A DNA stretch of 33,959 nucleotides from Clostridiaceae bacterium (lineage in GTDB: Bacteria; Bacillota; Clostridia; Saccharofermentanales; Saccharofermentanaceae), in contig JAAYCT010000006.1 in NCBI GenBank assembly GCA_012729635.1, forward strand, positions 1 to 33,959, given 5' to 3'. Below, piece after piece: positions 1 through 33,959 of the stretch. Made by a program: the position numbers and the translations under genes. Position 1 is the stretch's first letter; every line of letters starts with the position of its first letter. Under the pieces are notes generated by a model. That model saw only the letters and a program-made list of their open reading frames with translations, was not told the DNA's origin and searched no databases.

Positions 1-143
1 ACCAACAGCGTGCTTTTCGGGCCGCCCCAAAAGACGCCGACCGACAAAAACGCGAGCATCAAAATCACGGCGGGCAACAAAAAGGCACTCCCGTACGTAA
101 GGATCGATTTTCTTTTTTCGTTTCGCAGCAGTTTTTCGTTCAA
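1..143 (-). CDS. N-terminus of a YfhO-like membrane protein (partial)
   Basis: An open frame starts at a TTG codon (143-141) and runs off the left edge without a stop, giving 47 codons. A purine-rich GGGAGA lies about 7 bases upstream of the TTG and could serve as ribosome binding site. The peptide has a basic start (NEKLLRNEKRKS), one hydrophobic stretch at about residues 19-38, then a short GGPKSTLLV segment. This basic start, first membrane span and G-x-K-S motif resembles the start of YfhO-type multi-pass membrane proteins, which are linked to glycosylation of cell-wall polymers. The family call rests on this short stretch only. The gene lies 109 bp downstream of ispH-rpsA on the same strand and may be read through from it or have its own promoter. 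Confidence 0.45.
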   Translation of the reverse strand, partial: MNEKLLRNEKRKSILTYGSAFLLPAVILMLAFLSVGVFWGGPKSTLL

Positions 144-196
144 TCCTGTTCTCCCGCCCGTCTGAAATGGGCAGTGAATCGATTGTTATATATGCC

Positions 197-230
197 GCGA
201 GCCTTGCCGCATAATCGCTGCAAGGCCCGC
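197..230 (-). other. Stem-loop after the ispH-rpsA gene
   Basis: GCCTTGC at 201-207 pairs with GCAAGGC at 220-226, and GCG/CGC extends the stem beyond one A/C mismatch, around a 12-base loop. It sits between the ispH-rpsA stop and the YfhO-like start. There is no U-run after it on the minus strand, so it is not a convincing intrinsic terminator. It may be an mRNA 3' end stabiliser or nothing. Confidence 0.3.
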
Positions 231-252
231 TTAAAAATGAAACTTCTGCTCT

Positions 253-2496
253 TTATTCGGCTTTTTCCGACTCAACCGGTTCTTCGTCCGTCGATAATGC
301 TTCCGTAACGGTCGGTTCCGCTACAACATCCCCGGTCTCTTCTTCCGCCGTTTCGGCGTCTGTATCCGCATCTTCAGAATCATCCTTATCATCTTCGGTT
401 GCTTCGGTCTCGGGCATAACGGCGGAATCGGATTCTTCTTTTTTCGGCTCTTCCGTCACAACTTCGTCCGGTGTCTGTTTTTCGGACTCGGCGACCTCCG
501 CTTTTTCGATTTCTTTATCCTCAGAGGGCACTTCATCCACGTAATCGGGATCGATCGGTTCTACTTCCTTGATGCTGACGCTTATTCTTCGGGTCTCGTT
601 GTTGACGTCCAAAACCCTCGCGACCACTTCCATTCCCTCGGATAAAACGTCTTCCGGTTTATTGAGGCGGACGTTCGATATTTGAGATACATGGCATAGT
701 GCATCCAATCCGGGCTCCAGCTCAATAAAGGCACCGAATTGAAACATCCGAACCACTTTTCCGTGAATAATCGTACCGATCGGAAAGCGATCCTCAACGT
801 CATGGTAGGGATCGTCCTCGAGTTTTTTGTAACCCAACGAAATACGCTTCTTTTCAACGTCAAAATCCTTCACATAAACATCGACCCGGTCGCCGACCGA
901 AACAACCTCGGAAGGATGACGAATACGGTTCCAGGACAATTCGGAAACATGAACCAGACCGTCAACACCGCCGATATCGACGAATGCACCGAAATCGGTA
1001 AGGCTTCTGACGATTCCCTCATATTTTCCGCCGATTTCAATCGTATCCCATATCTCTGAGGCTTTCTCTTTTCTCATCATATTGAGAAGAGCGCGTCGCG
1101 ATCCCGAAACGCGAAGACGCCTCTTGTCGGGATCGTATTGTGTAACCAGGATTTCCAAAGCTTTTCCGCGAAAGGAATCCAAGTCATCCACCGTCGTAAG
1201 GTCCAACTGGGTGCGGTGAATGTAAATGTCAACTCCCCCGAAATTCGCAATTACACCGTCCTTGACAACATTCGTAACCTTAACGGTAACCGGAATTTTG
1301 TTTTCGTAGGCATCTTCCACCTGTGCTTTGTATTTCCCGAAATCTACGTGGGCTTTGGAAAGCATAATCTCTTTGCCCATATCAGAGTTTCGGACACTCC
1401 GTACGTACACTTCGATTTCTTCGTGCGACTCAATGGCTGCATCCAAATCAAAATCAGGGTCGCTCTGAAATTCGTGGCGAGGAATCCTTCCTTCGGATTT
1501 ATCATGAACGTCAACATATACAAACTCATTGTCAGCCGAAGTAATAGCCCCCCTAACGGTTGCATTTTTCCTGAGTTGCGGAATGTTGTCGACATAATCT
1601 CCGAAATTGAACTCGGAATGTTCCTGATTGGCCGAAGCCTGGTTTTCACTCATCGCTCGGATAACCTCCCTGATAATACAATCTGGTGTTGACGCCCCGG
1701 CAGTAACCCCTACCCGTAATTCGTCCGATTGAAAAACGGGATCGGCAAGGATCGAATGAATATCATCGACACTACTTACCAGGAACGTTTTGGCACAACT
1801 GCCTTTGCAAACATCAAAAAGCTTCATGGTATTCGAACTTGCCGTCGAACCGATCACGATCATGCAATCCGATTCGATTGCGAGGGCCAAAGCTTCGCGC
1901 TGCCTGTTTTCAGTCGTATTACATATTGTATCAAAAATCTGTTCGTTTGCAATTTTTTCCTTGATATTGTTTTGAATTTTCTTATATTCCTCCATTGAAA
2001 AGGTGGTTTGGGCAATAAGAATCGAGTTCGGATCGATGTCGAGGTCCTTAATTTCTTCCGCCGACGAGATTACTTGAACGTTTCCTTCGGTTTCACCGCA
2101 AATCCCCAACACTTCGGGATGATCCTTTGTGCCTGCAATCAGAATCGGCCGTCCGTTTTGCGATTGCTCCCGAACAACGGCATGAATTTTTTGAACATAA
2201 GGACAGGTGCAATCGACAATTTTACATCCTCTTTTTCTGATTTCATCCCGAACGGAAGGCGAAATTCCGTGGGCGCGAATGATAACGGTCCCTCCGGGCA
2301 TCAGCTCATCCGTAGAATGCACCAGTTGAATTCCTTTCAAGCAAAGGTCGGAAACAACGATATCGTTGTGTGTAATTTCGCCGAGCATGTATAGTGTCTC
2401 GAGGGGCTCATGTTTTTCGATAAGATCGTATGCGGTCCGTACCGCTTTCTCCACGCCGAAACAAAACCCCGATGATTTGGCTAACGTAATTTTCAT
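253..2496 (-). CDS. ispH: IspH-ribosomal protein S1 fusion (HMBPP reductase + four S1 domains)
   Basis: This 747-residue protein joins two functions. Residues 1-282 are 4-hydroxy-3-methylbut-2-enyl diphosphate reductase, the last step of the MEP isoprenoid pathway. The three [4Fe-4S] cysteines are visible at C12 (GFCFGV), C96 (DCTC) and C192 (ICNTT), with substrate-contact histidines H43, H76 and H126 and the acid E128 in HPEV. Residues of about 311-382, 398-465, 486-555 and 573-643 are four S1 RNA-binding domains; the last two are the most typical (SLTDFGAFVDIGG and MFQFGAFIELEPG). The tail, 650-747, is strongly acidic. The same fusion is common in Clostridia. The ATG overlaps the cmk stop by 4 bases and has no strong Shine-Dalgarno site, so translation is probably coupled to cmk. 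Confidence 0.95.
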   Translation of the reverse strand: MKITLAKSSGFCFGVEKAVRTAYDLIEKHEPLETLYMLGEITHNDIVVSDLCLKGIQLVHSTDELMPGGTVIIRAHGISPSVRDEIRKRGCKIVDCTCPYVQKIHAVVREQSQNGRPILIAGTKDHPEVLGICGETEGNVQVISSAEEIKDLDIDPNSILIAQTTFSMEEYKKIQNNIKEKIANEQIFDTICNTTENRQREALALAIESDCMIVIGSTASSNTMKLFDVCKGSCAKTFLVSSVDDIHSILADPVFQSDELRVGVTAGASTPDCIIREVIRAMSENQASANQEHSEFNFGDYVDNIPQLRKNATVRGAITSADNEFVYVDVHDKSEGRIPRHEFQSDPDFDLDAAIESHEEIEVYVRSVRNSDMGKEIMLSKAHVDFGKYKAQVEDAYENKIPVTVKVTNVVKDGVIANFGGVDIYIHRTQLDLTTVDDLDSFRGKALEILVTQYDPDKRRLRVSGSRRALLNMMRKEKASEIWDTIEIGGKYEGIVRSLTDFGAFVDIGGVDGLVHVSELSWNRIRHPSEVVSVGDRVDVYVKDFDVEKKRISLGYKKLEDDPYHDVEDRFPIGTIIHGKVVRMFQFGAFIELEPGLDALCHVSQISNVRLNKPEDVLSEGMEVVARVLDVNNETRRISVSIKEVEPIDPDYVDEVPSEDKEIEKAEVAESEKQTPDEVVTEEPKKEESDSAVMPETEATEDDKDDSEDADTDAETAEEETGDVVAEPTVTEALSTDEEPVESEKAE

Positions 2497-3194
2497 GCGC
2501 CGTTATTCGTTTCTCTTAATGAATTGATTTCTCCGGAAAGACAGGCAAGCAAACATCGGAGCGTTTCCTCAGGAGTGTTTTGCGTCGTGTCGATGACGAT
2601 TGCATCCGCAGTTTTAACCAACGGGGCAAAAGAACGCGTGGAATCCTGATGGTCTCGATACTTGATATCTTCCAGAACGGATTCAAACGTCAGATTCGTT
2701 ACGCCGCGAATGGCCATTTCCTCCAGTCTTCTTCGCGCACGCTCCTCCGGATCAGCAGTCAAAAAGAACTTGTATTCGGCGTTCGGAAGAACATAGCTTC
2801 CGATATCCCTGCCGTCCAATACAACATTTCTTTTCCCGGCTATTTCGCGTTGCATCGAAACCATTGCTTCGCGGACCGGACGCAGGGCGGATATATCGGA
2901 AGCGGCGACGGAAACTCCGGGTTTTCGAATATCCTCCGTAACATCCTCTCCGTCAAGAATCACTCTTTGGCTTCCTTCCACAAAAACGATATCCAATCGC
3001 ATCTTCGCGAGCATTTCTACGATTTCGGGCTCATCTTTCGTCGAAACACCGGATCGGATCGCCTTTAATGCACATGCACGATACATCGCACCGGTATCCA
3101 GGTATAATATCCCCAATTCACGAGCCACGGATCGGGCAAGTGTGCTTTTCCCCGATCCGGACGGACCGTCAATCGCAATTTGAAAATGTGCCAT
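2493..3194 (-). CDS. cmk: Cytidylate kinase
   Basis: This 233-residue protein phosphorylates CMP and dCMP with ATP in the cytoplasm. The P-loop GPSGSGKST is at residues 10-18, followed by the LYLDTGAMYRA nucleoside-binding motif and, further on, the GRDIGSYV motif and the RARRR lid region, all typical of bacterial Cmk. The length matches the family. Its ATG at 3194 follows AGGAGG by 5 bases; this Shine-Dalgarno site contains the stop codon of the HutP-like gene upstream. The stop overlaps the ispH-rpsA start. The cmk-ispH-rpsA order is conserved in many Clostridia, and the coupling suggests one transcript from the rpiR promoter. Confidence 0.96.
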   Translation of the reverse strand: MAHFQIAIDGPSGSGKSTLARSVARELGILYLDTGAMYRACALKAIRSGVSTKDEPEIVEMLAKMRLDIVFVEGSQRVILDGEDVTEDIRKPGVSVAASDISALRPVREAMVSMQREIAGKRNVVLDGRDIGSYVLPNAEYKFFLTADPEERARRRLEEMAIRGVTNLTFESVLEDIKYRDHQDSTRSFAPLVKTADAIVIDTTQNTPEETLRCLLACLSGEINSLRETNNGA

Positions 3195-3203
3195 CTTTCC
3201 CTC

Positions 3204-3623
3204 CTAAATGGCTCGATGACCGAGACCGACCGCAATTTCATTCAAATGCAAAAGTCCGATTCCGAAAAACATGCACACACTGATATGATCGTTATACCGG
3301 GCAATTCCGATTTTGCCGCCGACATTCAATCCGATCGCCTTCGATGTAATTTGTGATATCGCCTCCCTGGCAGCTCCGGCCAGAGCACCTTCCTCGACAT
3401 GCGTGTTGGAAATGATTCCTTCCCGTTGCGCGGCAACAATGCAACGTTCGATAATCTTGGAAACGGAAGATATGAATTCTCCGCCGAAATCGGCCGCCGC
3501 CGCCCGTATATTTTTCTCGATAAGTGAGCTTTTGAGCGCGGACTCATCTTCTCTGTTCACGGTCAACGCAATCCGAATGGCGGCAGATGCCGTAATTTTA
3601 CTGTCCGCAATACTATCCTTCAT
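3204..3623 (-). CDS. HutP-like RNA-binding regulator family protein, divergent ligand site
   Basis: This 139-residue protein resembles HutP, the Bacillus antiterminator that binds hut mRNA with L-histidine and Mg2+. The C-terminal half holds the family's ARYNDHISVCMFFGIGL and GLGHRAI segments, the latter corresponding to the end containing B. subtilis H138. By eye alignment, B. subtilis H73 and H77 correspond to G79 and G83 here (in EEGALAGAAREA), so the known metal/histidine site is not conserved as such; H75 and H136 remain nearby. No histidine-degradation genes are in the window. It lies between an RpiR-type regulator and cmk with gaps of 14 and 9 bases, so it is in the operon. AAAGGA precedes the ATG. 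Its RNA target and ligand are unknown. Confidence 0.8.
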   Translation of the reverse strand: MKDSIADSKITASAAIRIALTVNREDESALKSSLIEKNIRAAAADFGGEFISSVSKIIERCIVAAQREGIISNTHVEEGALAGAAREAISQITSKAIGLNVGGKIGIARYNDHISVCMFFGIGLLHLNEIAVGLGHRAI

Positions 3624-3637
3624 GGCATTTTTGTCCT

Positions 3638-4567
3638 TTACGTGTCTTTTCCGAGATCGGAATCGGATTGCCCGATTAAACGGTCTTTGCCCTTCTCATA
3701 TACCTTATACTCGTCCCAAAGGTTTTCAAGCGCCTCAAAGGTCTGTTCGATATGCTCCCGCCGATGGATTCCCACCGCTACAATCAAAGCGGTGATAAGC
3801 GAAAGAGGAGCGACCAACGAGTCGACAAAGGAGGCCATATCCGATCGGGCATAAAGTGCTACATCCGCATTATCTGAAAGTGGGGAATCGGCTTTATCGG
3901 TAATCGCAAGTACGGCCGCCCCCCTTTGGCGGGCATACTTGATGGATTGAATCGTCCGGGAGGAATAACGCGGGAAACTGATTCCGATCATCAGGTCCCC
4001 GGGACCGATCGGAAGAATCTGTTCGAAAACCTCATTGGCGCTGTTTGTGTGTATGTGACGCACATCATCAAAAAGCAATGTGAAGTAAAAATGCATAAAA
4101 GAAGAAAGAGGAGAGGAACTGCGAAGACCCATGAAGTAAATTTTTTTGGCGGAAAGAATCATTTGAACGGCTCGGCTGAATGAGTCCGTATCCATCATAT
4201 CCGAGGTATACTTCAAATTATCCATATCGGTCTGAATAATCGACTTTACAACCTGGGCATCCCCTTCGAATCGTTTGGAGGCATTCAGTCTTTGAAGATA
4301 GGTCAATTTCTCTTTCAATTCTTCCTGGAGCATTTTCTGAAAATGCGGATATCCGTCATAACCGAGCTCCATGGTGAAACGAACGACCGTTGATTCCGAC
4401 ACACCGGTTTGATCTCCGATCTTTGCGGCAGTCATGTATGCGGCACGCTCATAATCCGAAAGGATAAAGCGCGCAATCGCTTTGTGTCCCTTACTCATCC
4501 GGTCCATTTCAGCTTCGATCCGCCCAACCGGTCCGCTATAAGGATTTTCAGTCTCATTTCGTTGCAT
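3638..4567 (-). CDS. MurR/RpiR family transcriptional regulator
   Basis: This protein of 309 residues has an N-terminal helix-turn-helix of the RpiR type at about residues 10-75 (IGDQTGVSESTVVRF is the recognition region) and a C-terminal SIS sugar-phosphate binding domain at about 115-250 (IYFMGLRSSS, LMIGISFPRYSSRT, AVLAITDKADSPL). Such proteins sense phosphosugars and repress or activate sugar genes. I chose the second in-frame ATG (4567), because GGAGG lies 9 bases before it; the first ATG at 4594 lacks such a site. The gene is first in the run rpiR-hutP-like-cmk-ispH/rpsA. No sugar-phosphate enzyme gene is adjacent, so its targets are not evident. Confidence 0.9.
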   Translation of the reverse strand: MQRNETENPYSGPVGRIEAEMDRMSKGHKAIARFILSDYERAAYMTAAKIGDQTGVSESTVVRFTMELGYDGYPHFQKMLQEELKEKLTYLQRLNASKRFEGDAQVVKSIIQTDMDNLKYTSDMMDTDSFSRAVQMILSAKKIYFMGLRSSSPLSSFMHFYFTLLFDDVRHIHTNSANEVFEQILPIGPGDLMIGISFPRYSSRTIQSIKYARQRGAAVLAITDKADSPLSDNADVALYARSDMASFVDSLVAPLSLITALIVAVGIHRREHIEQTFEALENLWDEYKVYEKGKDRLIGQSDSDLGKDT

Positions 4568-4608
4568 TCGATTCTTCCTCCGTATATCATGCATTCGAAC
4601 ACAGTCTA

Positions 4609-4614
4609 ATTATA
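4609..4614 (-). promoter_or_regulatory. -10 element of the rpiR promoter
   Basis: A perfect TATAAT on the minus strand lies about 42 bases upstream of the chosen rpiR start. The -35 region 17 bases upstream is poor (TGCTTT-like) and coincides with the U-run of the upstream terminator. The position just after a strong terminator supports a fresh start of transcription here. Confidence 0.55.
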
Positions 4615-4625
4615 CACATAATCCC

Positions 4626-4673
4626 CTAATAAAAGCAGAAATGAAAGTTATCCGAGGAAAACTTTCATTTCTG
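4626..4673 (-). terminator. Intrinsic terminator of the carboxyltransferase operon
   Basis: A perfect 14-bp stem (4636-4649 with 4660-4673, CAGAAATGAAAGTT and its complement) with a 10-base loop is followed on the minus strand by GCTTTTATTA. It lies 22 bases after the stop of the OadA-like gene and ends the long leftward run before rpiR. Confidence 0.85.
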
Positions 4674-4694
4674 AATAATCTGTCCTTATTCGTC

Positions 4695-6086
4695 TTATAC
4701 GGGCTGATACGCACCATCAACACTTCCGACCGTATCGTCGATGCCGTGCAGACGCGCTCGCCTTTCCTTGAAGAATTTCTCCGCAACCTGCGGGAACATT
4801 GCCCAAGTCAAAACGTCCTCCTCCTGCTCCAGGTATTCGGACATTTGAGCACGTACATTTTCAAGCTCCGGCTCAATATTATCCGCAGGACGACAGGTGA
4901 TTCGCTCCTCATCTCCGAGTATCTTCCGGACGATTTCTTGACCGATCGGAGCCGGCGTTTTTCCGTACTCACCACGGACCAGGGCTTTGGATTCTTTCGG
5001 TACCATCTTGTAACGCTCGCCCGTGATTACGTTCATAACCGCCTGCGTACCGACAATTTGCGAGGAAGGAGTAACCAACGGAGGAAAACCGAAGTCCTCG
5101 CGGACGCGCGGAACCTCGTTCAGGACCTCATTGAGCTGATCTTCTTTTCCAGCCTGCTTCAGCTGAGATACAAGATTGCTCAGCATGCCGCCCGGAACCT
5201 GATACTTCAAAGCGTTCACATCCACACCCAGGACCTTGGGGTTGAGAAGCCCCGAAGCCAGATATTTCTCACGAAGTGTCGCAGCATATGCGGATATTTT
5301 TGAAAGAAGCTCGAGGTCCAGTCCGGTATCATACTTTGTTCCTTTCAATGCCGCAACCAGAGGCTCTGTCGGCGGTTGTGATGTACCCATGGCAAGCGGA
5401 GAGAGCGCGCAATTAACTGCATCCACACCGGCCTCAATGGACTTCAGGTAGGTCATGCTACCGGATCCGGAAGTGTAATGTGTATGCATCTCGACAGGAA
5501 TTCGGACCGCCTTTTTGATTGAGGAAACCAACTCAAAGGCTTCGTAAGGGAGTAAAAGTCCGGACATGTCTTTGATACAGATCGAATCCGCACCCATTTG
5601 CTCCAGACGCTTGGCATCATTGGCAAAAACCTCGTTCGAGTGGAACGGGCTGGTCGTATACGCGACGGCCGCCTGAACCGAAGCGCCTTCTTTTTTGGCC
5701 GCTTTAACGGCATGCTCGATATTTCTATAGTCATTCAACGCATCAAAAATGCGGATGATGTCAATTCCGTTCGCGACCGATTTTTGGACGAAATAATCGA
5801 CAACATCGTCCGCATAATGCTTGTATCCGAGCAAATTTTGCCCGCGAAGAAGCATCTGTAACTTTGTGTTGGGACATGCCTTCCTGATTTTGCGTAGTCG
5901 CTCCCAAGGATCCTCGTTCAAAAAACGAACACAGGAATCAAAGGTCGCTCCGCCCCAACATTCCAAAGCTTGATACCCCACCTTATCGAGATCCGGAAGC
6001 ATCGGCTCCATGTCCTCGAAGGTCATTCGCGTCGCAATCAGTGACTGATGCGCATCGCGAAGTATTGTTTCAGTAATTTTAACCAT
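4695..6086 (-). CDS. Pyruvate/oxaloacetate carboxyltransferase (OadA / transcarboxylase 5S type)
   Basis: This 463-residue protein is the carboxyltransferase that exchanges CO2 between carboxybiotin and pyruvate/oxaloacetate. The DRE-TIM barrel motifs are clear: RDAHQSL with metal ligand D11, ECWGGATFD at 42-50, the lysine K172 in IKDMSG, and metal ligands H201 and H203 in MHTHYTSG. Each is offset by six residues from the corresponding site in V. cholerae OadA as I remember it. About 290-450 is the conserved PYC_OADA region. The protein stops before any biotinyl domain, as in the transcarboxylase 5S subunit; the biotin carrier is the separate gene upstream. GGAGG precedes the ATG by 8 bases. 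Partner genes lie 18 and 24 bases apart, so the three are one unit. Confidence 0.92.
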   Translation of the reverse strand: MVKITETILRDAHQSLIATRMTFEDMEPMLPDLDKVGYQALECWGGATFDSCVRFLNEDPWERLRKIRKACPNTKLQMLLRGQNLLGYKHYADDVVDYFVQKSVANGIDIIRIFDALNDYRNIEHAVKAAKKEGASVQAAVAYTTSPFHSNEVFANDAKRLEQMGADSICIKDMSGLLLPYEAFELVSSIKKAVRIPVEMHTHYTSGSGSMTYLKSIEAGVDAVNCALSPLAMGTSQPPTEPLVAALKGTKYDTGLDLELLSKISAYAATLREKYLASGLLNPKVLGVDVNALKYQVPGGMLSNLVSQLKQAGKEDQLNEVLNEVPRVREDFGFPPLVTPSSQIVGTQAVMNVITGERYKMVPKESKALVRGEYGKTPAPIGQEIVRKILGDEERITCRPADNIEPELENVRAQMSEYLEQEEDVLTWAMFPQVAEKFFKERRARLHGIDDTVGSVDGAYQPV

Positions 6087-6104
6087 TCAGATATCCTCCG
6101 TTTG

Positions 6105-6518
6105 TCATCCGGCAAATGCGACCAAGGGATCTCCGGCGTTGACGCTTGATCCCTTTTGAACAAAGACACCGGAAATAACACCGTCTTTATGCGCAACGAT
6201 CTCGTTTTCCATTTTCATGGCTTCCAGAACCAGAAGAACTTGTCCCTTGGTAACGGATTGTCCGGCTGAAACCGAAACCGACAGTATCGTTCCGGGCATC
6301 GGTGCCGGAAGCTTCTCACCGGCAATGGAATCCGGGGAAACAGCTGCCGATTTGGGTGTTTCGGGCTTCGGAACAGGCTCCGTCTTTCCCGCATCGGGTG
6401 CGGGTGCCGCCGCCGCTAAAGGAGCAACAGCTAAAGGAGTAGCAGCGGAAGCGCCCATTTCTTCAACTTCGACTTCGTAGGTTTTTCCTTCGACGGTAAT
6501 TTTGTATTTTTTCATCAT
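6105..6518 (-). CDS. Biotin carboxyl carrier protein (1.3S / OadA C-terminal type)
   Basis: This 137-residue protein carries biotin between the two carboxyltransferases. Residues 1-20 form the short KKYKITVEGKTYEVEVEE strand region, 21-68 are an Ala/Pro-rich flexible linker, and 69-137 are the biotinyl domain, with the biotinylated lysine K102 in EAMKMEN and the PMPGTI and V-N-A-G-D-P turns. Length and layout match the 1.3S subunit of transcarboxylase and separate BCCPs of decarboxylase operons. The first of two adjacent ATG codons was taken because GGAGG lies 8 bases upstream. It is placed between the CoA-ester and the pyruvate-specific carboxyltransferases. No biotin carboxylase or biotin ligase gene is in the window. 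Confidence 0.93.
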   Translation of the reverse strand: MMKKYKITVEGKTYEVEVEEMGASAATPLAVAPLAAAAPAPDAGKTEPVPKPETPKSAAVSPDSIAGEKLPAPMPGTILSVSVSAGQSVTKGQVLLVLEAMKMENEIVAHKDGVISGVFVQKGSSVNAGDPLVAFAG

Positions 6519-6542
6519 TTCCGTATCCTCCGTGTTGATAAA

Positions 6543-8033
6543 TTAAGCTTCTGTAAGCGGGTATGCGCAAAGAAGAACATCCAACGCACTGATGACCCGA
6601 GGCCGCGTCGCGGAAGGAAGAATCAATTCGTCGACCTGTCCGAGAGCAGCGGCAACCTCTGCGCCGGCAATCTGGTCTCTGTAGTCTTCGACCAAACGGG
6701 ATCTTTCGGAGATCGGATCCTCACTTCCGGCAATTTTCTCGCGATACAGGATATGTGCGGCCGCATCGGCTGACAATACGGATATTTCTGAAGTCGGCCA
6801 AGCATAGACCGTATCGGCGCCCAGCATTTTGCTGTTCATGCAAAGGTATGCCGTACCGATCGCTTTTCCCGCAAGAATTGCAACTCTGGGAACACAGGCG
6901 GACGCAAAGGCTTCTACCAGAATTCCCGCATCCTCCAGAACGGATGAAATCTCTGTATTCACGCCGAGTACAAATCCGTCCGAATGGGTGACGGTAACCA
7001 TCGGGATTAAAAAGTCATCACAGAAGCGCACGAATTTCGCCGCTTTTCGAACTCCTTGCGGTGACATTCTCACCTCTTCGTTTCCGATGAAACCAACAAG
7101 AATTCCGTCCATTCTTCCGAGTCCCACAGTGATGTCCGTACCGTACTCCGAACCGATCCGCAACACATAGCGGTTGTCCGCGATTTCCTCGAATACTTTG
7201 GAGGCCAAAACCTGCCGGATATCCGACTCGGTCGCCATTTGATCCAAAGCATCCGATGTGCGGTTTGCATCATCCGATACCACGGCCGCGCGAACAGCAC
7301 AGGCACCCTCATCGCTGATCATGGGAAGCACAGCGAGAAGTTCCTTCATTTTCGCAAAGCATTCCGGCTCGGAATCGACAATAAAGGAAGCCAGCCCGGT
7401 TTTTATATGCATATCCGGTGTTCCGATTTCCTCCGAGGAGGTGGGCTTCGACTCCGAAAGCAAAGATAATGAGGGACTGTTCACGAAAAGCCTGGACGCG
7501 TGCCGAATCATAAAAATAAAATCGGATTTAGCCGCCGCAATCGCAAGACCTCCGGGGCATGCACCCATAATACCGGTAATCAGAGGAATTCTTCCTTTTG
7601 CCTCTCCCAAAGCGGAAAGGACGGCACTCATACCCTCAAGCGCCACCACGCCCTCTTCAATTCTCGCTCCTCCCGATTGGAACAAACCGATAAACGGAGC
7701 GTTTGAACTTACGGCCCACTCGATTGCTTTTACTATTTTCATCGAATGTGCCTTCCCCATCGATCCGCCGTATACATCCGGGTCCTGAGATGCGGCGAAA
7801 ACCAATCGTCCGTCAATCGTGCCGTATCCGACGGTAACACCGTCACCCTTAACGGGAGCGCGATCGAAGGAATCCGAAAACGGTTTGGAAATCACCGAGC
7901 TGTCCAGGCAAACAAAACTATCCGGATCAAAAAGATCGGACAGTCTTCGATCCCCGGTCTTGTCGCGACATAATCCCGACGGGGCGTCATTCAACTTCTT
8001 CCTGAAAGCCTCCATTTTCTCTAAAGAACCCAT
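6543..8033 (-). CDS. Acyl-CoA carboxyltransferase (MmdA / transcarboxylase 12S type, divergent)
   Basis: This 496-residue protein has two crotonase-like halves as in methylmalonyl-CoA decarboxylase alpha, propionyl-CoA carboxylase beta and the 12S subunit of transcarboxylase. The N-half has KGDGVTVGYGTIDGR (about 81-95), the oxyanion-hole motif SGGARIEEG and GACPGG, where the family usually has GPCAGG. The C-half has GFVLGVNTE, VEAFASACVPRVAILAGKAI and GTAYLCMNSKMLGAD, where GGAY is more usual. The N-terminus is shorter than usual and lacks the common arginine-rich start. The protein is thus a divergent member, and its CoA ester (methylmalonyl, propionyl, acetyl) cannot be read from sequence. 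GAGGTGG precedes the ATG. It is the first of the three-gene set and starts 51 bases after the scpB stop. Confidence 0.85.
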   Translation of the reverse strand: MGSLEKMEAFRKKLNDAPSGLCRDKTGDRRLSDLFDPDSFVCLDSSVISKPFSDSFDRAPVKGDGVTVGYGTIDGRLVFAASQDPDVYGGSMGKAHSMKIVKAIEWAVSSNAPFIGLFQSGGARIEEGVVALEGMSAVLSALGEAKGRIPLITGIMGACPGGLAIAAAKSDFIFMIRHASRLFVNSPSLSLLSESKPTSSEEIGTPDMHIKTGLASFIVDSEPECFAKMKELLAVLPMISDEGACAVRAAVVSDDANRTSDALDQMATESDIRQVLASKVFEEIADNRYVLRIGSEYGTDITVGLGRMDGILVGFIGNEEVRMSPQGVRKAAKFVRFCDDFLIPMVTVTHSDGFVLGVNTEISSVLEDAGILVEAFASACVPRVAILAGKAIGTAYLCMNSKMLGADTVYAWPTSEISVLSADAAAHILYREKIAGSEDPISERSRLVEDYRDQIAGAEVAAALGQVDELILPSATRPRVISALDVLLCAYPLTEA

Positions 8034-8084
8034 TAAACCACCTCTTTCTTATATCTGCCACCGGCCGTGAAGGCCGCAAATATC

Positions 8085-8759
8085 CTAACCTTCATCACAA
8101 TCCGTCTGCTTCTGGTCATTGGCGTCGGCAAGGCTATCGATCGAAACCTGCCGTACGTCACGGGTCCCCGCCGCAGTTTCCAGAGATTCTTCCAGATCCC
8201 GAATCGTACTGTACATCATCAGATCCATGGCGGGCATTTCGGTTGCCGATTCGATTCCGAACTCCATCAAGAACTGCTGGGTCGTTTCAAACAGTACGGG
8301 TCTGCCCGGAGCATCCAACGTGCCGCATTCCTGAATCCAACCCCGTTCCAGAAGCCTCGCAATAATGCTGTCGCTGCTCACTCCTCGTACCGATTCAACC
8401 TGCGCCCTCGTAACCGGCTGGTTATACGCAACGACGGCCAATGTTTCATAGGTTGCCTGAGACATCGGCGGACGGCTTCTCGGGCGAAAAAAGCGCTCAA
8501 GAATCGTCTTCATTTCAGGCTTCGTACACATCACATAATCGTTTTCAAGCCGTCGAACCGTTAATCCGCGATGATGATCGTGTTTATATGTATCCGAAAG
8601 CGTATTCAATACTTCCGTAACCACCTTCTCGTCCGTCCCCGTAATTTCGCAAATCCGATCGATGGAGACCGGGTCACCGGAAGCAAATAACACCGCTTCC
8701 AGTGCGGCCGGGAGTTCGTCCCGGGAAAGGGAGAATTCGTCGTTTTGAACCTCCGTCAT
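8085..8759 (-). CDS. scpB: Segregation and condensation protein B
   Basis: This 224-residue protein is the ScpB partner of the SMC-ScpAB complex that compacts and separates chromosomes. Two winged-helix domains are seen: about 12-90 (ALEAVLFASGDPVSIDRI) and 95-175, with the family signature TYETLAVVAYNQPVTRAQVESVRGV (seen here at about 104-128), then GRPVLFETT. The start overlaps the scpA stop (8756-8759), the usual arrangement for these coupled genes. The last 45 residues are acidic and poorly conserved. Confidence 0.96.
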   Translation of the reverse strand: MTEVQNDEFSLSRDELPAALEAVLFASGDPVSIDRICEITGTDEKVVTEVLNTLSDTYKHDHHRGLTVRRLENDYVMCTKPEMKTILERFFRPRSRPPMSQATYETLAVVAYNQPVTRAQVESVRGVSSDSIIARLLERGWIQECGTLDAPGRPVLFETTQQFLMEFGIESATEMPAMDLMMYSTIRDLEESLETAAGTRDVRQVSIDSLADANDQKQTDCDEG

Positions 8760-9577
8760 ATCTGCTGCTCCTTGCGGACTTTATGCGGTTCCTTCAGATA
8801 CATCCGGCTTTCCTTTCTCGAACGCTCTTCTTTCTTCGACAGCAAAATAACATCAAACGGCCGTTCCTGATCGGCGGAGATTCGATTACTTCGCAGAAGC
8901 TCAAGCACAGCCAAAAACCCAGCAACCTTTTCCGCCGGCTCCGTCTCCGCGGAAGGAAATAATTCGTGAAAAAATACCCGGCCTTTCTCTATGAGTTTTT
9001 GCCATACGGCTTTCATTTTATCACGAATCGAGATTTTTTCGCGTTTTAGAAGGTGTGTGATTTTTGAGGAAATATCCGCGAACCGCATCTCGTTTCTGGC
9101 ACAAACAGCCATGACCGCTCGATTGTAGCCCTCCGGATCAAATTCCTGAGGAATACTCAAAACATTGATCCCGATGGTTCGGGGAAGGGTCGGAAGTTTA
9201 TAAACACAATCCGAGTAATACGAATACCGCTCCCGAAGATCCTTCGCGAGTACCTTACACCTTCTGTACTGCAGAAGACGAATCACCAGCTCTTCCCTGG
9301 GATCGTCACATTCTTCCGTTAAACGACCTCCCCGAGGTCCGGGAAGAAGCATTTTGGACTTAATATGAATCAGGGTCGCGGCCATCACTAAGAATTCGGA
9401 GGCGATCTCCATGTCCAACTCGCTCATCTCCCCGAGAAAGTCCAAGTATTGATCGGTGATTTCGGAAATCGGGATGTCGTAAATATCTATATCGTTCTTC
9501 TCGATTAAGTGAAAGAGAAGATCCATCGGCCCTTCGAACCGGTCAATTTTCAGATCAAAAATCCGATGGGAACCCAT
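8756..9577 (-). CDS. scpA: Segregation and condensation protein A
   Basis: This 273-residue kleisin links the two SMC heads. The N-terminal region has the diagnostic DRFEGPMDLLFHLIEKNDIDI run (only part quoted: FEGPMDLLFHLI at about 14-25), then EFLVMAATLIHIKSKMLLP at about 61-79. The C-terminal winged helix appears at about 215-250 (VAGFLAVLELLRSNRI). AGGAG lies 8 bases before the ATG. The gene is 32 bases after trpS and overlaps scpB by 4 bases. Confidence 0.96.
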   Translation of the reverse strand: MGSHRIFDLKIDRFEGPMDLLFHLIEKNDIDIYDIPISEITDQYLDFLGEMSELDMEIASEFLVMAATLIHIKSKMLLPGPRGGRLTEECDDPREELVIRLLQYRRCKVLAKDLRERYSYYSDCVYKLPTLPRTIGINVLSIPQEFDPEGYNRAVMAVCARNEMRFADISSKITHLLKREKISIRDKMKAVWQKLIEKGRVFFHELFPSAETEPAEKVAGFLAVLELLRSNRISADQERPFDVILLSKKEERSRKESRMYLKEPHKVRKEQQI

Positions 9578-9609
9578 TCGTCCTTCTCCTTTTCGAAAGT
9601 CATCCGATA

Positions 9610-10602
9610 CTATTTGAAGCCGATGCGCACCGCTTCACGAGCTTCCTCAATCGTTCGTTCGGCCTTCTCCCGCGCCTTTACGGATCCGTCGCGAAGTATG
9701 TCGAGAAGCTCATTTTCATTTTCGAGAAGCTTTTGTCTCTTCTCGAAAATCGGCGTGTGGAATTTTTCCATTTTTTCCTGAAGAATCTTCTTGCAGGCAA
9801 CACAACCGATACAGCCTTTTCTGCATTCCTGTTCGATCCGGTCAATTTCACTTTCACTGAACACTTTATGGAACGCAAAAACCGTACAGACTTCCGGATG
9901 TCCCGGATCGTCCTTACGGATTCGGGCCGGGTCGGTAATCATGCTCATAACTTTTTTACGAACCTCATCGGGGTCATCCCCCAAGGCAATCGTATTATTG
10001 TAGCTTTTGCTCATTTTACGTCCGTCCGTCCCCGGTAATACCTTAGACTTGGTAAGAAGCGGTTGCGGCTCGGGAAAGACTTCCTTTTCATAAAGGAAAT
10101 TGAATCTTCGCGCAATCTCTCTTGTGATTTCAAGATGCGGAATCTGGTCCTCGCCGACCGGAACATAATCCGCCTTGTATATCAGAATATCAGCCGCCTG
10201 AAGCACCGGATATCCTAAAAATCCGTGGGTTGCGATATCTTTTTCGCTAATATTTGCCATCATATCTTTATACGTCGGACATCTCTCCAACCACGAAAGA
10301 GGCGTATTCATTCCGAGCAAAAGATAAAGCTCCGCGTGTACCGTAATCTGTGATTGAAGGAAAAGCGTCGATTGGGAAGGATCCAGACCGCTTGCCAAAA
10401 AATCCGCCATTAAACTGATTGTGTTTTTTCGAAGCATTGCCGTATCGCTGTATCCGGTCGTGAGCGCATGCCAGTCCGCAATAAAAAAATGGCAGTCATA
10501 ATCCTCCTGCAGACGCACCCAGTTCTCGAGCGCACCGAAATAATTCCCGAGGTGGATATTCCCCGTCGGTCGCGATCCGGACAGAACAATCTTTTTACTC
10601 AT
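9610..10602 (-). CDS. trpS: Tryptophanyl-tRNA synthetase with predicted [4Fe-4S] motif
   Basis: This 330-residue class I enzyme charges tRNA-Trp. The HIGH-type motif is TGNIHLGN at 13-20 and the KMSKS motif is GRKMSKSYNN at 194-203. The C-terminal tRNA-binding region has five cysteines: C239, C260, C264, C267 and C270. C239-x20-C260-x6-C267-x2-C270 closely matches the C-x22-C-x6-C-x2-C motif that binds an iron-sulfur cluster in Thermotoga maritima TrpRS. An oxygen-sensitive cluster would fit an anaerobe. GGAGG lies 7 bases before the ATG. It sits between the M50 protease gene and scpA, a common order in Clostridia. No T-box precedes it. Confidence 0.96.
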   Translation of the reverse strand: MSKKIVLSGSRPTGNIHLGNYFGALENWVRLQEDYDCHFFIADWHALTTGYSDTAMLRKNTISLMADFLASGLDPSQSTLFLQSQITVHAELYLLLGMNTPLSWLERCPTYKDMMANISEKDIATHGFLGYPVLQAADILIYKADYVPVGEDQIPHLEITREIARRFNFLYEKEVFPEPQPLLTKSKVLPGTDGRKMSKSYNNTIALGDDPDEVRKKVMSMITDPARIRKDDPGHPEVCTVFAFHKVFSESEIDRIEQECRKGCIGCVACKKILQEKMEKFHTPIFEKRQKLLENENELLDILRDGSVKAREKAERTIEEAREAVRIGFK

Positions 10603-10628
10603 ATGACAACCTCCATATATCCTGAAAG

Positions 10629-10645
10629 CCGGATCATCGATCCGG
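10629..10645 (-). other. Intercistronic hairpin before trpS
   Basis: CCGGATC and GATCCGG form a perfect 7-bp stem with a 3-base loop in the 60-base gap between the M50 gene and trpS. On the minus strand it is followed by CTTTC, too weak a U-run for a sure terminator. It may partly reduce read-through or protect the mRNA. Confidence 0.4.
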
Positions 10646-10662
10646 TCTCGTCGGCTTCGGTT

Positions 10663-11415
10663 CTAATTCATCGATATCAGATTGTTGATCTCAATGTTAA
10701 CGGGCGAAAGAAAGTCAAGAGGGGTTTGAATAATATAACGAAACGGCTTCTGAACCATTTCGACCAGAGAATACAACGGGCTGGACTGAACAATCACCCC
10801 GATAACAATCAAAGCGAACAGAGCACCCGAAAAATAACGCTCATATTTTTGAAAGCGAAGTCTGTATTTTACGGGAATGAATGTCTCCAATATATGATAT
10901 CCGTCAAGCGGCGGAAACGGTAACAGATTAAATGCCATAAGCATCAGATTGAAGTGAAAAAACATCAGCATGACCTGAATCACCATTTGATAAGCAAATA
11001 TGGATCCGGATGATGTAAACGATGTATTGGAGACAACCACGTTTACGAGTGTAAATAAAAAGTAGGCGATCCATGCCGAGATAAAATTGGCGGTCACACC
11101 CGCGACGCTTACAATACGAACCATCGAGTCTTTACTTTTCAGTCTCGTAAGCTTGGAATAATTCACCGGAATCGGTTTGGCCCAGCCAAATCCGACAAAT
11201 AAAAACATCATGGCACCAAAAGGATCAATATGCTTGGTCGGGTTCATCGTAAGCCGCCCCATCAGCTTCGCAGTATCGTCGCCGAGCAGATGCGCGGAAT
11301 ATCCGTGCATGAATTCATGGATGGAAAACGAATATCCCAACACCAGAATGAACATGGCCAGAATCAGAATAATTTCATGTACCGACCTGCCGGACCCTAA
11401 AATACTGAAAAGCAT
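10663..11415 (-). CDS. Site-2 protease family (M50) membrane metalloprotease
   Basis: This 250-residue protein has the intramembrane zinc protease signature HEFMH at H33-E34-H37 within the first hydrophobic helix and the third ligand D171 in FPPLDGYHIL. Further hydrophobic segments lie at about 12-32, 64-78, 100-128 and 140-170, giving a compact S2P core. There are no PDZ or CBS domains. Substrate unknown; related proteins occur beside trpS-scpAB in many Bacillota. GGGAGA precedes the ATG, 9 bases after the ileS stop, so it is in the ileS transcript. Confidence 0.93.
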   Translation of the reverse strand: MLFSILGSGRSVHEIILILAMFILVLGYSFSIHEFMHGYSAHLLGDDTAKLMGRLTMNPTKHIDPFGAMMFLFVGFGWAKPIPVNYSKLTRLKSKDSMVRIVSVAGVTANFISAWIAYFLFTLVNVVVSNTSFTSSGSIFAYQMVIQVMLMFFHFNLMLMAFNLLPFPPLDGYHILETFIPVKYRLRFQKYERYFSGALFALIVIGVIVQSSPLYSLVEMVQKPFRYIIQTPLDFLSPVNIEINNLISMN

Positions 11416-11424
11416 AGTTTCTCC

Positions 11425-14400
11425 CTATTCATTTACCTGTCGAACCGTCGCGAAATTACATATCTGTCCGTTAATGTCCCATTGCTTCTTATCTCCTGCC
11501 GTTCCCTCGGAAATACTGGTTGCGAGCACCTCGGACGCTATAAATTCACGGTTCTTCTCGATAATCCGTGCAATCTCATCATTTCCGGAGTAGTGCAGAA
11601 TGATTCGGTCGGTTACATCATAACCCGACTCCTTCCGATGTGTCTGGATCTTCGAGATTATCTCGCGCACAAAGCCCTCTTCGATCAGTTCGGGCGTCAT
11701 TTTCGTAAGAAGCGAAACCGTAAATTCATGATCCGACTGAGTCGATAAGCCATCGGGTTGGACCGTTTCAATCAGCAAATCATCCTTGCTCAACGCATAG
11801 CTCTCTCCGTCCAGCTCAATGGTCACATAACCGCTGTCCTCCAACAGGGCAACGGTTTTCTTTCCCGGAAGCGCAAGAATCCGTTCTTTTGCGTCATTGA
11901 TACGGGCACCGAAGCGCTTGCCCAGCGTTTTGAACTGCGGTTTGATCGAGTAATCCAGAAGGTCTCCGGAATCTTTGAGAAAAACGACCTCGCGGACGTT
12001 AAGCTCTTCGCGAATAATGGCCAGATATTCCTCCGAAAGTTCTGTCGGTGAGACCGCGTAGAGTTTTGAAAGAGGCTGACGATTCTTGATCGATGACTGG
12101 TTCCTGCATGCCCTGCCCAAGAAAACGATTTTCTGTGCAACATCCATCCGCTTTTCAAGCTCCGGGTCAATCCGATCAGTCTCCATGACCGGAAAATCAC
12201 ACATGTGAACGGAGATCGGCGCATCTTGAGACGTTCTTCGCACCAGATTCTGGTAGATGGATTCCGTAATAAAAGGAACAAACGGCGCGGCAAGCCTGAT
12301 CAATCGCTCCAAGGTCGTGTAAAGCGTCATATACGCCGCCGTTTTGTCCGGAGTCATCTCAGTGCCCCAGTATCGATCCCGGCAACGTCGAACATACCAG
12401 TTGGAAAGCTCGTCGACGAAAGATTCCATCATCCGGCTTGATCCGGTAATGTCATAGGCGGTCATCTTTTCATCCACCGCACCGATCAGAGTGTTCAGCT
12501 TCGAAAGAATCCAATGATCCATAACCGTCAACACACAATCATCAATGGATATTCCGGACGGATCAAATCCGTCTATGTTCGCGTACATGACATAAAACGC
12601 ATAGGTGTTCCAAAGCGTTCCCAGAAATTTTCTCTGGATTTCGGATACGGCGGAATCCGAAAATCGGCTCGGCAGCCACGGCGCACTCGAACTGCAAAAA
12701 TACCAGCGCGCGGCGTCCGCCCCCTGCTTGTTGAGGATATCCCAGGGATCAACGACATTGCCCTTGTGCTTGCTCATCTTGATACCGTCTTTGTCCTGCA
12801 CCAATCCCATAACGATACAATTCATAAACGGAGATTTTCCGAAAAGTTGTGTGCTGATCGCCAGAAGCGAATAAAACCATCCGCGCGTCTGGTCGAGCGC
12901 CTCCGAGATAAACTCGCACGGGAAGTGCTTTTCGAAAAAATCCTTGTTTTCAAATGGATAATGATACTGGGCAAAGGGCATCGCTCCGGAATCGAACCAA
13001 CAATCAATGACCTCCGGGACGCGGGTCATTTTTTCTCCGCACTTCTCACAACGGATGTGCACACGGTCGACATAGGGCTTATGAAGCTCAATATCCTCCG
13101 GACAGTCATCGGACAGCCGTTTGAGCTCCTCAATGGACCCGACGCAGTGGCGATGTCCGCATGCGCATTCCCAGACCGGAAGCGGCGTACCCCAGTAACG
13201 CTCGCGAGAGATTCCCCAGTCCACGAGGTTTTCAAGAAAATTGCCCATGCGCCCGTCCCGAATACTCTCCGGATACCAGGATACGGATTGATTTGACCGG
13301 ATCAAAGCGTCCTTCACCTTTGTCATCGCGATGAACCAAGATGTTCTCGCGTAATAAATCAATGGAGTATCGCAACGCCAACAGAAGGGGTAATCATGCT
13401 CATAAGGCATCTTGCGAAGCATTTTTCCTTCGACGTTAAGCCGCTTAATCAGAAGCGGGTCGGCATCCTTGACAAACAAACCCGCAAATTCTTCCGCCTC
13501 GTCCGGCAGGGTCCCGTCCTCTCGAACCAGTTGTACAAACGGAAGATCATAATCCGCTCCGACACGCGCGTCGTCTTCACCGAAAGCCGGAGCGATATGA
13601 ACGATACCGGTGCCGTCATTCATCGTAACATAGTCATCCGCCGTCACCCGAAACGCGACTTTGCCGGAGGCCTTCACCGCTTCGTTCGCGAACGGGAAAA
13701 GCGGCTCGTAACGCTTACCGACCAAATCGTTACCCGGCATCCTTTTTTCGATCCGATAATCCTCAAAAAGAGTCGGCGCAAGAACACCGGCCATATAGTA
13801 ATAAACGGTTTTTTCGGTTCCGTCGATATCCTTGGGGACGGAAATCAATACATATTCATCTTCGGGATTTACGCACAGGGCGACATTTGAAGGCAGTGTC
13901 CAGGGCGTCGTCGTCCATGACGCAAAATATGTGTCCTCTTCATCATTAACCTTGAATCGGACGAATACCGAATTTTCCTTGATCAGCCGATAGCCCTGTG
14001 CAACCTCATGGCTCGAGAGCGAGGTTCCGCACCGCGGGCAATACGGAACAATTTTGTGACCTTTGTAGAGCATATCCTTTTCCCACATCGATTTGAGTGC
14101 CCACCACTCGGACTCGATGTAATGATTCTCGTATGTGACATACGGGTGCTCCATATCCGCCCAAAAACCGACGCGATCGGACATGAATTGCCATTCGTCC
14201 AGATACTTCCAGACCGATTCCTTGCACTTTTTTATAAACGGCTCCACGCCGTATGCTTCGATTTCCGGTTTTCCGTTGATTCCGAGCATTTTCTCGACCT
14301 CGAGCTCAACCGGTAGTCCATGGGTATCCCAGCCGGCTTTAAATTCGACGCGAGCGCCTTTCATCCCGTGAAAACGAGGAATGACGTCTTTAATTACTCG

Positions 14401-14586
14401 GGTTTTGATATGCCCGAAATGCGGCTTTCCGTTTGCCGTCGGAGGGCCGTCATACAGGGTAAAGGTCCGATTCGTTTCCTTTTCTTCTCGAATGGATCGA
14501 TTGCGAATATCATTTTCCTTCCAGAAGTTAAGGATTTCCTTTTCCCGCTTCATGAAATTCATGTCTGTCGATACTTTTTCGTACAT
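11425..14586 (-). CDS. ileS: Isoleucyl-tRNA synthetase, eukaryote-like type (IleRS2)
   Basis: This 1053-residue enzyme charges tRNA-Ile. The HIGH motif is HFGH at 56-59 in ANGKPHFGHI, and the KMSKS loop is KMSKHKGN at about residue 600. The editing domain motif WTTTPWTLPSN is present. Length and the SKHKGN form, with GWDTHGLPVELEVEK, point to the eukaryote-like IleRS2 type, known for low sensitivity to mupirocin. Zinc-type cysteine pairs appear at YCPRCG, ECACGHRHC and RCEKCG. The longer open frame starts at 14703, but I take the ATG at 14586 (MYEKVST) because AAGGAG lies 5 bases upstream and the upstream codons overlap a strong promoter. It leads the ileS-M50-trpS-scpAB run. Confidence 0.96.
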   Translation of the reverse strand: MYEKVSTDMNFMKREKEILNFWKENDIRNRSIREEKETNRTFTLYDGPPTANGKPHFGHIKTRVIKDVIPRFHGMKGARVEFKAGWDTHGLPVELEVEKMLGINGKPEIEAYGVEPFIKKCKESVWKYLDEWQFMSDRVGFWADMEHPYVTYENHYIESEWWALKSMWEKDMLYKGHKIVPYCPRCGTSLSSHEVAQGYRLIKENSVFVRFKVNDEEDTYFASWTTTPWTLPSNVALCVNPEDEYVLISVPKDIDGTEKTVYYYMAGVLAPTLFEDYRIEKRMPGNDLVGKRYEPLFPFANEAVKASGKVAFRVTADDYVTMNDGTGIVHIAPAFGEDDARVGADYDLPFVQLVREDGTLPDEAEEFAGLFVKDADPLLIKRLNVEGKMLRKMPYEHDYPFCWRCDTPLIYYARTSWFIAMTKVKDALIRSNQSVSWYPESIRDGRMGNFLENLVDWGISRERYWGTPLPVWECACGHRHCVGSIEELKRLSDDCPEDIELHKPYVDRVHIRCEKCGEKMTRVPEVIDCWFDSGAMPFAQYHYPFENKDFFEKHFPCEFISEALDQTRGWFYSLLAISTQLFGKSPFMNCIVMGLVQDKDGIKMSKHKGNVVDPWDILNKQGADAARWYFCSSSAPWLPSRFSDSAVSEIQRKFLGTLWNTYAFYVMYANIDGFDPSGISIDDCVLTVMDHWILSKLNTLIGAVDEKMTAYDITGSSRMMESFVDELSNWYVRRCRDRYWGTEMTPDKTAAYMTLYTTLERLIRLAAPFVPFITESIYQNLVRRTSQDAPISVHMCDFPVMETDRIDPELEKRMDVAQKIVFLGRACRNQSSIKNRQPLSKLYAVSPTELSEEYLAIIREELNVREVVFLKDSGDLLDYSIKPQFKTLGKRFGARINDAKERILALPGKKTVALLEDSGYVTIELDGESYALSKDDLLIETVQPDGLSTQSDHEFTVSLLTKMTPELIEEGFVREIISKIQTHRKESGYDVTDRIILHYSGNDEIARIIEKNREFIASEVLATSISEGTAGDKKQWDINGQICNFATVRQVNE

Positions 14587-14661
14587 GAGTGCTCCTTGAC
14601 GGCTTCCGACCGCATATCGTTGATGATGAAAACAGATAGAAACGCATACGTCCGATTTTTT

Positions 14662-14691
14662 ATTATATGGATTGTGAAGGATCACTGTCAA
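14662..14691 (-). promoter_or_regulatory. Sigma-A-type promoter of ileS
   Basis: On the minus strand TTGACA (14686-14691) and TATAAT (14662-14667) are both perfect consensus hexamers with an 18-base spacer. The expected transcript starts near 14655, leaving a leader of about 70 bases, too short for a T-box. The 189-base gap between the HD gene stop and ileS holds this promoter and no other clear element. Confidence 0.85.
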
Positions 14692-14775
14692 CCGAAACGT
14701 CACGCAAATCCGTTTTCGGTAAAAAGGACGGATATCCCGGAAGATTTCACAAAAACCAACCGAAAAACCCGTCTC

Positions 14776-15399
14776 CTATCCTCTCGTTTCAACGATATAC
14801 GCAGACTCCAGATCCGCCGTATGAATCGCGATTACCCCCGGAAAAAGCGCCGCCGACTCCGAAAACGGGTCAGGATAACCGTTTCGATCCGATCCCATAT
14901 GAAGACGAATCATCGCATATTCCTCATCGGTCAGACGGATGTGGCTTTGAATATAATAGCATGATTTTTCGCCGTGACCGACGGGAAATGAATCCTTGAC
15001 GGTCCAGACCTCTTTTTCGACCCAATTGGCGACTTCCTTGCCGTATGCGTTAATCTTCGTCCCTTCCTTGACATTTTTTGATTCCCGAACGTAAAAATTC
15101 ACCTTGCACAAGTCATGGAGAAGCGTTGTGATGATTATCGTATCGTCGGACAACCGTAACAGTCCCGACGAAACCTTCTGAACCAACAAATCGTATACGT
15201 TCAAGCTGTGTTTTGCCAGTCCGCCTTCGCATGCCAAATGGTACTTCGTGGATGCGGGTGCCGTATAGAAATCCGTTTTGGTCTCCATCCAATCGACCAG
15301 TCGCTCCATACCCGGTCGTCCGGTCGATATAAGAAGCTGATGAATTTTCTCTTTGTTCGCGCGAATCTCTTCCGCTCTGATCGTCTCATTCTCTTCCAT
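14776..15399 (-). CDS. HD-domain phosphohydrolase-like protein
   Basis: This 207-residue protein has the metal-binding pattern of HD hydrolases: H64 (LAKHSLNVYD), H95-D96 (LLHDLCK) and a late aspartate D196 (IHTADLESA). The segment FYTAPASTKYHLACEGG before the first histidine is typical of a small HD family of unknown substrate found in Clostridia. I chose the ATG at 15399, since AAGGA lies 7 bases upstream; the longer frame back to 15576 runs through the end of the upstream gene. It overlaps the pseudouridine synthase gene by 14 bases, so the two are coupled. Confidence 0.82.
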   Translation of the reverse strand: MEENETIRAEEIRANKEKIHQLLISTGRPGMERLVDWMETKTDFYTAPASTKYHLACEGGLAKHSLNVYDLLVQKVSSGLLRLSDDTIIITTLLHDLCKVNFYVRESKNVKEGTKINAYGKEVANWVEKEVWTVKDSFPVGHGEKSCYYIQSHIRLTDEEYAMIRLHMGSDRNGYPDPFSESAALFPGVIAIHTADLESAYIVETRG

Positions 15400-16126
15400 T
15401 GATCGATCCTTTCTTAAAAAGACTCCAAGGGGTGCCGTTCGGCATCGGAATATTGAATTCCATTGTCTCATTTGTAATCGGGTGCCGCAACCGAATCGAA
15501 TACGATTCAAGGCAAATGTCTCCTCGGAAGCCGCTCGAATCATGATACTTTCGATCTCCGAGTATCGGGTGCCCAAAATCGGACAGCTGCGCCCTGATTT
15601 GATGGGATCGTCCGGTGATCAGATCAATGCTCAGCAAAGAGACCTCAATTCTTTCGCCCGATCCATTCGTATAAAAACAGTTTCCGAGCGTTTCATACCG
15701 CAAGATCGCCTCTTTTGACGTTTCCGGAGCAGATTCGAGGGAATAAACATCGGAACGGTTGCGTTCCCTATCCTTAACCATCGCGGAACAAAGCTCCCCT
15801 TCGACGGGAAGGACGGTTCCGCAAACCACCGCGCGGTATTTTTTCTCCACGCATCGTTCCCGAATCTGTGCACTGATTCGCGAGGCGGATTTCCCGGTTT
15901 TTGCAAAGATCATCACGCCGCGAACCGGCCGATCCAAACGATGCAAAAGGCCGAGATAGACATTGCCCGGTTTGCTGTAACGTTCCTTAATATCTGCCTT
16001 AAGCATCGATAAAATATCGGGATCCCCCGTCACGTCCGCCTGAGACAGAACGCCGGCGGGCTTGATTACAACCAACAGATGGTTGTCCTCATACAAAATT
16101 TCCGGAACCGTCAATCGATCTTGCAC
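15386..16126 (-). CDS. RluA-family RNA pseudouridine synthase
   Basis: This protein of 246 residues isomerises uridine in RNA. The catalytic motif HRLDRPVRG, with the nucleophile aspartate, is at about 76-84, and GRSHQIRAQLSDFGHPILGD lies near 180. There is no S4 domain, so it is a single-domain RluA/RluC-like enzyme with unknown target. I chose the GTG start at 16126 because GGGGAG lies 6 bases upstream and the protein then begins at the conserved core; the open frame extends upstream to 16408 but those codons overlap the methyltransferase gene. The gene starts 29 bases after the methyltransferase stop. Confidence 0.88.
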   Translation of the reverse strand: MQDRLTVPEILYEDNHLLVVIKPAGVLSQADVTGDPDILSMLKADIKERYSKPGNVYLGLLHRLDRPVRGVMIFAKTGKSASRISAQIRERCVEKKYRAVVCGTVLPVEGELCSAMVKDRERNRSDVYSLESAPETSKEAILRYETLGNCFYTNGSGERIEVSLLSIDLITGRSHQIRAQLSDFGHPILGDRKYHDSSGFRGDICLESYSIRLRHPITNETMEFNIPMPNGTPWSLFKKGSINGRE

Positions 16127-16155
16127 AGCTTTCTCCCCGTATTCACTCAGGGCCT

Positions 16156-17055
16156 TTATCCTTCGGGCGTCCATCGCACCGTGGATCCGCACGGGAGAAT
16201 AACATTCATGCGGGATGCCGGAATGCCCAATTCCCCGCTCGTCACATGACCGCCGAATCGTTTTGATATCGTCAGTCCGATAATATTCTCCGTCGCCAAA
16301 GGCGAAAGTGCCGTCGCGTACGAGTTCAGGATAAAAAACAACGGCTGATCCGACAGAAGCTCGGAACATTTTTTTACCAACGGGTATAACGCATCTTCGA
16401 TCTTCCACAATTCACCGGACGGACCGCGTCCGTACGCAGGCGGATCCATAATAATCCCGTCATACTGTCGGTTGCGGCGAATCTCACGGTCAACAAAACG
16501 TCCGCAGTCCTCCGCGATAAACCGAATATATGATGATTCCAGTCCGGATGCGATTACATTTTCTTTTGCGCGGGCAATCATTCCCTTGGAGGCATCCACA
16601 TGAACGATTTCCGTTGCACCGGCGACGGCGGCAGCTAATGTCGCACCGCCTGTATACGCGAAAAGATTGAGAATGCGAATCGGACGCTCCCGCTTTTTTG
16701 CCGACTGAATCATTTCACCCAAAAAGTCCCAATTGACACTCTGCTCGGGAAACAATCCGGTATGCTTAAAGCCGGTCGGTTCGATATAGAAAACAAGTCT
16801 TCCGCCGATCGCCGGATAGGATATCTTCCATTTTCGCGGTAAGGCAATCCGCGTCGACCAGGAACCGCCGCCGGAATCGGACCGGTGATATACGGCGTGC
16901 GGCTCGGGCCAAGCCTCATGATCCGCTCCCGCGTCCGCCGGCCAGACGGCCTGCGGATCGGGACGCTTCAGGTAATATTCGCCCCATCGCTCGAATTTAT
17001 CCCCGCCACCGGCAAACATCAATTCATAATCGCTGAATCGGTCCGCTAAAAACAT
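16156..17055 (-). CDS. Class I SAM-dependent methyltransferase (RlmI/RlmK-like)
   Basis: This 299-residue protein has the SAM-binding motif I NLFAYTGGATL (130-140), motif II HVDASKGMIARAKEN (152-166) and motif IV MDPPAYGRG (203-211). The order and the FKHTGLFPEQSVNWDFL segment before motif I resemble the COG1092 rRNA methyltransferases related to RlmI and RlmK, but the N-terminal PUA domain is absent, so the target is uncertain. GAGGA lies 7 bases before the ATG. It is the first gene of a new unit, with the RluA-type synthase directly after it, which suggests an RNA modification role for both. Confidence 0.86.
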   Translation of the reverse strand: MFLADRFSDYELMFAGGGDKFERWGEYYLKRPDPQAVWPADAGADHEAWPEPHAVYHRSDSGGGSWSTRIALPRKWKISYPAIGGRLVFYIEPTGFKHTGLFPEQSVNWDFLGEMIQSAKKRERPIRILNLFAYTGGATLAAAVAGATEIVHVDASKGMIARAKENVIASGLESSYIRFIAEDCGRFVDREIRRNRQYDGIIMDPPAYGRGPSGELWKIEDALYPLVKKCSELLSDQPLFFILNSYATALSPLATENIIGLTISKRFGGHVTSGELGIPASRMNVILPCGSTVRWTPEG

Positions 17056-17083
17056 ACGCTATTCCTCTCGGTTACTCAGCAAT

Positions 17084-17092
17084 ATTATAGCA
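17084..17092 (-). promoter_or_regulatory. Extended -10 promoter of the methyltransferase operon
   Basis: TGCTATAAT on the minus strand is an extended -10 element 28 bases upstream of the methyltransferase ATG. No good -35 is present; that place is taken by the terminator stem of the upstream gene. Confidence 0.6.
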
Positions 17093-17120
17093 AAAATCCG
17101 CCCCCGGTGCGGGGGCGGAT
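17091..17120 (-). terminator. Intrinsic terminator after the lipoprotein gene
   Basis: ATCCGCCCCC and GGGGGCGGAT (17096-17105 and 17111-17120) form a perfect 10-bp GC-rich stem with a 5-base loop, followed on the minus strand by TTTTTGC. It ends the MFS-lipoprotein unit 82 bases after the lipoprotein stop. Confidence 0.9.
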
Positions 17121-17202
17121 AAGCGAAACAGACAAACCGGAAAAAATTCATCCGAAATGATTTCGTTAAATGTTTGCGGGCTTTTGCGCTTCGGGTTCTG
17201 AT

Positions 17203-18792
17203 CTACGAAACAATGACTTCAATGCTGTCCTCCAATATGACCGTGCCGTCGGCAAGCATCCAGATAACCGTAAAAATATCGCTCTTTGCGGGACTTGCCA
17301 AATTGATCGTCGACGTCAGCCCCGTGTCATCCGGACCGAGAGTGATTGCATCCGAAGAAAGCAGGATTGTTTTGTTCTCCGAGTAGATGTCACAAACGAG
17401 TTGAAGATCCGGCATAGTATAGTAAAAACTCACAACAAACTGGATCGTCTTTGCATCCGGACCGAAGCTTTCGGCACTGAGCCCCGTGTCCGCATCTATC
17501 CATCCCGAACTGCTGATTGCGGCAAGTACGGTCTCCTTCGTGTATTCATCCGTGAATGATTCTCCCATCAGTTCATCGTACGTTTCCCGGTCGATGGCTC
17601 CTTCATTCAGCAGTTCATTCATTGCCGCCGTTACAATTTCCTCCGAACGATTCGTACCTTCATTGTAATAATAGTTATCCAGAGGATTCACGTAATACTC
17701 AAAATCAACAAACACCTGAAGGATCTCGGGGATATAGGTGACCTGCCAACTCTTCGTGGTCTCGTCATAAACCACCTCAATGAAATCCTGATCCTCCGAT
17801 ATGCTTCCAAGCGCCAACGTTTCCGTAATGATCATATCGGAAAGGTTGCTCATAAATTTTACATACTCCGCTTCCCCGTCGCCTCCGATCGCATAAGCAA
17901 GCAGTACCGGCTTAATCAGAGCAATCATTTTCGAGTCGTCGGCATAAATATTGGTCACGGCCTGCCGGTAATCCGAACTTCTTATGCTAAGATAAACCAC
18001 CGTCGTCTGCTCCTCATCCACGACCGAATCGATGTTCCAGGTCAGTTTCGAAAACACACAGTCAAAAACATCCGCAGCTTCCGGCCAGTCGGGCTGAAGG
18101 AAGCTATCCTCCGAATAAAGACCGCCCGTTAATGTTTCGACCGTATTGAAATCACGAGTCCGAAATGCGCTCAACAACTGATCGACGACACCGGTCGCGT
18201 CATCGGCATCGCTTGTCGTTGTTTCCGTTACCTCCGCCGTTTCAAATTCCAGCGTCGAATAGGGCTCTCCGAGGATGCCGGCCAATTCCGAAAGATCGGT
18301 AATCAGCCATTTATCACCGTCGTACTCCAGTTCAAAGGTAATTTCGTGTTCCTTCATCGGAGCTTTTTTGGCTTTGACGGCATCACTGAAAGCCGTCGCA
18401 TCGATTCCGTCATCGAAATCCTTCAGGATTTTTTTTACGTCAAGCGCCTTAAGGGTCACCTCGCAGGATCCCTCTTCGTCCTTTTGATTCCCTTCCGACT
18501 CTTCTATCTCAAACTCGATTCTTTTGAAACCGAGGATCATCATTTCTTCGCCGAGATCATTTTCGAACTTCATTCTCGAAAAGGATTTGTCCTTCGAAAA
18601 GGAAGACTTGTAATCGTCTTTTGCGTACGAACCGTCTGCGATCGATTCCAGAAAATCGGACACGGCAGACTTCACCGCCTTTGAATCGTCTCTACCCGAT
18701 GATTGTAAAAACACACACGAAGAAAGCGTCATCGAAATACAAAGAATCATTATGAGCAGGTGCACTATAATTTTGTTATTCATTTTTTTCAT
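17203..18792 (-). CDS. Predicted lipoprotein, two-domain, function unknown
   Basis: This 529-residue protein starts with KKMNNK, a hydrophobic segment and the lipobox LSSC with lipidation cysteine C26, so it should be anchored on the outer face of the membrane. I chose the ATG at 18792 because AAGGAG lies just upstream; the open frame extends to 18924 over the end of the MFS gene. After the lipobox come two alpha/beta regions: about 38-185, with a late DGDKWLITDLSEL strand of the kind seen in NTF2-like or DUF4878-type domains, and about 200-390, with a similar SWQVTYIPE strand. About 430-529 looks like an all-beta C-terminal domain. I do not recognise the family. It is acidic and lies 95 bases after the MFS gene. 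Confidence 0.78.
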   Translation of the reverse strand: MKKMNNKIIVHLLIMILCISMTLSSCVFLQSSGRDDSKAVKSAVSDFLESIADGSYAKDDYKSSFSKDKSFSRMKFENDLGEEMMILGFKRIEFEIEESEGNQKDEEGSCEVTLKALDVKKILKDFDDGIDATAFSDAVKAKKAPMKEHEITFELEYDGDKWLITDLSELAGILGEPYSTLEFETAEVTETTTSDADDATGVVDQLLSAFRTRDFNTVETLTGGLYSEDSFLQPDWPEAADVFDCVFSKLTWNIDSVVDEEQTTVVYLSIRSSDYRQAVTNIYADDSKMIALIKPVLLAYAIGGDGEAEYVKFMSNLSDMIITETLALGSISEDQDFIEVVYDETTKSWQVTYIPEILQVFVDFEYYVNPLDNYYYNEGTNRSEEIVTAAMNELLNEGAIDRETYDELMGESFTDEYTKETVLAAISSSGWIDADTGLSAESFGPDAKTIQFVVSFYYTMPDLQLVCDIYSENKTILLSSDAITLGPDDTGLTSTINLASPAKSDIFTVIWMLADGTVILEDSIEVIVS

Positions 18793-18887
18793 TTTTTTCT
18801 CCTTATCCGTCAAAACCCCTCTTCTTTTCATTGTACTTAAATTCGGCGAATAAATCACCTTTCGGGTTCTTTCTTTTCCGATCCCGG

Positions 18888-20207
18888 CTATATCAAGGTG
18901 TCCCTGCCCCGATTTCGTCTCCAACGCATCACGGAAGCGAACGTCGCCATAACTCTTACAAATGCAACAATCAAGATGGTAATAATCATCGCGTTTTTAT
19001 TTTCTCCGAGCAAATTGTACACGTGAACGCCGAAAAAAGGCATAATCGCATTGGAAATTAAGATGACGGTACTGTAAATCGCGATGGTTAATGTCTTATT
19101 CGTATTCGGAATGACTTCAAGCAGGCAAAGAAGCAACGTAAATTGAAACGCACTGAATGCGGAGGCCCCTATGCAGTGAAATATAAAATAGAACGGAAGT
19201 GCGACAAAAAGAGGCATCATGAGGGAAAAGAGCATCACAAGCGAACAAAAAGCAAATCCTCCGACCCCGATGATAAACACAAAACGGACTCCCTTCGACG
19301 CGGCTAAACGACTCCACAAATTGATTGTCAAAAATTGCGTCAATGCGGAAAGAACCGCAACGAGGCTTAACTGTACCTCGTTCAAGTGTAAATAATGAAA
19401 TTGAGCCAAAAAGTACACAGACCAGTCCATCTGCCAACCGACATACGAGAGCACGGCAACACCCAAAAAACCGAGGAACGCGGAGGAAGAAAAAAGTGAT
19501 TTTGCCGTTCGGGTCAGCTCCCGGAAAAGAAATTTACCGGCAGACGGGTTGGGTACAATCTCCACTTTTGTAAGGAGAAGAACCTGTCCGAGAGCCAGCG
19601 GCAGTGCGGTTAAATAGAAAATCTGGTGAACGGTAATTTTATAATATCCGGTCGCCGCGGTCAGAATCATACCGAAAACCATCGGAGACAGAATTCCGAC
19701 AACCGTGTTCATTTTTGTTCGGTGAGCGAAAATTTCGTTGCGCAATTCCGGGCGCGCAACATCGGAAAAAAACGATTGCCAAGAAGAACCGTACAAAGAT
19801 AATGGTAGATTGACCGCAATCAGAAGCGCAATCACGACCGGTACCGGTTGACCGAAAATCGATGGAATCCAGCCAATCACGAAATAGAGCATGCCCAGCA
19901 GTAAAACCGACATCATAACCATGCTCTTCTTGTTTCTCATACGATCCGTAATGATTGCAAAGGGGATCAGACAAATCAGACCTGCCAGTGGGGGAAGCGA
20001 AGCAATCAGTCCGAGTTGATAAGAAGATGCACCCAATCGGGTGGCAAACAAATTGTTGTTGTTGTTGCACAAGGTCAGAATCAGAGTAAACAATACTCCC
20101 TCACCCGCCAGGATGGAGGCAAGTCGGTGGTCTGTCGAAAAGACCTTTTTACCGGCGACAACGACGGCTTTGATTACGCTTTTCGCGGGAAGCAATCTTT
20201 TCTCCAT
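18888..20207 (-). CDS. MFS transporter
   Basis: This 439-residue protein has about twelve hydrophobic segments and an MFS-type loop between segments 2 and 3 (AIITDRMRNKKS). The N-terminal 40 residues are cytoplasmic. Segment 1 is followed by the unusual CNNNNNLFATRLGAS turn. GRWQSF-like SWQSFFSDVARPELRNE in the middle resembles the central region of drug or sugar exporters of the family, but no substrate can be given. AGGAG lies 8 bases before the ATG. It diverges from the two-component system genes to the right and is followed by the orphan lipoprotein gene. Confidence 0.85.
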   Translation of the reverse strand: MEKRLLPAKSVIKAVVVAGKKVFSTDHRLASILAGEGVLFTLILTLCNNNNNLFATRLGASSYQLGLIASLPPLAGLICLIPFAIITDRMRNKKSMVMMSVLLLGMLYFVIGWIPSIFGQPVPVVIALLIAVNLPLSLYGSSWQSFFSDVARPELRNEIFAHRTKMNTVVGILSPMVFGMILTAATGYYKITVHQIFYLTALPLALGQVLLLTKVEIVPNPSAGKFLFRELTRTAKSLFSSSAFLGFLGVAVLSYVGWQMDWSVYFLAQFHYLHLNEVQLSLVAVLSALTQFLTINLWSRLAASKGVRFVFIIGVGGFAFCSLVMLFSLMMPLFVALPFYFIFHCIGASAFSAFQFTLLLCLLEVIPNTNKTLTIAIYSTVILISNAIMPFFGVHVYNLLGENKNAMIITILIVAFVRVMATFASVMRWRRNRGRDTLI

Positions 20208-20466
20208 TCTCTTTTCTCCTCATATGCATATGATTATCGTAATTTTCGAAAAAAACAATAGCATACGGACATCGCGACATGATTACACAACAGTACACCG
20301 CATTGATGATATTTTCGGTCTCCCTGCGATATTCATAAAGACGCATCACGGCTTTCGCTCCTATATTGTTGCACAAGGCCTTTTTTCTGCTGAACATGTT
20401 TTTTATCGACGAATCGTATATAATAAATATTGACCTTTTTGTTATCGATCAGCTGAGGTGGATGTC
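20208..20466. other. Divergent intergenic region between the MFS gene and the two-component system
   Basis: This 259-base gap holds the leader of both divergent units. On the plus strand a perfect TATAAT is at 20419-20424 with only a weak -35 before it, about 43 bases upstream of the response regulator ATG. On the minus strand I see only a weak CTATTG-17-GATAAT pair upstream of the MFS gene. A short palindrome CATATGCATATG lies next to the MFS ribosome binding site. No RNA gene or ORF is evident. Confidence 0.4.
20419..20424 (+). promoter_or_regulatory. -10 element of the two-component operon
   Basis: TATAAT is a perfect -10 hexamer 43 bases before the response regulator start. The -35 region is weak (ATGTTT-like), which suits a regulated promoter. 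Confidence 0.5.
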
Positions 20467-21156
20467 ATGTCAACGAATCCGCACATATTGATTTGCGACG
20501 ACGACCCGGTCGTTCACGAATCTCTTGGATTGTATCTTGAGAACGAGCACTATTCCTATTCGAGCGCTTTCGACGGGAAAGAGGCATTGACGCGCGCTGT
20601 TTCGGATAAGCCCGATTTGATCATTTTGGACTTGATGATGCCCGAAAAACCGGGGATTGATGTTTGTCGGGAAATCCGTAAAACACTGTCAACCCCGATT
20701 ATTATCCTGACGGCAAAGGGAGAAGAAATCGATCGTGTACTCGGACTTGAGCTGGGTGCCGATGACTATATCGTAAAACCGTTTTCGCCGCGTGAGGTAA
20801 TCGCGCGAATCAAAGCCGTTCTCAGACGAATCAACGAGCCGCAGGAGAACGCTCCCGTTCTCCGCTTCGAGGGGCTCGAGATCAATATCGACAATTATCA
20901 GGTAAAAGTAAAGGGCGAGCTGGTTCCGTGCACCCCCAAAGAGGTGGAGATTCTTCATATGTTGGCCTCCCATGCCGGTCAGGTGATGGATCGGGAGCAA
21001 ATTCTTTCCATGGTATGGGGCTACGATTATTTCGGCGACACGCGTACGGTTGATACTCACATTAAACGAATTCGCCAGAAGGTTTCGTATGAAGATGCAC
21101 CATGGTCGCTGGTCACCGTTTACGGCGTCGGGTACAAATTCGAGGTTGCTTCTTAA
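20467..21156 (+). CDS. OmpR/PhoB-family response regulator
   Basis: This 229-residue DNA-binding regulator has a receiver domain at 1-120 with acidic pocket D11-D12, phosphoacceptor D55 (IILDLMMP) and K104 (IVKPF), then a winged helix at about 130-228 (PKEVEILHMLASHAGQVM, DTHIKRIRQKV). I chose the ATG at 20467 because GAGG lies 8 bases upstream; an in-frame GTG at 20458 overlaps that site. The stop overlaps the kinase ATG (TAATG), so the two are coupled. It should regulate genes in response to its partner kinase; targets unknown. Confidence 0.93.
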   Translation: MSTNPHILICDDDPVVHESLGLYLENEHYSYSSAFDGKEALTRAVSDKPDLIILDLMMPEKPGIDVCREIRKTLSTPIIILTAKGEEIDRVLGLELGADDYIVKPFSPREVIARIKAVLRRINEPQENAPVLRFEGLEINIDNYQVKVKGELVPCTPKEVEILHMLASHAGQVMDREQILSMVWGYDYFGDTRTVDTHIKRIRQKVSYEDAPWSLVTVYGVGYKFEVAS

Positions 21157-22958
21157 TGTTTCGAAGCATTTTTCTGCGCAGAATTTTGTTGATGGTTCTC
21201 GTTTCTCTGGTCGTATCGGGTGTTTTTTCCGCCGCACTGTTTTTTCTGGCTTCCATACGTTCGGTTTCGGATCGTGCCATTGACGAGTCGATCCGACGAG
21301 CAAATCTTCTTTCCGATTATTTCAGTCGATATCCGGAAGAAATGCATTCGGTAACCAATAATGAATCCGAATTTCTCTTGGATGAAAGCTTTTCGGGTTC
21401 CTATGTTCTCATTTACGATAAAAACGCGATTCTTTTACGACAAACATCCGAAATCGATTCCAAGGACACGGAAATCCTCGCACCGGTCAAAAATCATGCA
21501 ATCGACAATCTGCTGACCCGCCAGCCCGGTGCCTCCCTGTTTGATATTATTCCGAATCGAGGGGTTTTTGATCAAATCATTGTCGTCCAGATCCCGATCG
21601 TATCCAAAGGAACCATGATCGGTTATGTGATTGTCGGCACGCCCACCCGGGATTCATCGGAAATGCTGACGGACTTCGTGCAGATTATGCTTCTTTCGAC
21701 ATTTGTCGCTTCACTTGCAATGTTGATGCCCGTATATTTCGGAACGATGCGGCTTGTTCGTCCTCTTCGAAAGGTGAATGAGGTTGCAAGAGCCATGGGA
21801 CAAGGAGATTTTTCCATGCGCGCCGATCCCTCCGTGCGAGGCGAAGTCGGAGAATTGGCTCAATCATTCAATGATCTGGCGGAACGCCTTTCACGTTCAA
21901 TCACCGATTTAACGAGAGAAAGAAACCGACTCCGTGAAATTTTCGACGTCATTTCGGAAGGCATCGTATCGGTCGATACAGAACTTCGGACTGTATACTC
22001 GAACCCGGCGATTTCCACGCTTTTTGAAAATGCAAGCTCTCGAAATCTCTTTACGGAGCGTCTTCAAGTCATTCCGTTTGAGGAAGTATGGGACGATTTC
22101 ACAAAATGTGTCTCCGAAGGAACCACCGTCGAACGAACGATTGAGGATAAGGATAATGCATATCTCTCAACGATCGTTCCGACCTTTGACAATGAAGGAA
22201 AAATTGCCGGAGCAACCGGATTTTTCAGAGATATTTCCGAATCCGAGCGACTCGAACAAACGCGACGCGACTACGTTGCGAATGTTTCGCACGAGCTGAG
22301 AACTCCGCTGACCGCACTCAGAGGATTGGTTGAGCCTCTCGCGGACGGCATGGTTAAAAACGAAAAGGACAGGACCCGTTATTACGGCATCATTCTGCAC
22401 GAGACGATGCGACTTTCCCGTCTGATCGATGACATGCTTGAACTTTCCAGACTTCAGGCCAGAACGCTTGCATTCAAAACCTTCCCGTTTGATTTGAATG
22501 TTCTTCTTTCCGAAATTGAGACCAAATTCAAACCGGTTATGAAAGAAGCCCATCTCTCGTTTCGAGTCGAATACAAAACCGGTGTTCTACCGACGGTCAT
22601 GGGAAATCCGGATCGAGTGGAGCAGATTCTGGTCATTCTGATGGATAACGCAAAAAAATACACTGCCGGCGGCGGGTCAATCACCATATCAACCGAATAC
22701 AGTGAAGAAACCGATAAGGTTATGGTTTCCGTGATTGATACGGGTCAGGGAATTCATGAATATGATATCGATCATATATTTGACCGTTTCTACAAAGCAG
22801 ACCGCGCTCGCGGAAAGAAAGGAACCGGATTGGGCCTTTCGATCGCTAAGGAGTTACTTTCTTACATGGGCGAGACCATTTCGGTTTCAAGCATCTACGG
22901 CGAAGGCACCACGTTTATGTTTACATTGACCCGCGTTCGCGGAACCATGTGGTATTAG
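21156..22958 (+). CDS. Sensor histidine kinase, PhoR/ResE-like
   Basis: This 600-residue membrane kinase has a first membrane helix at about 9-33, an extracytoplasmic sensor region at about 34-172 (GSYVLIYDKNAILLR suggests a PAS-like fold), a second helix at about 174-198, a HAMP domain to about 252, a cytoplasmic PAS at about 258-362, the HisKA domain with H379 (NVSHELRTPL), and the ATPase domain with N-box DNAKKY at about 497-502, G1 DTGQGI and G2 GTGLGL. It should phosphorylate the adjacent regulator. The ligand is not evident. The gene overlaps the regulator stop by one base. Confidence 0.94.
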   Translation: MFRSIFLRRILLMVLVSLVVSGVFSAALFFLASIRSVSDRAIDESIRRANLLSDYFSRYPEEMHSVTNNESEFLLDESFSGSYVLIYDKNAILLRQTSEIDSKDTEILAPVKNHAIDNLLTRQPGASLFDIIPNRGVFDQIIVVQIPIVSKGTMIGYVIVGTPTRDSSEMLTDFVQIMLLSTFVASLAMLMPVYFGTMRLVRPLRKVNEVARAMGQGDFSMRADPSVRGEVGELAQSFNDLAERLSRSITDLTRERNRLREIFDVISEGIVSVDTELRTVYSNPAISTLFENASSRNLFTERLQVIPFEEVWDDFTKCVSEGTTVERTIEDKDNAYLSTIVPTFDNEGKIAGATGFFRDISESERLEQTRRDYVANVSHELRTPLTALRGLVEPLADGMVKNEKDRTRYYGIILHETMRLSRLIDDMLELSRLQARTLAFKTFPFDLNVLLSEIETKFKPVMKEAHLSFRVEYKTGVLPTVMGNPDRVEQILVILMDNAKKYTAGGGSITISTEYSEETDKVMVSVIDTGQGIHEYDIDHIFDRFYKADRARGKKGTGLGLSIAKELLSYMGETISVSSIYGEGTTFMFTLTRVRGTMWY

Positions 22959-22963
22959 CGCTC

Positions 22964-23761
22964 ATGATGGATGCATCCGACGAAAATAATAAAAACGAAA
23001 TGCGAATCAATCGATATATTGCCGCCGCGGGCGTTTGCTCGAGAAGAAAAGCGGATGAGATGATCGCGTCGGGCGAGGTAACCATCGACGGAAAAGTCGC
23101 GGTTACCGGCCAAAAGATAACCCTGGGGCAAGAGTTGCTCGTCCGGGGCAAGGCGGTTCATCTTCAACGGGATTACGTATATCTCCTCCTGAACAAACCT
23201 CGCGGCATCACTTGTACCGCCTCGCGGAAGGATCCGGATAATGTAATTGATTTTCTTTCGTTCGAACACCGCGTTTTTCCGGTCGGTCGACTCGATAAAC
23301 TTTCGACCGGATTGCTTCTTCTTACCAATGACGGAGAAACCGCGCATTTAATTCTTCGAACCGACGGATTCCATGAAAAAGAATATCGGGTCCGTGTCGA
23401 CCGTCCGGTCGATGATCATTTCATCCGCTTAATGTCAACGGGAATCCCGATTCTTGAAAAAGTTACTTTGCCTTGTTTTGTCGAGAAAACGGGAGACCGG
23501 ACATTTACGATTATTCTGACTCAGGGCTTAAACCGACAAATACGCAGGATGTGCGAGTATTTGGGATATCGGGTCATGAGCCTGCAAAGAACCCGAATCA
23601 TGAACCTTGAAATCGGAGATCTTCCGGTCGGGAAATGGCGTTATCTTACTCCCGAAGAAATAGCGGAACTTAAATCGGCTCTTGATCGGGCATCACCGGG
23701 TACAAAACAAACGTCCCCCGATAGCAACGAAGTTTCCCGGAGCGATAATCGCTCTTGTTGA
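22964..23761 (+). CDS. rluF: RluF-like 23S rRNA pseudouridine synthase
   Basis: This protein of 265 residues has an N-terminal S4 RNA-binding domain at about 13-60 (NRYIAAAGVCSRRKADEMI) and the RsuA/RluB-type catalytic core with GRLDKLSTGLLLL, the aspartate being the nucleophile. The segments HEKEYRVRVDRPV, GLNRQIRRMCE and RTRIMN match RluF, which makes pseudouridine 2604 of 23S rRNA in E. coli, better than RluB. It starts 5 bases after the kinase stop; the Shine-Dalgarno site is weak and the ATG at 22967 or the GTG at 22949 are alternatives. The last 92 bases overlap the convergent LacZ-like gene, and the residues after about 235 are not conserved. Confidence 0.87.
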   Translation: MMDASDENNKNEMRINRYIAAAGVCSRRKADEMIASGEVTIDGKVAVTGQKITLGQELLVRGKAVHLQRDYVYLLLNKPRGITCTASRKDPDNVIDFLSFEHRVFPVGRLDKLSTGLLLLTNDGETAHLILRTDGFHEKEYRVRVDRPVDDHFIRLMSTGIPILEKVTLPCFVEKTGDRTFTIILTQGLNRQIRRMCEYLGYRVMSLQRTRIMNLEIGDLPVGKWRYLTPEEIAELKSALDRASPGTKQTSPDSNEVSRSDNRSC

Positions 23762-26678
23762 CCGATACACCCCGGGGGGCCTCATACTCAAAATCAAGAA
23801 AAAGATTCGCCCCCTCGGGTGTCGGAAGTTGCTCATCGTGCCGACTGTCGTCGATAACATCCGGATGATACGGCGTCGCAGCAAAGGAAAAATCGCTTCC
23901 GTCCGCTCGCCGAATCAATAGTGAAGTATTGTCCTTCGAAACCACTTCCGTCATCTTTACGGCCCGGATTACTCCGTTTTCCGAGGGACGCGCATAATGA
24001 TGAAATAATGCTTCACTTCTTGACTCGAAAAGCCCGAAGGAATCTCCCGGTTGTGCGTAATCTCCGATGAATCCGCTTTCATTTCCCACCCAACGAAAAC
24101 GGTTTGACATGAAAGGAACCTTGAACCGAAACCCATAACGGGGCGGCTTCACCCTGGAAAATAACGATAGTGTTATCTCTGCCCTTCCGTCGGAGAAAAA
24201 CCGATAGATTGCCTCCATCGGCCGACACAACGACCGACAAGTGTATTGCGCATGAAAGACGCAGACGCCCTCTTCGTCCCGGTACGATAATTTCTCCAGG
24301 CGAATTCGGCTTTGTATCTGTCGCCATGTCCTTTTCCCGCACAATCTTCGGGGTCTTACATACACCGGGGGATAACGGCGTTCATCATTTGTTGATGCTC
24401 TGTAGAGAAACGGCTCCGAAAATTCAGCGAAAATCTTTGCATCGCCGATGGAATAGTCCGAAATACCGCCGCTTGTTTTGTTGATTACCGCGGTTACGGC
24501 ACCGAACGAAACGATGTACTCGTCTCCTTCTTCCCTTACTTGTCTCGATTCGTTTTTGTCACGCAACTCTATTTTTTCGAAGTACTCGCCAGAATGCTCC
24601 GACAACCGTTTTCGAAACGATGCTTCCACATAGCCCTTTCGCGCCCAGGCATGATCTTTAACCGGGTAGATTTTCATATCCATTTGAATATTCGGCGGAA
24701 GCTGCGGCTTTTCAACATTCGAGGCATCGAGCAGAAAGTCCCCGATTATTTCCGGCCGAAAACCGAGTTTTATCTCCCGCTCCGACCCGGGCGACAACGA
24801 CCCGATGGCTGCGATTCCGGATACTAAATCATTCATTCCTGCCCGTATCGTCCATCTTGCTTCCAACTCCTCGGAAAACCCATGAAGGTCCGTGTTTACG
24901 ATAACCGGAGAAGAAGGATCTTCGGGAGAGATGGCCGCGAGTATCGTCTCGCAACGCTTTCGGATCGATTCGTATTCCGGATGCGGATTCCGTTCGGCAT
25001 CGACAATGCCTTGGGCAATCGCAATCTCTGAGCTCTTTTTTCCGGATGATAAATCTGCTTGATGAATGTAGCGGAAATTCCGTTTCTCTTTTTTTGCCAC
25101 CAATTTCTGGTATTCGGTTTGTGGATGCTCCGGATCGAACTGTGTCAAAAGAAACTGCCGATCCAGACAAATATCCTGCCACTCGCCGAAAAGAGTGCCG
25201 CAACCTTCTCCGAAGGGATCAACGCCGGAAAAAAGACCGGTATCGACGGAAAGGCAGTAAATCAGGTCGGTCCCGCTCTCGGCACCGAAAACCTCGCGAA
25301 TCTCACGTATCTTCGGTTCATCCTTCGAGTGAATCTTTGCGGACCAAACGATTACACACGGGTGCGTTCGAAAAGATATGATCGATGAATACGGATCGGA
25401 AGGATCAATCGGACAAATCACATAGATACCGTACCGGTCACACAGATCGAAAAACTGCGGATCGGCCGGGAAATATGTCATCAGAACGGTATTTAAGTGC
25501 GCTCTTTTCATCAATAGGATATCCCGAAGCATTTGCTCAGGCGGGACCGCTATTGCACCCCTCGGATCAAACATGAAGTATCGGGAAGCTTTCAGCGGAA
25601 CAAACGCATCATTTATAAATACCTTACCGTCAACTTCTTTTACGCAACGAAATCCGATCTTTCTTTTTTGGACGCCGAGAACTCGACCGGAATAGTCTTT
25701 GACAATGACAACGAGATCGTACAAAGAAGGCGTCGAATGAGACCACGGAGAAACGTCGCGGGCCAAAAGCTTGCACTGTATCATTGTCGTTGACATTGCT
25801 TCGATCGTCCCTTCGCAAGCATCCGATGTCCGTAACCGAATCTCCGGAAGGTTATAGATGTCGTATTCGTCAACGGCACGGATCAGCTTATATTCCAATT
25901 GAAAAGGGACGGAAATATCCGTGTGATTGAATAGACTCGTTTTGACGTATAAGGTCGCGTCCTTTCCGTATTCGGATCCGGTCCATTCACTTTGAACGGA
26001 AAGGGACCGAATCTCAAGCAAAGCATCCGCTATGATTGAGACCGAACGGAATATTCCGCTGAATCCGAGCGTTCCGCCCTCTATTTTCCCGATTCCGCCG
26101 ACAACGGAATGAAAGCGATACACCAAAATCGTAATCAGATTATCTCCCGAGCGGATATGCTTTGAAAGGGGGATTTTCTTCGGGGAGAATACCGGATCGG
26201 AAGACAGTGCTTTTTCACCGTTTATGTATACATCAAACCGTCCGCATATTCCGCTGATGAAAAGAAAAATCGAACGATCCAGATAATATTCCGGTATCTT
26301 AACCCACGTACGATATACACCGACATCATCATCCTTATACGCAGAGGACAGAGCCGCCATTCTTCTTTTCAGAAATCCCTGATCGGACCGGTCTCTTGAG
26401 AATTCCCGGTCGTATTGAAGAAACGGTGCAGGGCCGTAGCCGAGCTGTTGCCAAACCGATGGAATGCGAATCCGGCTCCAATCGGGAAAATTCACGTTTT
26501 CCTCCGCAAAACCGATCGGCACCAAATCGCGATTGTCCGCATGGAAAAAGGACCACTCCGATAATTCAAAGCGCCAGGGAGAAGAAGCATATCCGAATTC
26601 CGGATATCTTCGATTCTCGTAAATTTCGTCCACATGAGAATACGGTGTGCATTGATCCGGGCAGTTGATCATTTCCAT
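23670..26678 (-). CDS. LacZ-like glycoside hydrolase family 2 protein with apparently lost active site
   Basis: This 1002-residue protein spans the whole LacZ architecture: sugar-binding jelly-roll domain (about 30-220), beta domain, TIM barrel (about 345-580), a further beta domain and the C-terminal beta-small domain (about 720-995; YRASTNDER, PSENGVIRAV and EGANLFLDFEYEAP are recognisable). Family 2 beta-galactosidases hydrolyse lactose-type beta-galactosides. Against E. coli LacZ by eye, the catalytic and contact residues are all changed: SLGNES (E461) is SAKIHS at 446-451, NRHEHHP is SRYFMFDP at 365-372, CSHYPN is LMTYFP at 399-404, EANIETHG is PIDPSDP, and no CEYAHAMGN (E537) exists. 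The barrel is about 35 residues shorter. The frame is intact, so it may be a pseudoenzyme. GGAGG lies 5 bases before the ATG at 26678. No signal peptide. Confidence 0.8.
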   Translation of the reverse strand: MEMINCPDQCTPYSHVDEIYENRRYPEFGYASSPWRFELSEWSFFHADNRDLVPIGFAEENVNFPDWSRIRIPSVWQQLGYGPAPFLQYDREFSRDRSDQGFLKRRMAALSSAYKDDDVGVYRTWVKIPEYYLDRSIFLFISGICGRFDVYINGEKALSSDPVFSPKKIPLSKHIRSGDNLITILVYRFHSVVGGIGKIEGGTLGFSGIFRSVSIIADALLEIRSLSVQSEWTGSEYGKDATLYVKTSLFNHTDISVPFQLEYKLIRAVDEYDIYNLPEIRLRTSDACEGTIEAMSTTMIQCKLLARDVSPWSHSTPSLYDLVVIVKDYSGRVLGVQKRKIGFRCVKEVDGKVFINDAFVPLKASRYFMFDPRGAIAVPPEQMLRDILLMKRAHLNTVLMTYFPADPQFFDLCDRYGIYVICPIDPSDPYSSIISFRTHPCVIVWSAKIHSKDEPKIREIREVFGAESGTDLIYCLSVDTGLFSGVDPFGEGCGTLFGEWQDICLDRQFLLTQFDPEHPQTEYQKLVAKKEKRNFRYIHQADLSSGKKSSEIAIAQGIVDAERNPHPEYESIRKRCETILAAISPEDPSSPVIVNTDLHGFSEELEARWTIRAGMNDLVSGIAAIGSLSPGSEREIKLGFRPEIIGDFLLDASNVEKPQLPPNIQMDMKIYPVKDHAWARKGYVEASFRKRLSEHSGEYFEKIELRDKNESRQVREEGDEYIVSFGAVTAVINKTSGGISDYSIGDAKIFAEFSEPFLYRASTNDERRYPPVYVRPRRLCGKRTWRQIQSRIRLEKLSYRDEEGVCVFHAQYTCRSLCRPMEAIYRFFSDGRAEITLSLFSRVKPPRYGFRFKVPFMSNRFRWVGNESGFIGDYAQPGDSFGLFESRSEALFHHYARPSENGVIRAVKMTEVVSKDNTSLLIRRADGSDFSFAATPYHPDVIDDSRHDEQLPTPEGANLFLDFEYEAPRGVSVNKSDYRSGKLRCYRGTFVLYPVMPDQEPI

Positions 26679-26804
26679 ACAAGCCTCCGACGGTACAACA
26701 TCCGCTTGAAACTACAAATATTTTACCATCCCTTTTTTCCCCGCATGTGTCATTATGATTAAAGTTGTCTTCCAAGTGTACCCGCCGACTGATTGTCCCT
26801 TTTT

Positions 26805-26836
26805 TCAAAAAAAGGGACGCCCGCCGGGCGTCCCTT
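26805..26836 (-). terminator. Intrinsic terminator of hppA
   Basis: AAGGGACGCCC and GGGCGTCCCTT (26812-26822 and 26826-26836) form a perfect 11-bp stem with a 3-base loop, followed by seven U residues on the minus strand. It lies 22 bases after the hppA stop. The rest of the gap to GH2 holds the GH2 leader, with a weak TGGTAAAAT extended -10. Confidence 0.92.
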
Positions 26837-26857
26837 CGATGACGTAATCTGTAACGA

Positions 26858-28996
26858 TCAGAAAATGCTGTACGTGAGGAACAACGTTGCCATAATGGAA
26901 GCAACCAACGAAACCACAGTAACCTGCGTATTGATCGAAGGTCCGGCGGTATCCTTGTAGGGATCCCCGACGGTATCTCCGACAACGGCGGACTTATGAG
27001 CATCCGATCCTTTTCCGCCGTTTTTCCCGGATTCGATGTATTTCTTGGCATTGTCCCAAAGTCCTCCGGCATTCGACATAAATAATGCCAGAAGAAGACC
27101 GCTGACGATATTTCCCGCAAGGAAACCGCCGACCGCCTGGACACCGCCGATGAAGCCGACCAACAAGGTCGCGAAAATCGCAACGAGACCCGCCGGAACC
27201 AGTTCCTTCAGCGCGCCGGTCGTAGCAATATCAATACATTTATCATACTCGGGAACAACACCCTTTTTGCCTTCTTTAAGACCGACAATGTTATCAAACT
27301 GACGATGAATCTCCGCGACCATCCTCTGCGCATTTCGATCGACACCGAGCATCAGCATCGCAGAAAAAACAGCGGGAACCGAAGCTCCGACCAAAAGCCC
27401 GAAGAAGACGACTGGGTTCAGAATGTCAAAGCCGGTAAGCATCTCAACCCCTTGAATGCCGGCGTCGATCGCCGCTTGAGCCGCGACATTGACCTCCGAC
27501 ATAAATGCACCCAACAAAGCGATAATCGTTAATCCGGCCGCTCCGATTGCGAACCCTTTGGTAACGGCCTTGACCGTATTCCCGGCACTGTCGAGCGAAT
27601 CGGTAATATCAAGCGCCTCTTTCCCGAGCCCGCCCATTTCAACAAGTCCGCGCGCATTGTCTACGATCGGGCCGTATGCGTCGTTGGAGATGACCATTCC
27701 TACGATGGAAAGCATTCCGACCGCGGCCATCGCGATACCGAACATTCCGGAAATCGCATCGTTCATAATCGGCTCGCAAATCTTATACGCGGCCAACGCC
27801 GAAATCGCGATACCGATCATCGGAGGAAAAACACTCAGGAAACCATAGGATGTTCCGGACAGAATCGTAAATGCAGGTCCGCTCTTGGACGCGTCCGCAA
27901 CGTATTTAACCGGAGGCTTGGTATCGTTGGTAAAATAATCGCTGACAATACCGATAATGGTGCCGACGAAAAGTCCGACCATCATGGCGCCCCAGACTCT
28001 CCATCCGGCTTCATCGTTAAAAAAAAGAAAGGAGGCAAGTGCCGTTAATCCGGCAAAAAGTGCCGTTGTGATGTATGTGCTCAGATTGAGAGCCTTGGTC
28101 GGCCCGCCCTTTTTCCCCATACGTGCCATCAGGACACCGATTATGGAAGACAACAATCCGATTGCGCCATAGAAAATAACCATGATCGCAAAATGATCCA
28201 TCTTATAATTATCCGCACTTGCGCTCAGGGCAACGGCCATAACCAAAGCGGCACTGATTGAAGCGACATGCGAATCGAAAAGATCCGCACCCATGCCCGC
28301 GACATCGCCTACGTTATCACCGACGTTATCCGCAATAACGGCGGGGTTGCGAGGGTCGTCTTCGGGAATACCGAGTTCAACTTTACCGACGAGATCCGCG
28401 CTGATATCGGCGGTCTTCGTAAAGATACCTCCTCCGGCTTTCGCAAAAAGCGCCAGGCTTGACGCACCGAATGAGAATCCCAAAACAGAGCTTACATCGT
28501 TTGTCAGAAGATACACCAAAGATACACCCATCAGGCTCGTTCCGACAACGGCCATCCCCATGACGGCTCCGCCTCTGAATCCGGCCAGGAACGAGGGACG
28601 AATGCCCTTGGTCGCCGCTTCCGCGGCCTTCATATTCGCTATGGTCGCTACCGCGATGCCTACCTTACCGGCAAGGGCCGATAAAACCGTTCCGCAAATA
28701 TAGGAAATCATCATGGTGACATTCGTTTCCCATGACCAGTCTCCGATCGGATCTCCCCAAATCGGATGCGGAAGAAATAAAAGGATCAGAACAGCGGCAC
28801 ATCCGGCAAAAATGGAAAGAAGCAGATACTCTTTTTTGAGAAAAGTATTGGCGCCCTTCTTGATAAAACCACCGACACGTGCAATCTCAGCGTTTGACGA
28901 CGGTTGTTTCTTCACCCAGAAGAAAAAGTACAGTGCGACCAGAAATGCGAGGATCGACACCGCAACCGAAATAATGACAGCTACTTGGATGTTCAT
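26858..28996 (-). CDS. hppA: Membrane-bound pyrophosphatase, K+-independent proton-pumping type
   Basis: This 712-residue enzyme couples pyrophosphate hydrolysis to ion pumping through about sixteen membrane helices. The substrate-binding acidic segment ADISADLVGKVE (197-208), the ADNVGDNVGDVAGMGAD run at 222-238 and the late SNDAYGPIVDNARG at 437-450 are typical. K476 and T479 in GNTVKAVTKG carry the signature of the K+-independent subclass (K+-dependent enzymes have alanine there). Known Na+-pumping members are all K+-dependent, so proton pumping is inferred. I chose the ATG at 28996 because AAGGAG lies 9 bases upstream; an in-frame ATG 21 bases earlier overlaps it. Confidence 0.96.
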   Translation of the reverse strand: MNIQVAVIISVAVSILAFLVALYFFFWVKKQPSSNAEIARVGGFIKKGANTFLKKEYLLLSIFAGCAAVLILLFLPHPIWGDPIGDWSWETNVTMMISYICGTVLSALAGKVGIAVATIANMKAAEAATKGIRPSFLAGFRGGAVMGMAVVGTSLMGVSLVYLLTNDVSSVLGFSFGASSLALFAKAGGGIFTKTADISADLVGKVELGIPEDDPRNPAVIADNVGDNVGDVAGMGADLFDSHVASISAALVMAVALSASADNYKMDHFAIMVIFYGAIGLLSSIIGVLMARMGKKGGPTKALNLSTYITTALFAGLTALASFLFFNDEAGWRVWGAMMVGLFVGTIIGIVSDYFTNDTKPPVKYVADASKSGPAFTILSGTSYGFLSVFPPMIGIAISALAAYKICEPIMNDAISGMFGIAMAAVGMLSIVGMVISNDAYGPIVDNARGLVEMGGLGKEALDITDSLDSAGNTVKAVTKGFAIGAAGLTIIALLGAFMSEVNVAAQAAIDAGIQGVEMLTGFDILNPVVFFGLLVGASVPAVFSAMLMLGVDRNAQRMVAEIHRQFDNIVGLKEGKKGVVPEYDKCIDIATTGALKELVPAGLVAIFATLLVGFIGGVQAVGGFLAGNIVSGLLLALFMSNAGGLWDNAKKYIESGKNGGKGSDAHKSAVVGDTVGDPYKDTAGPSINTQVTVVSLVASIMATLFLTYSIF

Positions 28997-29091
28997 CTTT
29001 ATACACTCCTTTTTCATTATCTAAAAATGAGAAAAATGTCATATTTCTTGATGAAACACACATGCTCCCCATTTTCGAATATCTAAAGAAT

Positions 29092-29119
29092 AAGATACCA
29101 CACAAGCACCCGATTTCAA
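29092..29119 (-). promoter_or_regulatory. Predicted promoter of hppA
   Basis: TTGAAA (29114-29119) and an extended -10 TGGTATCTT (-10 at 29092-29097) with a 16-base spacer lie about 100 bases upstream of the chosen start. It is a reasonable sigma-A site but not perfect. Confidence 0.5.
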
Positions 29120-29159
29120 CGCCAAAAATCGTCCGGAACGTATAAATAGTTGATTGATT

Positions 29160-29178
29160 TTTGTGCATATATCACAAA
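29160..29178. promoter_or_regulatory. Inverted repeat upstream of the hppA promoter
   Basis: TTTGTG and CACAAA form 6-bp arms around CATATAT. The half-sites resemble a CRP/FNR-type TGTGA-N6-TCACA site. It lies about 40 bases upstream of the predicted -35. This could be an activator site; the similarity is short and could be chance. Confidence 0.35.
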
Positions 29179-29213
29179 TGCTTTGATGTTCAAATCAATC
29201 TTTATTTCCTCCG

Positions 29214-29250
29214 AAAAAAAATGAACGGACGCGTGGGGCACGTCCGTTCA
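29214..29250 (-). terminator. Intrinsic terminator of the fibronectin lipoprotein gene
   Basis: TGAACGGACG and CGTCCGTTCA (29222-29231 and 29241-29250) form a perfect 10-bp stem with a 9-base loop, followed on the minus strand by eight U residues. It is 111 bases after the lipoprotein stop, with a structured stretch in between. Confidence 0.88.
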
Positions 29251-29263
29251 ATATGGGGGCACG

Positions 29264-29373
29264 CTTGTGACTTATCTTAGCGCCGTTCTCCGTAAGCGGT
29301 ATTTTCGGTCACAAGGCCATCCGAGGATGGGCGTTTTTCGGGTGACGGAGTCCGAATCGGACTAAGCTCCGTC
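29264..29373 (-). ncRNA. Structured 3' region, unassigned
   Basis: Between the fibronectin lipoprotein stop and its terminator, three further pairings are visible: CTTGTGAC (29264-29271) with GTCACAAG (29308-29315); CCATC with GATGG (29317-29330); and GACGGAG (29344-29350) with CTCCGTC (29367-29373) enclosing GTCCG-AAT-CGGAC. The first encloses the smaller CCG-TAAG-CGG. I do not recognise a known riboswitch or RNA family. It overlaps the stop codon of the lipoprotein gene. Confidence 0.35.
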
Positions 29374-30678
29374 AACTGACGTTTCCGTCGGTGTCGTCTC
29401 GGGTATCGGTGTCGGTGTCGGCTCGGGTATCGGTGTCGGCGTCGGCTCGGGTGCGGTTATCGTAATGGTGACCGCGTTCCCGGCGAGTTTATCGCCGTCA
29501 TTATACAGCGCCGTGACACTGAAGTAATACGTGCCGGGTTCAAGTTCTGAAAGAGGCACAAGACAGGTCGTCTGATTCGGATTCGTGATGTATGTGTAGT
29601 AGCCGTCTCCCGGATACGCAGGGTTCGGATTGGTTGCCGAAAATACCACCTTGTATCCTTGGAATCCCGAGACTGTGATTTTGTTCCATGAAACCAGAAC
29701 TCCGTCAGACTGAAGTGTTGCCGAAACGACCGGAGCGACATGCGGTTCGGTAACCGCGGGCTCACCGGGCATCGTCTTTCTGACTGCGTTTCCGGCTACC
29801 TTCTGCCATTCGTCTCCGTATACGGCAGTTACGCTGAAGTAGTACTGTTCTCCGCCGGAGAATGTTCCGATGTCTCCGCCGGAATATCCGTCTCCGTTAT
29901 AGATCTTGCAGGAAGTAACATCGGCATCCGTGATCCAGCTGTAATAACCGTCTCCGGGGTACGCCGGATTCGACTGGCTCTTTGAAGCAACAACTTTATA
30001 ACCGACCAAATCATCGCTGGTGATTTTCTTCCATGAAACCTTCACATAGTTATCTCCGGTGCTTACGGAAACCTGCGGCTTCGGACGATCCGTTTCCGGT
30101 ACTGTCGTCGGTGCAACATATTCCGGCATCGTTCTCTTAACGGCATTCCCGGGGACAGCGGATCCGTCCTCATAAAGTGCCGTTACACTGAAATAATAAT
30201 CGCCCGCACTGATTTTCGAGGAAGCCTTAACCAGGCAGGAAGTCGTATCCCGATTTGTTATGTAAGTATAGTATCCGTCACCGGGGTACTGAGGATTGGG
30301 ATTGGTCTTTGAATATACGACCTTGTATCCGGACAAATCCTCATCCGTGATTTTCTCCCAGGATACCATAACGCCGTCTGCTCTCGAAACGGCAGATACC
30401 ACCGGAACGGTATGCCGGACCTCTGTTTCGGTCGGCTCCTGTGTCGGTTCCGTTTCAATCGGTTCCGATTGCGTCGGCTCCGTCGAGTCCGTCTCGGAGA
30501 CGGAAGTCTCATCGGTTGTTCCGACTTCTTCGAGGATTTCATCGATACTTGAGGCATTGCATTGGAGACGAAGCAGTCCTTCTTCGTCTAACTTGTAGTT
30601 TTTCTGACAGGCCGGAAGTACCAGCGAGAAAACTACCAGTACTGACAGAATGAGTACGGATAATCGTTTTGTTTTCAT
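29362..30678 (-). CDS. Lipoprotein with three fibronectin-III-like repeats
   Basis: This 438-residue protein has a signal with lipobox LPAC (C24). Residues 56-88 are a Ser/Thr/Glu/Pro linker; three fibronectin-III-like repeats follow at about 90-185, 199-303 and 314-407. Each repeat has V-S-W-K-I-T, GYKVV, NP-x-YPGDGYY and YYFSVTA-Y, with one conserved cysteine (C148, C257, C372) following the IT-x-x-x-x-T-S/T turn. The C-terminus is EPTPTPIP repeats. No catalytic motif is visible, so a surface binding or scaffold role is likely. I chose the ATG at 30678 because GAGAGG lies 6 bases upstream. It lies between the beta-glucosidase and hppA genes but has its own promoter and terminator. Confidence 0.88.
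   Translation of the reverse strand: MKTKRLSVLILSVLVVFSLVLPACQKNYKLDEEGLLRLQCNASSIDEILEEVGTTDETSVSETDSTEPTQSEPIETEPTQEPTETEVRHTVPVVSAVSRADGVMVSWEKITDEDLSGYKVVYSKTNPNPQYPGDGYYTYITNRDTTSCLVKASSKISAGDYYFSVTALYEDGSAVPGNAVKRTMPEYVAPTTVPETDRPKPQVSVSTGDNYVKVSWKKITSDDLVGYKVVASKSQSNPAYPGDGYYSWITDADVTSCKIYNGDGYSGGDIGTFSGGEQYYFSVTAVYGDEWQKVAGNAVRKTMPGEPAVTEPHVAPVVSATLQSDGVLVSWNKITVSGFQGYKVVFSATNPNPAYPGDGYYTYITNPNQTTCLVPLSELEPGTYYFSVTALYNDGDKLAGNAVTITITAPEPTPTPIPEPTPTPIPETTPTETSVDGA
29398..29451 (-). repeat. 24-bp tandem repeat encoding EPTPTPIP
   Basis: Two 24-base units (29398-29421 and 29422-29445), differing at one base, are followed by a 6-base partial third copy. They encode the Pro/Thr-rich C-terminal linker of the fibronectin lipoprotein and could vary in number by slippage. 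Confidence 0.8.
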
Positions 30679-30780
30679 CTCAAACCTCTCTTTCCTCGGG
30701 CATTTGTACGGGGGTACGCACTGAATCCCGAATGGCAGATTCACAAAATAGTCATCGAACCTACCGGTGTATTTATCTGC

Positions 30781-30809
30781 ATTATAGCATCCTGTTTATA
30801 GTTTGGCAA
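30781..30809 (-). promoter_or_regulatory. Promoter of the fibronectin lipoprotein gene
   Basis: TTGCCA (30804-30809), a 17-base spacer and a perfect TATAAT (30781-30786) with the TGC extension lie about 103 bases upstream of the start. The leader of roughly 95 bases is not assigned to any riboswitch. The 267-base gap to the beta-glucosidase gene also holds that gene's terminator. Confidence 0.8.
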
Positions 30810-30871
30810 CCTTTTAGACATACTTTGTTTACAATTTATACATTTTCCATCATTATTTTCGTTTTGATTGC

Positions 30872-30896
30872 AAAAAACGCCGGAATACGGCGTTTT
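30872..30896 (-). terminator. Terminator of the beta-glucosidase gene
   Basis: AAAACGCCG and CGGCGTTTT (30874-30882 and 30888-30896) form a 9-bp stem with a 5-base loop, followed by six U residues in total on the minus strand. It is 50 bases after the GH3 stop. Confidence 0.85.
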
Positions 30897-30945
30897 CATA
30901 TCATTACTGCGGACCCTTTGCTCTTCGGCAAGAAATCGTATCCGA

Positions 30946-33396
30946 TCACTTCGGATTATCTTGCGGATCATTATCCTTTCTTTTCGTCGAGAGAAGTCTT
31001 TTTATTCCGTAAATCAGGTGTCCGTTCATGATGCAAAGCATGCTCTCCAAAAAATCGAAGGATATGCGTCCGCTTCCGAGATTTGCGATTCCGCGCAACG
31101 GAAGATCGTCCGTCATCGCCTCCATCATTCGAATCTGATCTTCTCTTGATTCGTTTTTATACTCTTTCATGATGGATCTTCGGATAAATCGGGCGATCAG
31201 AGATCCGAAAGCATTGTCCTCAATTTCCGATACGGTCGAATTGAGTGAATGGCTACCCTTCTTCGGATTTTCGGTCAGATGAATCGATTGCCCGTACACT
31301 TTTTCGAAATCGGCTCTCGGAATCGGCATGCCATTACCCGGAAGCTTATAGTATGCCGGGGCTTGCTCCGAATAGTCGGGAATCGGAGCACGTTTCCCGA
31401 CCGAAAGTGCGGATACCTTCCCGCATAAACGAAGATCTCTGGAAGATGCTCCGATATGAATCCCGTAGATACCGGTTTCGATTTGCCAACCGGGAAGGTT
31501 CACGTTGTAAAAGGAAAATGCGCGACCATCCAAAGAAAATGTCACCGTCTTCTTCTTTCCTTTGGGAATAAAAACCTTCGCGAATGCCCGGAGTTCCCTG
31601 ACGGGGCGGAAGAGCTTTGATTTCGGAGGGGAGACATATAACTGCACCACTTCGGCCGCATCATATTCTCCCGTGTTCCGAACATCCACCGTCACTTTAA
31701 GAGAATCGGAATCCGTGACCTTTTGACTTGCGATCACTAAATTCTCATACTCAAACTTCGAATAGGATAATCCATGGCCGAAAGGAAAAAGTACATCTGT
31801 TCCGGATGCGTCATAATAGCGATATCCGACAAATACACTCTCTCTGTACTCAACGTTACGGCGCGTCCCGTAATATCGAAAGCTGGGCGTATCCTCCATA
31901 CTCAAAGGAAAAGTCTCCGCCAGTTTCCCGCTCGGGACTTCTTCTCCGTATATCAGCGAAGGAATAACTCCTCCGCCCTCCTGCCCCGGAAGATACGCCA
32001 TAAGGACCGAGCGAACCCGTTTAATCCAGGGCATGGTCACGGGAGAGCCCGCATACAAGACGACGATCACATTCGGATTGACGGCCGCCACTTCCTCGAT
32101 CAGTCGGTTTTGTCCGGCAGGAAGATTCATATGTTTTCTGTCAAAACCCTCCGACTCATATTCATCGGGCAGTCCCGCGAATATGATGACTGCTTCTTTA
32201 TTCTGCGCGGCACGGACGGCCATTGCGATTCGTTCGGTATCCGTACCGTCACCGATCAGGGAATACCCATCCTCATAAACGAAGTTCCCACCAAACTCCT
32301 CAAATCCTTCATAGGCATTTTTCACGGAAGTCGGATTTATCCTTGAACTACCGCCTCCCTGGTACCGGGTCTCCTTGGCGAACATCCCGATCAGAGCGAT
32401 GCTCATGCTTTTTTTAAGTGGAAGGAGGTCTCCCTCATTCTTCAAAAGAACGGCGGATTCCAAAACAACCCGACCGGCTAATTTCTTATTCTCTTCATAT
32501 GGGTTTTTAGGGGGACGCGGTCTCTTTTGAGCGTTTTTTATAAGGGTCAGTATTCTCAGAACGGTTTCGTTCACCCTATCCTCGGAAAGAAGGCCGTCTT
32601 GACAAGCCTGAACGAGGATCCGGTCGTTCTCGACGGCCGGTCCGGGCATCTCAAGGTCCAGTCCCGCTTCCAGTGCTTTCACTCGATCATTCATCGCACC
32701 CCAATCGGTCACGACGACGCCCTTATAGCCCCATTCGTCCCGCAATATTTCTCTCAGAAGATGCCGGTTTTCGCAGGCATACGTTCCGTTGATCAGGTTG
32801 TATGAGCACATGATCGTCCACGGCTTTGCCTGTTTGACCACGGATTCGAATCCGGAGAGATATATTTCTCGAAAAGCTCTTTCATCAACGATCGAATCGC
32901 TGATAAAACGCGCAGTCTCTTGGTTATTTACGGCAAAATGCTTGGGAGAGGTTCCAACCCCTTTGCTTTGAACCCCCTTAATAAATGCAGTCGCCATTTC
33001 ACCCGTTAACAAAGGATCCTCGGAAATATATTCAAAATTTCTGCCGCACAGAGGGGAACGCTTAATGTTCATCGCGGGACCGAGTAAAACCGCAACATCC
33101 TGTTCTCTGCATTCATCACCGATCGCTTCGCCGATCTGACGCATCAACTTGACATCGAACGAACAGGATGAGGCACAAGCAGGCGGAAAACAAGTCGCCG
33201 GTCTGCTGCCTCCGACTCCGCGTTTCCCGACATCGGAATCCTGCTTGCGGAGTCCGTGTGGTCCGTCGGAAACCATTATGCTCGGGATATCTGCCGATTC
33301 AATCGATTTCGTTCGCCAAAAATCCGCACCGGAACACAGGGAAGCCTTTTGATCCAAAGAAAGGTCATCGATATCGCCGATTCTCTTGGTTTCCAT
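30946..33396 (-). CDS. Family 3 beta-glucosidase
   Basis: This 816-residue glycoside hydrolase cleaves terminal beta-linked glucose or related sugars. The TIM barrel (about 15-300) has the motifs SDGPHGLR, KHFAVNNQE at 152-160 and the nucleophile D231 in VVTDWGAMND. The (alpha/beta)6 domain (about 310-530) carries the SEGFDRKHMNLPAGQ segment with the likely acid/base glutamate. A fibronectin-III-like domain follows at about 590-660, and an additional helical C-terminal region of about 120 residues ends the protein. No signal peptide, so it is probably cytoplasmic and acts on imported oligosaccharides. I chose the ATG at 33396 because GGGGGG lies 6 bases upstream; the frame extends 12 codons further. 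Confidence 0.93.
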   Translation of the reverse strand: METKRIGDIDDLSLDQKASLCSGADFWRTKSIESADIPSIMVSDGPHGLRKQDSDVGKRGVGGSRPATCFPPACASSCSFDVKLMRQIGEAIGDECREQDVAVLLGPAMNIKRSPLCGRNFEYISEDPLLTGEMATAFIKGVQSKGVGTSPKHFAVNNQETARFISDSIVDERAFREIYLSGFESVVKQAKPWTIMCSYNLINGTYACENRHLLREILRDEWGYKGVVVTDWGAMNDRVKALEAGLDLEMPGPAVENDRILVQACQDGLLSEDRVNETVLRILTLIKNAQKRPRPPKNPYEENKKLAGRVVLESAVLLKNEGDLLPLKKSMSIALIGMFAKETRYQGGGSSRINPTSVKNAYEGFEEFGGNFVYEDGYSLIGDGTDTERIAMAVRAAQNKEAVIIFAGLPDEYESEGFDRKHMNLPAGQNRLIEEVAAVNPNVIVVLYAGSPVTMPWIKRVRSVLMAYLPGQEGGGVIPSLIYGEEVPSGKLAETFPLSMEDTPSFRYYGTRRNVEYRESVFVGYRYYDASGTDVLFPFGHGLSYSKFEYENLVIASQKVTDSDSLKVTVDVRNTGEYDAAEVVQLYVSPPKSKLFRPVRELRAFAKVFIPKGKKKTVTFSLDGRAFSFYNVNLPGWQIETGIYGIHIGASSRDLRLCGKVSALSVGKRAPIPDYSEQAPAYYKLPGNGMPIPRADFEKVYGQSIHLTENPKKGSHSLNSTVSEIEDNAFGSLIARFIRRSIMKEYKNESREDQIRMMEAMTDDLPLRGIANLGSGRISFDFLESMLCIMNGHLIYGIKRLLSTKRKDNDPQDNPK

Positions 33397-33434
33397 TTTC
33401 TGCCCCCCCGAAATAAAACATGAGCGCTCCACTT

Positions 33435-33440
33435 ATTATA
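33435..33440 (-). promoter_or_regulatory. -10 element of the beta-glucosidase promoter
   Basis: A perfect TATAAT on the minus strand (within GCTATATAAT) lies 38 bases upstream of the chosen start. No good -35 is present at 17 bases, as expected of an activated promoter. Confidence 0.5.
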
Positions 33441-33492
33441 TAGCAAAAATCGTCGGTATTCATTTCAAATTGATGCGATAAGGAAAAATTTC

Positions 33493-33523
33493 GGGAAACA
33501 ATCGGTAAAGGGAAATGTTTCCC
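33493..33523. promoter_or_regulatory. Inverted repeat between the GH3 gene and ssrA
   Basis: GGGAAACA (33493-33500) and TGTTTCCC (33516-33523) are perfect 8-bp inverted arms; GGGAAA at 33510-33515 can also pair with TTTCCC next to it. The pair lies just upstream of the ssrA -35 and about 55 bases upstream of the GH3 -10. It may be an operator for either gene; its regulator is unknown. Confidence 0.35.
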
Positions 33524-33524
33524 C

Positions 33525-33553
33525 TTGAAGGCCTTTACATAATCTGTCATAAT
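33525..33553 (+). promoter_or_regulatory. Promoter of ssrA
   Basis: TTGAAG (33525-33530), a 17-base spacer and CATAAT (33548-33553) lie 23 bases before the mature tmRNA 5' end, leaving a short leader to be trimmed by RNase P. Confidence 0.75.
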
Positions 33554-33576
33554 ACATCTGCCCCTCATCAAAGCAT

Positions 33577-33959
33577 GGGGGCGTAATGGTTTCGACGGGG
33601 TTGTTGGGACCGAAGAAGCGGGTAGAGGATTCTCGTTGGCCTCTCTAAAAAACGGGAAAGCAAGTAATTGCAACACCTAAAACACAACTCGTAGCCGCCT
33701 AATACCGGCTGCGCATCCCTCCGCCCGATCTGCTGGGCGGGTCCGGGGTGTCAGACAGCAGACCTTACCTGTCGGCAGGTTAAATAGGTAAACGCCGCGC
33801 GATAAGCTTTGCCCGCGCGATGTACATATGAAGCTACCGGACGCGCCGGCCTGTCAGCGGGCTTGGCGACGAGGGGAATACTCCAAACACTGACTGCACC
33901 CGGAGATGCTTCGGAGGATATGATTTCGGACAGGAGTTCGACTCTCCTCGCCTCCACCA
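33577..33959 (+). ncRNA. ssrA: Transfer-messenger RNA
   Basis: This RNA rescues stalled ribosomes by acting as tRNA-Ala and then as a short mRNA. The 5' end GGGGGCG pairs with CGCCTCC before the encoded 3' ACCA, giving a 7-bp acceptor stem with one G-U pair. The conserved GTAATGGTTTCGACGGGG start and the T-arm AGGAGTTCGACTCTCCT are present. The length, 383 bases, is normal. The mRNA-like reading frame is listed separately. The gene ends exactly at the window edge and is complete. It diverges from the GH3 gene. Confidence 0.97.
33670..33702 (+). other. tmRNA proteolysis-tag reading frame
   Basis: From the likely resume codon GCA (33670), preceded by AGTAATT, the frame reads ATPKTQLVAA and ends at TAA (33700-33702); with the tRNA-borne alanine the tag would be A-ATPKTQLVAA. 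The end LVAA is hydrophobic as needed for ClpXP-type proteases, but an aromatic residue before A-L-A-A, usual in many Bacillota, is missing. The other in-frame choice from the GCA at 33660 gives a stop after six codons. Confidence 0.75.

Follow-up and report, generated by a model that had tools for sequence, protein, structure and literature searches.

We propose that one gene of the analysed window, a 33,959-nucleotide stretch of DNA, probably encodes a pseudoenzyme: a protein descended from a GH2 beta-galactosidase that has become, across a whole bacterial family, a conserved, non-hydrolytic binding protein. LacZ is among the most studied of all enzymes, and partial domain matches often earn its homologues the name beta-galactosidase. 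By such matches, a core gene of an entire bacterial family would be misnamed. A glycosidase fold of 1000 residues that has lost its catalytic half, yet stands under strong selection, would be a clear and testable case of the conversion of a bacterial enzyme into a non-enzyme. The family likewise offers a natural experiment in what a (beta/alpha) barrel is capable of when strands are missing. The new job of the protein is probably something other than cutting sugars.

The first-pass annotation of this DNA described an unbroken LacZ-like gene of 1002 codons, and that description was borne out: the minus-strand frame opens with ATG, has GGAGG five nucleotides upstream, and is homologous to LacZ over its full length (Table 1). 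Domains 1, 2 and 5 are recognised by Pfam, and profile–profile alignment with true LacZs returns an hhalign probability of 100% over 910 columns. The predicted structures of the window protein and of an orthologue both find LacZ-type enzymes as their best matches, the orthologue model with Z 32 and an rmsd of 2.8–3.2 over 870–890 residues. Domain search, profile alignment and predicted structure thus all place the five-domain LacZ architecture and fold in the window protein, which is probably cytosolic. The barrel is the exception. Of the 302 positions of the Pfam barrel model, the window protein matches only 26–76, whereas a true LacZ from this bacterial family covers 1–301. Against the NCBIfam LacZ models it scores 258.7 bits, the cut-off being 999, although the true LacZ of the family also falls below at 780 bits.

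Table 1. Features of the LacZ-like gene, its product and its neighbours, in window coordinates
Feature	Position	Strand	Remarks
Putative LacZ-like pseudoenzyme gene	23670..26678	−	1002 codons; full-length LacZ homology without catalytic residues
Shine-Dalgarno-like GGAGG	26684..26688	−	5 nt before ATG; read from sequence
LacZ domain 1 (jelly-roll), residues 1–220	26019..26678	−	SGIFR kept; N102 and D201 equivalents lost
GH2 beta-sandwich domain, residues 223–344	25647..26012	−	PF00703
Remnant (beta/alpha) barrel, residues 345–580	24939..25646	−	Strands 1–4 clear, strand 5 short, one strand corresponding to LacZ strand 8; strands 6–7 and nucleophile apparently missing
Family signature F-G-x-W-x-D-[LI]-C-x-[DN]-R, residues 497–507	25158..25190	−	Aligned with LacZ GFVWDWVDQ
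Family signature I-H-x-x-D, residues 538–542	25053..25067	−	From family alignment
LacZ domain 5 (Bgal_small_N), residues 727–963	23790..24500	−	Conserved WYGRGPGESYxDR motif lost in window copy
RluB-type pseudouridine synthase	22949..23761	+	Convergent neighbour; 92-nt 3′ overlap; conserved synteny
Response regulator and PAS/HAMP histidine kinase	20458..22958	+	Conserved synteny beside RluB
Membrane H+-pyrophosphatase	26858..29017	−	Upstream gene, same strand
GH3 glycosidase with Fn3-like domain	30946..33432	−	Orthologue directly upstream of LacZ-like gene in 24/57 loci, near in 29

The active site of LacZ has disappeared from this protein. In the window copy SLGNES has become SAKIHS, NRHEH has become SRYFMF, CSHYPN has become LMTYFP and EANIETHG has become PIDPSDP; further, QDMW is replaced by GGTL and YTNVTYP by FLQYDREF, and CEYAHAMGN is absent. 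Each of these changes had been listed from the window sequence, where it is indeed present, and the losses at these sites extend to the 94 distinct orthologous proteins that were compared. In the alignments, E461, E537, H357, H418, D201, N102 and W568 are lost in all 94, none of which carries the metal ligands. The acid/base glutamate (E461 in GNES, on barrel strand 4) is histidine in the window copy and never glutamate in the orthologues, but is present in all seven of the true LacZs compared. The catalytic residues that were checked are intact in these seven LacZs, which come from the same order. Two alignments show a deletion at the position of the nucleophile glutamate (E537 in CEYAHAMGN, on barrel strand 7) in every orthologue; in a third the position holds aspartate or asparagine, never glutamate. 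Strand 7, which would carry it, is absent from the structural model.

The LacZ-like protein lacks the Mg/Na ligands and galactose contacts of LacZ (E416, H418, D201, N102, H357, H391, W568) as a set; the equivalent of H391 is still histidine in a minority of orthologues, the window copy not among them. Positions that once touched galactose now vary between genera, with G, H, S or Y at H391, Y, K or R at E461, and D, G, K or E at N460. Profile–profile alignment located no shifted acid/base or nucleophile glutamate, and the alignment of orthologues holds no conserved carboxylate at the catalytic positions of strand 4 or strand 7. Sequencing error or a frameshift was considered as the source of these losses and rejected, because all 94 distinct orthologues, those of cultured strains among them, show the losses. 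Judged by its sequence, the window protein is not a member of the GH2 beta-galactosidases, since both catalytic carboxylates are absent.

The barrel itself has been remodelled. It had been put at about 35 residues shorter than that of LacZ; measured between shared landmarks (LacZ R333 to P615, window R344 to P567), the difference is 59. The AlphaFold model of the orthologue from strain KHP2 is confident, with mean pLDDT 85 and pTM 0.86 and values over 90 in most blocks of the barrel; it contains strands 1–4, a short strand 5 and one more strand at 523–528. In alignment A3, the last barrel strand, FGxWxD, falls on LacZ strand 8. This alignment and the model, on which the reading rests, indicate that strands 6 and 7, the latter bearing the nucleophile, have been deleted. 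Alignment methods disagree over the segment from strand 5 to strand 8, so we infer the exact extent of the deletion. Residues newly invariant in the family include Y367, W500, C504, R507, H539 and C576 in the barrel, together with L87 and Y89 in domain 1. The losses were at first thought to be limited to the barrel, which does not hold: N102 and D201 are residues of the jelly-roll, and in the window copy WYGRGPGESYxDR is lost from the C-terminal domain as well.

Of the 115 genomes in the family that contains Saccharofermentans, 113 match a profile of the altered barrel alone, with one orthologue per genome, either at full length or at contig edges. A protein search of 98 related genomes likewise returned full-length orthologues throughout the family. 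These come from Saccharofermentans and its relatives in the rumen, the hindgut, digesters and other anaerobic habitats, and include the cultured strains KHP2, YRB3002, AB4001 and YAD3003. We took 56 loci besides that of the window, plus 80 named contigs, many of which are the same records. No full-length match to the altered barrel was found outside the family in samples of 188 genomes of the order (family included) and 391 of the class; the matches there are local, reach at most 39 bits, and mostly fall on the HPSVIxWSLGNES end of ordinary GH2 enzymes. In the tree, the LacZ-like proteins form one clade with 100/100 support. We found no description of such a LacZ-like protein in the open-access literature. 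One genome of genus g2 (G147, 90% complete) keeps the regulator–kinase–RluB locus (L184 6402-10343) with no LacZ-like gene beside it, and no copy was found elsewhere in this 90%-complete assembly, so the gene may be dispensable. In another genome, G055 (L075 7847-11195), two overlapping frames make up the orthologue, which may reflect a frameshift.

Selection on the gene is strong. Across 19 pairs of close relatives, dN/dS lies between 0.032 and 0.113, close to the values for the GH3, RluB and kinase genes nearby in the same genomes, and it is lower in the barrel than in the flanks in nine of ten pairs. Taken together, comparisons across the family demonstrate, at the level of sequence, the loss of the active site, a single clade, its wide spread, and purifying selection that is strong overall and most intense on the barrel. 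The region that lost catalysis is thus the one under the tightest constraint, which speaks for a new function located in it rather than for decay. The wide occurrence of the gene, its low dN/dS and the tighter constraint on its barrel than on its flanks strongly support, for the family taken together, a selected pseudoenzyme rather than a decaying one.

The window copy counts against this view. The two known copies in its genus are only 46–49% identical, whereas the GH3 and H+-pyrophosphatase genes of the same two genomes share 73% and 91–92%; elsewhere in the family, in the pairs compared, the LacZ-like protein lies only 2–12 points below GH3. Of 174 columns that are constant in the other orthologues, the window copy differs at 49, with 32 of these in the C-terminal domain and only nine in the barrel; it also lacks the WYGRGPGESYxDR motif, which nearly all orthologues retain. 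The claim of intact flanks is therefore wrong for this copy, whose genus evolves faster, C-terminal domain included. These features would suit a gene in decay, with the active-site changes as neutral loss. Against this, both copies of the genus remain open over about 1000 codons without a stop, and the window copy retains 43 of the 52 invariant barrel columns. The loss of the active site also predates the genus, since it is common to the whole family under dN/dS of 0.03–0.11. Synonymous sites are saturated between the two copies of the genus, so the low ratios are those of the wider family. A third genome of the genus gave no match, the whole locus being missing from its assembly. We regard decay as quite improbable; on sequence comparison, constraint is relaxed or function is shifting in the window's genus.

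A different possibility is that catalysis continues at a new site in the remodelled barrel, formed by family-specific invariant residues such as W500, D502, C504, H539, D542 and C576, and that the protein acts on another bond or binds a metal. The tighter constraint on the barrel would fit, as would the 46 columns, several within the barrel, that are invariant in the family but different or lacking in true LacZ; invariant Asp, His, Cys and Trp residues there would suit a new activity too. However, no conserved carboxylate occupies the old catalytic positions on strands 4 and 7, several invariant barrel residues (H439-P440, R563, H566-P567, D386, D414) are structural and shared with LacZ, and the glutamate of the YYEFDP motif, 94% conserved in the family, is methionine in the window copy. 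We think a new enzyme unlikely, though somewhat less so than decay. A regulatory or structural subunit assembling with active LacZ, as many pseudoenzymes do with their catalytic paralogue, is far less credible than either. LacZ is a tetramer and the fold is retained, but a true full-length LacZ occurs in only one of 58 family genomes (G008) and not in that of the window, so a general role of this kind is disfavoured and the idea is largely refuted.

The reading we prefer remains the binding pseudoenzyme. In the ancestor of the Saccharofermentans family, a LacZ-type GH2 beta-galactosidase would have been converted to a non-hydrolytic protein, which has since been kept as a near-universal, single-copy, probably cytosolic gene. 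Its five-domain fold persists around a barrel that lacks the acid/base glutamate, the metal ligands and, apparently, strands 6–7 with their nucleophile. By analogy, we infer a binding role for the rebuilt barrel face, where FGxWxDxC, IHxxD and C576 may act together with L87 and Y89 from domain 1. The protein might then serve as a scaffold, a sensor or a partner-binding pseudoenzyme, as the comparison with Klotho suggests. The earlier proposal of a selected, non-catalytic role has stood for the family, but its suggested form, a site that senses or binds carbohydrate where LacZ once did, has not. Sugar binding in the old pocket is not supported by the alignments, because the contact residues are lost, their replacements vary between genera and the invariant residues lie elsewhere. 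We speculate, as a tentative idea with less than even prospects, that this core protein defines the family and that its new site (FGxWxDxC, IHxxD and the invariant cysteine) serves a new biochemical activity or the sensing of a ligand central to the family.

Among known systems, the LacZ-type GH2 beta-galactosidases (E. coli LacZ, T. maritima 6sd0, B. thetaiotaomicron 3bga/3dec) share with the LacZ-like protein their five-domain order, their fold and an alignment over the full length. The LacZ-like protein differs in the missing catalytic and metal-site residues, the apparent absence of strands 6–7, the shortened R333–P615 interval of the window copy, and signatures of its own. Klotho and beta-Klotho are GH1-like animal pseudoglycosidases, membrane receptors in which a glycosidase fold without the catalytic glutamate pair has been retained for binding. 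The analogy is one of working principle only; they belong to another GH family, and no homology is claimed. Other GH2 enzymes of the same genomes (about 790–815 aa; also a 1179-codon frame at G000:C22) have the GH2 barrel in common with the LacZ-like protein, but are shorter or otherwise built and only distantly similar to it.

The neighbourhood does not name a function. The LacZ-like gene is convergent on RluB in a synteny of RluB, kinase and regulator that is kept in about 33 of 57 loci, and in part of genus g2 it is located elsewhere. Neither GH3, nor the H+-pyrophosphatase, nor the RluB–kinase–regulator group could be named as a partner from synteny. The overlap of the LacZ-like and RluB genes at their 3′ ends spans 23670-23761, and similar overlaps occur in L024 and L028. 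In several genera an H+-pyrophosphatase gene adjoins the LacZ-like gene or is found close to it (loci L050, L054, L074, L075 and L076); that of genus g2 shares only 30–37% identity with the window's and seems to be a different type of pump in the same place. Elsewhere in the window, a minus-strand gene at 29362-30744 encodes a 460-aa lipoprotein-like protein without a Pfam match, in which three similar Fn3-like repeats can be read. Another, at 253-2496 on the minus strand, encodes a 747-aa protein that reads as an apparent fusion of IspH (LytB) and S1 RNA-binding repeats. A tmRNA gene found by ARAGORN on the plus strand (33577-33959), with the tag ATPKTQLVAA, runs to the contig end.
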